From positions 1 to 50,004 of the forward strand of contig JACPZE010000041.1 of assembly GCA_016195685.1 (NCBI GenBank): a DNA stretch of 50,004 nt, read 5' to 3'. A model generated the notes under the pieces. That model saw only the letters and a program-made list of their open reading frames with translations, was not told the origin of the DNA and searched no databases. A program made the position numbers and the translations under genes. Every line of letters begins with the position of its first letter. Within the stretch, counting starts at the first letter, position 1. This stretch comes from Candidatus Gottesmanbacteria bacterium. Lineage in GTDB: Bacteria; Patescibacteriota; Microgenomatia; 2-02-FULL-39-11. Of the stretch, positions 1 through 50,004 are shown piece by piece.

Positions 1-1
1 C

Positions 2-154
2 ACTGTACTTACCTCATCCGGTAATCCTGAGAGGATTCAAAGTGGGAAAGATACCATCACCTCTGCACTTTTTGGCATGCTTCTCATCCTTTTCTCCGTC
101 TTCCTCCTTAAAGTAGTCGGTCTAGATATTCTGCGCATTCCGGGTTTTGGGTAA
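2..154 (+). CDS. C-terminal fragment of a pilin-like (VirB2/TrbC-type) membrane protein, cut by the window edge
   Basis: The frame is open from base 2 to a TAA at 152-154 and gives 50 residues with no start, so the gene begins outside the window. The peptide reads TSSGNPERIQSGKDTITSAL, then a hydrophobic helix, then VVGLDILRIPGFG. This matches the C-terminus of the next gene almost motif for motif (TSSGNAEKIEEAKQIITSSL, helix, IIGVDILGIF). It is therefore a tandem paralogue whose second membrane helix and preceding loop are visible. The 9-base gap to the next start suggests one transcript. The function is inferred only from this family resemblance. Confidence 0.75.
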   Translation, partial: TVLTSSGNPERIQSGKDTITSALFGMLLILFSVFLLKVVGLDILRIPGFG

Positions 155-163
155 AAAATTTAA

Positions 164-1462
164 ATGAAAACAAAATTTTTATTTTTACTCCTATTTTTTT
201 TATATTTTTTCTTTTTTCTTCCACAGAAAGCAAATGCTATCGACTGTCCTTTCCGAACCGATCCTAATCCTGTAGTTTATACAATTGATTCTGGAGCGGG
301 GAATTCTACGCCAAAATATAAATTAATATTCAATACACAACAAATTCCTAAGGAAATTGAAACAAAATACCCTGAGAAGGGAAGAATTGTGTTTAACTTC
401 CCAGATACCTTATTTTGTGGCCAACCAATAGTTAAAGAAATAACCAAGGCATCTGATGCACCGACTTCCGCCGAAACTTCATCAGATTCATGCAACTATC
501 TTAAAAATAGTGGTACACACAAAGTTGAGCTTCTATATCAGTATGATCAAACAGTCGACAACAAAATAGAAGTGCAGTCAAAAATTCTTTGTTCAGCAAC
601 ATATGAATTAAAAACGGAAGGGCCTTCTTGCAACTTTACAGTTGAACGGACGGATGGAATCGGAGACATCAATTCAATATGGAAAATTAAGGTTTCCGAT
701 ATTTCTGTTGGTACTAAATCATTCATTCGGTATATACAACTTAGACTCATGGTAAATGGGGAAATTAAATACAAGGGTGATAAATATGATGGGGATAAAT
801 TTGAATTTTCTATCAATAATCTCCCTCCTCCAAGAGCTTATGTTAGAGTCGTTGATCGGGAAGAATTTAAACCTGATTATTTAATGTGTGGTGGAGAATT
901 TGAAATTTCTGAGAAAAACATTGAGATCCCAAAACCAACTATACAATCTGCCCCTTCACCCACTGAAACTCCCATACCTACGCCCACAGAAGATCCGGCA
1001 TGTAATATAAGTGATCCAAAATTCGATTGCCGTACAAAACCTTATGATACTTGTATCAGTTGTAGGCCTAAACCGACAAAACCTGTTCCTTCACCTCCTC
1101 CACTTACCCAATTATGTGATCAACTCACTACTAATAATCAATACAGAAGTCTATGCCAGGATTGTGTCGACAAAAAACATGGTGCTTGGTCGGCTTTGGG
1201 CTGTCTACCTATCAGCTATACGGGTTTTGTCGGTTACATTTTCAATGTCGGAGTAGCCTTTGCCGGTGGAATAGCTTTCTTATATTTCCTCTGGGGTGCG
1301 TTTAAATATCTTACTTCCTCCGGAAATGCAGAGAAGATCGAAGAGGCAAAACAAATAATTACCTCCTCTTTAGCGGGAATAATTCTTATTATTTTCTCTA
1401 TTTTCCTTTTGAAAATTATCGGCGTGGATATATTAGGTATATTTGCAATTCCGAACTTTTAA
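164..1462 (+). CDS. Secreted/exposed protein with a C-terminal pilin-like two-helix domain
   Basis: This 432-residue protein has an N-terminal signal peptide ([20 protein letters not shown], then about 5 residues to AIDC). Next come about 230 residues of a Cys-containing exterior domain, a Pro/Thr/Ser-rich linker around residues 260-280, and a Cys-rich stretch (residues ~279-345). The last ~80 residues are a two-helix module, GFVGYIFNVGVAFAGGIAFLYFLW followed by the loop TSSGNAEKIEEAK and a second helix, ending in GVDILGIF. That module resembles the free-standing two-helix proteins at 1509 and 11998-14323, so this looks like a pilin/VirB2-type membrane module carrying a large ectodomain. It follows a truncated paralogue by 9 bases. 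I do not recognise the ectodomain. It could be an adhesin or a T4SS surface component, but that is inference. Confidence 0.75.
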   Translation: MKTKFLFLLLFFLYFFFFLPQKANAIDCPFRTDPNPVVYTIDSGAGNSTPKYKLIFNTQQIPKEIETKYPEKGRIVFNFPDTLFCGQPIVKEITKASDAPTSAETSSDSCNYLKNSGTHKVELLYQYDQTVDNKIEVQSKILCSATYELKTEGPSCNFTVERTDGIGDINSIWKIKVSDISVGTKSFIRYIQLRLMVNGEIKYKGDKYDGDKFEFSINNLPPPRAYVRVVDREEFKPDYLMCGGEFEISEKNIEIPKPTIQSAPSPTETPIPTPTEDPACNISDPKFDCRTKPYDTCISCRPKPTKPVPSPPPLTQLCDQLTTNNQYRSLCQDCVDKKHGAWSALGCLPISYTGFVGYIFNVGVAFAGGIAFLYFLWGAFKYLTSSGNAEKIEEAKQIITSSLAGIILIIFSIFLLKIIGVDILGIFAIPNF

Positions 1463-1471
1463 CTAAGCCTG

Positions 1472-1500
1472 TTGTAATAAATAGATTCTCTTGCTAGTAT
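1472..1500 (+). promoter_or_regulatory. Promoter of the 1509 pilin-like gene
   Basis: TTGTAA (1472-1477), a 17-base spacer and TAGTAT (1495-1500) lie directly before the ATG at 1509. Transcription would start within a base or two of the start codon, so the mRNA would be nearly leaderless. The match to consensus is moderate. Confidence 0.45.
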
Positions 1501-1508
1501 AAATCTAT

Positions 1509-1820
1509 ATGTTACTTGCTCAAACATTAAATATTCCTGGATCAACCACGTCTATAGTGGGTCCTTTGGATCCGAAATTTACCGATATTGCTTCTGTAGT
1601 AAATGCAGCGCAAGCTTTTATATTCCCTATCGCCGGAGTCATGCTACTTGCTTACCTTGTCTGGGGAGGATTTAGTTACATCACGGCCATGGGTGATCCG
1701 AAAAAAGCCGAGGGCGCAAGAGCAAGACTTACTCATGCAGTTATCGGATTTCTCATCATCTTTGCCGCTTATTGGATAGTACAAATTGTGAACCAAATAT
1801 TTGGGTTACAAAGCGTATAA
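1509..1820 (+). CDS. Small two-helix pilin-like protein (VirB2/TrbC type)
   Basis: This 103-residue protein starts MLLAQTLNIPGSTTSIVGPL. It has two hydrophobic helices (about residues 38-60 and 77-98) separated by a short polar loop, ITAMGDPKKAEGARARLTHA. The arrangement of helix, Gly-rich turn (LVWGGFSYITAMGD), basic loop and helix (VIGFLIIFAAYWIVQIVN) is the one shared by the other pilin-like proteins in the window and is typical of VirB2/TrbC major pilins of type IV secretion. It has its own promoter just upstream. It ends two bases before the convergent gene at 1823. The family-level call is fairly secure; which paralogue builds a fibre cannot be told. Confidence 0.75.
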   Translation: MLLAQTLNIPGSTTSIVGPLDPKFTDIASVVNAAQAFIFPIAGVMLLAYLVWGGFSYITAMGDPKKAEGARARLTHAVIGFLIIFAAYWIVQIVNQIFGLQSV

Positions 1821-1822
1821 AA

Positions 1823-3118
1823 TCAGAATAAGTTCCCCGACGGAAGGAGATCATCCCCAAAAAAGGAAGGAGAAGAAGCATCAGGTATAACCCTGATTGT
1901 AGACAATTTTGCATTATCTTCGATGGTAAAAAAAGAAACCTGCCACGAAGGAATTCCGCTCGTTATATTTATCCTTGCCCCGGCAAGTCGAAGGTCATCT
2001 ACCATAAAATCATTCTCGTATATAGGGATTGTCGAAAGTGCGGTAAATGAATTGTTGGTAAGATCATATATCCCAACCAAGGGTAGATTGGGAAGGTAAT
2101 GGTAGCCCACCATGAGTTTATCGCCTTTGGGAAACCATAAAGCATATGGAAGAAATCCGTTATTTAAGGTTGTATCGGGAAGATTAGTAGTGCCCATATC
2201 TATTTTTCGAGGAGTTACTGGTAAAGAAATTGCTCCTGTCCCATCAATGTTTATAATAAATAAGTCACTTTTTTTATCCGATCCGACGCTGTAAAGTATT
2301 TTCTTTTTATCTGGTGATAATTTCATTTTTTGCACTGAGGGATTATCCACGATCAATTTTGGAACTGGACTAGTTAAATCAATACTCCCGATACCATCTT
2401 CTCCTGAAAAAACAATAAGTCTGCTGTTTGGCCAAAAAATTTGTTTTATAAAAGACGCGCGATTTAATAAAGGCAAAAGATGGGCTGAAGAAGACGCATT
2501 CCTATCTAAAAGATCTATGTGATAAGACTGATCATGATAGAGTATTGCTATCTGCTTTTCATCATGAGACCAGGCATAATCTAAAACCTCACTTTCGGGA
2601 ATACTCCCCGGAGAAATAGTTATTGAAGATTTACTGCTTCTGGTAAATACCGTCAGTGCTGACGGAGTAGCAGTTGATGAAACAGGCCTCCAGGCGAGTA
2701 AATTTCCCATTGGTGACCAGGTTAAGCGATCAGCAGCTGGGGTAGCATTTTTTATAAATAAAGAAATACTGGCAAGGTCGCTATTGTATATATCTCCGTT
2801 TTTTATAAAAACGAGCCTACCTGTTTTAACCGGAGTAAAAGTAGCGGAATTAGTGGCGACTGGATGCGTCGCCATAGGAAGCGTTGGGGGGGGAGCAAAA
2901 GGAGTAGCAGTAGGCCTAGGAGTAGGACTAACTGCTACTTTTTTTGTTTTTGAACTTGAGGAAAAAAGCGTCAGTGTAACCAACAAAAGTATAAGAATAA
3001 AGATGCCAGCCAAAATAAAAGGAAGAAATCGTTTTATGGGAGAAACAGGTTGAGGCGGAAGATCCGAAGGTAAACCACTATCTTGTATATCAGTTGGTTG
3101 GGCAGGGTTTTGATCCAT
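1823..3118 (-). CDS. Membrane-anchored beta-propeller (TolB/WD40-like) protein
   Basis: The 431-residue product has a short cytoplasmic N-terminus, one membrane helix (RFLPFILAGIFILILLLVTL, residues ~29-50), and a Pro/Thr-rich stalk (SPTPRPTATPFAPPPT). After this come repeated blades with TolB-like strands such as GRLVFIKNGDIY, ADRLTWSPMGNLLAWRP, VLDYAWSHDEKQIAILY, VQKMKLSPDKKKILYSV and LPYALWFPKGDKLMVGY. The D/S-P-x-x-x-x-L-hydrophobic pattern recurs about once per 45 residues. It is probably an exterior propeller held to the membrane. No catalytic residues are evident. It is encoded downstream of uppS on the same strand but has its own TATAAT box abutting the start, so it may be transcribed separately. 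Confidence 0.7.
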   Translation of the reverse strand: MDQNPAQPTDIQDSGLPSDLPPQPVSPIKRFLPFILAGIFILILLLVTLTLFSSSSKTKKVAVSPTPRPTATPFAPPPTLPMATHPVATNSATFTPVKTGRLVFIKNGDIYNSDLASISLFIKNATPAADRLTWSPMGNLLAWRPVSSTATPSALTVFTRSSKSSITISPGSIPESEVLDYAWSHDEKQIAILYHDQSYHIDLLDRNASSSAHLLPLLNRASFIKQIFWPNSRLIVFSGEDGIGSIDLTSPVPKLIVDNPSVQKMKLSPDKKKILYSVGSDKKSDLFIINIDGTGAISLPVTPRKIDMGTTNLPDTTLNNGFLPYALWFPKGDKLMVGYHYLPNLPLVGIYDLTNNSFTALSTIPIYENDFMVDDLRLAGARINITSGIPSWQVSFFTIEDNAKLSTIRVIPDASSPSFFGDDLLPSGNLF

Positions 3119-3125
3119 GATGATT

Positions 3126-3131
3126 ATTATA
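3126..3131 (-). promoter_or_regulatory. -10 box before the beta-propeller gene
   Basis: On the minus strand a perfect TATAAT lies 7 bases before the ATG at 3118. No good -35 box is seen 16-18 bases upstream. The box sits inside a perfect 9-bp inverted repeat (3119-3127 with 3136-3144, GATGATTAT/ATAATCATC), which could be an operator. Confidence 0.4.
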
Positions 3132-3149
3132 TAACATAATCATCTTTGA

Positions 3150-3836
3150 TCATTTACCAAACCGCCTTTGACGGTTTGCATACTCAGAAATGGCTTTTTT
3201 AAATTCAACGGGAGTAAAATCCGGCCAAAAAACATCGGTAAAATATAGTTCTGCATATTCTAACTGCCAGAGTAAAAATCCTGAAAGTCTTTTTTCTCCA
3301 CCTGTTCTTATCAGCAAATCCGGGTCAGGTTGTCCAGCAGTATCTAAATAATTAGCAAATTCTTCCTGGGTAATTGCTGATTGTTTGTGCCATTTATTAA
3401 TAGCACGAATAATTTCATCACGACCGCCGTATGAAAGAGCAAAATTTACGGTGACTTTTTTATTATTTTTTGTTTTTTCCATCCATTTTTTTGTCTTTTC
3501 CTGTATGTCTTTTGGAAACATTGATAGATTTCCTATCACGTTAATCCGCACGTTTTTTGTATGAAATCTGTCTATTTTTTTATCCAAATCATTTCTGTAT
3601 AAATTCAGTAAAAACGCGACTTCTTTTTTGGATCTATACCAGTTTTCTGTGGAAAAAGCCCAAAATGTAAGATACGTTATACCCATCTCGATTGCGGTAT
3701 CGATAATAGGCTCAATCTTTTGTTCTCCTTTCCGATGACCCTCAAATTCCAAAAGTCCTTTTTGTCTAGCCCAGCGCCTGTTACCATCCATGATAAGAGC
3801 GATATGTTGAGGAATTACTCCACTTAATTTTTTCAT
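3150..3836 (-). CDS. uppS: Isoprenyl transferase (undecaprenyl diphosphate synthase family)
   Basis: This 228-residue cis-prenyltransferase condenses IPP units onto an allylic diphosphate to make the C55-type lipid carrier of cell-envelope synthesis. It has the family start IALIMDGNRRWA with catalytic Asp17. It also has FWAFSTENWYRS, the NFALSYGGRDEI segment, and the C-terminal PDLLIRTGGEKRLSGFLLWQ with the IPP-binding Arg residues, ending in YANRQRRF. Length is normal for the family. It is the last gene of the mevalonate operon, one base after the decarboxylase gene, so the pathway product is made beside an enzyme that uses it. No IPP isomerase or short-chain prenyl synthase is seen in the window; both would be needed from elsewhere. 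Confidence 0.95.
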   Translation of the reverse strand: MKKLSGVIPQHIALIMDGNRRWARQKGLLEFEGHRKGEQKIEPIIDTAIEMGITYLTFWAFSTENWYRSKKEVAFLLNLYRNDLDKKIDRFHTKNVRINVIGNLSMFPKDIQEKTKKWMEKTKNNKKVTVNFALSYGGRDEIIRAINKWHKQSAITQEEFANYLDTAGQPDPDLLIRTGGEKRLSGFLLWQLEYAELYFTDVFWPDFTPVEFKKAISEYANRQRRFGK

Positions 3837-3837
3837 A

Positions 3838-4818
3838 TCAGAATAAATGTTTATCTATCAGTCTTGCTCCGGAAGATGGAGAATTTATAATAACATTTTT
3901 TATGTAACTTAATTTTTTGAGTTTTTCCAGTACTTTATTTTCCTCTTTTGATTCACAGATTAAATGTACGTTTGGCCCTGCATCCAAAGTAAAATATACC
4001 AACAAGCCATCATTTCTCCAAAGTCTTACTAATTTTACAATCTCCATAGTACTCCCGTCCCAATAAAATAATGGCGGATCTTGTGTCATCATGATCATAT
4101 GTAGCTCAATTGCTTCCTTCTCTATAAGTTCTCCAAGTTTTTTAATATTTTTTTCCTTCAGAGCTTCTTTTAATTTTACGATTCTCGCGGGCAAATGCTC
4201 CAATCTTTTTGAAAATAAAGGGCTGCTTTTTGCATTTTCATGACCAAGAGTAGAACTTGTTTTCTTTTCTTCTGTTGAAACTACTGCGATTATATCCTTT
4301 AGATCCCAATGCTTTTCATCATATAAAGAAAAGCTGTATGAATTTTCACTCGTCTTGCTTACCTTCCACTCTACAAATCCACAAGGAATTGAACGGCAGG
4401 CAGACCCTGATCCTAATCTTGCCAGTATTGATAAATCTTTCTCCGAACATTTTAAATCCATTGCCCCTACGGCAGCCAATGTTAACGCCGCAAAACCAGA
4501 AGCAGAAGAAGCAATACCTGTACTTTGAGGAAAACTATTTTGAGTAACTACTTTTGCGAATAAATTTTTTTTAGCTATTCGCCTTATCCTGTCTAAATGA
4601 CTAATCACTCTTATCGAAGACTTTCTATCCATTCTTTTCTCCCCAAAATATATCTCATCTTTTTTGTTGTCGGCAGAAAATTCAACGGTCGTGGTTGTGA
4701 AAGCATTACTTAAATTCATGGAAATAGACGTGTTGGCAGGTAAACGTAAATTCTTATCTTTCTTTCCCCAATATTTGATAAAGGCGATATTTGATGGGGC
4801 CACTGCTGTCGCTTTCAT
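3838..4818 (-). CDS. mvaD: Diphosphomevalonate decarboxylase
   Basis: The 326-residue GHMP-fold enzyme converts mevalonate 5-diphosphate to IPP with ATP. Diagnostic segments are NIAFIKYWGKKD near the N-terminus, STGIASSASGFAAL (residues ~99-112), GSGSACRSIPCGFVEW with Arg142, and FTLDAGPNVHL with Asp279, the expected catalytic aspartate. These match the classical bacterial/eukaryotic decarboxylase. They argue against the archaeal route through isopentenyl phosphate. It overlaps the upstream kinase gene by 4 bases (4815-4818), so the two are probably translationally coupled. Confidence is high. Confidence 0.93.
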   Translation of the reverse strand: MKATAVAPSNIAFIKYWGKKDKNLRLPANTSISMNLSNAFTTTTVEFSADNKKDEIYFGEKRMDRKSSIRVISHLDRIRRIAKKNLFAKVVTQNSFPQSTGIASSASGFAALTLAAVGAMDLKCSEKDLSILARLGSGSACRSIPCGFVEWKVSKTSENSYSFSLYDEKHWDLKDIIAVVSTEEKKTSSTLGHENAKSSPLFSKRLEHLPARIVKLKEALKEKNIKKLGELIEKEAIELHMIMMTQDPPLFYWDGSTMEIVKLVRLWRNDGLLVYFTLDAGPNVHLICESKEENKVLEKLKKLSYIKNVIINSPSSGARLIDKHLF

Positions 4819-5789
4819 ATATTTTCCACTTTTACTCCCGGCGCGTTAGGGGTAACATTGATAACTTGTCCTCCCACTACTTCTATTGCTTGTGTAACTT
4901 TTAACTTCTTTTCTTCCGATACCAAAGCAACCATACAATCTCCTCCGCCGGCTCCGGAAAGTTTCGTTCCATATGCACCTGATTTTTTTGCTCCTTCAAT
5001 CATATTATTTAATTTTTCCGTTGAAACAGCCAAATCTTCCAGATAATTTTGGTTATAATCCATAAGTGTACCGAGCCTTTCCCAATCTTTCTCTAAAATG
5101 GCTGATTTTGCTTCGATAACTAGACCGCCGATATTATCAAAAATTTTATCGATTCCTGCTTTGTAATTTTTCATTTTACTTTCCACAGAGTTAATCATTG
5201 ATACCGTATCAGCCTTTACTCCACAATATCCAATGACTAAATTAAGTCCATCTGCCGTTAAAGATTCAATAACTTCCCCTTTATTTTGAAAAAAAATAGT
5301 ACCACCATAAATTGCCGCAGCCACATCAAAACCCGACCCTTTTCCCTGCACATCCAAAACAGTTTTGTATGATAAATCAAATAATTCTTTCTGAGAAACA
5401 GTAACACTGAACAATTCAGAAAGCGACTTAATTATTCCTACTACTGTTCCCGCTGATGATCCAAAGCCGAAATTAGCGGAAAAGGGGGATTTTGTAATGA
5501 TTTTAATTCCTTTGGAAATTTTATAAGCATTCAAAAAATTCAATACTGCCAGTTCGGCAAATTTTGCCTCTTTGGGAATTTCTCCTTTACCTAAATCTGC
5601 AGTTGTTTTTTGATATCCAGTAACCTTCACATCAGGCGCTTCTAACTTAAATATAGATTCTTCTAAAAGTTCAGCTGTCGTTATTATTCTTTGATCAATT
5701 GCTGTAACTATGCATGGCCTTCCATATATCACCGCATGTTCGCCCATAAGCATAAGTTTTCCTGGAACTGAAACTGCTATTTGTTTCAT
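4815..5789 (-). CDS. mvaK2: GHMP kinase, probable phosphomevalonate kinase
   Basis: The 324-residue GHMP kinase begins VPGKLMLMGEHAVIYGRPC. It has the ATP loop ANFGFGSSAGTVVG (residues ~105-118), the acidic motif GKGSGFDVAAAIYGG (Asp155) and the C-terminal KLSGAGGGDCMVAL. The last two motifs are typical of phosphomevalonate kinases (GSGFDVAAA as in ERG8; GAGxGDC), while the N-terminus looks more like mevalonate kinase. With a clear mevalonate kinase upstream and a diphosphomevalonate decarboxylase downstream, phosphorylation of phosphomevalonate is the step left to fill. It overlaps both neighbours by 4 bases. A second mevalonate kinase remains possible. Confidence 0.7.
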   Translation of the reverse strand: MKQIAVSVPGKLMLMGEHAVIYGRPCIVTAIDQRIITTAELLEESIFKLEAPDVKVTGYQKTTADLGKGEIPKEAKFAELAVLNFLNAYKISKGIKIITKSPFSANFGFGSSAGTVVGIIKSLSELFSVTVSQKELFDLSYKTVLDVQGKGSGFDVAAAIYGGTIFFQNKGEVIESLTADGLNLVIGYCGVKADTVSMINSVESKMKNYKAGIDKIFDNIGGLVIEAKSAILEKDWERLGTLMDYNQNYLEDLAVSTEKLNNMIEGAKKSGAYGTKLSGAGGGDCMVALVSEEKKLKVTQAIEVVGGQVINVTPNAPGVKVENI

Positions 5790-6763
5790 TGTTCAATTCT
5801 TATCCCCTCTTCTCCTAATTTTATTGGCGATACGGATAAGTTATATTTTTTCATAACATTATTTATGATCGACAGATCACTATGGTAACAAAGTATTACT
5901 CCGCTTGCCTTTTTCCTCCCGCCGGCTCCACAAACCTTTGCTGCTCCTCCAAGGCTTTCTATTTCTCTTATGATTTTTTGTGAAATTTTCCCTACTACTC
6001 CAATTTTTTCCAAATTCTCCTCGCCTTTTTTTAGTGAAGTAATTAATAGCTGATTATCATTATTTTTAAGTGAGAGCAATAAATTTTTAGTTTGGTTTTC
6101 TTGATCATAAAATATTTCATCCATTTTTTGATTATTTTTCTTATACTGATGGGTCACAAAACTAACCATTTCTCTCGTTCCTTCTTGTGGTCTACCACTA
6201 TCAATTATTCCAAATTTTGGGAATTTGTATAAAGAAATAGGCAAACTCCAGATTGACTTAAGAAACTCAAATTCCCGCCTATACCAGACCAATCCGCCAA
6301 AAACAACCGTTGTATTATCTGCTCCGGATGGATTACCATGGGCTATTTTCTCAACTGTGTAAGTAAGTTCGTTGATTTTGCCGGGATTCCATAGATTTTT
6401 TACTGACTTCATCAAAGCCCCAATCAGCGCAGCTGACAAAGCGGCTGATGATCCAAGACCACAACCTGTAGGAATCTGTGATGTAATGGTAATTTCTAAT
6501 GGAGGAAGTTTATCGATCGAGAAACTTTTTTTAAAAACTTCAATCGTTTCCCAAATCAAATCATCTTTTTCTTTAGTGTAAATAGTAACTTTTTTTTGAT
6601 TTTTGCCCGCCCCGTGCTTGGCGAGGCCGGGGACTTTTGATTTTTGATTTTTGATTTTTACATATAGTCTTTTATCAATCGCGGCAAGTAATGCCGGTCT
6701 GCCGTAAACTACAACATGTTCACCTAAAAGATGGATCTTTGAAGGTGCAGAAACAATAATCAT
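5786..6763 (-). CDS. mvaK1: Mevalonate kinase
   Basis: The 325-residue GHMP kinase has APSKIHLLGEHVVVYGRPAL at the N-terminus, the ATP loop PTGCGLGSSAALSAAL (residues ~98-113), HGNPSGADNTTVVFGG with catalytic Asp149, and AKVCGAGGRKKASG near the C-terminus. GNPSGADN is the mevalonate-kinase form of the active-site motif. Residues ~38-58 are an oddity: a basic, low-complexity insert (KNQKSKVPGLAKHGAGKNQK) sits between two N-terminal beta strands. Its DNA is a GC-rich element with AT-rich direct repeats (see the repeat at 6594). The gene overlaps the DUF35 gene upstream and the next kinase downstream by 4 bases each. The C-terminal Gly-rich loop is also non-standard (GAGGRKK rather than GAGGGG). 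Confidence 0.88.
   Translation of the reverse strand: MIIVSAPSKIHLLGEHVVVYGRPALLAAIDKRLYVKIKNQKSKVPGLAKHGAGKNQKKVTIYTKEKDDLIWETIEVFKKSFSIDKLPPLEITITSQIPTGCGLGSSAALSAALIGALMKSVKNLWNPGKINELTYTVEKIAHGNPSGADNTTVVFGGLVWYRREFEFLKSIWSLPISLYKFPKFGIIDSGRPQEGTREMVSFVTHQYKKNNQKMDEIFYDQENQTKNLLLSLKNNDNQLLITSLKKGEENLEKIGVVGKISQKIIREIESLGGAAKVCGAGGRKKASGVILCYHSDLSIINNVMKKYNLSVSPIKLGEEGIRIEQ
6594..6646. repeat. GC-rich element with 12-bp direct repeats inside mvaK1
   Basis: TTTTGATTTTTG occurs at 6594-6605 and again at 6635-6646, where it continues as further ATTTTTG units. Between them lies a 29-base GC-rich core (6606-6634) starting CCCGCCCCG, with complementary CCCCG/CGGGG ends. Base composition is sharply unlike the flanks. 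It is translated in frame as the extra loop of mevalonate kinase. Confidence 0.6.
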
Positions 6764-7059
6764 AGAGGCTTAAACTTAATACCGTATGGAATGACACCTT
6801 CTTCTCCGGGATCTCGCGTTCTTCGCAAAACTGTCATTATTTTTTGGCCTATTTGTAAATGTTTTTCGTCCCAATCAACTAATTGGGCAGTATATTTATC
6901 ACCCTTTTCCAACTTTGCAATCACAACAATATATGGAGCTTGTGATTCAAATCCTGCTGGAGGGACAAAAACTCTGGTGTAGGAAATTATCTTCCCGGAA
7001 ACTCCCAACGAATTTTGTATTTTTTTTTGACTGCGCCAAATTTTGACTGGACTAATCAT
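6760..7059 (-). CDS. DUF35 OB-fold protein lacking its zinc ribbon; partner of thiolase and HMG-CoA synthase
   Basis: The 99-residue protein has the DUF35 OB-fold: GKIISYTRVFVPPAGFESQA, then YIVVIAKLEKGDKYTAQLVD, IGQKIMTVLRR and the end EEGVIPYGIKFKP. In archaea this protein scaffolds the acetoacetyl-CoA thiolase/HMG-CoA synthase complex and helps bind CoA. Archaeal forms carry a Cys4 zinc ribbon between the N-terminal helix (FWR..) and the OB strands. Here the helix (KIWRSQKKIQNSL) runs straight into the OB-fold and there is no cysteine at all, so the ribbon (about 30 residues) is missing. It lies 9 bases after the thiolase gene and overlaps the mevalonate kinase gene by 4. Confidence 0.82.
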   Translation of the reverse strand: MISPVKIWRSQKKIQNSLGVSGKIISYTRVFVPPAGFESQAPYIVVIAKLEKGDKYTAQLVDWDEKHLQIGQKIMTVLRRTRDPGEEGVIPYGIKFKPL

Positions 7060-7068
7060 AATTAATTC

Positions 7069-8247
7069 TCATTCTGCCCGCAGAATATGTATAACAGCTG
7101 TTGCTCCGCTTCCGCCAACATTGTGGGTAAGACCAATTTTTGCTCCTTCCACTTGTTGTTTACCGGCGATACCTTTAAGTTGACGATAAATTTCTACAAT
7201 TTGTTTAACTCCCGTTGCCCCTACCGGGTGACCCGACGCTTTTAGTCCGCCGGAGGTATTTACCACCGGGCTACCTTTTCCTAATTTTGTTTTCCCTTCT
7301 TTTATCGCCTTCCCGGCTTGACCTTTTGGGAAGAAACCCAAATCCTCCATAGCTATAATTTCTGCAATGGTAAAGCAATCATGCACTTCAGCAACATCGA
7401 CTTCTTTTGGAATTATATTTGCTTCCTTATATGCTTTTTCACTGGCTTCAACTGTTGCATAAATAGTAGTTAAATCCTTACGCTCTGCTAATCCTAGCGT
7501 ATCAGTTGCTACAGCTGAAGCAATAATGTTGATAACCTTTTTGCTTTTTGTTATTTGCCCGCCTCGACCCGTCGGGACAGGTTTTTTGTTATTTGTGAGT
7601 ATCACTGCAGCTGCCCCATCTGTAATTGGTGAACAATCCAAAAGTTTAAGCGGCGATGCAATCATCGAACTTCTAAGCACCTGTTCAACGGTAATGGTAT
7701 TTCTGAATTGTGCATGCGAATTTAAAGACGCGTGATAGTGATTTTTCACCGCCACAGATGCCAATTCCTCCTCGGAAGTCCCGTATTTATCCATGTGTGC
7801 ACGCGCCATAAGAGCGTAAAGAGCCGGGAATGTAGCACCTGCCTCTCTCTCCATATCGCTTCCTGCACCCATAAGAGCTTGGGCAACTTCTTCCGGTTTA
7901 TGATCTGTCATTTTCTCCACTCCCAACACTAACACCTTATCGTAAAGACCAGAATTTACAGCCATTACTCCAGCATGTATTGCTAGTCCTCCGGATGCAC
8001 AAGCACCTTCAATTTTCATGGCCGGTACTGTCATTTTTAATTCTTCTGCAAAAAATGCGCCCAGATGGTCTTGTCCACCCAAAGAACTAGAAAGCATGTT
8101 TCCGACAAAAAGCGCTTTTATTTCTTTTGCGTTTATCTTTGCCTGAATTAATGCTCCAGCGACCGCCTCTTTTGCCAAATCACGTGGAGACCGATGCCAT
8201 AACTCTCCAAATTTAGTTGTTGCAGCAGCAATAATCTCAACTTTCAT
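7069..8247 (-). CDS. Acetoacetyl-CoA thiolase, archaeal/SCP-x-like type
   Basis: The 392-residue thiolase joins two acetyl-CoA to start the mevalonate pathway. It shows EGACASGG with nucleophile Cys83, GGLKASGHPVGATG with His340, and THNVGGSGATAV at the end. The Cys-x-Gly motif of classical biosynthetic thiolases is replaced by NVGGSG, as in the archaeal thiolases that act with HMG-CoA synthase and DUF35. Residues ~219-237 (NNKKPVPTGRGGQITKSKK) are extra compared with what I know of the family and coincide with a GC-rich DNA element. A good AGGGG ribosome-binding site precedes the ATG at 8247. It lies between HMG-CoA synthase and DUF35 genes in the operon. Confidence 0.88.
   Translation of the reverse strand: MKVEIIAAATTKFGELWHRSPRDLAKEAVAGALIQAKINAKEIKALFVGNMLSSSLGGQDHLGAFFAEELKMTVPAMKIEGACASGGLAIHAGVMAVNSGLYDKVLVLGVEKMTDHKPEEVAQALMGAGSDMEREAGATFPALYALMARAHMDKYGTSEEELASVAVKNHYHASLNSHAQFRNTITVEQVLRSSMIASPLKLLDCSPITDGAAAVILTNNKKPVPTGRGGQITKSKKVINIIASAVATDTLGLAERKDLTTIYATVEASEKAYKEANIIPKEVDVAEVHDCFTIAEIIAMEDLGFFPKGQAGKAIKEGKTKLGKGSPVVNTSGGLKASGHPVGATGVKQIVEIYRQLKGIAGKQQVEGAKIGLTHNVGGSGATAVIHILRAE
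7545..7595. repeat. GC-rich element with 13-bp direct repeats inside the thiolase gene
   Basis: TTTTTGTTATTTG is present at 7545-7557 and 7583-7595. The 25 bases between (7558-7582) are a GC-rich core beginning CCCGCCTCG and containing CCCGtCGGG. The layout is the same as in the mevalonate kinase gene: AT-rich direct repeats around a core starting CCCGCC. It is read in frame as residues ~219-237 of the thiolase. Confidence 0.6.
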
Positions 8248-8275
8248 ATTTATTCCCCTCGTGCTTTAGAACAAA

Positions 8276-8299
8276 CCCTTCGCTTCACTCAGGGCAAGC
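8276..8299. repeat. Short GC-richer repeat-like element between the HMG-CoA synthase and thiolase genes
   Basis: The only sizeable gap inside the operon (8248-8304) contains CCCTTCGCTTCACTCAGGG with flanking CAAGC. It resembles the family of dispersed CCTTCGACTTCGCTCAGG-type repeats found in many bacterial genomes. The assignment is from memory of that motif, not from a search. It lies just upstream of the thiolase ribosome-binding site. Confidence 0.4.
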
Positions 8300-8304
8300 A
8301 TATT

Positions 8305-9345
8305 TTATATTTTTTGGGTAAATTTTAGATATTCTGGATAAGAGATGTATTTTTTATTTTTTAAGATATTCAAAGTCGAATAATTTTTTTCCTGTTTTGC
8401 TAGATTTTCGGTTGTTTCAATCACAAATCCGTCAGACCCAGCCCCTGACCCATACGAAACCATAAATATTTTTTGTCCTGGTTTGGCAATATCAAGGACA
8501 GCCGAAAGACCTAAAAGGGATGAAGCGGAATAAGGATTGCCTATATAGTCAATCATAAGTGAGGGAGCGAGTTGCTTTTCTGTAAACCTTAGTCTTTTTG
8601 CAATTTCACGGGGAAATTTCCCGTTGGGCATATGAAAGACACAATAATCAAAATCAGAAGGACTTCTTTTTGTCTTCTCCATTAATCTTTTTGCCGCTCC
8701 TTCTACATGAGTAAAATAAGCTGGTTCACCGGTAAATCTTCCTCCATGAGTTGGATAAGGCACCCCGTCTCTCCTCCAAAAATCCGGAGTATCGGAAGAA
8801 TAAGAAGTAAAGTCAATAATTTTTGCCACACATTTATTCTTGCTATTTCCCAAAACTAAAGCGCAGGCTGCAGCTGCCGCGGTATACTCCAAAACATCAT
8901 GGGGTTTTGCTTGAGCTGTATCGCTACCTATAACTAATCCAAAGGTTATTTGACGACTGGATATAAGACCGGCTGCAAGAATTATTCCGGCCGTTCCCGC
9001 TTTACAGGCGAATTCCAAATCAGCTGCCAAATAATTCCTACCCACTCCTAAAAACTCGGCGACTATTGTCGACGTTGGATTCACGGCATAAGGATGACTT
9101 TCTGATCCTACCAAGCATAGTTCTATTTGGGAGGGCGTTATTTTTGCTTTTTTCAGGGCAATAGATGATGCCTCATACGCAAGAGTAACTGTATCCTCAT
9201 CAAATCCAGGCACTGATTTTTCGGTAACTCCCAGTGATTTTTCTATATCTTTGGAATTTTTGCCCCACAAAGAGGAAATATCGGATACTTTTATCCGATA
9301 TTTAGGGATATACACTCCGTAGCTTACGATACCAACATCTGTCAT
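8305..9345 (-). CDS. mvaS: Hydroxymethylglutaryl-CoA synthase, archaeal type
   Basis: The 346-residue enzyme condenses acetyl-CoA with acetoacetyl-CoA. It opens VGIVSYGVYIPKYRIKV and contains EKSVPGFDEDTVTLA, GSESHPYAVNPTSTIVAE, and AADLEFACKAGTAGI with nucleophile Cys114. His238 (CVFHMPNGKFP) and the C-terminal SYGSGAGSDGF complete the active-site elements. Both length and motifs match archaeal HMG-CoA synthases, not the longer mvaS of Gram-positive bacteria. It directly follows the reductase gene (stop and start adjacent) and precedes the thiolase and DUF35 genes, the order expected for genes of one channeling complex. Confidence 0.93.
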   Translation of the reverse strand: MTDVGIVSYGVYIPKYRIKVSDISSLWGKNSKDIEKSLGVTEKSVPGFDEDTVTLAYEASSIALKKAKITPSQIELCLVGSESHPYAVNPTSTIVAEFLGVGRNYLAADLEFACKAGTAGIILAAGLISSRQITFGLVIGSDTAQAKPHDVLEYTAAAAACALVLGNSKNKCVAKIIDFTSYSSDTPDFWRRDGVPYPTHGGRFTGEPAYFTHVEGAAKRLMEKTKRSPSDFDYCVFHMPNGKFPREIAKRLRFTEKQLAPSLMIDYIGNPYSASSLLGLSAVLDIAKPGQKIFMVSYGSGAGSDGFVIETTENLAKQEKNYSTLNILKNKKYISYPEYLKFTQKI

Positions 9346-10488
9346 TTATTTTTGTCTGGCAAGTCTTTCGTGTGCAGAAGCTAAACTACCTTCGGCAAGC
9401 GAGGCCAATAGGGAAATTTCACCTGCTAAAATAGCTGAGCCACAAATTTCTGCCAGTTTTAAACTGCTATCTTTCTCACCGTAAATATTTAAAATCGATA
9501 AGGCGTCTTTTTGACTGGGTAGTCCTGTACCCCCCCCAATTGTACCTACCATAAGATCCGGCAAATAAACAGAAACGTATAGATTGTCGTCTTTAACTTC
9601 TGTCGTTGTAATACCTACACTTCCTTCAGTAACATGCGCGATGTCTTGACCGGTCGCTAAAAAAAGAGCCGCGATAACATTTGCAAAATGGGCGTTAAAT
9701 CCTAATGATCCTGACATAATACTTCCCAACATACATTTTGATAGCCAGATATTATGTATCGTTTGTGCGTTAGTTTTAAGTGTTTCGCGAATTACATGAC
9801 CGGAAATCGTCGCTTCCGCCCAGACTTTTTTTCCACGGCCGGAAATAAAATTAAGCCAGCTTGGTTTTTTATCTATATCAAAATTGCCTGCTACCGAAAT
9901 ACACTTGATTGCTGTATTTGCTTCGATAAATCCTACAATTGCAGAAGTTGCAATTGTCGCCATATTCATTCCCATCGCTTCCTTTGTATCAAAATAAAAT
10001 CGAACGTAAACATATCCACCAACAAAGAAAACGCCCTTTTTTTTTAATTTTAAATGTCCGGATGTTTTAGAAGCAATTGTTCTTAATTCGTGGAAATTAT
10101 CATCCAGCCATTTTTGAAATTTTTGGCTTTCTTTTATACCAGAGGTTTTAAAAACAGGTCCCCGTGTCGCACCCACATCCTCAACGGCTACAGTTACCCC
10201 ACCGCTTTGAGTTATCGCCTTGCACCCGCGAGATACCGATGCCACAAAAGCTCCTTCAGTAGTAGCTAGCGGCAGATAATAATCGCCCTTTACATACTGT
10301 CCGTTTATAAGTAGTGGCCCGGCGACTCCTAATGGTATTTGAATTGCACCAATCATATTTTCGCAATTTGTAAACTGCGCCTTTTCCAAATCAGGAGGGT
10401 AAATCTTTATATTCTCAAGTTTTATCTTTTTATTTTCCTCGATAAATTGCAGCCTTTTATTTATTGTTTTAAAATCTCTGATACTCAT
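9346..10488 (-). CDS. hmgA: Hydroxymethylglutaryl-CoA reductase, class I-like
   Basis: The 380-residue enzyme reduces HMG-CoA to mevalonate. Visible motifs are ENMIGAIQIPLGVAGP, ATTEGAFVASVSRGCKA (Glu78), EAMGMNMATIATSA, the DKKPSWLN lysine (Lys207/208), GQDIAHVTEGS (Asp282), VGTIGGGTGLPSQ and catalytic His373 in HERLARQK. DKKP-type and HERL-type motifs and the length match the soluble class I enzymes of archaea rather than the class II enzyme of Gram-positive cocci. NADPH is therefore the likely cofactor. There is no N-terminal membrane domain. The start overlaps the upstream Yip1-like gene by 4 bases, which ties the pathway to the sigma-factor genes. Confidence 0.95.
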   Translation of the reverse strand: MSIRDFKTINKRLQFIEENKKIKLENIKIYPPDLEKAQFTNCENMIGAIQIPLGVAGPLLINGQYVKGDYYLPLATTEGAFVASVSRGCKAITQSGGVTVAVEDVGATRGPVFKTSGIKESQKFQKWLDDNFHELRTIASKTSGHLKLKKKGVFFVGGYVYVRFYFDTKEAMGMNMATIATSAIVGFIEANTAIKCISVAGNFDIDKKPSWLNFISGRGKKVWAEATISGHVIRETLKTNAQTIHNIWLSKCMLGSIMSGSLGFNAHFANVIAALFLATGQDIAHVTEGSVGITTTEVKDDNLYVSVYLPDLMVGTIGGGTGLPSQKDALSILNIYGEKDSSLKLAEICGSAILAGEISLLASLAEGSLASAHERLARQK

Positions 10489-11114
10489 AAAAATGGAATT
10501 CGGAAAATTCCCAGTTTATACATGATAAATGAATAAATAATTACACAAGGTATAACCAGTGTAGAGATTTGGGATATTTTCCAAAGATCAATCTTTAGAG
10601 AAAACCTCAAAGTAAGATAGTAAAGAATCATTTTCCACAAAAAAACAGCGACGGAAAAGGTTATGAAAACTGTACTGTATAGTTTACCTAAAAATGTCAT
10701 GGTTCTGGGTGGAGGTAGGATAAGATACAAGATCGATGTTGTAAAAAACCAAACGAGTGTAGGAACAAGTGAATAAATCCAAAGGAGATATAGCCTCTCT
10801 ATTTGTGTTTTGATATTTAATAATTTTCCTCCAACCACAAATACTGCCAGCATCATAACAAATCCCAGTATCGAAAAAAATATAAGGGTATTGAACTTTA
10901 TCGTCAATAAAAATGGGTTTTTTATGCCAGACCGGAGAGTGGATACAAATGCGAAATACAAGAAAATAAGTAAAGGAATAAATACTGTCTGAGAAAGATA
11001 GGTTTTTTCATGTGAAAGTTTCCTGTAAGTTACATAAGGACTATTAAATATTCCAGCTAAATTTCTGCCAAAAATAATAAAACTCCTTATAAATGAAAAA
11101 ATAAAAGTTTCCAT
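10485..11114 (-). CDS. Yip1-like multi-pass membrane protein
   Basis: The 209-residue protein has about five hydrophobic helices (roughly residues 41-62, 72-95, 108-131, 143-165 and 182-203). Its N-terminus contains FNSPYVTYRKLS, like the segment preceding the first helix in bacterial Yip1-domain proteins. The PPP in ILPPPRTMTFLGK lies between helices 3 and 4. It has no obvious catalytic residues. It sits between the sigma-factor gene pair and hmgA, overlapping hmgA by 4 bases, so it is co-expressed with isoprenoid synthesis. A role in sensing or handling membrane state is only a guess. Confidence 0.6.
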   Translation of the reverse strand: METFIFSFIRSFIIFGRNLAGIFNSPYVTYRKLSHEKTYLSQTVFIPLLIFLYFAFVSTLRSGIKNPFLLTIKFNTLIFFSILGFVMMLAVFVVGGKLLNIKTQIERLYLLWIYSLVPTLVWFFTTSILYLILPPPRTMTFLGKLYSTVFITFSVAVFLWKMILYYLTLRFSLKIDLWKISQISTLVIPCVIIYSFIMYKLGIFRIPFL

Positions 11115-11123
11115 AAAATATTC

Positions 11124-11357
11124 TTAGAAACCAAACTGAAGAATTGAGGCAATTTTTACCAAAGTTGAGCCGAGCATAAAATACAAGATAACTGTAGTAA
11201 AAAAAGAGATAAGAGCAGCACTCCTCCACGGAGAAAATTTAAAAAATGGAACGATCCTTTTGTAAACTCCGGTAAATGGCCCTATTGTTTGTGGAGGAAC
11301 CAAAGATACTTCACGCATTTTCGCGACCATTAGTTGATAAGTTTTTCCGTCTTTCAT
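11124..11357 (-). CDS. Small single-helix membrane protein encoded with the ECF sigma factor; anti-sigma candidate
   Basis: The 77-residue product has a basic N-terminal half (MKDGKTYQLMVAKMREVSLV) and one clear membrane helix (ALISFFTTVILYFMLGSTLV, residues ~48-67). The start overlaps the sigma factor stop by 4 bases. ECF sigma factors are very often followed by a membrane-bound anti-sigma factor. This is the only protein in that position, but it is far shorter than usual anti-sigma factors and shows no zinc-binding HxxxCxxC motif. The anti-sigma role is inference from position. Confidence 0.55.
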   Translation of the reverse strand: MKDGKTYQLMVAKMREVSLVPPQTIGPFTGVYKRIVPFFKFSPWRSAALISFFTTVILYFMLGSTLVKIASILQFGF

Positions 11358-11890
11358 ATTAAATAAGCTAAAGCAAATTCCTGCCTCGCCCGGAAAAGCT
11401 GACTCTCGGCGCTTTTAAAAGATATCGAGAGTTTCCTTGCAATTTCCGAAACGGTATAGCCGTAAACATATTTTAGCTTTAGAATTTTACTGTATCTAGG
11501 AGTAATATTTCTGAAAGTCTGTTTTATTTTTTGTTTTAATAGAGCTTCGTCAAGTAATTTTTCTGGGCCAAAAAGAGTGGATATAAGGGGCTCCACATCC
11601 GGAATTTTTGAGAAAACGATTGCTTTTATTTTCCTTCTGCGGTAGAAATCAATCACTTTATGATTTGCGATACTGCATATATATGTAAAAAGTGAAGACC
11701 TGAAAGAAAAATCCCGCAACGCTTCAAGTGCGGCAAGAAGGCTATCCTGCAAAATTTCTTCCGCATCTTTTTCGTTGGCTATTTTGTTTGTTATGAAAGT
11801 CAAAAGTCTCGGCTGGTATTTATCGTAGAAATACCGAAGCGCTTTTTCATTGCCCTTTAAAATTTGGGTTACCAGCTGTTTGTCATCCAT
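11354..11890 (-). CDS. ECF-type RNA polymerase sigma-70 factor
   Basis: The 178-residue product has region 2 (LVTQILKGNEKALRYFYDKY, then DAEEILQDSLLAALEALRDF and the region 2.3/2.4 segment SLFTYICSIANHKVIDFYRR). A linker leads to region 4 with its helix-turn-helix (YSKILKLKYVYGYTVSEIAR...SFKSAESQLFRARQEF). Regions 1 and 3 are absent, as in ECF sigma factors. I place the start at ATG 11890 because a strong TATAAT box (11939-11944) lies inside the longer open frame that begins at a TTG at 11968, and because region 2 begins at once after 11890. It heads a run of eleven genes that includes the whole mevalonate pathway. Confidence 0.85.
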   Translation of the reverse strand: MDDKQLVTQILKGNEKALRYFYDKYQPRLLTFITNKIANEKDAEEILQDSLLAALEALRDFSFRSSLFTYICSIANHKVIDFYRRRKIKAIVFSKIPDVEPLISTLFGPEKLLDEALLKQKIKQTFRNITPRYSKILKLKYVYGYTVSEIARKLSISFKSAESQLFRARQEFALAYLI

Positions 11891-11938
11891 AAAAATATCC
11901 GTACCTAATAAGTCGTTTATAACAGCGAAATCATGTAT

Positions 11939-11968
11939 ATTATAACTAATCGCATCTATATTTGACAA
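11939..11968 (-). promoter_or_regulatory. Promoter of the sigma factor-mevalonate operon
   Basis: On the minus strand TTGTCA (11963-11968), an 18-base spacer and a perfect TATAAT (11939-11944) face the sigma factor gene. Its -35 box occupies the same bases as the -35 box of the divergent pilin promoter. The leader to ATG 11890 would be about 40 bases. Confidence 0.68.
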
Positions 11969-11991
11969 ATCACAAAGCTTTTGACTAGACT
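11962..11991 (+). promoter_or_regulatory. Promoter of the pilin-like gene array
   Basis: TTGACA (11962-11967), an 18-base spacer and TAGACT (11986-11991) end 6 bases before the ATG at 11998, so the transcript would be leaderless. The hexamer is shared with the opposing sigma-factor promoter. Confidence 0.58.
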
Positions 11992-11997
11992 AATTGT

Positions 11998-12318
11998 ATG
12001 GGGTTGGTCAAAAATGTATACGCAGTGAATATTACCGACGAATGGCCTTTGGCAAAAGTATTTCCAGATTTAGGAAGTATACCTTCGCGTTTACTACCCA
12101 TGGCGCTTCTTTTCGGAGGGATTATTTTTTTCGTCATGGTCATAGTGGCAGGATTTAGTATCATGAAGGGAGCAGGAAGCGAAGATGCTCAAGCCAAAGA
12201 GAAATGGCACCGGGTCCTCACTTATGGGGCGGTTGGGCTGATGATCATGTTTAGCAGCTATTGGATATTGCAGATAATCAATTTTGTTACAAATCATTCG
12301 CTTGATAGTATTTTGTAA
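11998..12318 (+). CDS. Pilin-like two-helix membrane protein (VirB2/TrbC type)
   Basis: The 106-residue product has two hydrophobic helices (about residues 33-54 and 75-97). They are separated by the polar loop MKGAGSEDAQAKEKWHRVLT. The layout and the closing GLMIMFSSYWILQIINFV match the 1509 protein closely (GFLIIFAAYWIVQIVNQI). It is the first of six consecutive genes of this type and has its own leaderless-type promoter divergent from the sigma factor gene. The next gene starts two bases after its stop. Confidence 0.72.
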   Translation: MGLVKNVYAVNITDEWPLAKVFPDLGSIPSRLLPMALLFGGIIFFVMVIVAGFSIMKGAGSEDAQAKEKWHRVLTYGAVGLMIMFSSYWILQIINFVTNHSLDSIL

Positions 12319-12320
12319 TA

Positions 12321-12743
12321 ATGAAAATTAGTAATCTCTTTTCACTTCTCATTAATAAAGTTTTCGCGTGTGATCCTTCAGATCCCGGATGTGCTATCGG
12401 TAAATTATCACCTCTTCCCGGTATGGATCCTGGAATTGATCCAATCACTGGCCAATTTACAGGAATTGTAGTTTTCTTAAATTCAATACTTCGGCTCGTT
12501 TTTATTGTCGCTGGTATATGGGCATTCCTCAATTTCATCATCGCCGGTTATGGTTTTATGAACGCGGGCGGAGATGGAAAAAACATCACCAAAGCCTGGG
12601 ATCGGATCTGGCAAACATTCTTAGGACTACTTGTGATCGTCGCCTCATTTCTACTGGCAGCCATTGCCGGTATCTTAATTTTTCATAACGCAGGAGCAAT
12701 ACTTAATCCTACTCTTGGAGGAGCACCTGGAGCAAAACCGTGA
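12321..12743 (+). CDS. Pilin-like two-helix membrane protein
   Basis: The 140-residue product starts MKISNLFSLLINKVFACDPS, then a Pro/Gly-rich exterior segment with two cysteines (CDPSDPGC). Two helices follow (about residues 51-75 and 94-122) around the loop FMNAGGDGKNITKAWDRIWQ. The A-G-G-D-x-K-x-x-x-x-A-x-x-R loop is the form shared by the family. The long N-terminal exterior part and a Gly/Pro C-tail set it apart from its neighbours. The next gene begins in its stop codon (GTGA overlap), so the two are coupled. Confidence 0.68.
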   Translation: MKISNLFSLLINKVFACDPSDPGCAIGKLSPLPGMDPGIDPITGQFTGIVVFLNSILRLVFIVAGIWAFLNFIIAGYGFMNAGGDGKNITKAWDRIWQTFLGLLVIVASFLLAAIAGILIFHNAGAILNPTLGGAPGAKP

Positions 12744-13165
12744 AAAAAAGAATACTTTCTTTATTTATCGCTATTTCTACATTACTTACAAGTAACGGCA
12801 TTGCGGTTGCCGCTACAGGTATTGGTTGTGGGAGCGGATTCGGCCCGATCGCGGAATTGCTTTGCGGAAATAGCGATAACACGAAAGTAGGTATTTCTCT
12901 GAATAAAATCATAAGTACTGTTGTTGGCGTTATGACTGCAGCTGCGGCTATTTATTTTATTTTTCAGTTTATTCAAGGCGGATTCGGATGGATCACATCA
13001 GGGGGGGATAAAAATAACTTACAACAATCCAGAGACAGGATCATCAATGCCACTATCGGACTGATCATTGTGGTTTCTGCTTGGGCAGTAATCGGAGTAA
13101 TTGGAAAAATTCTGGGTTTGGATATCCTAAATCCGGGAAGTTTACTACTTAATTTGGGAAAATAA
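12740..13165 (+). CDS. Pilin-like two-helix membrane protein
   Basis: The 141-residue protein starts at a GTG that overlaps the previous TGA. It has an N-terminal signal-like segment (KKRILSLFIAISTLLTSNG, then AVAATG), a short Cys-containing part, and two helices around FGWITSGGDKNNLQQSRDRI. The second helix ends IGVIGKILGLDIL. The WITSGGDK loop is the core family motif. It closely resembles the proteins at 13167 and 13586. A cleaved signal peptide followed by two helices is the usual form of a VirB2-type pilin precursor. Confidence 0.75.
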   Translation: MKKRILSLFIAISTLLTSNGIAVAATGIGCGSGFGPIAELLCGNSDNTKVGISLNKIISTVVGVMTAAAAIYFIFQFIQGGFGWITSGGDKNNLQQSRDRIINATIGLIIVVSAWAVIGVIGKILGLDILNPGSLLLNLGK

Positions 13166-13166
13166 T

Positions 13167-13538
13167 ATGAAAATATTTCTTGCTGAAGATATTCCACCCA
13201 TCAATAATCCCGTACTTCCCAACATCGCCAATAAAAAATCAGGCGATGCCCCAACTGTCTTTGGAAATATCATTGCAGTTATTGTAGGCACGATGCTAAT
13301 AATCGCCACTCTTCTTGCCCTTTTTCAACTTCTGCAGGGAGGTTTTGAATGGATAACCTCCGGAGGGGATAAAACCGGTCTTGAAAACGCCCAACACCGC
13401 ATCACCAACGCCCTTGTCGGACTTTTGATAGTTTTTGCCGCTTGGGCGTTTTATTTAGTGATACTTCAAATACTGGGATTATCACTCGTTGGTGAAAACG
13501 GAGCGTTTAGTTTAATTTTACCCAGTCTTGGTAAATAA
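13167..13538 (+). CDS. Pilin-like two-helix membrane protein
   Basis: The 123-residue product has a short N-terminal segment without a clear signal peptide (MKIFLAEDIPPINNPVLPNI). Two helices (about residues 34-55 and 80-104) flank the loop EWITSGGDKTGLENAQHRITNA. The core ITSGGDK..LE.AQHRI.NAL.GLLIVFAAWA is nearly identical to the 13586 protein. It starts one base after the previous stop. It ends before a strong promoter at 13543, so transcription is refreshed there. Confidence 0.75.
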   Translation: MKIFLAEDIPPINNPVLPNIANKKSGDAPTVFGNIIAVIVGTMLIIATLLALFQLLQGGFEWITSGGDKTGLENAQHRITNALVGLLIVFAAWAFYLVILQILGLSLVGENGAFSLILPSLGK

Positions 13539-13542
13539 ATTC

Positions 13543-13571
13543 TTGACAGAGTCAAAATGATGCTACATAAT
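13543..13571 (+). promoter_or_regulatory. Promoter of the 13586 pilin-like gene
   Basis: A perfect TTGACA (13543-13548), a 17-base spacer and CATAAT (13566-13571) lie 14 bases before the ATG at 13586. The leader would be about 8 bases. It lies inside the pilin array, so this gene and those downstream can be expressed apart from the first four. Confidence 0.8.
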
Positions 13572-13585
13572 AAGAATTACCGTAT

Positions 13586-13972
13586 ATGAAAAAAATCATT
13601 GCCTTACTTACTTCCTCAAGTATTTTTTTCCTTAGCGCCTCTATCTCTTTTGCTGATGATTCAACCACCATCAATATCGTCAAACCGGATATTATTAAGA
13701 TCACCAACTTCGGGACTCTTATCGGGGGTATTGTAGGTATTGCGCTTGTATTGGCCGCGATATTTGCTTTTATTTATCTTATCTGGGGAGGTATCCAGTG
13801 GATCACTTCCGGCGGAGACAAAGCGGGAGTAGAAGCAGCCCAGCACAGAATTCAAGCCGCACTGCTTGGACTTTTGATCGTCGCTTCCACTTGGGCGTTG
13901 TTTTCTGTCATGGGTAGCATCCTAGGGATAGACATCTTCCATTTAAAACTGCCCGTTCTTGGCACCGGATAA
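13586..13972 (+). CDS. Pilin-like two-helix membrane protein with signal peptide
   Basis: The 128-residue product has a clear signal peptide (MKKIIALLTSSSIFFLSASI, then SFADDST). Its mature part has two helices around the loop QWITSGGDKAGVEAAQHRIQAA, ending ILGIDIFHLKLPVLG. It is the cleanest VirB2-like pilin precursor in the window and has its own strong promoter directly upstream. Such a promoter inside the array suggests it may be the most expressed subunit; that is inference. Confidence 0.78.
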   Translation: MKKIIALLTSSSIFFLSASISFADDSTTINIVKPDIIKITNFGTLIGGIVGIALVLAAIFAFIYLIWGGIQWITSGGDKAGVEAAQHRIQAALLGLLIVASTWALFSVMGSILGIDIFHLKLPVLGTG

Positions 13973-13981
13973 AACGACGAA

Positions 13982-14323
13982 ATGGAAAATTGGCCCGGCA
14001 CAAATATCGCTTGTATTGAAAATTTTAACGGTGTCAAAGTCCCTACCATCAAATGTTTCGAGGCTATCTTCCAAAGACTACTGAAAATCATTCTTCCTTT
14101 GGCTGTGATCGCACTTTTTGTCATGCTTGTGATCGGAGGGTTTAAGTATCTCACCTCTGCAGGAGATCAGAAAAAAACTGCCTCAGCCCAACAAACGATG
14201 ACCTACGCTATTGGCGGCATCGCTCTGATGGCCATAGCTTATCTCGTCTTTAAAATCATCTATGCCTTCACCGGAGTAAACGTCCTTGAATTCACCATCC
14301 CAAATAGTACAAATACTCCATAA
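13982..14323 (+). CDS. Pilin-like two-helix membrane protein without signal peptide
   Basis: The 113-residue protein has a short N-terminus with two cysteines (NIACIENFNGVKVPTIKC). Two helices (about residues 36-58 and 76-100) flank the loop KYLTSAGDQKKTASAQQTMT, ending TGVNVLEFTIP. The L-T-S-A-G-D loop and the C-terminal V-N-V-L-E-F resemble the proteins at 2-154 and 164 more than the W-I-T-S-G-G-D-K subgroup. It follows the previous gene by 9 bases and is last in the array before the VirB6-like gene. Confidence 0.72.
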   Translation: MENWPGTNIACIENFNGVKVPTIKCFEAIFQRLLKIILPLAVIALFVMLVIGGFKYLTSAGDQKKTASAQQTMTYAIGGIALMAIAYLVFKIIYAFTGVNVLEFTIPNSTNTP

Positions 14324-14340
14324 TAATCTCTCTATATCTA

Positions 14341-14369
14341 TTGACAGTGGTCTTTAAAAAAAGAATAAT
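14341..14369 (+). promoter_or_regulatory. Promoter of the VirB6-like gene
   Basis: A perfect TTGACA (14341-14346), a 17-base spacer and AATAAT (14364-14369) end 9 bases before the ATG at 14379. The expected transcript begins within about 3 bases of the start codon. Confidence 0.78.
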
Positions 14370-14378
14370 GGAATAAGG

Positions 14379-16037
14379 ATGACACTTCTGCCCCTCAAAT
14401 ATATTTTTACTACATTTATAATTTTCCTATTTATCTTTGTTTTTATTTCTAAAAATAATATTGCTCATGCAGCTGGCAAAACTACTATTGATGCAGAACC
14501 ATGGACTATATGGAGTGATGCATTCAAAAATTGCGGAGAAGGTGGAGTAGCCATGATAGAAGCGGAGACAGAAGATCTGGCAAGATATGGTGTTTATAAA
14601 CCCAGGGTATCTAACTGCCGTAGTGTAGATGCCAATTTAAGCGCAGGCATGTTTATGCTTGCTGATGGATTTTTACCATTGAATCGAAAATTGGCCGCAC
14701 TCGATAATAAATCCAGAGCTTTACCTTTTTTAAGTAATGCTATGGCTATGATTATAAGCACTCCTCCTGCTTCTGGCATAGTCTATGTAGCGGATGTCTT
14801 ACAAAATGCCGGAATTATTGCTAAACCAGCTTATGCACAAGGAATAGGATTTGCCGGATTAGCGCCTCTTCTTCCAATCTGGAAAGCGGCCAGAAATCTT
14901 TCTTATGGAATTTTAATCTTAGTCATGCTGGCGATAGGTTTTATGATTATCTTCCGTATGAAAATCGATCCCAAAACAGTCATCTCAGTTCAAGCAGCGC
15001 TACCTAGAATTGTCATGACTCTTATCATCATCACCTTCTCATATGCTATAGCTGGATTTCTCATAGACTTGATGTATCTTGTAATTTTCTTGGTAATTGA
15101 TCTGGTGACACTTGCATTAAAGTCTCTTCCTCCAAACACAGTACCGGATTACATGACCAATACTAATGACTTGATGCTTCAATTCACCCAGTCCGGATGG
15201 TCTGGGGTTTGGAATCTGTTAGGCTTCTTATTTAATATTGAGTTAGCCGCTAGAGCTTTTCAGCAGTTTTTTTTGGGAAGCGCTGCAAATCTGGTGATCG
15301 GTTCAGGTGCGTCACTTGGATTAGGTGGTATTCTTATGCATCTTTTTGGCTCAACCGCAATGATACCCATACTTGGTACAGCTCTAGGCCCAGGGTTGAC
15401 TTTTGTTGGTGGAGCAGCTCTAATTCCCCTTGTAATAATATTGATTATCGCCCTTGGTTTATTTTATACCTTTGTCCGGCTTTTTTTCTTGCTGCTTAAC
15501 TCATACATACAACTTATCATAAGCATACTTATCGGCCCGATACTTCTTCTTAAGGAAGCCATACCCGGCCAATCGGCTCTTAAAGACTGGATTAAAGGAC
15601 TCGTGGCGAACTTGGTTGTTTTTCCAGCAACGGTTCTTGTAATTATGTTTGCTTGGATTATGACTGCCATCACCTGGCAAAGTAATATATGGGGAGCACC
15701 TCTTACTCCAACTGGCGGCGGGGGAGAAGTATGTCTCCCGGGACAAACGTGCAGAGGCAATCCTATCGCTATTTTTATAGGATTAGGCATTATTTTCCTT
15801 GCGCCAAATCTAGTAGCTTCTATAAAGAAATTATTCGGAGCCAAACCCGCCGTACCTGTAACTGCCGGAACTGCCTTCTCACCGGTAACCGGAGTGATAA
15901 GTACCGGAATGGGAGCAATGCAGTCTTTCTACTATTTCCAACAACCTTTTGTGAAGGGAGCTTTCGCTGGTATAGCTAAATCCATGGGTCTTGGACAACC
16001 TAAAGGTGGAGGAGCAGAAAAAAAACAAAACGCGTAA
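14379..16037 (+). CDS. Polytopic VirB6/TrbL-like T4SS membrane protein
   Basis: The 552-residue protein has an N-terminal signal-anchor (residues ~8-32) and an exterior segment of about 120 residues with two Cys. Then come strongly hydrophobic segments at about 174-193, 210-247, 345-388 (two helices), 408-432 and 462-483. The arrangement of several helices around a central hydrophobic, Gly-rich loop (FLGSAANLVIGSGASLGLGG) is that of VirB6/TrbL-type channel components. I see no diagnostic sequence motif. It directly follows the six-gene pilin-like array and has its own promoter. Together with VirB4 and PrgI at 29-33 kb it would complete a minimal inner-membrane T4SS. It ends 13 bases before the convergent giant gene. 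Confidence 0.6.
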   Translation: MTLLPLKYIFTTFIIFLFIFVFISKNNIAHAAGKTTIDAEPWTIWSDAFKNCGEGGVAMIEAETEDLARYGVYKPRVSNCRSVDANLSAGMFMLADGFLPLNRKLAALDNKSRALPFLSNAMAMIISTPPASGIVYVADVLQNAGIIAKPAYAQGIGFAGLAPLLPIWKAARNLSYGILILVMLAIGFMIIFRMKIDPKTVISVQAALPRIVMTLIIITFSYAIAGFLIDLMYLVIFLVIDLVTLALKSLPPNTVPDYMTNTNDLMLQFTQSGWSGVWNLLGFLFNIELAARAFQQFFLGSAANLVIGSGASLGLGGILMHLFGSTAMIPILGTALGPGLTFVGGAALIPLVIILIIALGLFYTFVRLFFLLLNSYIQLIISILIGPILLLKEAIPGQSALKDWIKGLVANLVVFPATVLVIMFAWIMTAITWQSNIWGAPLTPTGGGGEVCLPGQTCRGNPIAIFIGLGIIFLAPNLVASIKKLFGAKPAVPVTAGTAFSPVTGVISTGMGAMQSFYYFQQPFVKGAFAGIAKSMGLGQPKGGGAEKKQNA

Positions 16038-16050
16038 GATAAAATCGTAT

Positions 16051-19000
16051 TTAATGCGCTGCTTCGTCTTCTTCACTTTTTGCCGTAAGCGCCCTGTAGA
16101 AATTCAGTATCGTAACTATCATAAGACTCGTACTGGCTATTTCCCAAGTGGCAAGCCATTTGGTGCCGCCGATAGCTTTCCCCAAATCATTACTGGTAAC
16201 ACCATAAAAAGAAACGCCCATTTTGGGTCCAAACCCTTCTTCTTCCATCTTGGCATAAGCAGCCAACCCGTGATACGGACGCTTAGGTAGTATCTGTTGA
16301 CCTCCCACCGCTTGAACGTATTGAAGAAGATCGTTGGGTCCCCAGGCATCAGCCCTATCTTTTCCTCTTATCATCTGCATAATTGAAGAGTCTGTAAAAA
16401 CACCATACACTGGACTTATAAACGGAATAGCCCATGCCAAATCTGCTTTTCTGTACATCATGGCAGTAGTATAGCTTATTCTGTAACAGTTTCTTATGGC
16501 TATATCCACAAAGTCACCCGAGAGAGCCGTCCACATCTCTTTTTGTTTTTTTACCAACTCATCCATATCTGGCCTGGCAACAAGCAGATTATTTACATAC
16601 TCTTCAAAAAGTTGAGCAAATTGTACATGAGAAGCCAGATCCCCTGCCCGGCGGACCGGATTTCTGTCTCCTAGTTGCCCTATATTTAAATACTCCCAAC
16701 CCATATCTTCGGTAGAAAAAAGCGTAGTTCTGTAGTTTCTATCCAAAAGCTTATTAGTGATACAGGAAGTTTCAAAAGTCAGTCTTCCTTTGGCATCATC
16801 TTTCACTTTTCCTTTCTCGTCTTTTTCTACGTCCGTCACTATTCTATCCACTTGGTTCCAATCGATTTTATGTACTCTTACTCCCCGTTCCCTTTTTATC
16901 TGATCCTCATTCCAACCTTCAACTCCCAATTGCTGATAATACCATTCTATGGATTTATCTCCCAAAAGAGCTGTTTTTACTTCTTCCCAATATCTTTTGG
17001 CGTTTTGCATCATTCTTGTTTTTTCCTCTTTTTGCAGGTCAGTTAAAGTTCCATCTTCGTTAATCAACCTTATATGCCTATCAAAATCTTCGCTTTGAAG
17101 CGCTTTGTTGTCTTTTATGGCTTGTTGAGAAATAGCTCCAACTGTAGCCTCAAGATCGGCTATATCGTCAAATTCCTTTTCCTCACCTGAAGTAGGCGTC
17201 CTCATGGAATCGATTTGTTTTCTGTCGATATGCAAAATTTTGGCAATTATTTCATCGCGTAGTTTAACTTTTTCTGTACCCCCGTACATACTCGTCTCAA
17301 CTTCTATATATCTGGCTGCCAGAAGCGGAGAGCGCATCGCCGATTCTAACCAAGTGCGGGCAAGATAAACCTTTTTCAGTTTCACAGCCAATTCTTTATA
17401 ACTTCCGGTTTCCTTATTTGCCACCCAATGATCATCCAGCAGCTGTCCGTATGTTTTTATCACGCCCTCGGGGTGCAAATTTTTCCCTACATCTCTCCAT
17501 AAGATTTCAAATGAGTCGTCAAAATCATTAGGATCTCTGTTTTGCACAGCCTCGTCAGCCAAAGCCGCTGATCGTGCCTTCAGATCATTTGAATTTTTGG
17601 CCCTATCTCTGTATTCTCTACGGTATCTTTTATAGAGTTCATTCCCTGCCTCGCTTTCAAATTTACGCCTGACTTGCCTGGCTGCCCAGTTTTGGGCGTT
17701 TATAAGCTTGATATTTGTCCCATAAGCCCGGTCGCGCTCCCAATCGTCAAAACTTATAGTTGAATCGCCCAGTCTCCACCCCGTCCATGGTCCCCACATG
17801 CCGGAATATTCAAAAGGGTTTTCTGCTTCTATCAGCCTGTTTTTAAAGGCCTCAGCCCCATCGTGCATACCTTTAGATTCAAGATAATCTATCGCTCCCT
17901 GGCTATCTCCTTTTGTGACAAATTTCACTATTTCCTTCATTATATCTGGATGCCAGTTGTCCCATTTACCCATAACCAGCATGTTGAAAAATGCATCATA
18001 GTATTCACCGCCCAGCCTGTACCTACTGTAATAATGGATCATCGGTGCTATATGACGGGCTATCCCTTCGTAAGGGATACTATTAAATTGTTTGGCTGAA
18101 AGACTAAATGACTGACCAGCTTCCCCCGTCTGTTCATAAGAAGTACCTGTCCCTCTGGAATGAGCAACAATTTCCAGAAGCCTTTGATCGATAAGAGAAA
18201 GGCCTTTGGCTTGTTTAAGCGCCGCAGCGATTTTTAAATCTCCTAATTTATCTCCGTATTTATTGCTCAATTTTGACTCAAATCCATATACCTCCTTCAT
18301 TGTAAAAGGCTTTGAATGATCACTTTGTTTTCTATTCCATACGCTAGGCTGTGGCAGACCATTACGGACTATGTCATCTTCTTTTATATGATAAAGTTGA
18401 CCCAAATTTATCATCTGGTCAAGATATGTACGGGCGACCTGATCCAATTTAGAATTACGGAGTTTGCCTTCTTCCCAGGAAAGCCATTCACGCGGAATAT
18501 ATCCGTCGTGGGTATCCCTTATGGACAAAAGAGCCATTTCATAAGCTCTTTTCCCCAACGCTACCATCGGGTCCTGGGATGCCGCATCGATATACATATT
18601 TAAAAAAAGGGCCGTTGAGCTTATAAATTCCTTCATATCCTGTGACGGATGCGCCGCCCAATAATCCATATCGTGAGATTGGAAAATAGTACTTTTGAGA
18701 ACATCGTAACGGGCTGCGTATTGTAGACCAACCCTGTTTCCTTCCGCATCTTTTGTGTTTCTGACGATATCCAAAAAAGCGTCCATATCTCCGGCAACGT
18801 ACAGAGTGTAGAGCTGATGCGACGATTCACTGCGCTGGTTATACAATATCGGCTCCAATATATGATAAAACCAATAATCCCTGTAGTCTGCATCTGTCTG
18901 AATCATAAACTCCACAGATCCTCGGCCCTGTGTTCTCATGGCATCGTAAAATCTAGCTTTGGTGCTTCCGGTTTTTTCCACCACCGAACGACCTAATTTC

Positions 19001-19887
19001 TCCCTGGCTGTAATAAGTTTTCTGTGTTTTTCTCCTGCTGCCCTATGTTCCCGGGCCATCATGCTAGGAGCGTTGACATCATCTGGCGATTCTGCTCCTT
19101 GAGTTTTGCCAAGTTGTTTTATTAATTCATCGTTTTTGCTTTCTAAAATTTCCTCTGCTTCAGTTAACAAATCATCCCTATCCTCTTTGTAATGACCGTT
19201 TTTAACCTCATTTAAAAGATCTATTTGTCCACGAGTCAAAATACCGTCTAAATCTCCAATCGCTTCATTTATCGTTTTTCCTTCTCCACTAACTGGTAAA
19301 TAATCATCTACCGTCTTTCCACCCCTTGCTTTCACCAATCTTTCATTAGCTTCTATAGCTTCCGGAGACATCCACTCCTTCATCTTTTCCAACCTTTCTA
19401 CTTCTTCAAGTCGTCTGTTTTTATTGTATTTTAGAATTAATGAGGCAAAACGATCTTGTAATTCTTCAAATGGCCCCCAAGCTCCAGTTTCGTTGTAATT
19501 GGGAAGACTACTAAGTATACCGGCTAATCTATCGTGGTGTTTCCGCAGCCAATCAACATCATGATATTTATGGGGATCTGGTGTGTGCAAAATATCTATA
19601 AGAAAATTCGCAAGAGGCCGGTGCCTGGTTAAAGTAGCCGCATCCGGCCTTAATCCTTTAAACAAATCATATCCTTGCTGCCCTTCTTGAATATTTTTAA
19701 GCTTATCAATTATGATATCCGCTGTTTCCCGATTCTCTCTTTCTTGTGGTGTCCTTCTTCTCTCCCGTTGTACCGCAGGCGGCTCAGCGGGTCTTCCTCG
19801 TCTAAAAATCCTGCGAATAATACCAAGAATAGATTGATTTTCAGGGCCATTATTCATATGAAATTTGTTTTTGGATGTTTTTACCAT
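16051..19887 (-). CDS. Giant 1278-residue protein of unknown function with a C-terminal membrane anchor
   Basis: I do not recognise this protein. It has a basic, Arg-rich N-terminus (GIIRRIFRRGRPAEPP...RERRR), then more than 1150 residues of soluble, charged, apparently mostly helical sequence. One hydrophobic segment occurs near the end (WLATWEIASTSLMIVTILNF, about residues 1243-1262) before an acidic tail (KSEEDEAAH). There is no signal peptide, so most of the protein should be cytoplasmic and tail-anchored. No Walker motif, protease motif or nuclease motif was found by eye. It lies tail to tail with the VirB6-like gene. The start at 19887 follows a good promoter. A second start at 19857 is possible. 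Confidence 0.85.
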   Translation of the reverse strand: MVKTSKNKFHMNNGPENQSILGIIRRIFRRGRPAEPPAVQRERRRTPQERENRETADIIIDKLKNIQEGQQGYDLFKGLRPDAATLTRHRPLANFLIDILHTPDPHKYHDVDWLRKHHDRLAGILSSLPNYNETGAWGPFEELQDRFASLILKYNKNRRLEEVERLEKMKEWMSPEAIEANERLVKARGGKTVDDYLPVSGEGKTINEAIGDLDGILTRGQIDLLNEVKNGHYKEDRDDLLTEAEEILESKNDELIKQLGKTQGAESPDDVNAPSMMAREHRAAGEKHRKLITAREKLGRSVVEKTGSTKARFYDAMRTQGRGSVEFMIQTDADYRDYWFYHILEPILYNQRSESSHQLYTLYVAGDMDAFLDIVRNTKDAEGNRVGLQYAARYDVLKSTIFQSHDMDYWAAHPSQDMKEFISSTALFLNMYIDAASQDPMVALGKRAYEMALLSIRDTHDGYIPREWLSWEEGKLRNSKLDQVARTYLDQMINLGQLYHIKEDDIVRNGLPQPSVWNRKQSDHSKPFTMKEVYGFESKLSNKYGDKLGDLKIAAALKQAKGLSLIDQRLLEIVAHSRGTGTSYEQTGEAGQSFSLSAKQFNSIPYEGIARHIAPMIHYYSRYRLGGEYYDAFFNMLVMGKWDNWHPDIMKEIVKFVTKGDSQGAIDYLESKGMHDGAEAFKNRLIEAENPFEYSGMWGPWTGWRLGDSTISFDDWERDRAYGTNIKLINAQNWAARQVRRKFESEAGNELYKRYRREYRDRAKNSNDLKARSAALADEAVQNRDPNDFDDSFEILWRDVGKNLHPEGVIKTYGQLLDDHWVANKETGSYKELAVKLKKVYLARTWLESAMRSPLLAARYIEVETSMYGGTEKVKLRDEIIAKILHIDRKQIDSMRTPTSGEEKEFDDIADLEATVGAISQQAIKDNKALQSEDFDRHIRLINEDGTLTDLQKEEKTRMMQNAKRYWEEVKTALLGDKSIEWYYQQLGVEGWNEDQIKRERGVRVHKIDWNQVDRIVTDVEKDEKGKVKDDAKGRLTFETSCITNKLLDRNYRTTLFSTEDMGWEYLNIGQLGDRNPVRRAGDLASHVQFAQLFEEYVNNLLVARPDMDELVKKQKEMWTALSGDFVDIAIRNCYRISYTTAMMYRKADLAWAIPFISPVYGVFTDSSIMQMIRGKDRADAWGPNDLLQYVQAVGGQQILPKRPYHGLAAYAKMEEEGFGPKMGVSFYGVTSNDLGKAIGGTKWLATWEIASTSLMIVTILNFYRALTAKSEEDEAAH

Positions 19888-19899
19888 GCATCTTAATCT

Positions 19900-19929
19900 A
19901 TATTAGGCAGAAAAGACGTTTGGAGTCAA
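19900..19929 (-). promoter_or_regulatory. Promoter of the giant protein gene
   Basis: On the minus strand TTGACT (19924-19929), an 18-base spacer and TAATAT (19900-19905) precede the ATG at 19887 by 12 bases, giving a leader of about 5 bases. Confidence 0.58.
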
Positions 19930-19941
19930 TGGAGAAGATGT

Positions 19942-20721
19942 TTATTTGGGCGTATAAGGAAGAAAATGTTTGAACGAATTATCACTTACTCTTTTTATAA
20001 CTTTCTCGACTGTTTTTTGGTCAAATCCTTCTTTTATGATTTTCTCTTTTTTGTATTTTTTCTCATGAATTAGATACAAAATCTTATCCGCTTCCTCATA
20101 ACCGAAGCCGAATTCGCCCTCATCTGTTTGCCCCTGCCACATTCCTGCGGTTGGAATTTTATTTATAATTTTTTCCGGTACTTCCAAATATTTTGCTAAC
20201 TGTTTTACCTGTGTTTTATAAAGATTGAGAAGAGACTCCACATCGCTTGCCTCATCACCAAAGCGGGTAAAATAACCTAGTAAATTTTCGGTTTTATTCT
20301 CTGTTCCTAAAACCAATGCATTGTATTTTTTACTTAAGTCATAAAGAAGTATCATCCGCATCCGGGCCATAATATTACCGCTTCTTATATTATTTACCGA
20401 TGGATCCAGTTTCACAACCGAATCAACCAGAAATTTAATATCTATTGCTTTTATATTACCTGCAGGAATTTTAAATTCATCAACTATCAATTTTGCATCA
20501 TCTAGACCTTCTTTGTTTAATTCCCCATATGGAAACATGCATACATAAATATTGTCTGCTCCGATGGCTTTTACCCCCAACGCTAAAGAAGTTGCGGAAT
20601 CAATCCCCCCGGAAAGACCAATAACTAAACGGGTGAATCCTGTTTTTTTTAAAGTGTGTTGGATGAAATTAATTAATTTTTGGGTAATTTTTTGGGAGTT
20701 AAAGGATAGATCAATTAGCAT
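19942..20721 (-). CDS. nadE: NH3-dependent NAD+ synthetase
   Basis: The 259-residue enzyme amidates nicotinate adenine dinucleotide to NAD with ATP. It has the PP-loop VIGLSGGIDSATSLAL (residues ~37-52), then GTENKTENLLGYFTRFGD, DVESLLNLYKTQVKQLAKYL, and PTAGMWQGQTDEGEFGFGYEEAD, all standard for NadE. No glutaminase domain is present, so ammonia is the nitrogen donor. Together with nadD just upstream it supplies the last two steps of NAD synthesis. Confidence 0.95.
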   Translation of the reverse strand: MLIDLSFNSQKITQKLINFIQHTLKKTGFTRLVIGLSGGIDSATSLALGVKAIGADNIYVCMFPYGELNKEGLDDAKLIVDEFKIPAGNIKAIDIKFLVDSVVKLDPSVNNIRSGNIMARMRMILLYDLSKKYNALVLGTENKTENLLGYFTRFGDEASDVESLLNLYKTQVKQLAKYLEVPEKIINKIPTAGMWQGQTDEGEFGFGYEEADKILYLIHEKKYKKEKIIKEGFDQKTVEKVIKRVSDNSFKHFLPYTPK

Positions 20722-20727
20722 AGTAGT

Positions 20728-20801
20728 ATCAAGTATTAGGTATTACGTATTGGATATTGAAAGAAAATATACTTAATACTTGATGCGTAATACTTAATAC
20801 T
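20728..20801. repeat. AT-rich inverted repeat between nadE and nadD
   Basis: The 80-base gap is filled by copies of an AGTATTAxGTATTA-like motif. AGTATTAGGTATTACG at 20732-20747 is the reverse complement of 20786-20801 at 15 of 16 positions. A second pair, 20728-20741 and 20770-20783, matches at 13 of 14. RNA from either strand could fold into a long hairpin. It looks like a small dispersed repeat or a transcript stabiliser; no coding potential is seen. Confidence 0.6.
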
Positions 20802-21362
20802 TTATTTGTATAGATTCCTTCTCCGAATGTAATCTTCCACTTCCGGAAAAACTAGTCCTGTTATGGAAAGGCCGTTTTTGACCCGATCGCGGATGGTAGT
20901 TGATGAAATATTGGAGAGAAGAAGATCCCCGGGGACTTTTTGAAATCCCTGCGGTAGATTTTTGATCGGATAATCTTTCCTGGGGAATACTAAAAATTGC
21001 ATAAGGCGCGATAGCTTTTGGTAATCCCGCCAACGGGAGAATTCCGTTGTAACATCTGAACCAACAATCCAATAATATCGATTGTTTAAATCTTTCTTTA
21101 GCTCAGTAGCAATATTTACCGTATAAGTGGTTTCTTCTCTTGCTATGGCAATCGTGGAGAGTTTTATTCTGCCGGTTTCCAGGAAATGAAGCATCTCTAT
21201 CCGATCAGACGGCATGGCAACAATTGGTCTGAAAGCGTTCGTATAATCAGGAAGCAGCCAAGCTTGATCAATTTCGGGAACATTTTCCAAAACTTGCTGT
21301 GCTGTAAGAAAATGCCAAATGTGGGGAGGGTCGAATTTTCCGCCTAAAATAGCTATATTCAT
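20802..21362 (-). CDS. nadD: Nicotinate-nucleotide adenylyltransferase
   Basis: The 186-residue enzyme makes nicotinate adenine dinucleotide from NaMN and ATP. It has the nucleotidyltransferase start IAILGGKFDPPHIWH (GxFDPxHxxH with His14 and His17), YYWIVGSDVTTEFSRWRDY, and the C-terminal NISSTTIRDRVKNG (ISST-x-x-R). Size is typical for bacterial NadD. It lies upstream of nadE on the same strand, separated by a repeat-filled 80-base gap. Confidence 0.93.
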   Translation of the reverse strand: MNIAILGGKFDPPHIWHFLTAQQVLENVPEIDQAWLLPDYTNAFRPIVAMPSDRIEMLHFLETGRIKLSTIAIAREETTYTVNIATELKKDLNNRYYWIVGSDVTTEFSRWRDYQKLSRLMQFLVFPRKDYPIKNLPQGFQKVPGDLLLSNISSTTIRDRVKNGLSITGLVFPEVEDYIRRRNLYK

Positions 21363-21377
21363 AAATATTTAGTCATC

Positions 21378-21629
21378 TCAATGATTATGGGGTTTTCCTT
21401 TTCGGGATGGACCAGGCAACCCTTCCTTTTGCTCAGAATGATGAAAAACTTGTCCGAACCATTCTGATAATCCGACTACCAGTGGAAAAGATAATGCTCC
21501 TTCAGTCTCTAACCACGCGGTAAAACTCCCACAAGCAGGACAGGCTTTGGTAAAAGAATATAAAATAAAATCCAAAATTAATGTTACTGGCAATATCAAT
21601 AAAAATAATAGTACTTTTTGCCACTTCAT
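21378..21629 (-). CDS. Small membrane protein with a CPAC motif
   Basis: The 83-residue product has one N-terminal membrane helix (KVLLFLLILPVTLILDFILY, about residues 4-23), then KACPACGSF with a Cys-x-x-Cys pair at residues 32-35. A second weakly hydrophobic part and a His/Lys-rich tail (GKPHNH) follow. The CxxC just outside the helix could be redox-active or bind metal; no thioredoxin fold can be claimed at this size. It lies between the O-antigen-ligase-like gene and nadD, within 12-16 bases of each, so it is probably co-transcribed. Confidence 0.6.
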   Translation of the reverse strand: MKWQKVLLFLLILPVTLILDFILYSFTKACPACGSFTAWLETEGALSFPLVVGLSEWFGQVFHHSEQKEGLPGPSRKGKPHNH

Positions 21630-21641
21630 ATCTATATATTA

Positions 21642-22907
21642 CTATGCCATTTTTAGGGAAAAAGATAAAGCGGTAAAAACAACCAATAGCAACTGTCCTT
21701 GTTGCAGAGTGAAAAGATAATGATCAAATAAGCCTAAAATAAAAAGCTGTATGAAGATGTACAAAAAAATCGGTGGGGATTTAAAAATTCTTGTTATATA
21801 CATAATTGTCAGCAATAAGAAAAGTAAAAACCCTACTATGCCAGTTTCTGATAAAATTAAAAGATAAATATTGTGAACTGGTTGGAAAATATATAACCCA
21901 GGGAAAGTATTTATATAGTTTTGCACCTGAGTAATAGAATTGTTCAGTCCAGTCCCAAAAAGCAAGTTTACCAACACCATGTTAACCGTTGTTTTGATTA
22001 AGGATACCCTTTCTTGCCAGTATTGAAATTTGTCGATTAGAAAATTGGGTGAAAAAAACGGAAGAACTACGGATACTATAATTGCAAGATAAATACTGGC
22101 CAGAAATTTGTTTTTATTGCCATTAATTTTTTTAGATAAGTTTATTTTCTTATCTAAATAAATCATCACTAATCCGCTTAATGCAACCACCCATGCCACA
22201 CGGCTAAATGTCAGAATTAAAGCAGCCAGTCCCAAAACGATACTTATGCCGAAATAAAATTTCAACCATTTATTTAAACCTCTCCAGTTTGATACAAGAA
22301 AATAAAAGATAAAAAGAAAAGTTATGGAAAGATATCCTCCCAATACATTCGGATGAGGTAATGTTGCATAAGGCCTAAGTAGTAAACTTCCTTTGTAGGA
22401 AAATGCAGCAATCCCGGGCGTATTTGCATAAAACGCTCTCTCCCCCAACCACCAAAAAATTCCCCCGATTGATTTTTGGATCATAAACTGCCAAACAGCC
22501 ATCACGGATAAATAAACCATGCTCAGCGACAAAATAGAGACTGTTGTTTTTAATTTTGGTTTTAAGCGTGAAATCGCAATCCCTAAAAGGATCAGCTCTA
22601 GGATTTTTATGAATTTATAAAGAGCCGCCCAAATATTTACTGCAACAAAAAATGAGTTAAAAAGCAAATAACAAAAAAACAGTAGCAAAATCACTTTCCA
22701 AATCTCTGATTTTTTTGTTGGCTTTTTTTTGAGTTTTGCAAATAAACCGCTTCCTATTAAAAAAAGCGAGATAATATCGGTGAGATAAATAGTAGGGGTA
22801 AGATAATCGCTTCGGATTCCAGAAATAGTTGTGAAATCAAAAAAAAAGTGGTGAGCGAGTTGGGTTGGCAAAAAAAATAAAAAAAGATAAAAAAGAATTA
22901 GACTCAT
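21642..22907 (-). CDS. O-antigen ligase/polymerase-like membrane protein (Wzy/WaaL family)
   Basis: The 421-residue polytopic protein has about ten to twelve hydrophobic segments. Signatures of the O-antigen ligase/Wzy superfamily are visible: TLPHPNVLGGYLSITF, LTFSRVAWVVALSG, and PVHNIYLLILSETGIVGFLLF with the His residue in the large exterior loop. These enzymes transfer or polymerise lipid-linked glycans, using the polyprenyl carriers that UppS would help make. The start overlaps the jag stop by 4 bases. The substrate cannot be read from the sequence. Confidence 0.8.
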   Translation of the reverse strand: MSLILFYLFLFFLPTQLAHHFFFDFTTISGIRSDYLTPTIYLTDIISLFLIGSGLFAKLKKKPTKKSEIWKVILLLFFCYLLFNSFFVAVNIWAALYKFIKILELILLGIAISRLKPKLKTTVSILSLSMVYLSVMAVWQFMIQKSIGGIFWWLGERAFYANTPGIAAFSYKGSLLLRPYATLPHPNVLGGYLSITFLFIFYFLVSNWRGLNKWLKFYFGISIVLGLAALILTFSRVAWVVALSGLVMIYLDKKINLSKKINGNKNKFLASIYLAIIVSVVLPFFSPNFLIDKFQYWQERVSLIKTTVNMVLVNLLFGTGLNNSITQVQNYINTFPGLYIFQPVHNIYLLILSETGIVGFLLFLLLTIMYITRIFKSPPIFLYIFIQLFILGLFDHYLFTLQQGQLLLVVFTALSFSLKMA

Positions 22908-23383
22908 TTAGGCCTTATAGTTAACCGCCTGTCTTTACCCTCACCTACTGATTCTGAAACGACTTTTCCATGGTTAGTCAACATCATGTGGACAATTCTT
23001 CTCTCCAATGGAGAAAGGTATGGAAGAGTCGCTCCTTGATTTGTAGCTTCTACCTCTGACACAATTCTATTTACCATCTCTTTTATGCTTTCTTCTCTCA
23101 TTTGTCTGTAATTACCTACATCAACTACTACATGTACCCATTTGCCAAGTTTTTTAAAAAGGATAACTCCTAAAAGAAGCTGGAGACTGTTTAAAGTTTC
23201 ACCATGATACCCTATTAAAAGACCAGTTTCTTGTGTTTCTATTTTTATAATATAATTACTCTCTTCGTTACTTTTTTCTTCTCCTACTTCAACCTTGCCT
23301 TCGGTTTTAAGCATAGTTAAAAGTTCTTCTGTGGTTTTTTTTATTTCTGTAATGATGTTTTTTTCGTCAGTTGTTTTTTTCAT
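22904..23383 (-). CDS. jag: Jag/KhpB RNA-binding protein (KH-R3H)
   Basis: The 159-residue protein has a KH-like domain with the loop TGLLIGYHGETLNSLQLLLG (residues ~54-73, GxxGxxL form) and a C-terminal R3H domain (RRIVHMMLTNHGKVVSESVG, ending RRLTIRPK). The N-terminal Jag domain is only a short acidic helix here, so it is a reduced form. It lies between yidC and the O-antigen-ligase-like gene; the start overlaps the yidC end by 17 bases. The rpmH-rnpA-yidD-yidC-jag order is the standard one beside dnaA. Confidence 0.92.
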   Translation of the reverse strand: MKKTTDEKNIITEIKKTTEELLTMLKTEGKVEVGEEKSNEESNYIIKIETQETGLLIGYHGETLNSLQLLLGVILFKKLGKWVHVVVDVGNYRQMREESIKEMVNRIVSEVEATNQGATLPYLSPLERRIVHMMLTNHGKVVSESVGEGKDRRLTIRPK

Positions 23384-24221
23384 GTTCTAGATTTAACTTT
23401 TTGTTTAGATAATCCTGCTGGATTATAGCAAAAACAGTAAAAGTATTCCAATAAAGCGAAAGCCCTAACGGAAATGTATAAGCAAAATATCCTATCATAA
23501 GAGGCATCATTATTGCCATTTGTTTTTGCATTGCCGCACTCATGTCTTCTTCTTTCTTTTCTTTGTTTTTCTCTGTTATTTGTTGCTGACCTACTTGCGC
23601 AGGCAGGTTATCTGTTTTCTGACTTTGTGGCATCATCATTTTTGTCTGCCAATATTGCAGAGCTGCGGTTATCAACGGTATCAACAATAACCACCAGCCA
23701 AATTTTTGCCAATCTATTGGTTTGTAGGCGAGATTTAATCCAAAGAAAGAAAGGTCTAGTGAGTTAATTTTAAGAAAAGGAAAATATAAAACTCCTGGTT
23801 TATTTATTTCCGATACCATTTGGGTTAGGTTGCCATTGGCAAGTATATTTCTAAAAAGGTTATATAAAGCAATGAGAATTGGCATTTGGATAAGTAAAGG
23901 CAAACACCCTGCTGCGGGGTTGATACCAGCTTGTTGGTATAGCTTCATCTGCTCTTGATGCATTTTTTGTTTGTCGTCTTTGAAATGGGATTGGATTTTA
24001 TCCAATTCTGGTTTAAGTTTATTTAGTTTGTAAGTACTTTTAAGTTGAGTCGCTGTGAGAGGATGAAGAATAAGTCTGGTAATAATTGTAAGCAAAATTA
24101 TAGACAAACCCAAAGCTCCGGGCACGCCAAGTATTTGAAATAAATGATAGAAACCGATTAGAATATTTAAAATCGGTATGACCAAAAAAGAATCAAAGGG
24201 GTTATTTGGGTTAAACATCAT
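23367..24221 (-). CDS. yidC: Membrane protein insertase YidC
   Basis: The 284-residue insertase has the five-helix Oxa1/YidC core and no large periplasmic domain, as in monoderm bacteria. Visible parts are LGLSIILLTIITRLILHPLT, with the conserved groove arginine, the cytoplasmic KLKPELDKIQSHFKDDKQKM coiled coil, and AGCLPLLIQMPILIALYNL. A later helix region IMMPLMIGYFAYTFPLGLSL follows. A charged insert (residues ~195-220) between the fourth core segment and the last helices contains LPAQVGQQQ; its DNA carries an imperfect 20-bp palindrome. It should assist insertion of small membrane proteins, such as the many two-helix pilins in this window. Confidence 0.95.
   Translation of the reverse strand: MMFNPNNPFDSFLVIPILNILIGFYHLFQILGVPGALGLSIILLTIITRLILHPLTATQLKSTYKLNKLKPELDKIQSHFKDDKQKMHQEQMKLYQQAGINPAAGCLPLLIQMPILIALYNLFRNILANGNLTQMVSEINKPGVLYFPFLKINSLDLSFFGLNLAYKPIDWQKFGWWLLLIPLITAALQYWQTKMMMPQSQKTDNLPAQVGQQQITEKNKEKKEEDMSAAMQKQMAIMMPLMIGYFAYTFPLGLSLYWNTFTVFAIIQQDYLNKKLNLEHEKNN
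23589..23608. repeat. Imperfect 20-bp palindrome inside yidC
   Basis: ACCTACTTGC is followed at once by GCAGGCAGGT; 8 of 10 positions pair. It is GC-rich against an AT-rich low-complexity part of yidC and is read in frame as LPAQVG in the charged insert. Similar CCTGCCTGC/GCAGGCAGG palindromes are a form that dispersed bacterial repeats take. Confidence 0.45.
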
Positions 24222-24230
24222 AATTTATTT

Positions 24231-24458
24231 TTATTTTACTGGGTCTACCCCGCCATTGGAAAAAGGGTGACAACGTAATATTCTGTTGAAACCTAAAAAT
24301 AATCCTTTGATTGTACCATATTTTCCGATAGCCTCATAGGTATATTGGGAACAGGTAGGGGAAAACCGGCAATGATCGTTTAAAAAATATCTGCCGATTA
24401 CACTTTCAGAAATATATTTTTGGTAGGTTTTGATGATAATAAGAAAGATTGATTTCAT
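24231..24458 (-). CDS. yidD: Membrane protein insertion efficiency factor YidD
   Basis: The 75-residue protein has the family pattern: an N-terminal amphipathic helix ([11 protein letters not shown]), the conserved [16 protein letters not shown] with two Cys, then [20 protein letters not shown] and the end GGVDPV. It overlaps rnpA by 4 bases and lies 9 bases before yidC, its functional partner. Length and motif order are normal. Confidence 0.95.
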
Positions 24459-24793
24459 ACAAGATTTGCTTGTTTGAATAAAACATTCATTTCTCTTTCT
24501 ATGTTTTGTCTGTCTTTTTTTCTGATTATTTTTTTAGCTTTTATCAAAAAATAACTTGGGTTTTTTATATTCGGTAATTTTATGCGGATAACTTCAGTAA
24601 TAATCCTTTTAGTTAGATGTCGCGATGTTGATTTTTTACCGATTTTTTTAGGTGTTATAATGACAAATTTTGGAAATAAATTGTTGTTTTTATTTTTGAT
24701 TTTTAGATTTAAGAAAATTGCACTAAATTCTTTGAATGGTGAGGGAGTTTTTTTAAACAAAGACAGTGTTAAACGGTATTTTTTGGGAAGCAC
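24455..24793 (-). CDS. rnpA: Ribonuclease P protein component
   Basis: The 112-residue basic protein starts [18 protein letters not shown] and carries [15 protein letters not shown], a form of the conserved RNR motif region of RnpA, followed by [13 protein letters not shown]. It is divergent, with Asn/Lys-rich AT-driven composition, but its position between rpmH and yidD is decisive. It binds the RNase P RNA and helps mature tRNA 5' ends. It starts 5 bases after the rpmH stop. Confidence 0.88.
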
Positions 24794-24798
24794 AACTT

Positions 24799-24936
24799 TT
24801 ATAAGCTCATTTTTTTCCGGGATCTTAACCTTCTTCTTTTTAAAACACCCCGGCCGGATCTGTTTTTCATTCTACTCCTGAATCCGTGTTTAAGTTGCCT
24901 TCGTTTTGCCTTTGGCTGGTATGTTCTTTTAGGCAT
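24799..24936 (-). CDS. rpmH: 50S ribosomal protein L34
   Basis: This short gene encodes 45 residues: MPKRTYQPKAKRRQ, then LKHGFRSRMKNRSGRGVL and KRRRLRSRKKMSL. The L34 signature (KRTYQP, H/GFR.RM, GR.vL..RR..GR) is clear. The stop is TAA at 24799-24801. It is the first gene of the rpmH-rnpA-yidD-yidC-jag run and is divergent from dnaA across 126 bases. Confidence 0.95.
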   Translation of the reverse strand: MPKRTYQPKAKRRQLKHGFRSRMKNRSGRGVLKRRRLRSRKKMSL

Positions 24937-25013
24937 TTAGTTATGATAACACATTTAGTTGTAAATAAAAATGGTTGCTGGGAAAAGTAATAGAAAGTAC
25001 CAGTTTTCCTATA

Positions 25014-25042
25014 TTGACAATTGTGGATAACATTTTTAGGAT
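25014..25042 (+). promoter_or_regulatory. dnaA promoter overlapped by DnaA boxes
   Basis: TTGACA (25014-25019), a 17-base spacer and TAGGAT (25037-25042) lie upstream of dnaA. A perfect DnaA box in reverse orientation, TGTGGATAA (25022-25030), sits in the spacer, and a one-mismatch copy, TGTGGATAT (25042-25050), begins at the end of the -10 box. Binding of DnaA here would block its own promoter, the usual autoregulation. Confidence 0.7.
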
Positions 25043-25062
25043 GTGGATATCTTTAAAATATT

Positions 25063-26397
25063 ATGGATATACAATCGGTTTGGCAAATGGTTTTGGCTGA
25101 TGTTGAGCTCCAAGTAAGCAAAACTGTTTTTCAGATTTTTCTTTCTCAAACAAAATTACTATCGATAGAAAACCAGGTGGCTAAAATTGGTTGTAGTCAA
25201 CCAATGCTTATAAATCTTATAGAAAAAAGATATTATGAGCTTTTAAAAAAAACGGTGGATAGTTATACAAAACTGGATGTGCGGTTAGAGTTTATTAGTC
25301 TGCCCAGCCAAACGAAAAAGAGTTTTGATGGTCCATTGTTTAAATTAAAATCTCCCGACCTGCCTCTACATTTTTATAATAAGCTAAATACAAATTGTAC
25401 TTTTGATACTTTTGCCGTATCTTCATCAAACCAAATGGCATATGCTGCCGCAACGGCGGTTTCAAAAACACCCGGCACTTCTTATAACCCTCTTTTTTTA
25501 TATGGAGGTGTAGGGGTAGGCAAAACACACCTTATGCAGGCAATTGGACATGTTGTTTTAAAAAGTAACCCTTCGGCGAAAATAATCTACTGCACTGGTG
25601 AAGAGTTTACAAACGAAATCATTGAGGCAATTGGGAATAAAACAACGGTTGGTTTTAAAAAGAAATATCGGAATTTGGATGTTTTGCTGATTGATGACAT
25701 CCAGTTTATTGCCGGTAAAAACGCTGTTCAAGAGGAGTTTTTCCACACTTTTAACGCAATACAACAAACAAAAGGACAAATTGTCCTTACGTCTGACAAA
25801 CCACCAGAGGAGATAAATAAACTTGAAGCTCGTCTTCAATCCCGTTTTGAAGGAGGATTATCTATTGATATAGGCCAACCAGATTTTGAACTTCGGACCG
25901 CAATACTTCTTATAAAAGCAAAACAAAGAGGGGTTAGTTTATCAATAAATTTGGCAAAGCTCATGGCTGCAAATATAGAAAACCCAAGAAAACTTGAGGG
26001 TGTTTTTATAAGGATACTGTCTGAGTCGGAAACCCGTGGAATACCTATAGATGAAGCTTTTGTTAAAATTATTTTGGGAAAAACAATAAAAGAAATCCCC
26101 GCGAAAAATAATATAAGACCTGAGCGGGTAATCGATATTGTTGCTGGTTTTTATAATTTGAAGCTTTCCCAAATTAAAGGAAACAGGCGTGATGGTATTT
26201 ATTCCAAACCCAGACAAGTTCTTTATTATATTTTAAGAAGTGAATTAAATGTTCCATTGGTAGAAATAGGGAATCTTTTGGGTGGCCGTGATCATACAAC
26301 TATTATCCATGGTGTGAGAAAAATTACACAATTAGTCACAATTGATCAAAATCTGCGTGAGGATATAGTGGGGATAAAAAACAAATTATATGGATAA
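25063..26397 (+). CDS. dnaA: Chromosomal replication initiator DnaA
   Basis: The 444-residue initiator has domain I (residues ~1-80), a short linker, an AAA+ domain with Walker A LYGGVGVGKTHL (148-155) and Walker B VLLIDDIQF (Asp211-Asp212), the sensor region IVLTSDKPPEEINKLEARL with the arginine finger in LQSRFEGG, and domain IV with the DNA-binding signature GGRDHTTIIHGVRKI. All domains are complete and length is normal for a protein with a short domain II. It binds the DnaA boxes in its own promoter and in the dnaA-dnaN gap. Confidence 0.98.
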   Translation: MDIQSVWQMVLADVELQVSKTVFQIFLSQTKLLSIENQVAKIGCSQPMLINLIEKRYYELLKKTVDSYTKLDVRLEFISLPSQTKKSFDGPLFKLKSPDLPLHFYNKLNTNCTFDTFAVSSSNQMAYAAATAVSKTPGTSYNPLFLYGGVGVGKTHLMQAIGHVVLKSNPSAKIIYCTGEEFTNEIIEAIGNKTTVGFKKKYRNLDVLLIDDIQFIAGKNAVQEEFFHTFNAIQQTKGQIVLTSDKPPEEINKLEARLQSRFEGGLSIDIGQPDFELRTAILLIKAKQRGVSLSINLAKLMAANIENPRKLEGVFIRILSESETRGIPIDEAFVKIILGKTIKEIPAKNNIRPERVIDIVAGFYNLKLSQIKGNRRDGIYSKPRQVLYYILRSELNVPLVEIGNLLGGRDHTTIIHGVRKITQLVTIDQNLREDIVGIKNKLYG

Positions 26398-26571
26398 GTA
26401 CCGAAGTTATCAACTTATCCACATTTTTTGTTTATTATCCACAAAAACATCCACAGAAAACTAGGGTTTTTATAAACAAGTTTTTTTGGGTTTTTTTCTT
26501 GTTGTTGACTAATTATTTTAAATTTCATAAACTTATCAACACTTTCTATTACTACTTATACTATTTAAAGT
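26398..26571. other. Probable replication origin (oriC)
   Basis: The 174-base gap between dnaA and dnaN has two perfect DnaA boxes TTATCCACA at 26415-26423 and 26435-26443, a related ACATCCACA at 26447-26455, and a one-mismatch TTATCAACA at 26534-26542. Between them is a very AT-rich tract with long T runs (about 26466-26533), a good unwinding element. The perfect boxes are 20 bases apart on the same strand. Position and content are typical of bacterial oriC. Confidence 0.85.
26534..26563 (+). promoter_or_regulatory. dnaN promoter
   Basis: TATACT (26558-26563) ends 8 bases before the dnaN ATG. A weak -35, TTATCA (26534-26539), lies 18 bases upstream and coincides with a one-mismatch DnaA box. 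A TTGACT at 26505-26510 with CATAAA at 26527-26532 is an alternative. Confidence 0.42.
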
Positions 26572-27681
26572 ATGAAGTTTTTGATACTAAAAGAGAATTT
26601 ATATAAAGCTTTGACAATTGTTGGGAGAAATATTTCCTCCAAACCCCAACTACCAATTTTATCCAATATTCTCCTACAAGCTGAAAACGGACAGATAAGA
26701 ATAACCACAACAAACCTTGATCTTGGTGTTATTGTTACTACACCAGCAAAAATAGAAAAAAACGGTGAAGTAACTGTACCAGGTAAACTCCTAACAGAGT
26801 TTGTTTCAATGCTTTCTGCGGAAAAAATTGAGTTTAGTTTAGAAGGAACAAACCTCTCAGTTAAAACAAATAATAACCAAGCAACATTTACTACAATACC
26901 AGCATCAGAATTCCCCTCATCTCCTAACATTTCTCAACCTAAAACCACATTTCCATTAAAAAAAATAAAAGACGCAATCACAAGAACGGTTTTTTCAGCC
27001 TCGATTGATGAAGGTAGGCCGATTCTAACAGGTGTAAAAACAGTTTTAACCGAAGGTAATATGATTCTATCTGCAACAGACGGATACCGTTTATCACAAG
27101 AAAAAATAGAAATAGGCGGAAAAAATAATGAATTAAAAGTAAATCTACCCGCACATACATTGGCTGAGGTAGTGAGAATAGCCCAAGAGCTGAAAGCAGA
27201 AGAGATTGGCTTCTCCATGATTGAAAACAAAAACCAAGCAATTTTCACTTTTCCAAACGCAGTTGTTTTTACAAGAATTATAGACGGTGAGTTTCCTAAT
27301 ATAGAAAAAATAATCCCAATTGGTTTTAAAACACGGGTGGTAATTGATAAAGAGCAACTTGCTCAAGCGGTTAAAACAGCCTCTCTTTTTGCTCGCGGCG
27401 CAGCCAATATAATAAAAATAAAAATTGAGAAAGAAGGATTGAGGCTTTCAGCAAATACACCACAAGTAGGGCAAAACGAGGATTTTGTGGAGGCGAAGGT
27501 AGAAGGGGAAGAAACAGAAATAGCTTTTAACTACCGTTTCCTTTTAGACCTTTTAGCTAATTTTCCTGAGGATTCTTTAGTTTTTGAGTCATCCGGGCCT
27601 CTTAACCCCGGAGTTTTTAAACCAACCAAACCAACGCCATTATTTCTTCATATCATCATGCCTGTTCGTGTTCAAGGTTAA
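26572..27681 (+). CDS. dnaN: DNA polymerase III beta subunit (sliding clamp)
   Basis: The 369-residue clamp has the three-fold repeated fold. Visible family segments are MKFLILKENLYKALTIVGRN, KPQLPILSNILLQAENGQI, ASEFPSSP, GVKTVLTEGNMILSATDGYR, RIIDGEFPNIEKIIP, and the C-terminal PLFLHIIMPVRVQ, ending in the usual hydrophobic M-P-V/M-R. It follows oriC, the standard order. Its last 42 bases overlap the convergent gene at 27640 on the other strand. Confidence 0.97.
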   Translation: MKFLILKENLYKALTIVGRNISSKPQLPILSNILLQAENGQIRITTTNLDLGVIVTTPAKIEKNGEVTVPGKLLTEFVSMLSAEKIEFSLEGTNLSVKTNNNQATFTTIPASEFPSSPNISQPKTTFPLKKIKDAITRTVFSASIDEGRPILTGVKTVLTEGNMILSATDGYRLSQEKIEIGGKNNELKVNLPAHTLAEVVRIAQELKAEEIGFSMIENKNQAIFTFPNAVVFTRIIDGEFPNIEKIIPIGFKTRVVIDKEQLAQAVKTASLFARGAANIIKIKIEKEGLRLSANTPQVGQNEDFVEAKVEGEETEIAFNYRFLLDLLANFPEDSLVFESSGPLNPGVFKPTKPTPLFLHIIMPVRVQG

Positions 27682-29085
27682 ATATTCAAACTGGTTCCAG
27701 TTGGAAATTGATTTATTATCAACCTTACTTAAATTAATAGTTTTTTTCAAACTTAGATAGTTTTTTTCAAACTGCTTCCAAACGTAGAGTTTATTATTAG
27801 GAAGAGATGCTTGATAGGAACTTTGTGATGTGTAGGAAGAAAAAGGATTCGATGGTCCAATTAGCAATAAAAAAAACAAAATAAATGGAACAACCAAAAT
27901 AAAAAGAAAAATTTTTGCATTAGAAAGGAGAGTTGATGCTAAGCCAGCGAGAGCGATGCCTATTCCACCACTAGCTAATCCTAATGCACCCGTAAGAGCT
28001 TTAGACGCTAGTCCTGACGATAGTCCTTTATTTGCACCAATTTTAAATAAATTCGCAAAATCCAATAGCCCATTTTTTAATCCAGAAAAAAAATCACCAG
28101 CTCCTGATCCAGTTTTAAAACTAGGCATTTTTGATCCAAAACTTGATATAGGTTGCCAAACGCTTGTGTTAAATGAGCTAGTTATATTTTGTCTGATATT
28201 TGAGAAAAATTGGGGGACAGAAACAGGAGGTGATGTTGGTACTTGTGATGTTTTGGTGGGTGTAATAATTTGGGGTTGGAGTTGTACTTCTGGTTTCAAT
28301 TCTACTCCTAAAGCCTCTGCAACTTTTTGCTTGCCTTTTTGCACTATTTGTTTTTCTCTTTCTTTTATTTCTTCCTGATGTTTTTCAACTAATTCTTTAC
28401 CTTTTATCTCAAGTGTTTTAATTGTTTCTCCATTTAATTTTGCTTGTAATCGGTTATTTAGTTCAGACTCAGTTAAAACTTCATGATTTCTAACAGCCTC
28501 AATTTTTATTTCCTCTATTAATTTGTCAACTTTAAATCTGGTTTTTCGTAAAGTTTCCAAACGTAAGGTTTCTTCAATTGGCCTGCCTTCACCAAGAGAA
28601 TTTTTAGCATTTATAATTACCTCAGCCATTTCCTCAGCACTGAGATTATTCAGTCTTTGTAGGCTGCGAATGTAAATTGTATTCTTTTCATTTCTAAAAT
28701 CACCGATTTCTTTATGTGTAGCTTTAACTTCTTTTATTGCCTCTGTAACATTTAACAAATCATTCTCATTTACCTTTATTCCTAAAATACTTGGCCTTCT
28801 TGCTAAAAGTGTCGCATCCATTGCTTGTTCAAAATACTCTGGATTCTCAGGATCAAAAAACTTGTGTATATCAATCTCTTGATTAAAAAAATCTCTAGCG
28901 TTATTTTTGCGATTTTGATAGTCAAAAATCCCATAAAGACCAGCTACACCAGCAAATACAGCCTGTCTAGTATTTTCCGGATTACCTTCATCCATTTCCT
29001 TAACCAGTTTATCAATTTGGTCCTCGGTGGTTTCTTGAGGTTGAGATCCTTGAGTAATGTCACTTTGGGTAGGAGGATGATTCAT
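27640..29085 (-). CDS. Unknown coiled-coil membrane protein at the end of the VirB4 operon
   Basis: I do not recognise this 481-residue protein. Residues 1-260 are charged and helical, with long Lys/Glu-rich stretches (VEKHQEEIKEREKQIVQKGK). A Pro/Thr/Gln linker follows (about 265-295), then a Gly/Ser/Ala-rich segment (about 325-395) and one strong hydrophobic helix (IFLFILVVPFILFFLLLIGP, near 405-425). A C-terminal part of about 55 residues remains beyond the membrane. It lies 9 bases after virB4 and is probably its operon partner. Its last 42 bases overlap dnaN on the opposite strand. Confidence 0.78.
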   Translation of the reverse strand: MNHPPTQSDITQGSQPQETTEDQIDKLVKEMDEGNPENTRQAVFAGVAGLYGIFDYQNRKNNARDFFNQEIDIHKFFDPENPEYFEQAMDATLLARRPSILGIKVNENDLLNVTEAIKEVKATHKEIGDFRNEKNTIYIRSLQRLNNLSAEEMAEVIINAKNSLGEGRPIEETLRLETLRKTRFKVDKLIEEIKIEAVRNHEVLTESELNNRLQAKLNGETIKTLEIKGKELVEKHQEEIKEREKQIVQKGKQKVAEALGVELKPEVQLQPQIITPTKTSQVPTSPPVSVPQFFSNIRQNITSSFNTSVWQPISSFGSKMPSFKTGSGAGDFFSGLKNGLLDFANLFKIGANKGLSSGLASKALTGALGLASGGIGIALAGLASTLLSNAKIFLFILVVPFILFFLLLIGPSNPFSSYTSQSSYQASLPNNKLYVWKQFEKNYLSLKKTINLSKVDNKSISNWNQFEYLTLNTNRHDDMKK

Positions 29086-29094
29086 ATATTATCA

Positions 29095-31035
29095 TTATAC
29101 CTTGTCGTCAAGAAGGGTGGATGAAGTAGTTGGGGGTGTTTGGCTTTCCAAAAAAGATTTCTGGTTGGCGATTTCTTGAGGTTTGGTTGTGGCGAGTTGG
29201 TATTCTTCAGGCGAGGCGATGATTTGTATGGCTACATGTGCAGCTCCCGCAAAAAACAGTCCCTCGCCTACATTTGCAGCAAGAAGATAGTGTCTCTCAC
29301 CTGTTGATAGGTAAAAAACCTGACTAAGTTTATCTATTGCCGCTGGTGATTGTTTCAAAAGTATCTGCAAACTGGAATTGGTTATAATAGCTTTCCCATA
29401 ATCTGTGGAGAGGAAATCCTCAACATCTTGAGTTATGGTGGTAACACCTAAATAATATTTTCTGGCCCTTTTGGCGATTCCATAAAGAAATGTGGCAGAA
29501 TCCGGATGCTTCATGAGATACCAAGCCTCATCAACCACAAGAATTCTTTTTTTCACCTGGCGTTTTATCTTATTCCAAATAAAATCAAGGATGATAAACA
29601 TTGCAATTGGCCGAAGTTCTGCCTCTAGTTCTTTGATATTAAAAACAGTTAAAGGGTTTTTCAAATCAATATTTGATTTCTGATTAAAAATCCCGGACAA
29701 TGATCCTTTAACGAACTTTTCCAATCTTTCTGCCAAGCGCTTGGCAGATTCTTCTTCCATGCCCAGCAAAGTTTTGTACAGGTCTTCGATAAGAGGGGGT
29801 TCTTTTTTTTGTGTGGTTGGGTCAGGAGTGATCCCTTTTTGTTTATAAGTCAGAACCAATGCGCGATCAAGCACGGCATCTTCGCCCGGAGAAAGCTCTC
29901 CCATAATTACTCTCATGAGGCTGTGAAGTGATAGAATTTTAACACCTAATTCATTTTCTCCTTCTTCTCTGATGCCGGACAAATCAAAAGGATTTATTTT
30001 CACAGGTGAGTTAAATGAAAAATCAATAAGGTCCCCTTCCAGCGTTCTGGTGAGTTCTTTATATTCCCCTTCTGGATCAATGACAAAAACTTCTGTGCCA
30101 AACATAAGTTGGCGCATGGTTTCCAGTTTAACTAAGAAACTTTTCCCTCCTCCGGATTTACCAAAAACGACAGAATTTGAGTTTTCCAAACTGAAACGGT
30201 CAAATATTACCAAACTGCCGTCGTGCTCGTTTATTCCATAAAGTATTCCCTCATTTGCCGTAAGAGAAGCCGTCGTGAATGGAAAAGTTGTGGCAAGTGA
30301 TGTAGTGTCCATATTTCTTGAGATATCTAGTTTATCTACTGCAATTGGTAAGGTAGACTTAAACCCTTCTTCTTGAGCCAATGTTGCATGCTTGGGGATA
30401 ATAAGAAGAGATCCCAGAGTTGACTCGACTTCTTTGGAAATGCGGTTTAATTCCTCAAGTGTTTCAGACGGTATGGTGATATAAAGACTAAATTGGAAAA
30501 ATCTCTCAGCGCCCTTTGCTAGTTGCGCTTGTAAAGCCAAAGCGTCATCAAGAGCTACTTGGACGGCAGGGTCAATAACCCTCCCCCTTTTCATATCGGT
30601 TTGGATAGTGGCCTCCATCTCCGCAATTTTTCTTTTAAGGTCTTCTAAGATTACTTTTGACTCAGCGGGATAGATAAACATCGAAACAAAAAGTGAGTGA
30701 TCAAAAGAAAGCAAAGGATTTAGCCAGTTGGCAGAAACAAATCTTGGGTAAGCAGCCACGAATAATGTACGGTAATAGCTGTTGTTTACTCTTAAATTAT
30801 CAAAATCAACTTCCACTATTGATGGAGCGATGATATCTTTCACGGATACTATTCCGCGAGCGAGTTTTTGTACATCTGCGGAAAGTTTGGACGGTGTACC
30901 TAAATTAGTTGTGGTGATAACTCGCGGTGCATTTGTTACTGAAGGATGCTGGGTTTGGTTTATAACAGGCGCAACGATAGGCGGTTTAACTACAGGTGCT
31001 GATGTTTGTTTTTTACCAAAAAAAGAAAAGCTCAT
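29095..31035 (-). CDS. virB4: VirB4/TraC-family T4SS ATPase
   Basis: The 646-residue ATPase powers assembly and transport in type IV secretion. A Pro-rich N-terminus leads into a domain with VEVDFDNLRVNNSYYRTLFV and SFDHSLFVSMFIYPAE (residues ~75-125). The motor domain has Walker A FGKSGGGKSF (residues 291-300), EVFVIDPEGEYKEL, Walker B RILVVDEAWYLM (Asp502, Glu503) and ITQDVEDFLSTDYGKAIITN. Its start overlaps by 4 bases the end of a separate gene that looks like a VirB4/TraC N-terminal domain. A perfect 20-bp palindrome lies within the coding sequence at 29729. Confidence 0.92.
   Translation of the reverse strand: MSFSFFGKKQTSAPVVKPPIVAPVINQTQHPSVTNAPRVITTTNLGTPSKLSADVQKLARGIVSVKDIIAPSIVEVDFDNLRVNNSYYRTLFVAAYPRFVSANWLNPLLSFDHSLFVSMFIYPAESKVILEDLKRKIAEMEATIQTDMKRGRVIDPAVQVALDDALALQAQLAKGAERFFQFSLYITIPSETLEELNRISKEVESTLGSLLIIPKHATLAQEEGFKSTLPIAVDKLDISRNMDTTSLATTFPFTTASLTANEGILYGINEHDGSLVIFDRFSLENSNSVVFGKSGGGKSFLVKLETMRQLMFGTEVFVIDPEGEYKELTRTLEGDLIDFSFNSPVKINPFDLSGIREEGENELGVKILSLHSLMRVIMGELSPGEDAVLDRALVLTYKQKGITPDPTTQKKEPPLIEDLYKTLLGMEEESAKRLAERLEKFVKGSLSGIFNQKSNIDLKNPLTVFNIKELEAELRPIAMFIILDFIWNKIKRQVKKRILVVDEAWYLMKHPDSATFLYGIAKRARKYYLGVTTITQDVEDFLSTDYGKAIITNSSLQILLKQSPAAIDKLSQVFYLSTGERHYLLAANVGEGLFFAGAAHVAIQIIASPEEYQLATTKPQEIANQKSFLESQTPPTTSSTLLDDKV
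29729..29748. repeat. Perfect 20-bp palindrome inside virB4
   Basis: TCTGCCAAGCGCTTGGCAGA is its own reverse complement over all 20 bases and is GC-richer than its surroundings. It is read in frame as ESAKRLAE, a charged helix of the ATPase, so both coding and symmetry are kept. Confidence 0.7.
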
Positions 31036-31712
31036 GATGATATCCTCCCGATTGATTCAACCATTGGAGCGGTATATCCGGTTGTTTCTGCAAGCTTTTC
31101 TCCGGTGTTGGTGGGGTTATAAACATTGAAAAACAATTCAACCAGTTCTTGAGTGGTCAGTTGTCTTCCTTTAAGACCAATACGTGAAAGTTGACGCAAG
31201 AGATGGTCTCTTTTAGGGAAAAGGGAAGTTTTTGCCCGGGAAATAATATAATCTTTTGGAAAAGGAAGCTTGGATTTTCCGCCAAGTGCACTTTTAACAC
31301 CCAATTCTAAAGCGGAAAACGGTATACAAAGATAGAATTTTTTCTCCAATACTTTATTTTCTTTGACAATAGAGAGGATAAACTCCCGATATCTTTGCAG
31401 TCGCTCTTTCATCACGGGGTTTGTTTGATTTTGTTCAACATTACCGATTAATTCTATATAAGATGAAATATCCATCCGTCTTGACAAAATAGAAACCTGT
31501 AGGGGAAAAGAAAGGGAATTTAAAAGTGAAGCATATGCATAGATAAGACTATCCTGTTCTTCTTCTGATAAAAGACCAAAATTGACAGCGGCAGTCTCTA
31601 AAACCAAAGCGACAGAACCATTTTTAAGGATAATCAAATCTTCCTTAATATCTTCAATTTCCAAAAATTCTTGAGTCGTTGCCCGAACAGGTGACGAAGT
31701 CGGTTTAGTCAT
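31032..31712 (-). CDS. VirB4/TraC N-terminal-domain-like protein
   Basis: The 226-residue protein contains LIILKNGSVALVLETAAVNFGLLSEEEQDSLIYAYASLLN in sequence, then LSFPLQVSILSRRMDISSYI and later PFSALELGV. This resembles the N-terminal part of TraC/VirB4 proteins of Gram-positive-type T4SS, which here is a separate polypeptide. It ends in the start of virB4 (ATGA overlap) and begins 12 bases after the PrgI gene, so all three are translated together. It has no ATPase motif. It probably forms the N-terminal docking layer of the VirB4 motor. Confidence 0.7.
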   Translation of the reverse strand: MTKPTSSPVRATTQEFLEIEDIKEDLIILKNGSVALVLETAAVNFGLLSEEEQDSLIYAYASLLNSLSFPLQVSILSRRMDISSYIELIGNVEQNQTNPVMKERLQRYREFILSIVKENKVLEKKFYLCIPFSALELGVKSALGGKSKLPFPKDYIISRAKTSLFPKRDHLLRQLSRIGLKGRQLTTQELVELFFNVYNPTNTGEKLAETTGYTAPMVESIGRISS

Positions 31713-31724
31713 GTTTGTATTGTA

Positions 31725-32987
31725 TTACATTGTACTGCTTCCAAATAGTTCTTTTGTGAGTTTTTCTCTCATGAGTTCTTTTTCTCCCTTGGCAATTATT
31801 TCAATAGGTAAAAATACCTTACCGGATAAAACTATTTGGGAAACGTCAAAAATATAGCGCTTCATAGGGTCCTCTACCTCCAATAAATACCCACCATTAG
31901 GGAGAGGGGTGGCGGTCGTAAATTGCCCAAGCTTGTTTGTCTTTAATGCTCTTACCGGCAAACCATTTTTATCTTTAATTGTCAGTATAATATTTGGGAG
32001 TAGTTTTCTTTGCGGATCTTTTATTACTCCGGCAATAAGATTAGGTGATTGTTGATAATTTAACATCCCTACTTCAGAAATAATTGGTTTAACGCCTGTA
32101 ACTTTTATAGTTGGTTCATTTTGTATAGTTTGTGAAATTGTAGGTTGGGCAAGTTGGGAAGAGTTCACGGCTGATAATTGTTGTTGCAGTTTCTGCAGTT
32201 GTTTTTCTAAATCTTTCTTTTCTGCGGCCATTTGGGAGAGTTGGTCTTGCAAAATAGTTGGACCCACTTTTGTTTCTTGTTTTTTTTCATTGGATTGAAA
32301 TATTTGGGGTAGAGTTGGTGCTTGTTGCAAAATTGGTAAAGGTTGGTCGATGATTTTTTTGGCGGTTACTTCCTCTACTTTTTCTGGTTTTGGATTGTCA
32401 ATGGGTGTGATTATTAGTGAAGCTGGTTTATCTGAAACTTGCTGATCCTGTGTAAAATTAACAGGTGTTGGTAAAGAAGAAGGAATAGTAACAACACCTC
32501 CAGTTTGGAAAAGGGCCAAAGTTTTATCGATGTATCTTTTTTCGGCGGCATTTAAAGATTCATGGATTGGAACTGGGACAGTTGCAAGATAGGCACGTAA
32601 TTTGTCGTTTGTTTCTTTATGTGCTAAAGATTGCGTTTGCGGTTGGACGGTTTGAGCGTGTAAGGAATAAGCTCTAGTGAGAATTTCCGGAGGGAGATTA
32701 TTTTTGTACCATGTATATTGTGTGGGAGACATGATGCTTTTGATAAAAGCGCCAAGCCATTTTTCCAAAGGGCGTTCCTGGATGGGCAAAAAAGCAAAAG
32801 CAAAACCCGCAAATCCACAAGCTAGCGCCAATGGAATACTTATAATAGTGGGAAAAGGAGCAGCTTTGTAAACAATGTATCCAACAAAAGCCCCAGCCGC
32901 AAGATAACCAAATTGGCGGAGAGTCATGTCACCTACCAAGTGAAACTGAAAGCCAGAAATATTTCTTGGGACAGGATGTTGTTCCAT
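31725..32987 (-). CDS. prgI: PrgI-family (VirB3-like) protein with a C-terminal carboxypeptidase-regulatory-like domain
   Basis: The 420-residue protein begins with a PrgI domain: PVPRNISGFQFHLVGDMTLR, then two membrane helices (about 28-48 and 51-72) and PLEKWLGAFIKSIMSPTQYTW. A Pro/Gln-rich linker and a coiled coil (MAAEKKDLEKQLQKLQQQLS) follow. Near residues 315-395 is a beta-sandwich-like segment, GVIKDPQRKLLPNIILTI then LGQFTTATPLPNGGYLLEVE, of the carboxypeptidase-regulatory type. PrgI/VirB3 proteins sit beside VirB4 in the membrane. The extra C-terminal coil and sandwich are unusual for a VirB3-like protein. It is the first gene of the T4SS operon. Confidence 0.85.
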   Translation of the reverse strand: MEQHPVPRNISGFQFHLVGDMTLRQFGYLAAGAFVGYIVYKAAPFPTIISIPLALACGFAGFAFAFLPIQERPLEKWLGAFIKSIMSPTQYTWYKNNLPPEILTRAYSLHAQTVQPQTQSLAHKETNDKLRAYLATVPVPIHESLNAAEKRYIDKTLALFQTGGVVTIPSSLPTPVNFTQDQQVSDKPASLIITPIDNPKPEKVEEVTAKKIIDQPLPILQQAPTLPQIFQSNEKKQETKVGPTILQDQLSQMAAEKKDLEKQLQKLQQQLSAVNSSQLAQPTISQTIQNEPTIKVTGVKPIISEVGMLNYQQSPNLIAGVIKDPQRKLLPNIILTIKDKNGLPVRALKTNKLGQFTTATPLPNGGYLLEVEDPMKRYIFDVSQIVLSGKVFLPIEIIAKGEKELMREKLTKELFGSSTM

Positions 32988-33098
32988 AAACTAAGGTATA
33001 TTTTAGCTTAGACCGTGAAAAATACCTATGCAACTGAAACAATCGCAATCTAATCATTACTTAACTAGATAATTTTTCGTGAAAAATAACAATAATTA

Positions 33099-33136
33099 AT
33101 CACCATGATTGCTATTGACATAATATCATCACCATG
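33099..33136. repeat. Direct repeat at the clp promoter
   Basis: ATCACCATG occurs at 33099-33107 and 33128-33136, 29 bases apart. The first copy is just upstream of the -35 box and the second lies between -35 and -10. This placement is what one expects of an operator pair, although chance is not excluded. Confidence 0.4.
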
Positions 33137-33143
33137 CTTTACT
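33115..33143 (+). promoter_or_regulatory. Promoter of the Clp ATPase gene
   Basis: TTGACA (33115-33120), a 17-base spacer and TTTACT (33138-33143) end 7 bases before the ATG at 33151, so the transcript should be leaderless. No CIRCE element is present. Confidence 0.6.
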
Positions 33144-33150
33144 AAAGATA

Positions 33151-36100
33151 ATGCCTGGCGGACTTTTTAATTTTTCCAAGTATCTTAAGAAAGGAAACCA
33201 AGGAGCTCTTTCTAATCAACAAGGAGGAGATACTAGTGGTCAGGGAGAATCTGTGTCTCAAAAAACGACTTATACTTCAACAAGTTCAGTTTCCAGTGGT
33301 CCTTATTCTGGTATAGGAAATCCGTCAGGAGGTGTTGCTTATTCCGGAATTGGCAATCCACCACATGGTCAAGCATATTCCGGTATTGGTAATCCCCCGG
33401 TTGCAAATATTTCTTCCGTTACCCAGACAACTCAGCAAACAAATAATGATATAAATAAGTCTAAATCTTCACCACCATCAGATCAGAAAGATAAAACAGC
33501 ATCATCAAAAACCCCAATAAATCAATCTGCAATTGATATGAAAAAACGGGTTGGTATGGATGTGTTATCCCGTCTTACACAAAGATCCAATCAGTCTCTA
33601 ATGACTGCTGTAAATAAAGTGAAAGAATTAAAATCGGGAATGGTAGACACAGAACATGTTTTTTGGGGACTTCTTCATGATAGTAGTATTTATCAGCTCA
33701 TATCTGAGTGCAAAGCCGTCCCTGCTGATATTCAAGTTGCTTTAGAGAAAACATTTAAAACGGGTAATGTGACTACTCCCCCGCAGTTTTCGCCCAGGGT
33801 AAAACGAGTCTTGGAATTATCTCTTTCTGCGGCAAAATCACTAGGATATGAGTTTATTTCTCCTGAACATATTTTACTTGCTCTTTCCCATGAAGGCGAG
33901 GGAATGGCTGCCCAGATTCTTGCGAAATTCAATCTAAAACCCGAAGTTTTAAATCAAAAAGTCACCGGTAAAAAAGAAATGGAAGGAAAAGAATCAGAAG
34001 AGAAAAGAAAGGCTTCATCTTTGGAGGAATACACAGAAGACCTGACAGCCAAAGCAGCAGCTGGTGAGCTAGATCCTGTAGTTGGTCGCAGTTGGGAAAT
34101 TGAGAGAATAATCCATATTTTATCAAGGCGTACTAAAAATAATCCATGTCTTATCGGAGATGCGGGGGTTGGGAAAACAGCAATCGTAGAAGGTCTTGCT
34201 TTCCGCATAGCCCACGGTGACGTTCCAGAAACATTATTACATAAAAGAATTCTATTACTTGATCTTATGAGCTTGATTGCCGGGGCAAAACACAGAGGTG
34301 ATTTTGAGGAGAGGCTGAAAAATCTCATAAAAGAGGTAAAGGCAGCCTCCGGAGGAATTATTCTTTTTATCGATGAACTTCATAATATGGTGGGTGCAGG
34401 AAGTGGAAGTGAAGGTACTATGGATGCATCCAACATCCTAAAACCGTCACTTGCGCGCGGTGAACTTCAGACAATAGGGACGACTACTGTGACAGAGTAT
34501 CGAAAATATATAGAAAAAGACCCGGCGCTTGAAAGAAGATTCCAACCGGTTTTAGTTTCTGAACCTACTGATGAAGTGGCGATTCAAATGTTGACGGCTC
34601 TTCGTGATAAATATGAGGCATTTCATCGGGTAAAGATTACTGATGAGGCTATTGAGGCGGCTGTTAAGCTTTCGCAGCGTTATATCGGGGATCGCTTTTT
34701 ACCTGATAAAGCGGTTGACCTTATAGATGAAGCGGCAGCATCAGTGAGACTTCCAGCGATTTCCCTTCCCGAAGATATTAAAAATGCCGAAAACAAGCTT
34801 AAACAACTGGATAGCGAGAAAAAAGAAGCTGAAAAAATTGGCGATAAAGTCCATGCAGATAATTGCACAAAAGAAATAGAAGAACTTCAGCAATCTTTGA
34901 AAGAATTAAACGAGCAGTACCAAGTGAAAAAATCAACAACAACCAATAGTGTTGGTACAGATGTTATTGCGGAGATAGTTTCCCGATGGACGAATATTCC
35001 GGTAAGTCGTCTTACCGAGAGTGAGTCCGCAAAGTTATTGGAATTGGAAAATACAATACACAAACGACTTATCGATCAAGAACCAGCAGTTGTAGCCGTG
35101 TCAGAGGCTGTAAGAAGAGGGAGAGCTGGACTTAAATCCAACAAAAGACCAATAGGGTCGTTTATCTTCATGGGGCCGACCGGAGTTGGAAAAACAGAGT
35201 TGGCCAAAACCCTCGCGGAACTTCTTTTTGGCAGCGAGGAAATGATGGTTCGTCTTGATATGACAGAATATATGGAAAAACATGAAGTTGCAAAACTAAT
35301 CGGTGCACCGCCGGGGTATGTAGGGTATGAAGAGGGAGGACAACTTACAGAAGCAGTGAGGCGCCATCCTTATTCCGTAGTTTTGCTTGATGAGATTGAG
35401 AAAGCTCATCCTGATGTTTTTAATATCCTTATTCAACTTCTTGATGACGGTCGTCTGACGGATAATAAAGGTCATACAATTTCATTTAAGAACACAATCG
35501 TTATTTGTACCTCCAACCTTGGAAGCGGCCTTATTCAAGATGAGATGACAGGATGGAAAGACACAAATAAAACACAAAATGCAAATAATAAAAACCAGAC
35601 GATTTTTAAAACATACATTATTTCCCCTACTGGACGGGAAATTATTACTCTTTCCGATAGGTATTGGGAGAAGGATCCGAAAGAAGACAAATGGAAAATA
35701 GCTAAAACAGTTGATTACTTTGCCGGATCAACGATAGCTCATGAAGAATCGGCTGAGGATTCTATTCAAAACAAAGAAGTACAATTTCCAGAAGGGGTTG
35801 ATACTCACTTGATAGCTGCTGATGGATCTGAAAGTATAACCTGGGAAGACAAACTCTGGTTTCGTACTTCAACTACAGCCAAAGAGTGGCAGTCGGTGCC
35901 TCTTTTGGTCTATCTTAAAGACAATGTTGTGATAAATGCCCTTCCGGATAAACCCGAAGAACAATTACCTACTGCCCATTTTGACTCCCACGCTCTTTCT
36001 TTGGTCAATTCGGAGATTATAACTCTTGGTAACCGCTTTTGGATGAGGGATAATTTGCAGACTAAAGATTGGACAACGGGCCTTTTGGAAGAATACTTTG

Positions 36101-37662
36101 CGGATTCAAAACTTACCCCGTCAAATCTTAAAGAACAGGATAAAAAGACAAAAACAGATCAATCTTTGGATGAGAAAAAAGATGATAAACAAATTGGTAA
36201 AAACAAAGATAAACAACCGGAGGAAAAACAGGCAAAAGACCAGATGAAGGCAAACAGCCAAGGAAACCTGATCCAAAACGAGGCAGACAAGAAAGAGGAA
36301 AAAGAGGATTTTCATTTTCCTCTGGATAAATGGGATATTCATTTATTTAAGCCAACTGGTGAAGAAATCATAATTGCAGAAGGTAACTATTTCCAAAGAA
36401 AAGATTCGGCATCCATGGAATGGACTGTTGGCAAAGTGAATGAGTTGTTTAAAGTTGTAGATGTAGCTTCTGACAAAAAAGAAGATGCTTTGCCGTTGGG
36501 TAATATTGATAAACAGGAGAAAAGTGAAGAGAAAAATGCAGCTGATGAGCAATTTAAAAAATTAGCCAACAAACTTCTGGATGAACTTCGCAAGTTTTTC
36601 AGGCCGGAGTTGTTAAACCGTTTTGACGAAGTAGTTGTCTTTAGGCCACTCACCCGCGATCATATGTTGGAGATAGTTGATTTACAAGTGAAAGCCTTAG
36701 CGAAACTTTTGCAGGAACAAAATATAGCCATCGATATCTCAAATGACGCCAAGACTTATCTGGCCGGTGTGGGATTTGATCCAATTTATGGTGCGAGGCC
36801 CCTTCGTCGTACCATGCAAAGGCTTATCGAAAATCAAATCTCCTCGCTCCTTATAAAAGGAGATTTAGCTGAGGGAGATACTATTTTAGTGGGGTATGAC
36901 GGCGGAGAGTTGGTTTTTGACGTTCACAAAGCGCGACTTCATAAGCCCACAAATGGGAAAGAAGATAAACCAGAAGCAAATCCCAATTTGAGGACTTTTA
37001 TCTGCAAAACCTGCAATAACCAGTGGCAGCAGGAGGTAAAGACAGGTGAAAAAGTAGTTTGTGTTAAATGCGGCGGACAAACAGTGGAAGATATTACTCC
37101 TTCTCCTCAGTCTAAAAACTTACGGTCATTTGTCTGCCAGGCTTGCAATAATCAATGGCAGCAGGAGGTAAAAACAGACGAAGTGATCACTTGCCCCAAA
37201 TGTACCAGCAATAAAGTAAATGATGTTACCCCCCCATCCCAACCACAAAATACTAGATCTTTTGTCTGCAAGACCTGCAAAAACCAGTGGCAGCAGGAGG
37301 TAAAAACAGGTGAAATTGCTACTTGTCCGAAATGCCAAAGTCAGTCTGTTGAAGACGTCACTGCTCCTCCGTCTTCAGAGCCAAAAATGAAAGATGGAGT
37401 AGTTGAATCTGCAAATAGTCAACAAACACAACAGGACGTATCCGGTCAAGTGAAAGATCCTAATGATCAAGGAACGGTTAATCCTCCTCCAAATGCAGAA
37501 TTACCTCAAGAACAAGCAACAACCGAACCACCTGTGGTAGATCAAACGCAGACCAACCCCTTGCAGGATTATTTTCCAACCGATGGGACGAATGCTTCCC
37601 CTACTCCATCCGACAATGTCCCCCCAGATGATAATGGGAATGCGACTACAACTACAACTTAA
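33151..37662 (+). CDS. Clp/Hsp100 AAA+ ATPase with a large insert in the second ATPase module and three C-terminal zinc ribbons
   Basis: The 1503-residue protein is about 650 residues longer than ClpB or ClpC. In order: a low-complexity N-terminus with three YSGIGNP repeats; a double Clp_N domain (~130-275); D1 with Walker A GDAGVGKT (336-343) and Walker B ILFIDE (to 409); a short ClpC-like coiled middle part (~540-605); and D2 with Walker A GPTGVGKT (675-682), Walker B VVLLDE (743-748) and sensor-1 TSN (787-789). About 325 extra residues then occur before [11 protein letters not shown] with the arginine finger Arg1157. The insert has four copies of a Trp/Tyr-rich ~40-residue unit (near 821, 885, 946, 1061). 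Three CxxC-CxxC ribbons start at 1281, 1325 and 1369, followed by a Pro/Thr/Gln tail. No ClpP-binding IGF/VGF loop is seen. Confidence 0.92.
36991..37377 (+). repeat. Three tandem zinc-ribbon-coding repeats in the clp gene
   Basis: Units of 132 bases (44 residues) start at 36991, 37123 and 37255. Each reads R(S/T)F(I/V)[12 protein letters not shown]...C..C. The DNA for QWQQEVKT (TGGCAGCAGGAGGTAAA) is identical in all three, which points to recent duplication. Each has two CxxC pairs (for unit one, Cys1285, 1288, 1304 and 1307). Confidence 0.85.
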
Positions 37663-38363
37663 CTGATTTTCCTTCGCAATATTTTTTGCCAAAGAGAAAG
37701 ATTTGTATAGAGTAAAAAGTAGATAGTTATACTAATTAATATGGCTATCAGTAGATAAAAGTCAACGGCAGAAAGAATAGAAGAAATCTTTCCGGTAAGG
37801 GATTTTTCAAAATATACCCTAACCCCTGTAATGTAAAGAGAAGTGGCGATAATAAGAGTCAATGGCCCTACTACAACCAAACTTTCCAAATCTTTTTTGC
37901 TGGAAAACATTGTAATTGAGGTTATAAAAAGAAGATAAAGACCGAGAAGAATTGATAATAGATGATTGTTAATAGTTGAAAGAGTGATATTTGATAAAAA
38001 GAATTTGCCGATAAAATAAACGATTATTAAACCGATTATCATAGGTGCTAGACCAATTAGGATTTGGCGAATTGGATCAACTGAAGCCAGTATTAATTTC
38101 CCTGCTTTTATATCTCCATTTTTCTCAATCGTTGGGATTATTGTCAGTTCCCCTGTAGGTACCCGAAGGATTGTAGCCATGAAGAAGTGTCCTAGTTCGT
38201 GGATGATAGTCCCGGGTAGAATTATGGTAGTTAGAATTCCTACCGAAAGGTTACGGTTCTTAGTGATAAGGTAACTTGATCTATAAATAACTATGGAAAT
38301 TTTTCTGGACAAAAGGAAAAGGAAAAAAAGTAAAAGAAAAAGGAAAACTAAATTTAAGAGCAT
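37659..38363 (-). CDS. Membrane zinc metalloprotease (HELGH, M50-like)
   Basis: The 234-residue polytopic protein has an N-terminal helix, then [20 protein letters not shown], an HExxH motif (His55, Glu56, His59) at the start of a hydrophobic segment as in intramembrane M50 proteases. Further helices lie at about 103-121, 134-152, 165-188 and 202-222. I do not see a clear NxxPxxxxDG third-ligand motif; Asp in ASVDPIRQ is a possible substitute. It overlaps the convergent clp gene by 4 bases and lies 2 bases after the 468-residue gene on its own strand, so those two are likely co-transcribed. Confidence 0.7.
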
Positions 38364-38365
38364 AG

Positions 38366-39772
38366 TTAATGACTCATTTGAGCATCTTGTCTTTGTTGTT
38401 CATCACCCGTTTCTTCCATTACGGCCAGAAGATTTTGGAGGAGTAGTAATATCATTACACCCTTGGTTATTGACATAAATCCCTCTTTGATATTCAGTCC
38501 TTGTTGATTAGGAGTAATTGTAAAAAGTAGCTTCATGGCTTCTTGTGCGTGTGGAGGTATGTCAACTCCATAAATCATGCCGCAAATAGGATCCAGATTG
38601 TCGATGAGGTATCGGCTTAATCCGAAATTCCCTTTCCTGTCTACACTAAAAATATCCCGAAATTCAGATAACTTAAATCCCATTGCTGAGGCAAATTGCG
38701 TTGCTTCCTGTGTGAATAAATTATTATCTGGTCTGCTATTGTTCGCAAGAAAATGCAGCCAGCTTTCTTCTTCTGCGTTAATTTCACCTTGTTCTGCTAG
38801 TCGGTTTATTAATTTGGTTCCACGTGAGGCGCTGGGGTCATAGTGGCCACCAGCGATATCTTGCAAATCTTTTTCTATTGCCTGAGACATAAGACTAGTC
38901 GTCCAAAGAATTCTTCCAGGTCTGATTGTTTTAGTAAATTCAAGAGGATATCTTCTTGAATTAAATCTGGAGTTTAGATGTTCCCTGACAGGATTATTGG
39001 AATTATACTCAGCTAGTCTTATTAATGGATTTATAGCGTCTTTTAATTCAGGGGTATAATTTTCCGTGCTTTTTAATTTATCGTGAGCAATAAAGCAATC
39101 TGTTGCCGCTTCAGTAAGTTCTGCTGTAAGCATACTTATAGCTTCAGTATTTCGTTGTCCCTCTGCTTGTTTCGAAGCTTCATCTAATGCCAGTTGAAGA
39201 CGATATCTTATCAAAACCATGTAGGAGAGAGTGGGATCGCCGATAATTTTTTTCGCAAATTCAGGATCACTAAGTTGTTCTATCGTCAGGCCGACAATTT
39301 TGCGGCAGAGGACGTCTGCCGCATTTTTTGAAATCGCTAATGATTCTTTTTCAAAGGCTATTTTATTTGCTTTGAGTTCTCCGTTAATCTTTTCCTGCAG
39401 CTGTGCTATTTGAATAAGCGACCTGTTTTCATCTGTCAAAAGTATGGGATCACGACCGCTTTTTGCTCTTTCATCATTAATATTTTTCAAAACGTCTTCT
39501 ACAGAAGCCTTCGGATCGATTGCCCCTCCCCATGCATATACTTGCTGGTGAGCGTTTTGCATAGTTAATTTATTAATCTTCTCAGCAGCTTGTGGTACAA
39601 CAATTTCACTACTTGTAGTTGGTTGGGCGCCGGATGCAGATAGTATTTCTGCTTTTGGAGCGGGTAATCCACTAGATACATTTTCGCCCGCACTTGGAGC
39701 GGCTGATTCCGGATTTGCGGCTGGTGTGGCAGTTGGCAAAACTGTTTCAGCGTTGGGTGGTAATCCCTCCAT
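38366..39772 (-). CDS. Unknown soluble helical protein with C-terminal membrane anchor
   Basis: I do not recognise this 468-residue protein. An Ala/Pro/Ser-rich N-terminal stretch (~60 residues, PTATPAANPESAAPSAGE) is followed by about 360 residues of charged helical sequence. One hydrophobic segment occurs near the end (MSITKGVMILLLLQNLLAVM), then the polar tail EETGDEQQRQDAQMSH. No signal peptide is present, so it should be a tail-anchored cytoplasmic protein like the giant protein at 16051, though I see no sequence similarity. The start at ATG 39772 is preferred over a GTG at 39787 because promoter-like boxes cover the latter. Confidence 0.75.
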   Translation of the reverse strand: MEGLPPNAETVLPTATPAANPESAAPSAGENVSSGLPAPKAEILSASGAQPTTSSEIVVPQAAEKINKLTMQNAHQQVYAWGGAIDPKASVEDVLKNINDERAKSGRDPILLTDENRSLIQIAQLQEKINGELKANKIAFEKESLAISKNAADVLCRKIVGLTIEQLSDPEFAKKIIGDPTLSYMVLIRYRLQLALDEASKQAEGQRNTEAISMLTAELTEAATDCFIAHDKLKSTENYTPELKDAINPLIRLAEYNSNNPVREHLNSRFNSRRYPLEFTKTIRPGRILWTTSLMSQAIEKDLQDIAGGHYDPSASRGTKLINRLAEQGEINAEEESWLHFLANNSRPDNNLFTQEATQFASAMGFKLSEFRDIFSVDRKGNFGLSRYLIDNLDPICGMIYGVDIPPHAQEAMKLLFTITPNQQGLNIKEGFMSITKGVMILLLLQNLLAVMEETGDEQQRQDAQMSH

Positions 39773-39785
39773 ATTGTATAATTTC

Positions 39786-39815
39786 ACGATACCACAGTTA
39801 GTTTATCTATTGCAA
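39786..39815 (-). promoter_or_regulatory. Possible promoter of the 468-residue protein gene
   Basis: On the minus strand TTGCAA (39810-39815), an 18-base spacer and TATCGT (39786-39791) lie 13 bases before ATG 39772. Both boxes match four of six consensus bases. The rest of the 190-base gap up to 39962 holds only a GCAGAA-TT-TTCTGC inverted repeat (39882-39895). Confidence 0.38.
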
Positions 39816-39962
39816 TGTTGTAATCTTTCGCGGTACTTAACTCTAAAATTTTAATTAAATAATGTTACAATAAAATCAGAAGCAGAATTTTCTGCAAGAG
39901 GTATAAATTTCGCATTTATTTCGCGGTATAGTGAGATTTCTTACAAATATTTCACTTGCAAA

Positions 39963-40397
39963 ATGACAAAAAAACTTATCATTTTTACAGATGGAGGCGC
40001 TAGGGGTAATCCCGGGCCGTCAGGCATAGGAGTCGTTATAAAATCCGAAACTGGGCAGATTTTAAATGAGATTTCCCAAATAATAGGACAAACAACCAAT
40101 AATGTTGCCGAGTACCAGGCGGTGGTTGCGGCACTTGAGTATTTAAAAAACAATTATCAATCAACAATCAGCAATTATCAATTTAATTTTTTCCTGGATT
40201 CCAAATTAGTGGTCAACCAATTAAACGGGCTTTTTAAAATAAAAGAAAATCACCTTAGAGAATTGATGCTTAAAGTGAGAAATCTTGAACAGGAAGTCGG
40301 AGGAAATATTTCCTATTCATATATTCCGAGAGAAAAAAATTGGGAAGCAGATGCATTAGTGAATAAAGCACTTGATGGGAATATAAGTTCGCAGTAA
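39963..40397 (+). CDS. rnhA: Ribonuclease HI
   Basis: The 144-residue enzyme cleaves RNA in RNA-DNA hybrids. All catalytic acids are present: Asp10 in IFTDGGARGNPGPSG, Glu50 in TNNVAEYQAV, Asp79 in FFLDSKLVVNQL and Asp130 in NWEADALVNKAL. It is of the short type that lacks an N-terminal hybrid-binding domain, and it resembles the archaeal/Gram-positive RNase HI branch more than E. coli RnhA. It stands alone, with gaps of over 150 bases on either side. Confidence 0.93.
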   Translation: MTKKLIIFTDGGARGNPGPSGIGVVIKSETGQILNEISQIIGQTTNNVAEYQAVVAALEYLKNNYQSTISNYQFNFFLDSKLVVNQLNGLFKIKENHLRELMLKVRNLEQEVGGNISYSYIPREKNWEADALVNKALDGNISSQ

Positions 40398-40524
40398 AAA
40401 TTTTCTTGCTCGTAAGATTTCTGTATTTCAAAACTGCGTTGTCATTCTGGATTGTTTAGAATATTAATGACAACTAATGTTTATAAGTTTGGTACAAGCA
40501 TTCCGTATGCGATCTACGAAAATT

Positions 40525-40553
40525 TTCACATGCTTCACTTATTTCTTTAATAA
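40525..40553 (+). promoter_or_regulatory. Possible promoter of the DUF4012 gene
   Basis: TTCACA (40525-40530), a 17-base spacer and TAATAA (40548-40553) end 5 bases before the ATG at 40559. The -10 match is weak. Nothing else is evident in the 161-base gap 40398-40558. Confidence 0.42.
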
Positions 40554-40558
40554 GTAAT

Positions 40559-43030
40559 ATGGTAAGGAAAAAAACAGTAGAATCAGTACAAGAAACTCAA
40601 CTGCCCAAAGCACTCATAGTAAACGGCGGTTCAATCTCTTCATATTTAGTAGACATACTAGATGAGCGCGGTTGTCAGGTGATGAAACTGGAATTATACT
40701 CTCCCACCAATGGTAAATTCGACTATATTTTCCTTTTTGACAATCCCACTTTCGCAGATGAGATTTACGAAAAAAATTTAAAAGCTGCTGGTAAATTTAT
40801 CTTGATTGAGACAAAGGAAGATTCAGGTTTTCCATTTCGTCAGAAATTTAAGATATTAAAAGTCGGCGATACATCTTTTTGGAGCCTACCAGAATTGGCG
40901 GATAAAATTTTGAGGACACTTTTTTCCTCTGCTCATACTACTACTGACCTTCGCCGCAAACCGGTAATTTCCGCAAAACCGACAAAAGAAATGGAGCAAG
41001 ATTTCAGTGTCAAAATAAAAAAGGAAGAGACACATATTAAACCGAAAATTTCTCCGACTGCATACAGTAAATTACATAATTTAGATGGAGAATCTACTCA
41101 TCCTTTAAATGCCGTAAATCTTGAAAATAAAACTCCCTCTGCAGTCGTTGAAAAAAAACACAGATTCAGCTTCAAGAAGATTCTTCTCTCACTGACGCTT
41201 ATTATCATAGGATTTTTATTGATGTTGATTGGACTAAGTTTTTTGTACTTTTTAAAAGTGCAAAAAACTTTTACCAGTTTGGAATATCACTTCAAATCTT
41301 CCAATTTAGCCGCTGCCATTTCCGATTTACGTCAGGCCAAAGATGAAATAAATTCAATTCAGGGTGTTTATGATTTTTCAACGAACTTAATTTTTCCTCT
41401 TAAAAATATTTCTTATGTTGAAGAGATAGGTACGATTTTAGACTTAGCAAAAAAAGTCACTGAGGGTGGAGCGGAATTTACTGCATCTGTTTTAGAAATT
41501 ACGCCTCAGGTATCCGGATTTGGGAGTGTTACCGATAATATTTCCAAAGATAAGTTACAAGAGGTGGAGAGGAAACTTGAAAATTTTGACGCAATACTTA
41601 TAGATTCAAAAGGGAAAATAGATAAACTCACTCTCCCCTATTTTCCAAAAGAAAGAGTTTTATCAAATCTCTCCCCTGTTATTTCTAAACTGACTTCGGT
41701 TTATGAATTCCTTCCTGTTTTTGCGCAGGTTTTTTTCCAGGATACGCCGAAAATATATCTGGTCCTTTTTCAAAATAATATGGAACTACGCCCGACAGGA
41801 GGATTTATCGGTTCTTATGGTTTGTTGACTGTCGCCAGCGGTAAAATACAGGATTTCAAGATAGAAGATGTCTATACCGCGGATGGACAGCTCAAGGGTC
41901 ATGTCGACCCGCCTGTCCCAATTAGAAAATATTTACAACAGCCACATTTTTTTCTTCGTGATAGTAACTTTAATCCCGACTTTGCCATATCTTCGGTACA
42001 GGCATCTTGGTTTTTGCAAAAAGAGTTGGGTAAAAATGTGGATGGGGTGATTGGAGTAAATTTGTCTTTGGCGCAAAAAATCATGCAGGTAGTAGGACCG
42101 ATCAAACTTTCTGATTTCGGGGGTGAAGAAATTACGGCTGATAATTTCTTTTATAAAGTCCATTACCTATCCCAAGATAACTTCTTCCCTGGTTCTACAC
42201 AAAAAAAAGATGTGCTGACGGCTCTGGCCGGAGGTATCTTTTCCAAATTAACAGAGGGGTCGAAAAATAATTTTCTGGAGCTTGTGCCCGTAGTTAAACA
42301 ATCTCTTGAGGAAAAAAACATACTTATTTATCTGGATAATCCGCCTTTGCAAAAGATAATCGAAGATCATGGTTGGGCCGGCAGGATGGTAAAAGTAGCC
42401 TGTGTAGAAAAAAAAGACGAGAATGGTAAACTTCTTGCTTCAAATTCCGACTCCTGTATGTCTGATTATCTATCCATCAATGAGGCGAATTTAGGCGTCA
42501 ACAAGGCAAATTATTTTATAAGCAAGTCCATAGTTTTGGAGAAAAAGATCGCTGATGATGGAATCGTTACTTCCAGTATTACCATTTCGTACGAAAATAC
42601 CAACAGTACAGTTGTCTTGTCTCCGCAGATTTACACAAACTATCTGCGTGTTTTTGTCCCCATTGGAAGTAAGTTAATCAGCGTCACGTTAAACGGTGCA
42701 GCTTATTCTCCGCAGGATGTAGACACGGAAAATTATTCCAGCGACAAAACCAGTTTTGGATTTTTGGTGAAAATTGCTCCGGACAATAAAGGTGTAGTAA
42801 AAATTGCTTATACTCTCCCCCGCACATTTGTCGGCAGTAACACCAGTTATCAGTTATTTTACCAAAAACAAGGAGGAGATAAAAACTCGCCTCTTATCTT
42901 TTCCATGACTTATCCGAACAAATTTAAATTCAAGCCCCTGAATTTTTCCTCATCATCCCCCAGTGACAACGAAATTTACTACACTACAGATACCTCAGTT
43001 GATAGAGTATTTGCATTATTGAAAGAATGA
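40559..43030 (+). CDS. DUF4012 family membrane protein
   Basis: The 823-residue protein has a cytoplasmic N-terminal part of about 200 residues. Its first 120 look like a worn Rossmann-type fold (KALIVNGGSISSYLVDILDE, then KFDYIFLFDNP), as if from an epimerase-like domain without its GxxGxxG loop. One membrane helix follows (residues ~206-232), then a long exterior region. The DUF4012 core starts near 399 with KIYLVLFQNNMELRPTGGFI and GSYGLLTVASGKI, continuing through HVDPPVPIRKYL and PDFAISSVQASWFLQKELG. DUF4012 proteins are common in CPR and actinobacterial envelopes; their reaction is unknown. The C-terminal ~150 residues are beta-rich. Confidence 0.88.
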   Translation: MVRKKTVESVQETQLPKALIVNGGSISSYLVDILDERGCQVMKLELYSPTNGKFDYIFLFDNPTFADEIYEKNLKAAGKFILIETKEDSGFPFRQKFKILKVGDTSFWSLPELADKILRTLFSSAHTTTDLRRKPVISAKPTKEMEQDFSVKIKKEETHIKPKISPTAYSKLHNLDGESTHPLNAVNLENKTPSAVVEKKHRFSFKKILLSLTLIIIGFLLMLIGLSFLYFLKVQKTFTSLEYHFKSSNLAAAISDLRQAKDEINSIQGVYDFSTNLIFPLKNISYVEEIGTILDLAKKVTEGGAEFTASVLEITPQVSGFGSVTDNISKDKLQEVERKLENFDAILIDSKGKIDKLTLPYFPKERVLSNLSPVISKLTSVYEFLPVFAQVFFQDTPKIYLVLFQNNMELRPTGGFIGSYGLLTVASGKIQDFKIEDVYTADGQLKGHVDPPVPIRKYLQQPHFFLRDSNFNPDFAISSVQASWFLQKELGKNVDGVIGVNLSLAQKIMQVVGPIKLSDFGGEEITADNFFYKVHYLSQDNFFPGSTQKKDVLTALAGGIFSKLTEGSKNNFLELVPVVKQSLEEKNILIYLDNPPLQKIIEDHGWAGRMVKVACVEKKDENGKLLASNSDSCMSDYLSINEANLGVNKANYFISKSIVLEKKIADDGIVTSSITISYENTNSTVVLSPQIYTNYLRVFVPIGSKLISVTLNGAAYSPQDVDTENYSSDKTSFGFLVKIAPDNKGVVKIAYTLPRTFVGSNTSYQLFYQKQGGDKNSPLIFSMTYPNKFKFKPLNFSSSSPSDNEIYYTTDTSVDRVFALLKE

Positions 43031-43056
43031 GCCTCAAATCACTTTATGGATCTGTT

Positions 43057-44685
43057 TTATTCACAAATGGCAAGATATTTTTGAATTAATGCTATTGTTG
43101 GAGGATCGTAAAAAGGATCATAAAATTCGGGTCTTTTGGGTTCATTCACTGCATTTACGATACGAAGCTCATTTCTTAATCGAAGTATTATTTCTTGGAC
43201 TAGTCCTTCTTTAGGATGTGCTTCATCTCCGATGCCTTCTTTTATCTGAGCCTCTCTTATAGCCATTCCTGTGATAATATCATCGAACTTTAAAGCAGCA
43301 GAAGTTTTTGTTGCATTAAAATAAGGCGGTTGACCAAGTAAAATAGTTGCTACATCATGTGCAGCAAGTAGAGCTGTATTTAACTGCTCGGTACCCTGTG
43401 CTCGCGCTTGGTAAATTCTACCTAAAATCCTAACGAGATTTTCTTCCCAGTAATCGGCCTCATCGATTGGAGGGAATTTTTCTTCGTCAATTTTCTGCAA
43501 GTCCTTTCTGTTAAATTTATGATAGCTATCCCTAGGTTTGCCGTAATTATTATCAAATGCCCTTAATACAACATCAAGAGATTTAATCAACTCAGTAGCT
43601 TTTTTGCCGGGCAGTAAATCAAACCCGGCTTTTCTTAAACTTCTTATCATCCATAAAGCAGAGGCGATTGAATTCCTTTCCAGTCTTATAAGCTCAGCCA
43701 CGCCGATATTCTCGATATCAGGATTGGATAATTTCGCGTCTTCTATCAAAGTCAACCAAGTCATTTGTTCCAATTTTGTTAGTTGGTCGGTAACATGATG
43801 TGGTAGATAAGCGAGTAATCCATTCTTTACAAATTTCTTTGCTTCTTCTGGAAGTCCTTCTAGATTTGTTAAATCCAAATCAGTTACCTCTTTTAAACTT
43901 GTCAATTCTGAAAGATCAGAAGGTTTTTGGGTAGATTTGGCTGCTGCCATAAAAGTAATCAACCACCTAGGTATCGGAGGTATCCCCTCAACTCCAAGTG
44001 AGCCTCGCAAATTCCAGAAAAAATCATCGTCTTGGATATCTTGCATCAGGATACTGTTTTCATAGACCATCGCTGTTGCCATTTTCTCGCTTGCCAAATT
44101 TGCATCAAATTTCATCAACCCGATTCTTCGTCTTTCTGCATTTTTAGAGGTAGGCATGGCCAACCAGGGAGCAGCCAAGTCTATGGCTTCTTCCCCCTCT
44201 TTCACTAAACACAGATTTTTTACCATAAGGTAATTAGTTCCATCTCTGCGGATATCATCAGGAGTAATGAAATTCATCTTTAAGGCACGTTGTTTGAGGT
44301 TGCCTTGGGGTCCTACATTATAACCAGCCCAGCGCGGATTTTCTTTCCCTTTTATATCAGATTTCTCAAAAACCGCCACGACGTAGGTTTTGTTTTCTTC
44401 TCCTTTATCTGTCTTCCCGGGAATCTCCTCTCTTACAACCAAAGTATTTCCCTGTTGAAAATACTTGCGATTTCTTGTTTTCGGATTAAAATAATCCTTA
44501 AAAACGCTATCATTTACTTGCGTTTCTCCGTCCCCTTGTTGCATACATTCATAAGCCTCTTTGCCGATGATATCTTTAAGCGGTTGTACTTTCAAACCTT
44601 CACTTAATTTGCGCTGCTCAGCTAAAGAGTCTTTTAAAGGATATGAATCCGGCCTGTATGATTCTGCATCTAATCCCACTTCCAT
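43057..44685 (-). CDS. Unknown soluble protein, 542 residues
   Basis: I do not recognise this protein. It has no signal peptide and no membrane helix. Residues ~60-150 look beta-rich (TLVVREEIPGK, KTYVVAVFEKSD, YLMVKNLCLVKEGEEAI). Residues ~200-540 are mostly helical, with WLITFMAAAK, SIASALWMIRSLRKAGFDLL and LLAAHDVATILLGQPP. No nucleotide-binding or catalytic motif is obvious. It is convergent with the DUF4012 gene and lies 51 bases after the DehI-like gene on the same strand, so it may share that operon. Gene reality is well supported by its length and codon pattern. Confidence 0.8.
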   Translation of the reverse strand: MEVGLDAESYRPDSYPLKDSLAEQRKLSEGLKVQPLKDIIGKEAYECMQQGDGETQVNDSVFKDYFNPKTRNRKYFQQGNTLVVREEIPGKTDKGEENKTYVVAVFEKSDIKGKENPRWAGYNVGPQGNLKQRALKMNFITPDDIRRDGTNYLMVKNLCLVKEGEEAIDLAAPWLAMPTSKNAERRRIGLMKFDANLASEKMATAMVYENSILMQDIQDDDFFWNLRGSLGVEGIPPIPRWLITFMAAAKSTQKPSDLSELTSLKEVTDLDLTNLEGLPEEAKKFVKNGLLAYLPHHVTDQLTKLEQMTWLTLIEDAKLSNPDIENIGVAELIRLERNSIASALWMIRSLRKAGFDLLPGKKATELIKSLDVVLRAFDNNYGKPRDSYHKFNRKDLQKIDEEKFPPIDEADYWEENLVRILGRIYQARAQGTEQLNTALLAAHDVATILLGQPPYFNATKTSAALKFDDIITGMAIREAQIKEGIGDEAHPKEGLVQEIILRLRNELRIVNAVNEPKRPEFYDPFYDPPTIALIQKYLAICE

Positions 44686-44736
44686 ATTTAAAGAATATAT
44701 TTTAAAAACAAAAAAAGCAAATTAAAGAGAGGGCAA

Positions 44737-45642
44737 TCAGTTTTTCGCGGAAGGAAGGATAATTGGATTTTGATTACTGTTTTTTTGTGAATATTTAAAA
44801 TTCAAACTCTCTTTCATCACAGCAGAAGCCATCAGTTTAAATGGCGTTTGGGTGGGGAAAAGATCGGCGATGAGGTAAATTAATTCCGGAAACTGGGGAT
44901 TATCATAGGCTTCTCTAAAGATAGAAGTGATCGATGAATCAAGAGGATGGGGCATAAATTGCAGACGGGAAAGGGCAAATCTTTCCAATTCTACTCGCCT
45001 GGTGAGATATTTTTCTTCTTTGATTAGTCTCTCCATTTCTTTCTCCATGATTTTAAAAAATTCGGCAAATACAGATGTAGTTATCCCCTGGGGAGATTTA
45101 TAAGTTATCTGTTTTGAAGCGTGGGTTCTTATATCACCGTCTCCTTTTGCTGGTTCATCTTCAACGTGGAGATACCCTTCCGAAAGATCATTAAAAGCTG
45201 TTTTTTCTTTCTCTTCAAGATGCTCCCCTATTTGTTTTATTCCTAGGTATTTTCCCTTCAAGGATTCTCTTATAGCAAGGCTAAGTAGATATAAAGAAGC
45301 GTTCATTTGTGATATCGTCGCCACAAATTTTCCCAACTCCTGTCTTTCTGCTCTTCCCTCTAATTTTTCCAAAAATAATTTAGTGAGCGTTTGTGGAGAG
45401 TATACACTTTGGATAGCGGTTTTGGCGAAAGCTTCTATCTCTGTCGCTTGGTGTTTAAATTCCCGGTCGTTTAGGTTTTTTAGCGCCTGATCCCAGATGA
45501 AACTCAAATATTTGGGGAAGGCTGCTAAATATTGAAAAACAACGGGTACATTTGCCAGGCCGAATGTTTGCTTAATCGAAATATAAATTTCTACCACTTC
45601 CCCACTTGCTTTTGATTCGGGTATTGGTTTTAAAGAAAGCAT
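44737..45642 (-). CDS. DehI-like helical protein
   Basis: The 301-residue protein starts LKPIPESKASGEVVEIYISI, then VPVVFQYLAAFPKYLSFIWD. This resembles the beginning of DehI-family proteins (PEI.E.EA.GE.A.IY.DI...L..P.VNL..R.LA..P..L..AW). A second, weaker copy of the pattern may follow around residues 220-265 (LPFMPHP-like FMPHPLDSSITSIFREAY, then PELIYLIADLFP). DehI enzymes dehalogenate 2-haloacids, but most homologues are unstudied and I cannot confirm the catalytic Asp/Asn, so no activity is claimed. It follows the LCP-like gene by 9 bases and is probably co-transcribed with it. Confidence 0.5.
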   Translation of the reverse strand: MLSLKPIPESKASGEVVEIYISIKQTFGLANVPVVFQYLAAFPKYLSFIWDQALKNLNDREFKHQATEIEAFAKTAIQSVYSPQTLTKLFLEKLEGRAERQELGKFVATISQMNASLYLLSLAIRESLKGKYLGIKQIGEHLEEKEKTAFNDLSEGYLHVEDEPAKGDGDIRTHASKQITYKSPQGITTSVFAEFFKIMEKEMERLIKEEKYLTRRVELERFALSRLQFMPHPLDSSITSIFREAYDNPQFPELIYLIADLFPTQTPFKLMASAVMKESLNFKYSQKNSNQNPIILPSAKN

Positions 45643-45651
45643 AGTCTAAGT

Positions 45652-46803
45652 TTATATTACCGTATTTAACAATATTTCTCCTTTATTTTTAAAATCATCT
45701 TGATGGGTGATGGCCATTTCGTTTATAAAATCTGAAATAACAGCGGCAAGATTTTCATTGTCTGGTGATGTTTGTAGATAATATTTAAGTAGCCGAAAGT
45801 GATAATTATTTCTTAACCTTTCATTTTCTAACTGTGACCAGATCTGTTGAGAGAAAGGTGTTTTAATGAGGTTAAAAGCAGATGCATTTTTGCCACTTTT
45901 GATAAAAGTATCTGCTCCGTCAAGCAAGGTTTTTAAATATATGTTCAAATTATCTTGATATTCTTTAAACTCCGCATCATTAATCCAATTATTATCGGAA
46001 TTTGCTAAATGTATATCTTTAAGTGGTAGCAATAAATCTGGTTTCAAAGAAAGTTTAATAAGATCAGGGTTTTTAGATTTTTGGCTGTTTTTTATTTGGC
46101 TTAGCAGTTCTTTTGCTACGTCATACGGCATGTTGGTGTCTACCATTTTGTAAATCAAATACTTGAATAAATCAGGGATATTTTCGAATGTATCAAAATT
46201 TTTTGTAAACATATCTTTTATAAATACTGCTTGATTGTGGGTTCTTTGAAAATCACCGAAAGGGTTAGCTCTACTTCTCAGAAACTGGAGCGTGGGAGTT
46301 GTCGGGATATTCAGATTTCTAAATATCCCAAGAGTTTGGGAAAATCCAAGTTTCACTGTGTAATCCGGATGGAGTCCCGTAATTTTTTCAATTTGAGCTG
46401 AGGCAGCATCTGTGCCGAAATAGTGGCAATAATTAGAAATATAGTCTATATCCTGTGTATTTTGGGATAATTGGATTTCTGTTCCGCGAGGAACTGAAGT
46501 AATAGTCATCAAATTTTTATCAAAGTCAAAACTTATTAAATGTATCGCATCACATCTGGGGTGGCTGTCTCCCCTTCTGCCGTCTAAACCTAAGAATAAA
46601 ATATTTATTTTATTTTTTAAAACAGGTCTTAAATTAATTGGTTTAGCCCCGTTATAATTATTTGAATTTATCTTAAGATCATTCGGTAACGGACTAACGA
46701 TTAAATTTTCTTTCGAAGCTGAAACTTGAGAAACTGAGATTAGAATAAAACTTGAAGTAAGTAAGAAAATTAAGGTAAAAAAAACGGTAAGTATTCTCCG
46801 CAT
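45652..46803 (-). CDS. LytR-CpsA-Psr (LCP)-like envelope protein, probably divergent
   Basis: The 383-residue protein has a signal-anchor (MRRILTVFFTLIFLLTSSFI) and an LCP-like domain: INILFLGLDGRRGDSHPRCD, then AIHLISFDFDKNLMTITSVPRG, YTVKLGFSQTLGIF and GDFQRTHNQAVFIKDMF. LCP enzymes move glycopolymers from polyprenyl diphosphate carriers to the cell wall. Here the usual R-S-D-T is RCDA and the usual S-x-P-R-D is SVPRG, so a conserved acidic residue is missing. About 150 helical residues follow. The start at 46803 rather than 46821 is chosen because the promoter -10 box covers the longer start. Confidence 0.68.
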   Translation of the reverse strand: MRRILTVFFTLIFLLTSSFILISVSQVSASKENLIVSPLPNDLKINSNNYNGAKPINLRPVLKNKINILFLGLDGRRGDSHPRCDAIHLISFDFDKNLMTITSVPRGTEIQLSQNTQDIDYISNYCHYFGTDAASAQIEKITGLHPDYTVKLGFSQTLGIFRNLNIPTTPTLQFLRSRANPFGDFQRTHNQAVFIKDMFTKNFDTFENIPDLFKYLIYKMVDTNMPYDVAKELLSQIKNSQKSKNPDLIKLSLKPDLLLPLKDIHLANSDNNWINDAEFKEYQDNLNIYLKTLLDGADTFIKSGKNASAFNLIKTPFSQQIWSQLENERLRNNYHFRLLKYYLQTSPDNENLAAVISDFINEMAITHQDDFKNKGEILLNTVI

Positions 46804-46812
46804 GGCACATTC

Positions 46813-46841
46813 TGTATACATGATTTCCGAAAATCAATCAA
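46813..46841 (-). promoter_or_regulatory. Promoter of the LCP-DehI operon
   Basis: On the minus strand TTGATT (46836-46841), a 17-base spacer and TATACA (46813-46818) end 9 bases before ATG 46803. It is divergent from the rplY promoter with 23 bases between the two -35 boxes. Confidence 0.63.
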
Positions 46842-46864
46842 GCGAAATATTTTATATTTCCTCG

Positions 46865-46893
46865 TTGACTTTAAAAGAAAATGAAGCTAAAAT
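46865..46893 (+). promoter_or_regulatory. Promoter of rplY
   Basis: TTGACT (46865-46870), a 17-base spacer and TAAAAT (46888-46893) precede the ATG at 46911, for a leader of about 11 bases. Each box differs from consensus at one position. Confidence 0.8.
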
Positions 46894-46910
46894 AAGTTTC
46901 TTATCATCAT

Positions 46911-47651
46911 ATGGATAAAGTTACACTAAATGCCAATAAAAGAACCGTAGTCGGTCGGAAAGTAAAACAACTCCGTAAAGAAGGTTTAGTACCGGCAAAC
47001 ATCTACGGGAAGAAAGTAAAATCTCAATCCGTTTCCGTAGCAGAGAAAGAATTCAGTAGTATTTTTTCAAAGGTTGGAGAAACAGGGCTGGTTGAGCTTA
47101 TGTTGGAGAAACAATCTCACCCGGTACTTATTCACAACGTCGCACTTCATCCTGTTACAGGTGCCCCCCTTCATATTGATTTCTTCCAGGTGGATCTTCA
47201 TGAAAAAGTCACGACAAAAGTTCCTTTGTCTTTTGTGGGAGAATCTCCAGCGGTCAAGGACAAATTGGGTGTTTTATTAAATATCCTATCCGTGGTTGAG
47301 ATTGAAGCTTTGCCGACTGATCTGCCAGAGAAGCTAGAGGTGGATATAAATGGACTTAAAGCTGTAGGTGATACCTTGAAAGTTTCAGATTTGAAAGTGT
47401 CAGATAAGATAAAAATATTATCAGACGTTAATCTGGAAGTTACAAAGGTAGCACCTCTTGTTTCCAAGGAAGCAGAACAGATGGCGAAAGAGGAAGCAGA
47501 AGCCAAGGCCGCCGCTGCTGCCGAGGCTGCTACTGCCGCTGGAGCAGAAGGTGTAGTGAAACCAGAAGAAGGAGCTGCTCCTGTGAAAGCACCAGCAACT
47601 GGTCAACCTGTAGTTTCTCCTCCTAGTGCCCCAGGAGTAAAAAAAGAATAA
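46911..47651 (+). CDS. rplY: 50S ribosomal protein L25/general stress protein Ctc
   Basis: The 246-residue protein has the N-terminal 5S-rRNA-binding domain (VTLNANKRTVVGRKVKQLRK, then GLVPANIYGKKVKS and HPVLIHNVALHPVTGAPLHI, DFFQVDLHEKV). The C-terminal beta domain of the long Ctc form follows (VPLSFVGESPAVK, VEIEALPTDLPEKLEVDING). A ~55-residue Ala/Glu/Pro-rich tail (AEAKAAAAAEAATAAGAEG...) ends the protein, as often in this family. It binds 5S rRNA in the central protuberance. It is a single gene, convergent with the TPR gene (stops adjacent). Confidence 0.95.
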   Translation: MDKVTLNANKRTVVGRKVKQLRKEGLVPANIYGKKVKSQSVSVAEKEFSSIFSKVGETGLVELMLEKQSHPVLIHNVALHPVTGAPLHIDFFQVDLHEKVTTKVPLSFVGESPAVKDKLGVLLNILSVVEIEALPTDLPEKLEVDINGLKAVGDTLKVSDLKVSDKIKILSDVNLEVTKVAPLVSKEAEQMAKEEAEAKAAAAAEAATAAGAEGVVKPEEGAAPVKAPATGQPVVSPPSAPGVKKE

Positions 47652-48188
47652 TTAATTTATTTCCCTCAAAAGCCTAATCGCGTCTTCATTAGAAGGATCC
47701 TTGTTTAATACTGTTAGGAGGTAATTTTTCGCCTTTTGTGGATTTCCTCTTTGCATATTCAATAAAGCCAATTTTAGCTCTGCATAAAGATAATCCGGAT
47801 AAATAAGAGTTACTTTTTCCCAATAACTGGTCTCACTTTCCAGATTTTGGATTTTAGCCTCTATATTTTGCCAAGTCTGCCAGGGACTAGATTGACTTCC
47901 TAATACTTTTAATGTCGATAGATTAGAAGATGATATGAAATTTTCCTGTGCAAGTCTATACTCTCTCTCGGCAGATTCCTTATTTATTCCTAGATAATAT
48001 TGTCCCAGCCTTTCATGGAGACTTTCTAGGTTAGGATTTTGCATAATTGCTGAGTGCAATTTTTTCTCTCCACCTACTTTAAACAGTCTATTTTGGATAA
48101 TATTAGCCACACTTATAAGTAAAAAGAAAACGAGCAATAAGCCTGCGGTTAATTTGCGGTTAATTTGCGGGAATTTTTTATTGTCCAT
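47652..48188 (-). CDS. Membrane-anchored TPR-like protein
   Basis: The 178-residue product has one N-terminal membrane helix (LTAGLLLVFFLLISVANIIQ, about residues 12-31) and exterior helical repeats: ESLHERLGQYYLGINKESAE, then YLYAELKLALLNMQRGNPQK, AKNYLLTVLNKDPSNEDAIR. The last 60 residues fit two TPR units well (A-x-x-x-L-A-x-x-x-x-x-G-x-x-x-x-A, D-P-x). An 11-bp tandem duplication lies in the codons just before the helix. It probably serves as a scaffold; a partner cannot be named. Confidence 0.7.
   Translation of the reverse strand: MDNKKFPQINRKLTAGLLLVFFLLISVANIIQNRLFKVGGEKKLHSAIMQNPNLESLHERLGQYYLGINKESAEREYRLAQENFISSSNLSTLKVLGSQSSPWQTWQNIEAKIQNLESETSYWEKVTLIYPDYLYAELKLALLNMQRGNPQKAKNYLLTVLNKDPSNEDAIRLLREIN
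48144..48170. repeat. 11-bp tandem duplication in the TPR gene
   Basis: TGCGGTTAATT is present at 48144-48154 and 48155-48165 and begins a third time (TGCGG, to 48170). The period is not a multiple of three, so the two copies are read in different frames just before the membrane helix. Confidence 0.6.
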
Positions 48189-48206
48189 GTTTTATTAGTT
48201 TGCCTT

Positions 48207-48235
48207 ATTATATAAGCTGGAGGGTGTACAGACAA
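48207..48235 (-). promoter_or_regulatory. Promoter of the TPR gene
   Basis: On the minus strand TTGTCT (48230-48235), a 17-base spacer and a perfect TATAAT (48207-48212) precede the ATG at 48188 by 18 bases. The -35 box abuts the centre of a CAAGA-ATG-TCTTG palindrome shared with the divergent promoter. Confidence 0.72.
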
Positions 48236-48242
48236 GAATGTC

Positions 48243-48271
48243 TTGACTTGTGATGTCTTTTCTTAGAGAAT
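48243..48271 (+). promoter_or_regulatory. Promoter of the 48286 gene
   Basis: TTGACT (48243-48248), a 17-base spacer and GAGAAT (48266-48271) end 14 bases before ATG 48286. It supports that start over an upstream in-frame ATG at 48250, which lies inside the promoter spacer. Confidence 0.5.
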
Positions 48272-48285
48272 ATAACAAACTGCCC

Positions 48286-48792
48286 ATGAAGAATTTTTTA
48301 TATTTTATACTCATCTGTTTCCTTTTATTCTTAATCCCATCTGGTGTTTTGGCTCAGACTGTAAACTCTTCTGCGTCTAGTAGTCAGGCAACTTCCTCAG
48401 CTAAACCCAATATGAATCTTTCAAAAGCAGTAACTTCTCTCATGTCGTTACTGAAAGCCGCACTTACTCGTGCGGATAATATATCGCAGCGTATGTCTTC
48501 TCGTCTTACCAAACTAAATTCTTCCGATCCACAGCAGGTGACTATCTCAAATAAGATAGAGATGCTAAAAACAAGTTTCACCAAGTTAAATCATGAATCT
48601 CAATCTTTCACTACCAGCTCTTTCTCAAAACAAGATTATCTTTTATTTAGGACCCAGTTGATAGATTTTACGAAAAATCTTGGGGATGTTTACAAACAAG
48701 AATTTGACTTGCTAGCTTCAATTAAAAAAGTAGCTTCAGTCACAACTATACCAACAGCAACAGCAAGTAGTAATACTGTTTCAGGACAATAA
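48286..48792 (+). CDS. Secreted helical protein of unknown function
   Basis: The 168-residue product has a signal peptide (MKNFLYFILICFLLFLIPSG, then VLAQT). A Ser/Ala/Thr-rich segment (SSASSSQATSSAKP) leads to about 110 residues of amphipathic helix (LSKAVTSLMSLLKAALTRAD, NISQRMSSRLTKLNSSDPQQ, then FRTQLIDFTKNLGDVYKQEF). It ends in a Ser/Thr tail. The gene is two bases from the next one, so both are likely one transcript. I recognise no family. Confidence 0.7.
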   Translation: MKNFLYFILICFLLFLIPSGVLAQTVNSSASSSQATSSAKPNMNLSKAVTSLMSLLKAALTRADNISQRMSSRLTKLNSSDPQQVTISNKIEMLKTSFTKLNHESQSFTTSSFSKQDYLLFRTQLIDFTKNLGDVYKQEFDLLASIKKVASVTTIPTATASSNTVSGQ

Positions 48793-48793
48793 T

Positions 48794-49264
48794 ATGATAG
48801 ATCCAAATAAACCATACGAAGAAAATAATATGCCTGTTTCGCCAGTCGGCGGATCCAATTCTGCTCCACAATTAGATCCTATCCCGCCTACTAAACCAAA
48901 TATCCCAACTAATCCATCTGTTGTAATACCTGCAAATGGGGGAAACGTGCCTAAATGGTTTTATTTTGTCTTTGGATTAACGATAATAGTTTTTTTCTTC
49001 GTGACGACTCTTATTGTATTGCAATTGACTCAAAGACTACCAGGATCAGGAGGTGCAAATCCTTCAGTAACACCCAAAGTCACTGGGAGCGAAATACCGA
49101 CCCCGACGTTGACCTCTCAGATTTCCAGCGATTCGGCCGTAGCAAAATTTAATAAGGTGGGAATTTCTGATGATGTAGCCTCAATTGAGGCAGATTTAAA
49201 GAATACGGATTTAGGTATGATAGATTCCGAAGTGAGTAAAACGGATACGCAGGCTAGTAACTGA
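48794..49264 (+). CDS. Single-pass membrane protein with Pro-rich N-terminus
   Basis: The 156-residue protein has about 50 cytoplasmic Pro/Asn-rich residues (QLDPIPPTKPNIPTNPSVVI), one membrane helix (WFYFVFGLTIIVFFFVTTLI, about residues 55-75), and an exterior Pro/Thr/Ser-rich stalk (SEIPTPTLTSQISSDSAV). A short acidic C-terminal part resembles nothing I know. It follows the secreted-protein gene by one base and may anchor or accompany that protein. It converges on the gene at 49267 with a two-base gap. Confidence 0.68.
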   Translation: MIDPNKPYEENNMPVSPVGGSNSAPQLDPIPPTKPNIPTNPSVVIPANGGNVPKWFYFVFGLTIIVFFFVTTLIVLQLTQRLPGSGGANPSVTPKVTGSEIPTPTLTSQISSDSAVAKFNKVGISDDVASIEADLKNTDLGMIDSEVSKTDTQASN

Positions 49265-49266
49265 CT

Positions 49267-49620
49267 TTAAACTCTTCCGCCCGATATTTTTTTCAATGTA
49301 ACACCGGCAAAAAAGCTTCCGCCCAAAATAAGCCAAACTAGATCTTCTGGTCCTGCGGCAGGCATGCTTTTGGTGTAATTTGTACTATTCCTTACACCTC
49401 TTCCCCCATATATGATTGAAGGAGAGGGAGTTGGTGTCTCTGTTTCCATAGTCGGAGTAGGAGTCAAAGACGCATCTTCAACAGTTGTAGATGTTTTAAG
49501 TGATGGTATCATTTTGCCGAAACTGGCTCTTAACGCCGATGAAATTCGGTTACTAGACAGTATGACAATTATAAGGAAGATAAAAGCCAAAAATATAAGA
49601 ATTAATCTGCTCGACGTCAT
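49267..49620 (-). CDS. Small surface protein with a sorting-signal-like C-terminus
   Basis: The 117-residue product starts at ATG 49620, chosen because a near-perfect promoter lies at 49630-49658 inside the longer open frame. It has an N-terminal helix (SRLILIFLAFIFLIIVILSS), a Thr/Pro stalk (SLTPTPTMETETPTPSPSII), and a C-terminus of MPAAGPEDL, a hydrophobic helix (VWLILGGSFFAGVT) and the basic end LKKISGGRV. The pattern of a P-x-x-G box, helix and positive tail resembles a sortase sorting signal with MPAAG in place of LPxTG. No sortase gene is in the window. Confidence 0.6.
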   Translation of the reverse strand: MTSSRLILIFLAFIFLIIVILSSNRISSALRASFGKMIPSLKTSTTVEDASLTPTPTMETETPTPSPSIIYGGRGVRNSTNYTKSMPAAGPEDLVWLILGGSFFAGVTLKKISGGRV

Positions 49621-49629
49621 AAGTGGCCT

Positions 49630-49658
49630 ATAATATACTATAAAAGGTATTTTGTCAA
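49630..49658 (-). promoter_or_regulatory. Promoter of the 49620 gene
   Basis: On the minus strand a perfect TTGACA (49653-49658), a 17-base spacer and TATTAT (49630-49635) end 9 bases before ATG 49620. It is one of the best promoters in the window. Confidence 0.83.
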
Positions 49659-49667
49659 GTCCGAACG

Positions 49668-50003
49668 TTACTCCCAATTTTTTGGTTTTCCGAAAGTGAA
49701 TTTTACTGCAACTCCTAGCACAATTATACTTAAAGAAATAAATATTAAAATTTGTTGCCAGTTTATAAAACTTACAATTGTCAAAAAATTAAAAGGAGTA
49801 GGCGAAGGCGTTGGTGTAGGAGTTTGAGGTAAGATAGTCGTGAAAAAAACTGTCTGTTTAACAGGGGGAGAAAAAGAGAGGTGATTTGATTTAATCTCTT
49901 CCAGTGTAAGTTTGTGACGCCCGGACGGTAGATCAGAAAGAGTGTAATCAAAACTGCCGGTGATTTTAGATGCACTTGATGCTCCCTCTTTTTCTCGATC
50001 AAG
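49668..50003 (-). CDS. C-terminal part of a surface protein with Thr/Pro stalk and membrane anchor, cut by the window edge
   Basis: The frame is open from base 50003 down to a TAA at 49668-49670 and gives 111 residues without a start. It reads GSFDYTLSDLPSGRHKLTLE, an Ig-like or carboxypeptidase-regulatory-like edge strand. A stalk follows (PQTPTPTPSPTPF), then one hydrophobic helix (ILIFISLSIIVLGVAVKFTF) and a short basic tail. The TP-rich stalk is the same style as in the neighbouring gene and in those at 164 and 1823. The N-terminal part lies beyond the window. Confidence 0.7.
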   Translation of the reverse strand, partial: LDREKEGASSASKITGSFDYTLSDLPSGRHKLTLEEIKSNHLSFSPPVKQTVFFTTILPQTPTPTPSPTPFNFLTIVSFINWQQILIFISLSIIVLGVAVKFTFGKPKNWE

Positions 50004-50004
50004 C

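Follow-up and report, generated by a model that had tools for sequence, protein, structure and literature searches.

A Clp ATPase and its gene neighbourhood

The window (the whole 50,004-nucleotide stretch of DNA analysed here) carries at 33151-37662, on the + strand like all features of this gene given below, an ORF for a Clp ATPase of 1503 aa, in which Clp_N, AAA D1, a short M domain, AAA D2, the D2-small domain, zinc ribbons and a disordered tail follow one another. Clp_N is matched by PF02861 in two stretches that represent its two repeats (33574-33963), and it is preceded by an N-terminal extension in which a motif of 16 protein letters occurs three times (33304-33399). AAA D1 with its lid (34018-34866; PF00004 and PF17871) has the conserved Walker A K342, Walker B E409 and pore Y450. 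The end of this lid is overlapped by the short ClpC-type M domain (34786-34932, limits approximate), which has the length of the ClpC M region and aligns with B. subtilis ClpC without gaps; the long M domain of the ClpB type is absent. AAA D2 is split by an inserted domain into the large domain (35068-35523; PF07724), with Walker A K681, pore Y723, Walker B E748 and sensor-1 N789, and the D2 end (36571-36900), which comprises a helix, the RPELLNR segment with R1157 and the D2-small lid (PF10431 at 36649-36891). Three tandem zinc-ribbon-like CxxC...CxxC units follow D2 (36991-37365; PF09723 in three stretches, below the cut-off), each with the protein pattern FxCxxC...NxWQQEVKTxE...CxKC; TRF reported no DNA array in this region, and most orthologues have one such unit or none, as judged by CxxC counts.

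The best sequence relative of the protein in the PDB was B. subtilis ClpC (808 bits with phmmer, compared with 730 for ClpB and 517 for ClpA). None of the NCBIfam cut-offs for ClpB, ClpG, ClpK and ClpA was reached (e.g., the ClpB equivalog TIGR03346 scored 967.6 against a cut-off of 1232.1), and a model of D2 together with the insert retrieved the D2 domains of ClpC and ClpB in a structure search (Foldseek). Walker A and B, sensor-1, the arginine finger and the pore tyrosine are kept in both rings in all 46 aligned orthologues (with one gap, at the arginine finger), in agreement with the sequence-only reading of this DNA, which had considered both ATPase sites intact. By its sequence, the product is thus a ClpC-type double-AAA+ ATPase. 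No canonical ClpB was evident in the source genome, in which the only other PF10431 protein is a Clp of the membrane type. The second Clp-type ATPase of the genome (L041:3303-5747, 814 aa) has N-terminal hydrophobic segments in place of the start of Clp_N and an altered D1 Walker A (GEPGVARH).

The Clp gene is adjoined by a gene on the - strand (37659-38363) for an M50-like membrane metalloprotease, a candidate functional partner, with an invariant HExxH motif and weak matches to M50/M50B. It is followed by an ORF of 473 aa (38366-39787, upstream of the M50-like gene) that was matched neither in Pfam nor in NCBIfam, as was another ORF of the window (16051-19887, 1278 aa). In Gottesmanbacteria, PrgI, VirB4 and related genes of a type IV secretion system (T4SS) lie directly upstream of Clp, and this arrangement was found in the Gottesmanbacteria family only.

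The domain inserted at the ClpP-docking loop

What makes a Clp unfoldase a protease is its ClpP-docking loop. In the window protein, TSN occupies residues 787-789 and RPELLNR residues 1151-1157, so that about 370 residues lie between them, compared with about 48 in B. subtilis ClpC. The phmmer match to B. subtilis ClpC ends just past the VGF loop and restarts directly after it ('MTGWKD' of the Clp ORF was aligned with 'YVGFNV' of ClpC, and the break follows soon after), and therefore the insert (residues 792-1140; 35524-36570), which is kept in relatives, sits in the ClpP-docking P-loop. The spacing and the position are those that had been proposed from the letters alone, as is the lack of an IGF motif: an intact phi-G-F motif is absent from the loop, and a degenerate xGW is left only in the window protein and a few relatives. 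In the cryo-EM structure of S. aureus ClpC, the P-loop, which spans residues 660-680 and has AGF at its tip, is a main contact to ClpP (PMC12521514).

Within the insert, a folded domain of about 290 residues is built of four homologous units of about 43 residues each. The four diverged units of about 40 residues that had been read near residues 821, 885, 946 and 1061 were recovered by profile HMMs and the predicted structure as four blades at residues 819-860 (35605-35730), 882-925 (35794-35925), 942-986 (35974-36108) and 1059-1101 (36325-36453). As a control for circularity, each HMM was made with the orthologues of one unit only, and these single-position HMMs still recovered the other positions of the window protein with iE values of 1e-6 to 4e-13 (the weakest pair was unit 1 to unit 2, iE 0.003), whereas the top score among 500 shuffled proteins was 3.6 bits. 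The homology among the four units, as measured on their sequences, is clearly above chance.

The linkers differ strongly from one another. The mean fraction of the top residue is 0.51-0.64 in the blades and 0.13-0.27 in the other linkers, compared with 0.86 in the 16-residue linker that joins blades 2 and 3 (residues 926-941; 35926-35973), which is the most conserved segment of the insert and nearly matches the D2 core (0.89); it is not universal, being absent from the loci L172, L178 and L179. The earlier description of Lys/Glu-rich coils between the units makes the linkers too much alike: those at residues 862-880 and 987-1058 are variable (the latter, Lys/Glu-rich and situated between blades 3 and 4 at 36109-36324, has a conservation of 0.13 and a pLDDT mostly below 50), in contrast to residues 926-941. 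Parts of blade 2 are also strongly conserved (RTSTTxKxW), and blade 2 together with the 926-941 linker would be the first places to seek a putative binding site.

The structure of the insert alone was predicted by AlphaFold2 with a pLDDT of 95-98 in the folded parts and a pTM of 0.78; when it was modelled inside D2 (46 homologues), the pLDDT was 92-97 over most of the blades. In the prediction, the units do not form separate modules on coils, as had been supposed, but the four blades of one propeller, each of four antiparallel strands and a short helix; the linker that joins blades 3 and 4 is disordered in it. The best ten Foldseek matches (E 3e-7 to 9e-6, probability 1.00) were hemopexin domains of matrix metalloproteinases (MMPs), serum hemopexin and a plant albumin of the hemopexin fold; the highest TMt (0.72) belonged to an MMP9 domain at rank 14, and other types of propellers (e.g., designed six-bladed ones) appeared from rank 11 down, mixed with more hemopexin folds. 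Pfam, PHROGs and the PDB contained no convincing sequence match for the insert. The Pfam hemopexin repeat PF00045 matched one of 17 members (E 0.052) and no insert across eight genomes, and the designed propellers SconeE and Cake were rejected as sequence kin of the unit profile, their best stretch aligning over 9-10 residues only. The insert is thus predicted to be a hemopexin-like four-bladed propeller, whether a homologue or an analogue of hemopexin. With the hemopexin folds (MMP hemopexin domains, hemopexin, vitronectin and plant albumins) it shares the predicted four blades, each of four strands and a short helix; it differs from them in its sequence (about 6-14% identity, Pfam hemopexin unmatched) and in its host, a cytosolic AAA+ protein.

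Distribution, losses and relatives of the propeller

The insert is present at exactly the same site in 12 of the 14 other genomes of the same family and also in further families of the class, and 51 loci carrying it were found in GTDB, all of them in a Clp ATPase D2 and, where the lineage is named, in Gottesman-, Roizman- and Woesebacteria (Microgenomates). The search with a unit profile that the sequence-only reading had proposed matched 49 of 374 genomes of the class, in about 45 cases as an insert in Clp; across 380 phylum-wide genomes it matched only two members of the class and one weak single unit. The single-unit matches in three genomes (G259, G326 and G355) resemble chance. An assembly chimera, which that reading had named among the signs that would count against it, was rejected, as dozens of independent genomes have the insert at this site. 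A phage or mobile origin was likewise rejected, since IMG/VR contained no relative of the insert.

Close orthologues in the genomes G001 and G012 (with 84% identity across the D1 and D2 query) and G036 (75%) lack the domain, and therefore the ATPase does not need the propeller. The insert-less orthologues L132 and L133 (84% identical over this query) keep low-complexity linkers at the insert site. In the phylogenetic tree, L132 and L133 nest within the inserted Gottesmanbacteria clade (support values 97/89 and 98/94). A single gain of the insert was rejected, as the tree requires five label changes and has these two sequences nested inside; because of this nesting, loss is the simplest reading for them, and the propeller was probably lost in both. 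The positions of L134 and the paralogue L142 are uncertain because of their long branches. Within the family, the insert is about 50% identical, compared with more than 80% for the D1 and D2 query, i.e., it evolves faster than the ATPase.

Units were also identified in predicted exported or membrane-anchored proteins (L173:3-2372, L173:4491-6779, L177:262-3225 and L174:7605-8375), and therefore the propeller family is not confined to Clp. They include an L173 protein of 790 aa that has a DUF2961 domain and four units, of which two match strongly (4e-8 and 2e-7), and an L177 protein (988 aa; three partial units) that contains pectate-lyase-like and dockerin domains. The Clp insert may have been derived from a domain of such proteins.

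ClpP and the possible role of the propeller

ClpP (PF00574) was found neither in the source genome (92.9% complete) nor in the family, of which 15 genomes were searched. True ClpP (defined by E below 1e-40) occurs in 11 of the 374 genomes of the class, none of which has the propeller; the mutual exclusion is not significant in the class (Fisher P 0.37) because true ClpP is so rare in it. In one relative with true ClpP (G032; L143), ClpC has a YNLGFG loop and the insert is absent. Four insert- or unit-bearing genomes (G039, G126, G170 and G072) encode a ClpP-like protein that is divergent (E 1e-19 to 1e-21); in G072, the units are confined to a secreted protein. Lon is present in the source genome. 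The expectation that a folded domain on the side facing ClpP takes the place of the docking loop or interrupts it is supported, in genomes in which ClpP was not found.

We favour, with moderate confidence, the explanation that the protein is a ClpP-independent unfoldase of the ClpC type whose propellers form a ring at the exit face and serve as a binding platform. The hexameric unfoldase of these Microgenomates would work in the cell without ClpP, with a four-bladed propeller of predicted hemopexin-like fold attached at what would be the docking loop of each subunit. In the presumed hexamer, six propellers would be expected to surround the D2 pore at its exit, where they would block classical docking of ClpP and might bind a partner protein or an emerging or incoming substrate. 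Propellers of other proteins commonly bind proteins, and a platform for a partner or substrate would be the most plausible role of the propeller.

The propeller might instead target substrates or aggregates to a stand-alone disaggregase, in a role like that of the N1 domain of ClpG. This we consider unlikely: a ClpC architecture without ClpP, in a genome in which canonical ClpB was not evident, is consistent with it, and extra targeting domains have a precedent in ClpG (PMC8129007), but the insert lies on the exit side, opposite the D1 side at which substrates usually enter. Like the disaggregases ClpB and ClpG, the protein would be a ClpP-independent Hsp100 unfoldase, and ClpG is known for extra domains; unlike them, it misses the family cut-offs and the long M domain, and in ClpG the extra domain stands at the N-terminus.

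It is quite unlikely, in our estimate, that Clp and its M50-like neighbour constitute a membrane-associated unfoldase-protease pair in which the exit-face propellers dock the protease. The M50-like gene is the neighbour of Clp at 26 loci, which belong to two lineages and show two orientations (convergent in Gottesmanbacteria, co-directional in Roizmanbacteria), and an M50-like protein occurs in 31 of the 45 genomes with the propeller compared with 103 of 329 others, a test that ignores shared ancestry. In the genome G241, a degenerate and truncated Clp D2 with four blades (L172:9664-10722; 353 aa, altered Walker B, D1 absent) directly overlaps the M50-like gene that follows it. However, this neighbour also stands beside the insert-less L132 and L133, no copy was detectable in 14 of the propeller genomes, and the M50-like gene occurs without the propeller in about 100 genomes. 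The assignment to M50 itself is based on motifs (HExxH invariant in 23 of 23 aligned sequences, SSKxD conserved) and on Pfam scores below the threshold (PF13398 in five of 23, best E 0.00056; the window member reached only 0.2, to PF02163). The bolder version, a new AAA+ protease architecture in which six propellers would dock the ClpC-type unfoldase to a membrane M50-like metalloprotease that replaces ClpP, unfolded substrates being fed to the membrane, seems highly improbable.

That the insert is a passenger with little function, tolerated in a permissive surface loop, we regard as decidedly improbable. The probable independent losses, with low-complexity linkers left behind in L132 and L133, and the faster evolution of the insert would agree with it, but four blades with invariant residues are kept across several families, and a passenger would not keep the conserved 16-residue linker. 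Coupling of the ATPase to the adjacent T4SS, a link that had been suggested from the gene order (the T4SS genes lie directly upstream in Gottesmanbacteria), is hardly credible, as the same genes flank the insert-less L132 and L133 and none were found around the insert-bearing Roizmanbacteria orthologues in the stretches examined.

ClpC and ClpIb are among the known systems nearest to the protein. With B. subtilis ClpC/MecB and S. aureus ClpC it shares Clp_N, a pair of AAA rings whose motifs are intact and a short M domain; unlike them, it has a propeller of about 290 residues in place of the phi-G-F loop, zinc ribbons at the C-terminus and a genome in which no ClpP was found. ClpIb of Actinomycetota also has a ClpC-like short M domain, lacks the LGF motif and is presumed to be ClpP-independent (PMC10149685), the same combination as here, but its loop has about five residues and no inserted domain, compared with 349 residues in the loop of the window protein. 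A literature search found no paper describing a propeller at a Clp docking loop.

The Clp-propeller architecture is real and conserved, and its function is inferred. A docking loop that is consistently occupied by a folded propeller in a large, mostly ClpP-less lineage of uncultured, ultra-small bacteria would show how a motor can be repurposed. The propeller provides a defined domain with which partners can be tested, and its family links predicted secreted proteins with an intracellular machine.
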